DNA from: Candidatus Adiutrix sp.
GTDB lineage: Bacteria; Desulfobacterota; Desulfarculia; Adiutricales; Adiutricaceae
Length of the DNA: 11,122 nt
Direction of reading: 5' to 3'
NCBI GenBank assembly: GCA_031273445.1
Contig: JAISRV010000062.1
Coordinates: 1 to 11,122 of the forward strand
Below, piece after piece: positions 1 to 11,122 of this stretch (the stretch's first letter is position 1; every line of letters starts with the position of its first letter). The notes under the pieces are model-generated. The model was not told the DNA's origin and ran no database searches. It saw nothing but the letters and a program-made list of their open reading frames with translations. The translations under genes and the position numbers were made by a program.

Positions 1-1
1 A

Positions 2-1390
2 GCCACCCTGGAAGTGCTTTGGCAGACCGGCGTGGCCGTCTATTCGGCCGCGGCCCGGGAAATGTTCGCCGGGGCGGGCGCCAGGATTGAAAAGGATCTG
101 ATCGTCAAAATTCCGCCCTATGTAGTGGAAGAGGCCATAAGATCGGCGCCGGAAAAACTGGTTCTGGCCGGCCGCACGCCCGAGCGGGACGTGTCCGTGG
201 AAGGGCGGCGGGTCTATTTCACCAATTTCGGCGAAGGCATCAAGGTCTATGACATCGACACCGGCGAACTGCGGGCCACCACCAAGAAAGACCTGGAGCT
301 GGCGGCCCGGGTGGTCGACTATCTCGACCCCATCGACATCATGGAAAAGGCCATGGGCAGCCAGGACAAGCCGGCGAAAGTCAGCGCCCTGCACAATTTC
401 GAGGCCATGCTGACCAACACCACCAAGCATGTTTTCGGCGGGCCTGACAACGGGATAATGGTCGAATACATACTCCGCATGGCCGAGGCCATCGCCGGCG
501 GGCCGGAGTTCATGCCTTTCCGCAGCCAGGTTTCTTTCATCACCTGCCCGGTCAGCCCCCTGCAGCTGGTGGAGGAGAGCTGCGACATCATCATGGCCTC
601 GGCCCGTCACTGGGCGCCCATAAACGTGCTGTCCATGGCCATGAGCGGGGCTTCGGCCCCCATCAACCTGGCCGGCACCATGGTCACCCACAACGCCGAA
701 GTTCTGGCCGGCATCGCCCTGGCCCAGCTGACCAGAAAAGGCGCCCCGGTGATCTACGGCAGTTCCACCACGGCCATGAACATGCGCACGGCCACGGCCA
801 CCGTGGGTTCCCCGGAACTGGCCCTGATCAGCGCGGCGGTGGCCGCCCTGGCCCGCTATTATCTGCTGCCCAGCTGGGTGGCCGGCGGCTAGGCTGACGC
901 CAAGATCTCCGATGTCCAGACCGGCATCGAAAAGACTCTCACCGCCCTGACCCCGGCGTTGGCAGGCGCCAACATCATCTATGGTCTGGGTATGCTGGAT
1001 ATGGGAGTCTGCTTCTGCTACAAACAGTTGCTGATGGATGCCGATGTGGCCGACATGGTTAAATTCACCGTGGCCGGACTGCCGGTCAACGACGCCTCTC
1101 TGTCGGTGGACATCATCAAGGAAGTGGGCGCGGCCAAAAATTTCCTCAGTCATAAGGACACCTTCCAGAACCGCAAGATTCAATCCAATCCGGTTCTGTT
1201 CGACCGCAATATGCGCGGCCGCTGGGAGGAGCGCGGTTCTCAGAGCATGAGCGAGCGGGCCGAGGCCAAGCTGCGGACGATCGTCGCCCAATACCGGCCG
1301 CCTGAGCTGCCGCCGGCGGTTCGGAAAACCATTCGGGATATCGTCAACGAAGCCGAGGATAAATATGGTCTGCCCTTAAGCGTCGACTGA
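2..1390 (+). CDS. mttB: Trimethylamine methyltransferase MttB, pyrrolysine-containing, 5' partial
   Basis: MttB moves a methyl group from trimethylamine to a cognate corrinoid protein (MttC) in the cytoplasm, leaving dimethylamine. The frame is open from base 2, and the first visible residues (ATLEVLWQTGV) match family sequence some way in from the N-terminus. About 37 residues are therefore missing to the left, and the GTG at 14 is not the real start. The reading frame is interrupted only by TAG at 890-892, after LPSWVAGG, and resumes at once with ADAKISDVQTG through to TGA at 1388-1390. The amber codon is visible residue 297; adding the missing part puts it near residue 334, where methanogen MttB carries pyrrolysine. 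The visible length of 462 residues agrees with a family length of about 495-500. Read naively, it would be split into two false genes. It is first in the visible operon, with the aldehyde dehydrogenase 76 bases downstream. The corrinoid protein and the pyl genes lie outside the window. Family identity is near certain; the in vivo amine is inferred. Confidence 0.95.
890..892 (+). other. In-frame UAG codon read as pyrrolysine
   Basis: The TAG lies in frame between two halves that are both conserved MttB sequence, with LPSWVAGG before it and ADAK after it. There is no new start codon or ribosome-binding site directly downstream; the next in-frame start-like codon is near 959, inside conserved protein. 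This is the active-site pyrrolysine position of the MttB family. Decoding needs tRNA-Pyl (pylT) and PylS, which are not in the window. A sequencing error or nonsense mutation is much less likely given the exact position. Confidence 0.93.
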
Positions 1391-1466
1391 AGATTTATAG
1401 CCCCGCCTTAAATTTTGGTTTTGTTTCAACGGTCAAACAGAGTGTTTTTTGGGAGGTTCGCCAGTC

Positions 1467-2834
1467 ATGGATACGGCAAAATATGTGGAGGGCCTGATCG
1501 CCAGGGCCCGGATCGCTCAGAAGGAATATGAAGCTTTCAGTCAGGAAAGGGTGGACGCCTGCACCCGGGCGGCGGGCAAGGCGGTTTACGATCACGCCGA
1601 GGAACTGGCCCGTCTGGCTGTGGACGAGACCCGCATGGGCCGTTACGAGGACAAGATACTGAAGAACAAAGGCAAGACCAAAATGACCTGGCTCAAGCTC
1701 AAAGGTCAGAAAAGCCGGGGCATTATCCGTCATATCCCCGAACTGGCCCTGGTGGAAGTGGCCAAGCCCATCGGCGTCATCGGGGCCGTCACTCCCACCA
1801 CCAACCCGAACATGACCCCGGCCCACAACGCCATGATGGCCCTTAAATGCGGCAACGCCATTATCGTCTGCCCTCATCCCCGCTCGACCAAAAGCGCCAT
1901 AAGAACGGTGGAATTGATGCGGGAAGCCGTGGCCAAACTGGGGGCGCCGGCCGATCTGATTCAGGTGGTGGAAAGCCCTTCGGTGGAGGCTTCCACTCTG
2001 GTGATGAAAATGACCGACCTGTGCGTCTCCACCGGCGGCCCGGCCATGGTCAGGGCCGCCTACAGCAGCGGCCGGCCGGCCTTCGGCGTTGGCCCGGGCA
2101 ACGTGCAGTGTCTGATCGACCGCGGGGCGGACATAGTTGACGCGGCCAAAAAAATAAGCGCCGGACGTATCTACGACAACGGCATCTTGTGTTCCTGCGA
2201 ACAAAGCGTCATCTGTCCGGCTGAAAAATTTGACGAACTCATGGCTGAATTCGTCAAAAACGGCGCCTACCAGGTCAAAGATCAGGCGGAAATAGACCGG
2301 CTCAGGGCCAAATCTTTCCCGGATGGAGCCTCCTGCAAAGACTTCGTCGGCGCGCCCGCTCTCTTTATAGCCAAAGAATGCGGCCTCGGCGCGCCCGATG
2401 ACTGCCTTTTTTTGGCGGTCGCTCTGGAGCGTTGCGGCCGCGATGAACCGCTGGCCAAAGAAAAGCTGTTCCCGGTGCTCGGCGTTTTTAAATACCACGA
2501 CTGGAAAGAGGCGGTGGCCATCGCCCTGGCCAATCTGGAAGAAGACGGCAAGGGCCACAGCTGCGTCATCCATTCGCACGACCGGGCCAACATTGAATAT
2601 GCGGCCCTGACCCTGCCGGTGTCGCGTTTCTCCATCAACCAAACCGGCTCCAACAGTCTGGGCGGGACCATCGCCAACGGTTTGAACCCCACCGCGACTC
2701 TGGGCTGCGGCTCCTGGGGGGGCAACAGCCAGAGCGAAAATCTGTGGTTCCATCACCTGATGAACGTCAGCCGCATCGTTTATCCCATCGAAGGGGCCGT
2801 CATGCCCAGCGACGAGGAAATCTGGGCCGAGTGA
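1467..2834 (+). CDS. Acylating (CoA-dependent) aldehyde dehydrogenase
   Basis: The predicted reaction is reversible NAD(P)-dependent conversion of an aldehyde plus CoA to an acyl-CoA, in the cytoplasm. The 455-residue protein spans the single ALDH domain typical of AdhE N-domains, EutE/SucD and sulfoacetaldehyde dehydrogenase SauS. A Rossmann segment follows AKPIGVIGAVTPTTNP (about residues 99-114). Further on come STGGPAMVRAAYSSG (about 188-202) and GVGPGN (about 207-212). The catalytic cysteine is in NGILCSCEQS (Cys about 242), matching the NGxxCxxEQ pattern of acylating enzymes. There is no C-terminal alcohol dehydrogenase domain as in AdhE. The start is ATG 1467, ten bases after GGGAGG (1451-1456); the upstream in-frame TTG at 1449 overlaps that site and is rejected. 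The CoA-transferase gene follows after 29 bases. The aldehyde is unknown: acetaldehyde, betaine aldehyde, sulfoacetaldehyde and succinate semialdehyde are all conceivable. A second cysteine sits two residues from the catalytic one. Confidence 0.9.
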   Translation: MDTAKYVEGLIARARIAQKEYEAFSQERVDACTRAAGKAVYDHAEELARLAVDETRMGRYEDKILKNKGKTKMTWLKLKGQKSRGIIRHIPELALVEVAKPIGVIGAVTPTTNPNMTPAHNAMMALKCGNAIIVCPHPRSTKSAIRTVELMREAVAKLGAPADLIQVVESPSVEASTLVMKMTDLCVSTGGPAMVRAAYSSGRPAFGVGPGNVQCLIDRGADIVDAAKKISAGRIYDNGILCSCEQSVICPAEKFDELMAEFVKNGAYQVKDQAEIDRLRAKSFPDGASCKDFVGAPALFIAKECGLGAPDDCLFLAVALERCGRDEPLAKEKLFPVLGVFKYHDWKEAVAIALANLEEDGKGHSCVIHSHDRANIEYAALTLPVSRFSINQTGSNSLGGTIANGLNPTATLGCGSWGGNSQSENLWFHHLMNVSRIVYPIEGAVMPSDEEIWAE

Positions 2835-2863
2835 CCGGCGATTCTCATTCGGGGGAGAGGACC

Positions 2864-3871
2864 ATGAGCCGCGACAGTAAAGTAATGACCGCCGCCCAGG
2901 CCGTATCGGCTTTCGTCAAAGACGGCGACTGCCTGACTTTCGGCGGTTTCGTCACCAACCGCCGGGCTTACGCTCTGGTGCGGGAAATCATCCGCCAGGG
3001 CCGGAAAAATTTGTATGTGGAAAGCGGCGGCGGCGGCGGCGACATCGACCTTTTGGTGGGGGCCGGCCGCGTCGGCGTCTTCATCAACAGCTACATGGCC
3101 AATTCCGGCTATTCCATGGTCTGCCGCCGTTACCGCGAGGCCGTGGAAAAGGGAACGCTTCTCTACGACGACTATTCCCTGGACGTTCAGACCATCGTCT
3201 TCCACGGAGCGGCCCTGGGTCTGCCCTATATGCCGGTGAAAAATATGCTGGCTTCGGACCTGATCAATAAATGGGGCATTTCGGAGGAGCGGCGGCGGGC
3301 GCATCCCAAATTGCCGGACAAAAAGTTCGTCATCCAGGAAAATCCTTTCCAGCCGGGCGAGATATTGTGCCTGGCGCCGACTCCGTCCATCGACGTGGCC
3401 CTGATTCATGTCCAGACGGCCAGCCCGGACGGAACCTGTCGAATTGAGGGCCCGCAGTTTCAGGATGTGGACATCGCCGTCGCCGCCCGGCGCACCATTG
3501 TTTCCTGTGAGGAATTAATCAGCGACGAGGAGATGCGCGCCTCGCCGGACCGCAACACCCTGCCCGGGCTCTGCGTCGACGCGGTGACGCGGCTGCCTTT
3601 CGGCGCCCATCCCGCCCAGTGTTTCAACCACTATGATTATGATCCGGCCCTCTTATGGGAATATGAGGAGGCCAGCCGCGACCAGGCCGGTTTCGACGGC
3701 TTTTTGACTAAATATGTCCTCTCCCGCGCCGACCACGAACAATATCTGGCTTTCGTCGGCCAGGAACGCCTGGAAGCTCTCCGCATCAAAGACCGGGCCG
3801 TCGGTTACGTGGCCGGATTGCGTCGCGGTCGTCCCCAAGCCGTCGCCGCTGAAGAAAAGAGGCCGTCATGA
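2864..3871 (+). CDS. gctA: Class I CoA-transferase subunit A, glutaconate CoA-transferase type
   Basis: This is the alpha subunit of a family I CoA-transferase, which moves CoA between an acyl-CoA donor and a carboxylate. The 335 residues align along their length with what I recall of Acidaminococcus GctA (about 320 residues). Shared blocks include KVMTAAQAVSAFVKDGD, GGFVTNRRAYALVREI, the glycine-rich CoA-fold loop SGGGGGGDIDLLVGAGRV, ANSGYSMVCRRYREA, NPFQPGEILCLAPTP, FQDVDIAVAARRTIVSCEE and PFGAHPAQC. The start is ATG 2864, four bases after the purine-rich site GGGGGAGAGG (2851-2860). The frame is open back to 2744 inside the dehydrogenase gene, but that extension is shadow sequence. Its stop overlaps the next start as ATGA (3868-3871), so A and B are likely coupled in translation and made one-to-one. 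Similarity to GctA is strong, but substrate in this family cannot be read from sequence; in this operon glutaconate is not the obvious substrate. Confidence 0.9.
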   Translation: MSRDSKVMTAAQAVSAFVKDGDCLTFGGFVTNRRAYALVREIIRQGRKNLYVESGGGGGDIDLLVGAGRVGVFINSYMANSGYSMVCRRYREAVEKGTLLYDDYSLDVQTIVFHGAALGLPYMPVKNMLASDLINKWGISEERRRAHPKLPDKKFVIQENPFQPGEILCLAPTPSIDVALIHVQTASPDGTCRIEGPQFQDVDIAVAARRTIVSCEELISDEEMRASPDRNTLPGLCVDAVTRLPFGAHPAQCFNHYDYDPALLWEYEEASRDQAGFDGFLTKYVLSRADHEQYLAFVGQERLEALRIKDRAVGYVAGLRRGRPQAVAAEEKRPS

Positions 3872-4617
3872 GCGTTTTTACGGCCCAGCAGATGATGGCG
3901 ACGGCTTTGGCCCGTCAGGTGGTCGACGGCCGGACTTACATTGTGGGCACGGGTCTGCCTCTCATCGGCGCGGCCCTGGCCAAAAACACCCACGCTCCCA
4001 ACGCTCACCTTTTGTTTGAGACCGGGCTGATGGAGGGCAATCCCCAGGAGGCGCCCACCAGCGTTTCCGACCTGCGCATCTGCCGGGGGGCTTCGGCTTT
4101 GTGGCCTCAATACCGCTATTTCGGCTTCATGTCTCTGGCCAGCCGGCGGGGCGACATTGACGCCGGTTTTCTGGGCGGCGCCCAAATTGACCCCTACGGC
4201 AATTTGAATTCCACCAGCATCGGCGACTATTTTCATCCGGAAACCCGTTTCAGCGGTTCCGGCGGCGCCAACGGCATCGCCACCTATTGCGACACAGTCA
4301 TCATTATGAAGCATGAAAAGCGCCGCTTTGCGGAGAAGATCGATTATGTCACCAGCCCCGGCTGGGTGGATGGCCCCGGCGGCCGGGCCCGCTTGGGCCT
4401 GCCGCCGGACAAGGGCCCCCGAGCCGTGATTACGGAATTGGGGCTGATGCGTTTCGGGCCGGACAAACGGATGTATCTGGCGGAGTTTTTCCCCGGCGTC
4501 GCCCCTGAGGCGGTGGCCGAGGCCACAGGTTTCGCCCTGGATATCTCCCGGGCGGTGGAAGCCGAACCGCCCGGCGAGGAAGTTTTGCGCGTTCTCAGGG
4601 AAAAATTGGCGACCTGA
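3868..4617 (+). CDS. gctB: Class I CoA-transferase subunit B, glutaconate CoA-transferase type
   Basis: This beta subunit carries the catalytic glutamate that forms the acyl- and CoA-thioester intermediates. In the 249-residue protein it is Glu51 in LLFETGLMEG, matching the ESGLMD block of GctB (Glu54 there). Other family blocks are GTGLPLIGAALAK near the N-terminus, GGAQIDPYGNLNSTSIGDY, FSGSGGANGIATY, MKHEKRRFAEKIDYVTSPG and GWVDGPGGRARLGLP. The protein is slightly shorter at the C-terminus than Acidaminococcus GctB (about 266). It starts at the ATG overlapping the subunit A stop, with GAAAAGAGG just upstream as ribosome site. It ends 29 bases before the symporter gene. All catalytic features are present, so an active enzyme is expected. 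The CoA acceptor is unknown; a dicarboxylate, a betaine-type acid or acetate would all fit an operon with an acylating aldehyde dehydrogenase and MttB. Confidence 0.9.
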   Translation: MSVFTAQQMMATALARQVVDGRTYIVGTGLPLIGAALAKNTHAPNAHLLFETGLMEGNPQEAPTSVSDLRICRGASALWPQYRYFGFMSLASRRGDIDAGFLGGAQIDPYGNLNSTSIGDYFHPETRFSGSGGANGIATYCDTVIIMKHEKRRFAEKIDYVTSPGWVDGPGGRARLGLPPDKGPRAVITELGLMRFGPDKRMYLAEFFPGVAPEAVAEATGFALDISRAVEAEPPGEEVLRVLREKLAT

Positions 4618-4646
4618 GGGCGAAATCAGCGGGAGGAGCGGCGGCC

Positions 4647-6017
4647 GTGAGTACTCCGCACTATATCGGGGCGGTTCTGGTTTTAGGGCTGATCTCGGCG
4701 GTCGGCTATTTTTCCGGCCGCCGGATCAAATCGGCCGACGATTTCACCGTCGGCGGCCGCCGGGCCGGGGCCGGCATTGTGGCCGGAGCCCTGATCGGCA
4801 CCCTGGTGGGCGGCGCCTCCACCATCGGCACCGCCCAACTGGCTTTCAACTATGGCTTTTCCGCCTGGTGGTTTACCCTGGGCGGCGGTCTGGGCTGCCT
4901 GGCTCTGGCCGTTTTTTTTTCCCGGCGCGTCTATGAGAGCGGCATCAGCACCATGCCTCAAATTTTCGCCCGGGAATACGGCCGCCGATCCAGCACGGCG
5001 GTCACTCTATTATCCTCCCTGGGCAGTTTTCTGAGCGTTGTTTCCCAGATGCTCTCCGGCCTGGCTCTGGCGGGGGCGGCCGCCCATCTGGGTCACGCGG
5101 CCGGGACCATACTGGTGGCGGCCCTGATGATGTGCTACGTTGTTTTCGGCGGCGTCTGGGGGGCCGGCTACGTCGGTCTGGTCAAGACCATTCTGCTGTA
5201 TGGCGGGGTCGGTCTCTGCGGCCTTCTGGCCCTCAAGGCCCAGGGCGGCCCGGCCGCTTTCCAGGCCGCTCTGCCGGCCGAGCGCTATTTTAACCTGGTG
5301 GCCCAAGGGCCGGTGAAAGACCTGGGGGCCGGGCTTTCGCTGGTTTTGGGGGTTCTGACCACCCAGGCCTATATTCAGGCCATGATTTCCGCCAGGTCGC
5401 TCCGGGTCTCCCGGCTGGGCATTCTCATCAGCGCGGCGCTGATTCCCCTGGTGGGCGTGGCCGGAATTTTCGTGGGCATGTACATGAAACTGCGCCACCC
5501 GGACATAGCCTCGGCCGCCGCCCTGCCTCTGTTCATCATGGAGCAGCTGCCGCCGCTGTTGGGCGGGGCCATTCTGGCCACGCTCTTGGTGACGGTGGTG
5601 GGGACGGGGGCCGGCGTTTCCCTGGGTCTGAGCGCCATGTTCTGCAACGACATCTATAAAGTCTACCTCCGCAAAAATCCCACGGACAGGCAAAGTCTGC
5701 TGGTCAGCCGGCTGACCATCGTCGTCATTCTGGCGGCGGCCGCGCTGTTCGCCAGCGGCAACCTGGGGTCGTTGATTCTGAGCTGGAGTTTTTTGTCCAT
5801 GGGTCTGCGCGGAGCGGCGGCCTTCGCGCCCATGTGCGCCGCTTTGTTTCTGCCGGGCCGAATCAGGGCCGAATTCGCCCTGGCCTCCATTGTGGCCGGT
5901 CCGCTTTTCGTCCTGGCGGGCAAATTCACGCTGCCGGCCAGTTTTGATCCCCTGTTCATCGGCGTGGCCGCCAGCGCGGTCATCCTGGGTTTGGGCTATA
6001 AATCGAGCCGTTCCTGA
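4647..6017 (+). CDS. Sodium:solute symporter (SSS family)
   Basis: This is an inner-membrane permease expected to couple sodium inflow to uptake of an organic solute. The 456 residues are overwhelmingly hydrophobic, with about 12-13 membrane segments. The family hallmark after the first helix is visible as GRRIKSADDFTVGGRRAG (about residues 24-41), followed by GALIGTLVGGASTIGTAQLAF, typical of SSS helix 2. The length is slightly below the usual 480-520. The start is GTG 4647, eight bases after GGGAGGAG (4631-4638). It is the last gene of the operon; no convincing terminator follows. Relatives carry proline, pantothenate, choline or betaine and short organic acids, so the solute cannot be named from sequence. 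The operon suggests it imports the compound that MttB, the dehydrogenase and the CoA-transferase process. A run of nine T at 4912-4920 lies inside the gene. Confidence 0.88.
   Translation: MSTPHYIGAVLVLGLISAVGYFSGRRIKSADDFTVGGRRAGAGIVAGALIGTLVGGASTIGTAQLAFNYGFSAWWFTLGGGLGCLALAVFFSRRVYESGISTMPQIFAREYGRRSSTAVTLLSSLGSFLSVVSQMLSGLALAGAAAHLGHAAGTILVAALMMCYVVFGGVWGAGYVGLVKTILLYGGVGLCGLLALKAQGGPAAFQAALPAERYFNLVAQGPVKDLGAGLSLVLGVLTTQAYIQAMISARSLRVSRLGILISAALIPLVGVAGIFVGMYMKLRHPDIASAAALPLFIMEQLPPLLGGAILATLLVTVVGTGAGVSLGLSAMFCNDIYKVYLRKNPTDRQSLLVSRLTIVVILAAAALFASGNLGSLILSWSFLSMGLRGAAAFAPMCAALFLPGRIRAEFALASIVAGPLFVLAGKFTLPASFDPLFIGVAASAVILGLGYKSSRS
4912..4920 (+). repeat. T9 homopolymer inside the symporter gene
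   Basis: Nine consecutive T encode part of the Val-Phe-Phe-Ser stretch of a membrane helix and are followed directly by CCC. In a GC-rich gene with few long homopolymers this run stands out. It keeps the frame as given. It could be a site of polymerase or sequencing slippage, and a one-base change would truncate the symporter. Confidence 0.8.
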
Positions 6018-6114
6018 ACCCTGCCAAGCCAGCCGGGAGACGCGGACTTTTTTTAGCCGACGACCCAGGCGCCCGGCCGCCGGGCTAAAACCCGTCGACG
6101 GCGCCGGCTGGTTC

Positions 6115-6138
6115 AGCTTTAAATAGTCGAGCTTTAAA
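6115..6138. repeat. Direct repeat AGCTTTAAA x2
   Basis: AGCTTTAAA occurs at 6115-6123 and again at 6130-6138, a 15-base offset. Each copy contains the palindrome TTTAAA. The pair lies at the GC-to-AT transition about 50 bases upstream of the TATAAT box, where a regulator could bind. Function is unproven; chance in AT-rich sequence is possible. Confidence 0.4.
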
Positions 6139-6158
6139 AATGAAATAAATATATGGTT

Positions 6159-6191
6159 TTGACTGGTTTTTTTGTAATATTGCGGTATAAT
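6159..6191 (+). promoter_or_regulatory. Candidate sigma-70 promoter with perfect -10
   Basis: TATAAT at 6186-6191 is a perfect -10 hexamer in an AT-rich stretch. The best -35 match, TTGACT (6159-6164), is 21 bases away, longer than the usual 16-18; at the optimal distance only CTGGTT is found. It points towards the IS remnant and, about 350 bases on, the MCP gene. It may be the promoter of a gene since destroyed, or a weak promoter for the MCP. The call rests on the -10 box and composition only. Confidence 0.4.
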
Positions 6192-6254
6192 TGCTACCAG
6201 AGAAGGCTTAAAAGGGCGAAAAAGACGGTCGGAAAACAACCGTGGAGGAGACAT

Positions 6255-6425
6255 GAAAACACCTTGAAGTCAGACTTTCGAATGGCCCGAAACTTTTTGA
6301 AAGCCGGCCTCAGGGATTCGATAAACGCCCTGATGGCCGTCGCCGCATTCAATTTCAAGAATATGGATGCGGGAAGGCGGGGCTATGTTTTTCTTTCTTC
6401 ATTCTTCGACTTTTGGGCCTGTTAA
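6255..6425 (+). pseudogene. C-terminal remnant of an IS5-type (DDE) transposase
   Basis: From base 6264 the frame reads LKSDFRMARNFLKA then GLRDSINALMAVAAFNFKNM, to a TAA at 6423-6425. This is the recognisable tail of IS5-family transposases, whose members end with a block of the type HLKSDxRMxRNxLKG-x3-D-x-INALLAAAAFNF followed by a hydrophobic, aromatic segment. Only about 55 residues survive; the catalytic DDE core and N-terminus are absent. The preceding sequence (6153-6254) does not look like transposase although the frame happens to be open. The start given marks where similarity plausibly begins, not a start codon. The fragment has no SD of its own and cannot encode an active transposase. 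Terminal inverted repeats are not identifiable with confidence. It is a scar of past insertion and deletion between the amine operon and the MCP gene. Confidence 0.7.
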
Positions 6426-6509
6426 GGGTCTTCAACCAGCCAAACGGCTTCTCAAACAACCAGATCCTAAATACTTTTTAAGGATCGACTACTTAATTTT
6501 CAACCAAAT

Positions 6510-6544
6510 AAGGAGGGAGCATTTTTTCTTCTGATTTTAATCAG
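6510..6544 (+). promoter_or_regulatory. Strong Shine-Dalgarno plus small hairpin in the MCP leader
   Basis: AAGGAGGG (6510-6517) is a near-perfect anti-16S match, yet the candidate starts GTG 6544, ATG 6553 and ATG 6565 lie 26, 35 and 47 bases beyond it, and an in-frame TGA at 6532-6534 blocks any earlier start. Between them is the perfect inverted repeat CTGATT-TT-AATCAG (6531-6544), which could fold into a short hairpin. Either the hairpin shortens the effective distance, or the SD serves as a standby site, or it belonged to another gene disrupted here. Confidence 0.45.
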
Positions 6545-6552
6545 TGGAATTT

Positions 6553-8394
6553 ATGCGCACAAGTATGAAACTTAGCTCTAAAATAATCATTGGTTTTTTA
6601 TCTGTAAGCCTGATTTTTCTGGTCATCTCATCTCTGGTCAGCTACAACTTTCTGACTGTCCGAAATGAAAGCCGTCAGCTTATAGGGGTCATCATTCCAG
6701 GAAACGATCTGGCCAATAACCTCCAGTACTCAGTGGCCTTGGAAGGGCTCGACATTACCGACTATAGCAATACCATGCTCCCAGAAACTTGGAGCAAAAC
6801 TGAGGTCACTCGAAAAATTAACCTAGACCGCCTAGGAGCCCTTCAGGATAACCGCTATCTTGATCTTGGCGCTGACATTAATCAAAAAATAAATGCGATC
6901 ACCCGCTTTTACGACGCTTTTCAAAATGTAGCCACGCAACTTCCCGCCATCGCCCAAACTATCATCGATTCCAGAAGTGAAGCCGTGAAAGCCTATTCGC
7001 AGTTTCAATCTGATTTTTCCGCCTACAGCACAAGCATGCTTGAACGTCTCAAAAGAGAGTTGACCGAAGGGGCCAGCCTTGAAGATCTCCGTTTCGCCTA
7101 TGACCGAGTTGAACGCGTCCACGTTATGGAAAAACTAGGCTCAACGTTTTATCTGGATTTGGTAAGAGGCCTTTATTACCAGGATACCTCATATTTCGAC
7201 CAGGGGCTCAAAACCATTGATGAATTAATGCGGATTACCGAAAAAATCCGGGACGACAGCATTAATCAAATTAACAAGGACAAATTGACGGTTATCCTCA
7301 AAAGCGAGATGATTTGCCGACAAGCCATGATAACCATGAGCGACAACATTTCAAAGGTCAACATAAACCGGACCATCCATCAAAAGGCCAGGAATGACGT
7401 CCTCGAAAGCGCAGGCGCCCTTTCTGATGAGATGACTGTTCTGACTAACGAAGTGGCTGACCAAATGGGCGCTTCCATCGGCCGCTCGTTCTTCGTTCTT
7501 ATGTTCGGCGTGGCCATAGCCCTGATTATAAGCACGGTCATCTCAATACTGATAACCAGGAGCATTACGCTCTCAATCAGGCGGATCATCGACTCCATTT
7601 CCGAAGCCTCCGTGGAAGTCGGCAATGCTTCCATGGAACTCTCCTCAGCCTCCAATTCCCTGGCCGAAGGAGCCGCTGAAAACGCAGCCAGCCTTGAACA
7701 GACGAGCGCGGCTATTGAAGAATTATCCTCCATGACCAAACGTAATGCCGATAACGCCACCGAGGCCGACGGCCTCATGACCGTCACCCAGGCCGAACTC
7801 GACAAAGCTCAGAATTCAATGACTTACGTGACCACGGCCATGAATGGAATCAGCGATTCAGGCCATGAAATCGGCAAAATCATCAAAACCATAGATGAAA
7901 TCGCATTCCAGACGAATCTGTTGGCTTTGAACGCGGCCGTGGAAGCGGCCAGGGCCGGGGAGGCCGGTTCAGGGTTTGCTGTTGTGGCCGATGAAGTCCG
8001 AAATCTGGCCATACGCTCCGCTGAGGCCGCCAAAAACACCGCCGCTCTCATCGCCTCCACAATTAAAAATATTGATTCTGGGACTTTAATGGTGACTTCG
8101 GCTTCCGAAATTTTCATCAAAGCCGCCGGATATTCCGGAAAAGTCGCGCAGCTGATATCTGAGGTGGCTGAAGCTTCGAAGGAACAAGCCCAGGGAATCA
8201 ATCAGATAACCACGGCTGTGCAACAGATGGATAAAGTCACCCAGGTCAACGCCGCTTCAGCCGAGCAATCCGCTTCGGCAGCCAAAAATCTTACCGATCA
8301 GGCCTCAGTCCTTTCAGAATCCGTAAAAAATCTTTCATTTCTGGTTAATGCCGGGAAAGCGGCTAGTTTTCAAGACATCGGACAATATAGATAG
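6553..8394 (+). CDS. Methyl-accepting chemotaxis protein, two-TM with large periplasmic sensor
   Basis: This is an inner-membrane chemoreceptor signalling through CheW/CheA. In the 613-residue reading, helix TM1 is at about 10-31 and an extracytoplasmic, largely helical sensor of roughly 280 residues follows (size consistent with a helical bimodular or double four-helix domain, not proven). TM2 is at about 312-334, then a cytoplasmic coiled coil. The signalling hairpin is unmistakable: [20 protein letters not shown] then [20 protein letters not shown] (about 447-486). A methylation-type helix [16 protein letters not shown] follows TM2 by some 50 residues. HAMP is reduced: after TM2 comes [11 protein letters not shown], with Ser where HAMP helix 1 normally has Pro, and the usual GDL/second-helix block is not seen. 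There is no C-terminal CheR/CheB pentapeptide. The start is uncertain (GTG 6544, ATG 6553, ATG 6565), since none has a well-placed SD. Base composition is visibly lower in GC than the operon. The stop is TAG (8392-8394), with in-frame TAA at 8416-8418. The ligand is unknown; nearness to the amine operon is only suggestive. Confidence 0.92.
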
Positions 8395-8401
8395 AATGCT
8401 T

Positions 8402-8450
8402 ATGGTTCATCCGGTTAAAGCATACTTTGTGGTGTGAATGGTTCAGCCGG
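8402..8450. repeat. Imperfect 13-base direct repeat in the convergent gap
   Basis: ATGGTTCATCCGG (8402-8414) recurs as ATGGTTCAGCCGG (8438-8450), one mismatch, 36 bases apart. The second copy covers the last codons of mcrC. It falls at the junction between the MCP gene and the restriction system, so it could be a trace of insertion of the restriction locus, or chance. Confidence 0.35.
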
Positions 8451-9501
8451 CTTGTTCCAATTCCAGCCAGGAACATAAGGCTTCCAACTGGCTGGCGATT
8501 TCGCTCCAGTCCCGGTCAAGGTCCAGGGTTTTCAGGCTGATGCGATTGCCGCCCATAATGAAGTCGCTGTTCGGGGTCATGGCCTCGCCGGTTTTAGCAT
8601 AGAGCAGAATCCCCGCCACGTTTCCCTTTCCGCCGCGGTCCTTGTTTTTCACATAGGCGAAAATCTGATACAAATGGCTTGAAATGAAAGTAAGGTTGTC
8701 ATATTGGCGATTGGTCCACATGGTCCGGCCATGCCATTTCGTGTCGATGATCAGGACCCTGTCGCCGCGGGTCAGCGTGATGTCCGACTTCATCGCGGGC
8801 AAAAATTCCCGATTCGCGCCGTCCGCGATATCCCATTCGATATGCGCCGCGCGCGGCGCATATGAAGGATGTTCCTTCTGATAATAGGCCAGAACGAATT
8901 TTTCGTACAGCCGGTGCATCTGTTCATCGCCGAGCCACTTCGCGAGGCGATGGCCGCCCGTTTCGGTCGTCAATAACAAGCCCTTTTGGATAAGCCGACA
9001 GATATTTATCAGCATTCTGTAGGCCGCGTTGTTGCGGTGATATTTGAGCGCATCCGCGTGAATCAGCGCCGGCCTTATTTCCGTCACGCCGCTGAAATAC
9101 GACAGTAGCTTACGGAGCCGCTTTTTGTTTTCCGGCTTGACGTCCCCTTTCAACAAAAGAAGCATCATCGTGCTTTTCAATATTTGGTTATGCGCCGAAT
9201 CAACGCTGAACTCATCGTAAGCGCAAACCAGCTTCCTTCGGATAGGCGTTTGTCGCCTGACTGATTCCGCCAGGCGTATTTTCCCGCGCAAACCCGCCAG
9301 CGGCTCTTCCAGCGGAGCGTAGTCCCGATAAAGCCCTCTCTTGATTTGATGGCCTACCCCGTGAATCAATATGGCGGCGAACAAATCGTGCATGTTGTCG
9401 AAATCTTCCGCGCCAACCCCGTCAAACCCTGTTTCACGCAAAGTCTGGTAGGCGTAAGACAACATGTAATAAATATTCTTGACCTTGATATTGTCAGCCA
9501 C
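8443..9501 (-). CDS. mcrC: McrC, nuclease subunit of the type IV restriction enzyme McrBC
   Basis: McrC is the endonuclease partner that binds the McrB GTPase ring and cuts DNA bearing modified cytosine. The 352 residues match E. coli McrC (348) over the whole length: VKNIYYMLSYAY at the N-terminus, LRGKIRLAESVRRQ, a KLVCAYDEFSVDSAHNQILK block, LYEKFVLAYYQKEHP, and the PD-(D/E)XK nuclease core MKSDITLTRGDRVLIIDTKW with Asp240, Asp253 and Lys255. All catalytic residues are therefore present. The start chosen is GTG at 9501-9499, which places VADNIKVKNIYYML just as in E. coli McrC; the longer open frame to 9618 lies inside mcrB and is rejected. The GTG overlaps the mcrB stop by 8 bases (GTGGCTGA), implying translational coupling. 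It ends 48 bases from the convergent MCP gene. Confidence 0.93.
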   Translation of the reverse strand: MADNIKVKNIYYMLSYAYQTLRETGFDGVGAEDFDNMHDLFAAILIHGVGHQIKRGLYRDYAPLEEPLAGLRGKIRLAESVRRQTPIRRKLVCAYDEFSVDSAHNQILKSTMMLLLLKGDVKPENKKRLRKLLSYFSGVTEIRPALIHADALKYHRNNAAYRMLINICRLIQKGLLLTTETGGHRLAKWLGDEQMHRLYEKFVLAYYQKEHPSYAPRAAHIEWDIADGANREFLPAMKSDITLTRGDRVLIIDTKWHGRTMWTNRQYDNLTFISSHLYQIFAYVKNKDRGGKGNVAGILLYAKTGEAMTPNSDFIMGGNRISLKTLDLDRDWSEIASQLEALCSWLELEQAG

Positions 9502-11122
9502 GGATCGCGCTTCGCAGTTGCCGAGACCACCGCTCAACCTCGGATGGTTCATCAAACCAATACTCATTGAGCAACGGGAGCAGTTCATGCTCAACAACGT
9601 CGGCAAGCCAGGCCTCATCGACGCCGTCCGAGGCGCAGAAATAACTGTGGCCGATTCTAAATCCGTCGCCGAGCGAAGCGTCTTTAGATATCGCTTTGTT
9701 CAGCGACTCCACCGCGGCGATAAGAGCATCGAATTTCGGGTTCTGAATTTTGTTTTGATAGGCCCTGAAGCCCTCTGAAGAAAAAGCCGGCGCCATCTCA
9801 AAAAAGGCGAAGCGCCGCCGAAGCGCATAGTCGATCATGGCCAGGCTTCTGTCCGCTGTGTTCATCATGCCGATAATGTGCATATTGGCGGGAACGGAAA
9901 ACTGCTCATCGGAATAGAGCAGGCGAATGGAATGCCTTTCGCCGCGTTTGTCGCTTTCGATAAGCATGAGCAGTTCGCCGAATATCTTGCTCAAATTGCC
10001 GCGATTGATTTCGTCGATGATAAAGAAATAACTTCCGTCGTCGGTTTCCGCTTTTTTGCAAAACTCATAGAACGGACCTTTGGCTAAACGGAAGCCCGTT
10101 CCCTCGGGGCGGTAGCCCATGACAAAATCTTCGTAGCTGTAACTTTGGTGAAACTGCACGACTTTTACGCGGCCGACATCCTTTGCGCCCATAAGGGAGA
10201 AGGCCAGCCGCTCCGCGGCGAAGGTTTTCCCGACTCCCGGAGCTCCCTGCAGAATGAGGTTCTTTTTTCTGAGCAGCAAGCCCTTTAAGGTCGCATAACG
10301 TTCGGCGCTCAGGTAGACTTCGCTCAGAAAATCCCGCTCCGAGTAATCCGGGTACTTAATCTCCCGTTCGTCGTCTTGAAATTCTTCCTGTTCGCCGGTC
10401 GTCAGGGCTTCAAGTTTTCCCACATATTCCGTGTATGGGGTCACGTCGGTCAATGTTTTCGCGGCGGCCTGCCCGGGGTGCTCCCATTCGCCCTCCCGCG
10501 TCCACTGAACCTTATGAACGTGTTTGAACTCGCCGCGTTCATCGTCGAAGGCATAACCGGATTCCACCAGGCCCCGGCCGATAATCGCGTTCAGTCCGCG
10601 CTTCGCGAAGACAACGTCCCCGGGCTTGATCTCATTGGCGAATTGCCACAAGGCGTGCCCATCGTTCATGTATGATTTGTCCTCGCCCCGAATTTGCCCC
10701 ATGGCTGTTTTGATGTCGCCTTTGGAGGCATACTGGCGAAGGTCGCCCAACTCATCCCAGCCTATGCTCATTATTCCGTCCTGGCGGCATTCATCCCAAA
10801 GCCGCGCGTTTTTGCCCGGGGCATAAAGCCAGTATCTCTTTTTAGCGGCCGTTTCGTCGTCGGGCGCGTTTATGGCCGGGGTTCGCTCATAACTGCCGTC
10901 TATAATGCTTTCTATGACCTCTTCCTGGCTTCTTGTCACCCGGAAATTAGTGGCGCCGGGGTAGGTGAGCACCTCAAGCCGTTTTGTCCTTTCGTCAAGG
11001 CGCAGAATGTTTCGCGGGACTATCGCTTTTGTGAGTTTGCGGTCAATTCGTATGTCGACCGCGAGATATGGCCTGTTATTGAAGATTTCTCCGCGGCGGT
11101 ACGGGTCTTCGGCCAGAGGTTC
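9494..11122 (-). CDS. mcrB: McrB-like AAA+ GTPase with EVE-like domain, 5' partial
   Basis: This is the motor and DNA-reading subunit of a type IV restriction system. The frame is open to the right edge: 542 residues are visible and the true start is outside, with no ATG in the last 150 bases. Visible residues 1-80 are unassigned. Residues about 95-215 form an EVE/PUA-like fold (YWLYAPGKNARLWDE, MSIGWDELGDL, ALWQFANEIKPGDVVFAKRG, IIGRGLVESGY, HKVQW), a domain family that binds modified bases and is found fused to McrB homologs. The AAA+ module follows: Walker A GAPGVGKT (293-300), FHQSYSYEDFVMGYRP, Walker B FFIIDEINRGNLSKIFGE (about 366-383), the McrB signature MMNTADRS (about 419-426) and an arginine patch LRRRF (434-438). 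The E. coli-type N-terminal DUF3578 reader is not recognised. It lies directly upstream of mcrC with an 8-base overlap. Substrate specificity (5mC, 5hmC or other) cannot be told. Confidence 0.92.
   Translation of the reverse strand, partial: EPLAEDPYRRGEIFNNRPYLAVDIRIDRKLTKAIVPRNILRLDERTKRLEVLTYPGATNFRVTRSQEEVIESIIDGSYERTPAINAPDDETAAKKRYWLYAPGKNARLWDECRQDGIMSIGWDELGDLRQYASKGDIKTAMGQIRGEDKSYMNDGHALWQFANEIKPGDVVFAKRGLNAIIGRGLVESGYAFDDERGEFKHVHKVQWTREGEWEHPGQAAAKTLTDVTPYTEYVGKLEALTTGEQEEFQDDEREIKYPDYSERDFLSEVYLSAERYATLKGLLLRKKNLILQGAPGVGKTFAAERLAFSLMGAKDVGRVKVVQFHQSYSYEDFVMGYRPEGTGFRLAKGPFYEFCKKAETDDGSYFFIIDEINRGNLSKIFGELLMLIESDKRGERHSIRLLYSDEQFSVPANMHIIGMMNTADRSLAMIDYALRRRFAFFEMAPAFSSEGFRAYQNKIQNPKFDALIAAVESLNKAISKDASLGDGFRIGHSYFCASDGVDEAWLADVVEHELLPLLNEYWFDEPSEVERWSRQLRSAIRG

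Follow-up and report, generated by a model that had tools for sequence, protein, structure and literature searches.

The window, i.e., the whole stretch of 11,122 nucleotides analyzed here, from a Candidatus Adiutrix MAG with a completeness of 72%, starts with five genes that all lie on the plus strand (positions 2-6017). The first of them, mttB (2..1390), encodes a member of the trimethylamine methyltransferase family (TIGR02369) with a pyrrolysine codon; its first ~30 codons are off the contig. After a gap of 76 bases (1391..1466) follows a gene for a CoA-acylating aldehyde dehydrogenase (AldDH; 1467..2834, with ATG at 1467 as start and an alternative TTG at 1449), whose predicted substrate is an anionic semialdehyde, either that of glutarate or that of succinate. 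The next two genes encode the alpha and beta subunits of a CoA-transferase (gctA-like, 2864..3871; gctB-like, 3868..4617), and the last one, which has a GTG start, encodes an SSS sodium:solute symporter (4647..6017). The remaining spacings of 29 bases, an ATGA overlap between gctA and gctB, and again 29 bases, as well as the common direction given in the initial annotation, were confirmed from the sequence. Profile searches assigned GctA and GctB to CoA_trans (PF01144 for GctB), the AldDH to Aldedh and the symporter to SSF (PF00474). A sigma-70-type scan of positions 1-6600, which left sigma-54 promoters outside its scope, yielded zero promoter-like sites (shuffle mean 2.3), and in the same scan no plus-strand terminator-like site was present in the 76-base gap. 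Located 3′ of position 6017, and outside the five-gene run, are a chemotaxis receptor gene and a minus-strand mcrBC-like pair.

The window MttB scored 648 bits in the profile search, compared to a TIGR02369 cut-off of 525. Its frame is open to the stop codon when the single in-frame TAG (890..892, plus strand; residue 297 of the read-through frame) is counted as a residue, and of the 18 MttB rows aligned, the window included, 16 have TAG at the pyrrolysine column. A search for pyl genes, which had been proposed as a check, was successful for the own genome: PylS and PylB above cut-off and tRNA-Pyl(CTA) are encoded there (contig C43), and since they are, it is credible that the TAG is read as pyrrolysine. 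In all these aspects the enzyme resembles MttB of M. barkeri (TIGR02369; 7xcl/7xcm). Around the pyrrolysine, Gly110, Met249, and Tyr364 of the latter are kept, whereas Thr111 is replaced by Glu. A further difference is that the window mttB is followed by genes for CoA-dependent carbon-chain conversion, a place that is taken by an EamA-like permease gene after the mttB orthologs of two relatives (G015, 81% identity; G028, 79% identity). Upstream of the ortholog in G015 a corrinoid protein is encoded, which with 210 bits is just under the TIGR02370 cut-off of 215; as the upstream neighbor of the window mttB itself is off the contig, this corrinoid neighbor was seen in G015 only. For the gene preceding the corrinoid gene, an assignment as a UroD-type MtbA was also considered but rejected: with its TAG read through, it encodes the dimethylamine methyltransferase MtbB (469-497 bits vs. 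a cut-off of 369).

The AldDH is 50% identical to SucD of Clostridium kluyveri (CkSucD; 8cei), and its closest homologs, with up to 61-62% identity, are found in relatives of a Clostridiales MAG. In CkSucD, Lys70 and Ser243 are described to bind the distal carboxylate (PMC10249356). Both residues, together with Cys242 and His364, are present in the window AldDH, where the alignment locates the codon of Lys70 at 1674..1676 and the codons of the catalytic Cys242 and of Ser243 at 2190..2195 (plus strand). Every one of the 38 SucD-type and AT1-linked rows has Lys70 (34 distinct proteins, counting the window enzyme), AT1 being an aminotransferase encoded in many loci of related AldDHs; position 70 is V/T/F/I/A in the seven Ptb-Buk-linked, G021:C180 and Eut rows. 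Position 243 is Ser in the window enzyme and SucD and Thr in the AT1-linked clade as well as in two Ptb-Buk rows. Because this Ser/Thr split crosses groups, the position is a poor discriminator and a C4 substrate is possible. In the tree, the window AldDH falls into a clade of 22 rows (21 distinct proteins, support 0.996) that goes with aminotransferase loci and takes in all 12 AT1-linked AldDHs of the tree, whereas CkSucD is placed outside. Based on the alignment and the tree, we predict that the AldDH oxidizes an anionic semialdehyde to the acyl-CoA, with glutarate semialdehyde as best guess; the Lys70/Ser243 pocket argues against cationic aldehydes and acetaldehyde.

Like GctAB of Acidaminococcus fermentans (1poi), the CoA-transferase consists of two subunits; the alpha subunits are 51% identical, and the beta subunit carries the ESG/ETG motif, whose Glu we take to be the catalytic residue. 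GctA shows 65% identity to that of locus L090, and GctB shows 68-77% identity to 13 genomes around a Clostridiales MAG. The window pair groups apart from the A. fermentans enzyme, in a clade of its own together with loci from Clostridia and Syntrophobacteraceae (support 1.0), and a family search found no hgdABC/gcdA genes of glutamate fermentation among the window genes. At least one of these genes matched in 68 of 80 GctA loci (the best 80 of 177), with two of the 68, L090 and L092, resting only on partial or weak GcdA matches. Glutamate fermentation via Hgd was rejected on account of the missing hgd gene and the distinct gctAB clade. An SSS homolog (24-44% identical) shares the fetched locus with gctAB in nine of the 13 GctB-clade genomes.

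The initial annotation had considered the gene set unusual, and indeed the five genes were found together in no other genome or locus examined. It had also counted a lack of conservation in related genomes against a common pathway; the genes are not together in the relatives examined, but AldDH-gctAB and gctAB-SSS each recur elsewhere, the former as contiguous AldDH-gctA-gctB without mttB in three loci from relatives of a Clostridiales MAG (L263, L268, L270). Among 20 fetched AldDH loci from 19 genomes, AT1 was present in 11, a second aminotransferase (AT2) in six, a glutaryl-CoA-dehydrogenase-like gene in six, GcdB in five, GcdA in three, and MttB in none; some of the nine loci missing AT1 are short or cut. 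Several AT1-bearing loci also carry glutaryl-CoA-dehydrogenase-like, Etf, and Gcd-like genes, and one genome (G580) has AT2-AT1-AldDH-ACADs-Etf-Gcd plus gctAB, all on one contig. No named system matching such Clostridial AT2-AT1-AldDH-ACAD-Etf-Gcd loci was found. The AldDH, the GctAB and, elsewhere in the genome, the AT1 of Candidatus Adiutrix are of the same kind, yet these loci are without MttB, and no ACAD, Etf, or Gcd gene was seen near the window module. The AldDH-type gene set of Clostridia and related bacteria appears to oxidize amino acid carbon chains such as that of 5-aminovalerate.

AldDH matches at E ≤ 1e-118 were obtained in eight of the 13 GctB-clade genomes, leaving five without, and in 65 of the 281 remaining genomes (Fisher p = 0.0045). 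Of the three genomes whose GctAB is closest among the best 80 of 177 GctA loci, two lacked an AldDH at E ≤ 1e-40; a contig scan of the same 80 loci (flanks up to 8 kb) detected neither AldDH nor MttB, and a contig scan with the AldDH alone gave no match. None of the 36 other genomes from the same genus or family had a GctA match (E ≤ 1e-30), and a phylum-wide AldDH search (E ≤ 1e-110) retrieved two of 395 genomes, one being the source genome itself. Orthologs of AldDH and GctA are absent from the same-family relatives searched.

A second contig of the same genome, C185, carries an AT1-MttB′-BCCT run. Its AT1 shares 67% identity with the AT1 of G501, and MttB′ and the BCCT N-terminus show 74-75% and 51-55% identity, respectively, to a cluster that in G015 continues with MtbB, the corrinoid protein, and the ortholog of the window mttB. 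Placed by synteny, the run would lie ~3.6 kb upstream of the window, with which it probably forms a single operon as its opposite end. The piece joining the two was not found in 40 further contigs of this genome, and the BCCT match is not unique because the other end of C185 has a second BCCT piece (61% identity to the G015 BCCT). Two other connections were discarded: contig C99 also ends inside an mttB, but there is no overlap between its end and that of the window and the two MttBs are different, and a short DNA match on C109 lies inside genes that are phage-like by eye. If C185 is joined, the operon would comprise quaternary, tertiary, and secondary amine demethylases together with an aminotransferase, a dehydrogenase, and a CoA-transferase.

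Taking together gene order, families, the closest relatives among the genomes searched, and the carboxylate-binding pocket residues, we propose, with a probability of roughly 0.55, that the window contains the 3′ end of a corrinoid operon for methylamine demethylation, to which an AldDH-gctA-gctB(-SSS) module of Clostridial affinity, acting on an anionic omega-semialdehyde, was added. The AldDH would oxidize the semialdehyde, most likely glutarate semialdehyde derived from 5-aminovalerate, with CoA; GctAB would then swap the CoA to another acid, e.g., acetate, so that the dicarboxylate is released and the thioester is kept for ATP, and the symporter would move substrate or product with sodium. 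More tentatively, AT1, whose gene would lie a short distance upstream within one operon if the placement of C185 is right, may make the semialdehyde, and the operon would therefore serve a methylated omega-amino acid, whose methyl groups would be passed to the corrinoid enzymes and whose chain would enter the CoA module. The initial annotation had tied methyl removal to use of the carbon skeleton. This idea gains weight because an AT1 of the kind found near Clostridial AldDHs adjoins another MttB-family gene in this genome, which suggests that methyl removal may be coupled to carbon-chain use of a methylated amino acid.

A possible, though clearly less probable, alternative is that the genes are neighbors without a shared pathway, i.e., that an imported dicarboxylate/omega-amino-acid module lies downstream of mttB and shares at most a transcript with it, while MttB acts on free trimethylamine. 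This would fit the permease found after mttB in G015 and G028, the lack of GctA in the 36 same-genus or same-family genomes, the absence of MttB from all AldDH and GctA loci read outside the family (for GctA, the best 80 of 177), as well as the score above the trimethylamine methyltransferase cut-off and the kept residues Gly110, Met249, and Tyr364 (with Glu for Thr111). However, AT1, as a second AldDH-associated gene, also adjoins an MttB-family gene, probably at the opposite end of one operon, and no sigma-70-type promoter-like site intervenes between mttB and the AldDH gene. Use of the same module for C4 compounds, in which succinate semialdehyde from a GABA or gamma-butyrobetaine skeleton would be converted via succinyl-CoA to succinate, seems rather unlikely. 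It agrees with the identity to CkSucD and the four shared residues, and the gctAB loci L264-L266 adjoin apparent genes for a 2-oxoacid:ferredoxin oxidoreductase (one with a verified TPP domain, the remainder called by eye), which is compatible with succinyl-CoA. Yet the AldDH groups with AT1-linked enzymes and not with SucD, and the glutaryl-CoA-dehydrogenase-like and Gcd-like genes in several AT1-linked loci fit a C5 compound.

The two routes put forward in the initial annotation did not find support. According to one, a C-N lyase such as CutC yields trimethylamine and an aldehyde, which the AldDH oxidizes; the position of an acylating AldDH next to a trimethylamine methyltransferase and the presence of a CutC-like glycyl radical enzyme and glycine/sarcosine/betaine-type reductase components in the genome would be in accordance with it. 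It is nevertheless very unlikely, because CutC stayed below cut-off in all 38 genomes, with the CutC-like enzyme of the own, 72% complete MAG reaching 714 of 1050 bits. This enzyme moreover carries GCVVP in place of the GCVEP of two aligned CutC chains, and Lys70 of the window AldDH is missing from the Eut-compartment acetaldehyde enzyme. According to the other, GctAB activates a betaine-type acid that is reduced by the AldDH to the aldehyde before C-N cleavage. Although both enzymes could work in that direction, we give this route hardly any credence because the Lys70/Ser243 pair, which binds a carboxylate in CkSucD, would not suit a cationic aldehyde; elsewhere, the AldDH occurs with aminotransferases and, in G718, with Ptb-Buk-like genes, which fits oxidation. 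A sulfonate pathway via sulfoacetate/sulfoacetaldehyde is similarly improbable: SauS (NF047625) is the best NCBIfam match of the AldDH and SauS-like enzymes also have K70/S243, but with 420.6 bits the AldDH is under the cut-off of 600, for which the assignment was rejected, and it is 38% identical to two SauS-like rows and outside their tree group. These rows themselves score 533-536 bits and the cut-off was reached in none of 297 genomes, so that the comparison holds no certain SauS. By eye, no sulfonate gene was seen among the neighbors.

Going further than the proposed two-part operon, one could imagine, although we regard this as doubtful at this stage, that it allows a trimethylated omega-amino acid to be degraded completely under anaerobic conditions, e.g., delta-valerobetaine (5-aminovaleric acid betaine), which is described as a microbiome-generated obesogen (PMC11773067). 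Here, BCCT would take up the betaine, the non-pyrrolysine MttB′ would strip the quaternary methyl group, the pyrrolysine enzymes MttB and MtbB the tertiary and the secondary one, and AT1 would transaminate the resulting 5-aminovalerate, followed by conversion to glutaryl-CoA by the AldDH and to glutarate by GctAB. The MtyB/MtcB quaternary-amine system of Eubacterium limosum is similar in that an MttB-family enzyme takes one methyl group off an amino-acid betaine, but there the dimethylamino acid is reported to accumulate without further demethylation being detected, and demethylation of gamma-butyrobetaine is described as a single step (PMC8604678). A search of titles and abstract openings, within the open-access papers covered, found no description of the gene set or pathway. 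The novelty would lie in the combination of modules that are each already known, the coupling being our interpretation. It predicts one operon for one substrate class, a choice already narrowed by the AldDH pocket residues. A bacterium that also oxidizes the carbon skeleton would represent a sink for betaines that otherwise yield trimethylamine and would broaden the substrate range of pyrrolysine enzymes. If the delta-valerobetaine reading is true, MttB and MtbB would use amino acids methylated at the nitrogen, either in place of free tri- and dimethylamine or in addition to them.

Re-reading of window positions 2–6017 on the plus strand bore out the five co-directional genes of the initial annotation and their spacing (gaps of 76 and 29 bases, an ATGA overlap and a gap of 29 bases), and family scans back the name of every gene, namely mttB, a CoA-acylating aldehyde dehydrogenase (AldDH), gctA and gctB of a glutaconate-type CoA-transferase, and an SSS symporter. 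The window MttB reached 648 bits against the trimethylamine methyltransferase model (cut-off 525). Of the residues named around pyrrolysine in M. barkeri MttB (Gly110, Thr111, Met249, and Tyr364; PMC9842639), three are common to both aligned proteins, whereas Thr111 is replaced by Glu in the window. The draft genome (2.79 Mb in 439 contigs, 72% complete, the window being contig C410) contains PylS and PylB, both above cut-off, as well as a tRNA-Pyl whose anticodon is CTA, and this gives good reason to take the in-frame TAG at 890–892 (plus strand) as the pyrrolysine codon. Within 6565–11,122, on the minus strand, mcrC (above cut-off) overlaps the gene of an mcrB-like AAA protein (under the McrB cut-off), this pair having a GC content of 0.53–0.54 vs. 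0.60–0.64 in the operon; a chemotaxis receptor gene (6565–8394, GC 0.48) lies between the operon and mcrC.

The survey for conservation of the five genes in related genomes gave a negative answer, with the comparisons of GctA, AldDH and the MttB flanks all speaking against it. Among 60 relatives searched (E ≤ 1e-30), GctA was found in 0 of the 36 other genomes of the same genus or family, and all 18 other positive genomes belong to other families, with identities of at most 45%. AldDH at E ≤ 1e-110 occurs in two of 395 genomes of the phylum, one being the genome studied here; AldDH paralogs of the family reach at most 46% identity, and those read mostly adjoin Ptb/Buk-like genes (named by eye) or sit in an ethanolamine compartment. 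The nearest MttB orthologs, in the relatives G015 (contig C53, 81% identity) and G028 (C342, 79%, likewise cut at the contig start), are both followed 3′ by the gene of an EamA-like permease (named by eye) and not by AldDH. Each part of the operon belongs to a known kind, while the combination is new among the genomes and loci examined, none of the others having it, and no description of it was found in the open-access literature searched.

A scan of genome contigs yielded 177 GctA relatives, of which the best 80 were read with flanks of up to 8 kb. None of these 80 loci contained AldDH or MttB, and at least one hgd or gcd gene of glutamate fermentation was matched in 68, a count including two loci (Clostridiales and Syntrophobacteraceae) of the window's GctB clade with partial or weak GcdA matches only. 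The three loci nearest to the window among these 80, from a Clostridiales, a Thermoanaerobacteraceae and a Syntrophobacteraceae MAG, fall into a single GctB clade with it (support 1.0). AldDH at E ≤ 1e-40 is present in one of the three genomes, the Clostridiales one (G438), and 294 genomes around it, here called Clostridial for short, were searched. GctB at E ≤ 1e-80 was detected in 18 of the 294, in 13 of them with 68–77% identity. Within these 13 GctB-clade genomes, nine have an SSS homolog (24–44% identical) in the fetched locus, and in three loci (L263, L268, and L270) AldDH lies directly 5′ of gctA, that of L268 being the C-terminal part only, at a contig end. AldDH at E ≤ 1e-118 (44–62% identical) occurs in 73 of the 294 genomes, namely in 8/13 of the GctB clade vs. 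65/281 others (Fisher p = 0.0045, at E-value thresholds of our choosing and with G539, where the contig stops within AldDH, scored as negative). Three further loci (L264, L265, and L266, from G597, G556, and G485) carry gctAB of the window clade and an SSS symporter (43–44% identical), with putative 2-oxoacid:ferredoxin oxidoreductase genes in between (TPP domain confirmed in one, the others named by eye); AldDH is absent from these loci, and none was found at E ≤ 1e-118 in the three genomes.

The neighborhood of related AldDHs was read in 20 loci from 19 genomes, i.e., the best 21 matches of the 294-genome search minus one already read. Since two loci are shorter than 6 kb and several are cut, the following counts are lower bounds: class III aminotransferase AT1, 11; putrescine-aminotransferase-like AT2, 6; glutaryl-CoA-dehydrogenase-like ACAD, 6; second ACAD, 7; EtfA, 7; EtfB, 6; GcdB, 5; GcdA, 3; and a 442-residue CoA-transferase, 6. 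MttB was found in none of the 20. The fullest locus, L315, contains AT2, AT1, AldDH, two ACADs, Etf, GcdB, and GcdA on a single strand. Its GcdA shares 58% identity with the A. fermentans protein, whereas the names of its ACAD (398 bits, glutaryl-CoA dehydrogenase cut-off 470) and GcdB (501 bits, malonate-decarboxylase cut-off 597) denote likenesses and not memberships, because both score under the cut-off. Judged by gene content, such loci would fit a route from cadaverine or 5-aminovalerate via glutarate semialdehyde and glutaryl-CoA to crotonyl-CoA, although 5-aminovalerate fermentation proceeds via 5-hydroxyvalerate instead according to a review (PMC8473912). In G718, Ptb-like and Buk-like genes (named by eye) between AldDH and AT1 would fit an acyl phosphate exit.

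In the succinyl-CoA reductase SucD of C. kluyveri, Lys70 and Ser243 bind the acyl group at its distal carboxylate (PMC10249356). Collinear with SucD, the window AldDH shares its Lys70, Cys242, Ser243, and His364. Lys70 is kept in 38 of 38 SucD-type and AT1-linked alignment rows (34 distinct proteins, the window counted) and in two SauS-like rows; position 70 is V, T, F, I, or A in seven rows comprising Ptb-Buk-linked, G021:C180 and ethanolamine-compartment enzymes, and Arg in one enzyme of the genome studied here. This pattern favors a pocket for an anion, either carboxylate or sulfonate, at the distal end and speaks against both trimethylammonium and bare acetaldehyde. Position 243, Ser in the window and SucD and Thr in AT1-linked and two Ptb-Buk rows, is less informative, and the pocket alone does not discriminate a C4 from a C5 substrate.

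A putative upstream half lies on contig C185 of the same genome (L069), where AT1, a non-pyrrolysine homolog of MttB (MttB′) and, truncated at the contig end, a BCCT-type transporter (N-terminal 96 residues) are encoded in one direction, with a divergent sigma-54 regulator. This AT1 is 67% identical to that of genome G501 and, in a small tree, joins 11 of the 12 AT1s from Clostridial genomes (support 0.953); it is absent from the loci fetched from relatives. MttB′ (74–75%) and the BCCT piece (55% and 51%) match one cluster in G015 and G028. On a single G015 contig it runs from BCCT (above cut-off) through the pyrrolysine dimethylamine methyltransferase MtbB (497 bits, cut-off 369, TAG read through) and a corrinoid protein that scores 210 bits (cut-off 215) to the ortholog of the window MttB; G028 has the identical order, spread across two contigs. 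As C185 ends within BCCT and the window starts within mttB, the orientation is compatible, and by synteny about 3.6 kb should separate them. Two findings count against adjacency: a linking piece was not found in 40 further contigs of the genome (294 kb, two read only to 20 kb), and C185 has a second BCCT fragment (61% to the G015 BCCT) at its other end. On balance, it is somewhat more probable than not that both contigs are genomic neighbors. Contig C99 (L070:1–5478) carries, in one run, BCCT-like, MtbB (pyrrolysine), corrinoid protein and MttB (pyrrolysine) genes plus the beginning of one more MttB homolog, and this paralogous copy may be the reason for the assembly break near the window.

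While gene order, families, relatives and residues are established, the roles of the proteins are inferred from them. AldDH would oxidize an anionic omega-semialdehyde, yielding the corresponding CoA ester, GctAB would transfer CoA onto another acid, the SSS symporter would carry substrate or product, and MttB would pass methyl groups to its corrinoid protein; the substrate of MttB′ may be a quaternary amine, by analogy with non-pyrrolysine MttB homologs (PMC8604678). More tentatively, the AldDH-gctAB module and the methyltransferase half could belong to a single pathway that uses a methylated omega-amino acid. AT1 and AldDH, both of one Clostridial gene set, each adjoin an MttB-family gene in a genome with ten MttB-family matches, and it seems unlikely that such a double adjacency arose by chance. 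According to the strongest rival explanation, an imported module does no more than share the mttB transcript.

Elsewhere in the same genome, contig C183 (L071:7258–11,026) encodes glycine/sarcosine/betaine reductase C alpha, C beta, and selenoprotein A, all above cut-off, and C335 (L076:1–2215) component B subunits nearest to sarcosine GrdG/GrdF, under those cut-offs, with the beta subunit above the broad TIGR01918 cut-off; each contig also bears a non-pyrrolysine MttB homolog. One run on C24 (L078:2189–9068) comprises a TRAP transporter, an iron-type alcohol dehydrogenase, a succinyl-CoA:acetate-type CoA-transferase (494 bits, cut-off 500), a CitE-like protein and an acylating AldDH that has Arg70, all named by eye apart from the CoA-transferase. 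The search for a CutC-like lyase led to glycyl radical enzymes under the CutC cut-off of 1050 bits (714–723 bits; C284, L239:396–2768, and the relative G003, L240:8076–10,424). The enzyme on C284 has the motif GCVVP, compared with GCVEP in two aligned CutC chains and GCVAP in a third, 5kdp, which we take to be a mutant.

A second, divergent pyrrolysine MttB (557–566 bits, TIGR02369; 39–40% identical to the window MttB) adjoins genes of an ethanolamine ammonia-lyase microcompartment on C278 (L073:383–5466) and in G003 (L211/L212), G015 (L213), and G008 (L215), the compartment genes being named by NCBIfam in G003 and by eye in the other loci. In G003 the run continues with APH-type kinases, an EamA permease and a further MttB homolog, which suggests that methyl groups may be removed one by one from choline-type compounds that then enter the Eut pathway. 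If true, this would be a precedent, within the lineage itself, for MttB enzymes serving the use of a carbon skeleton.
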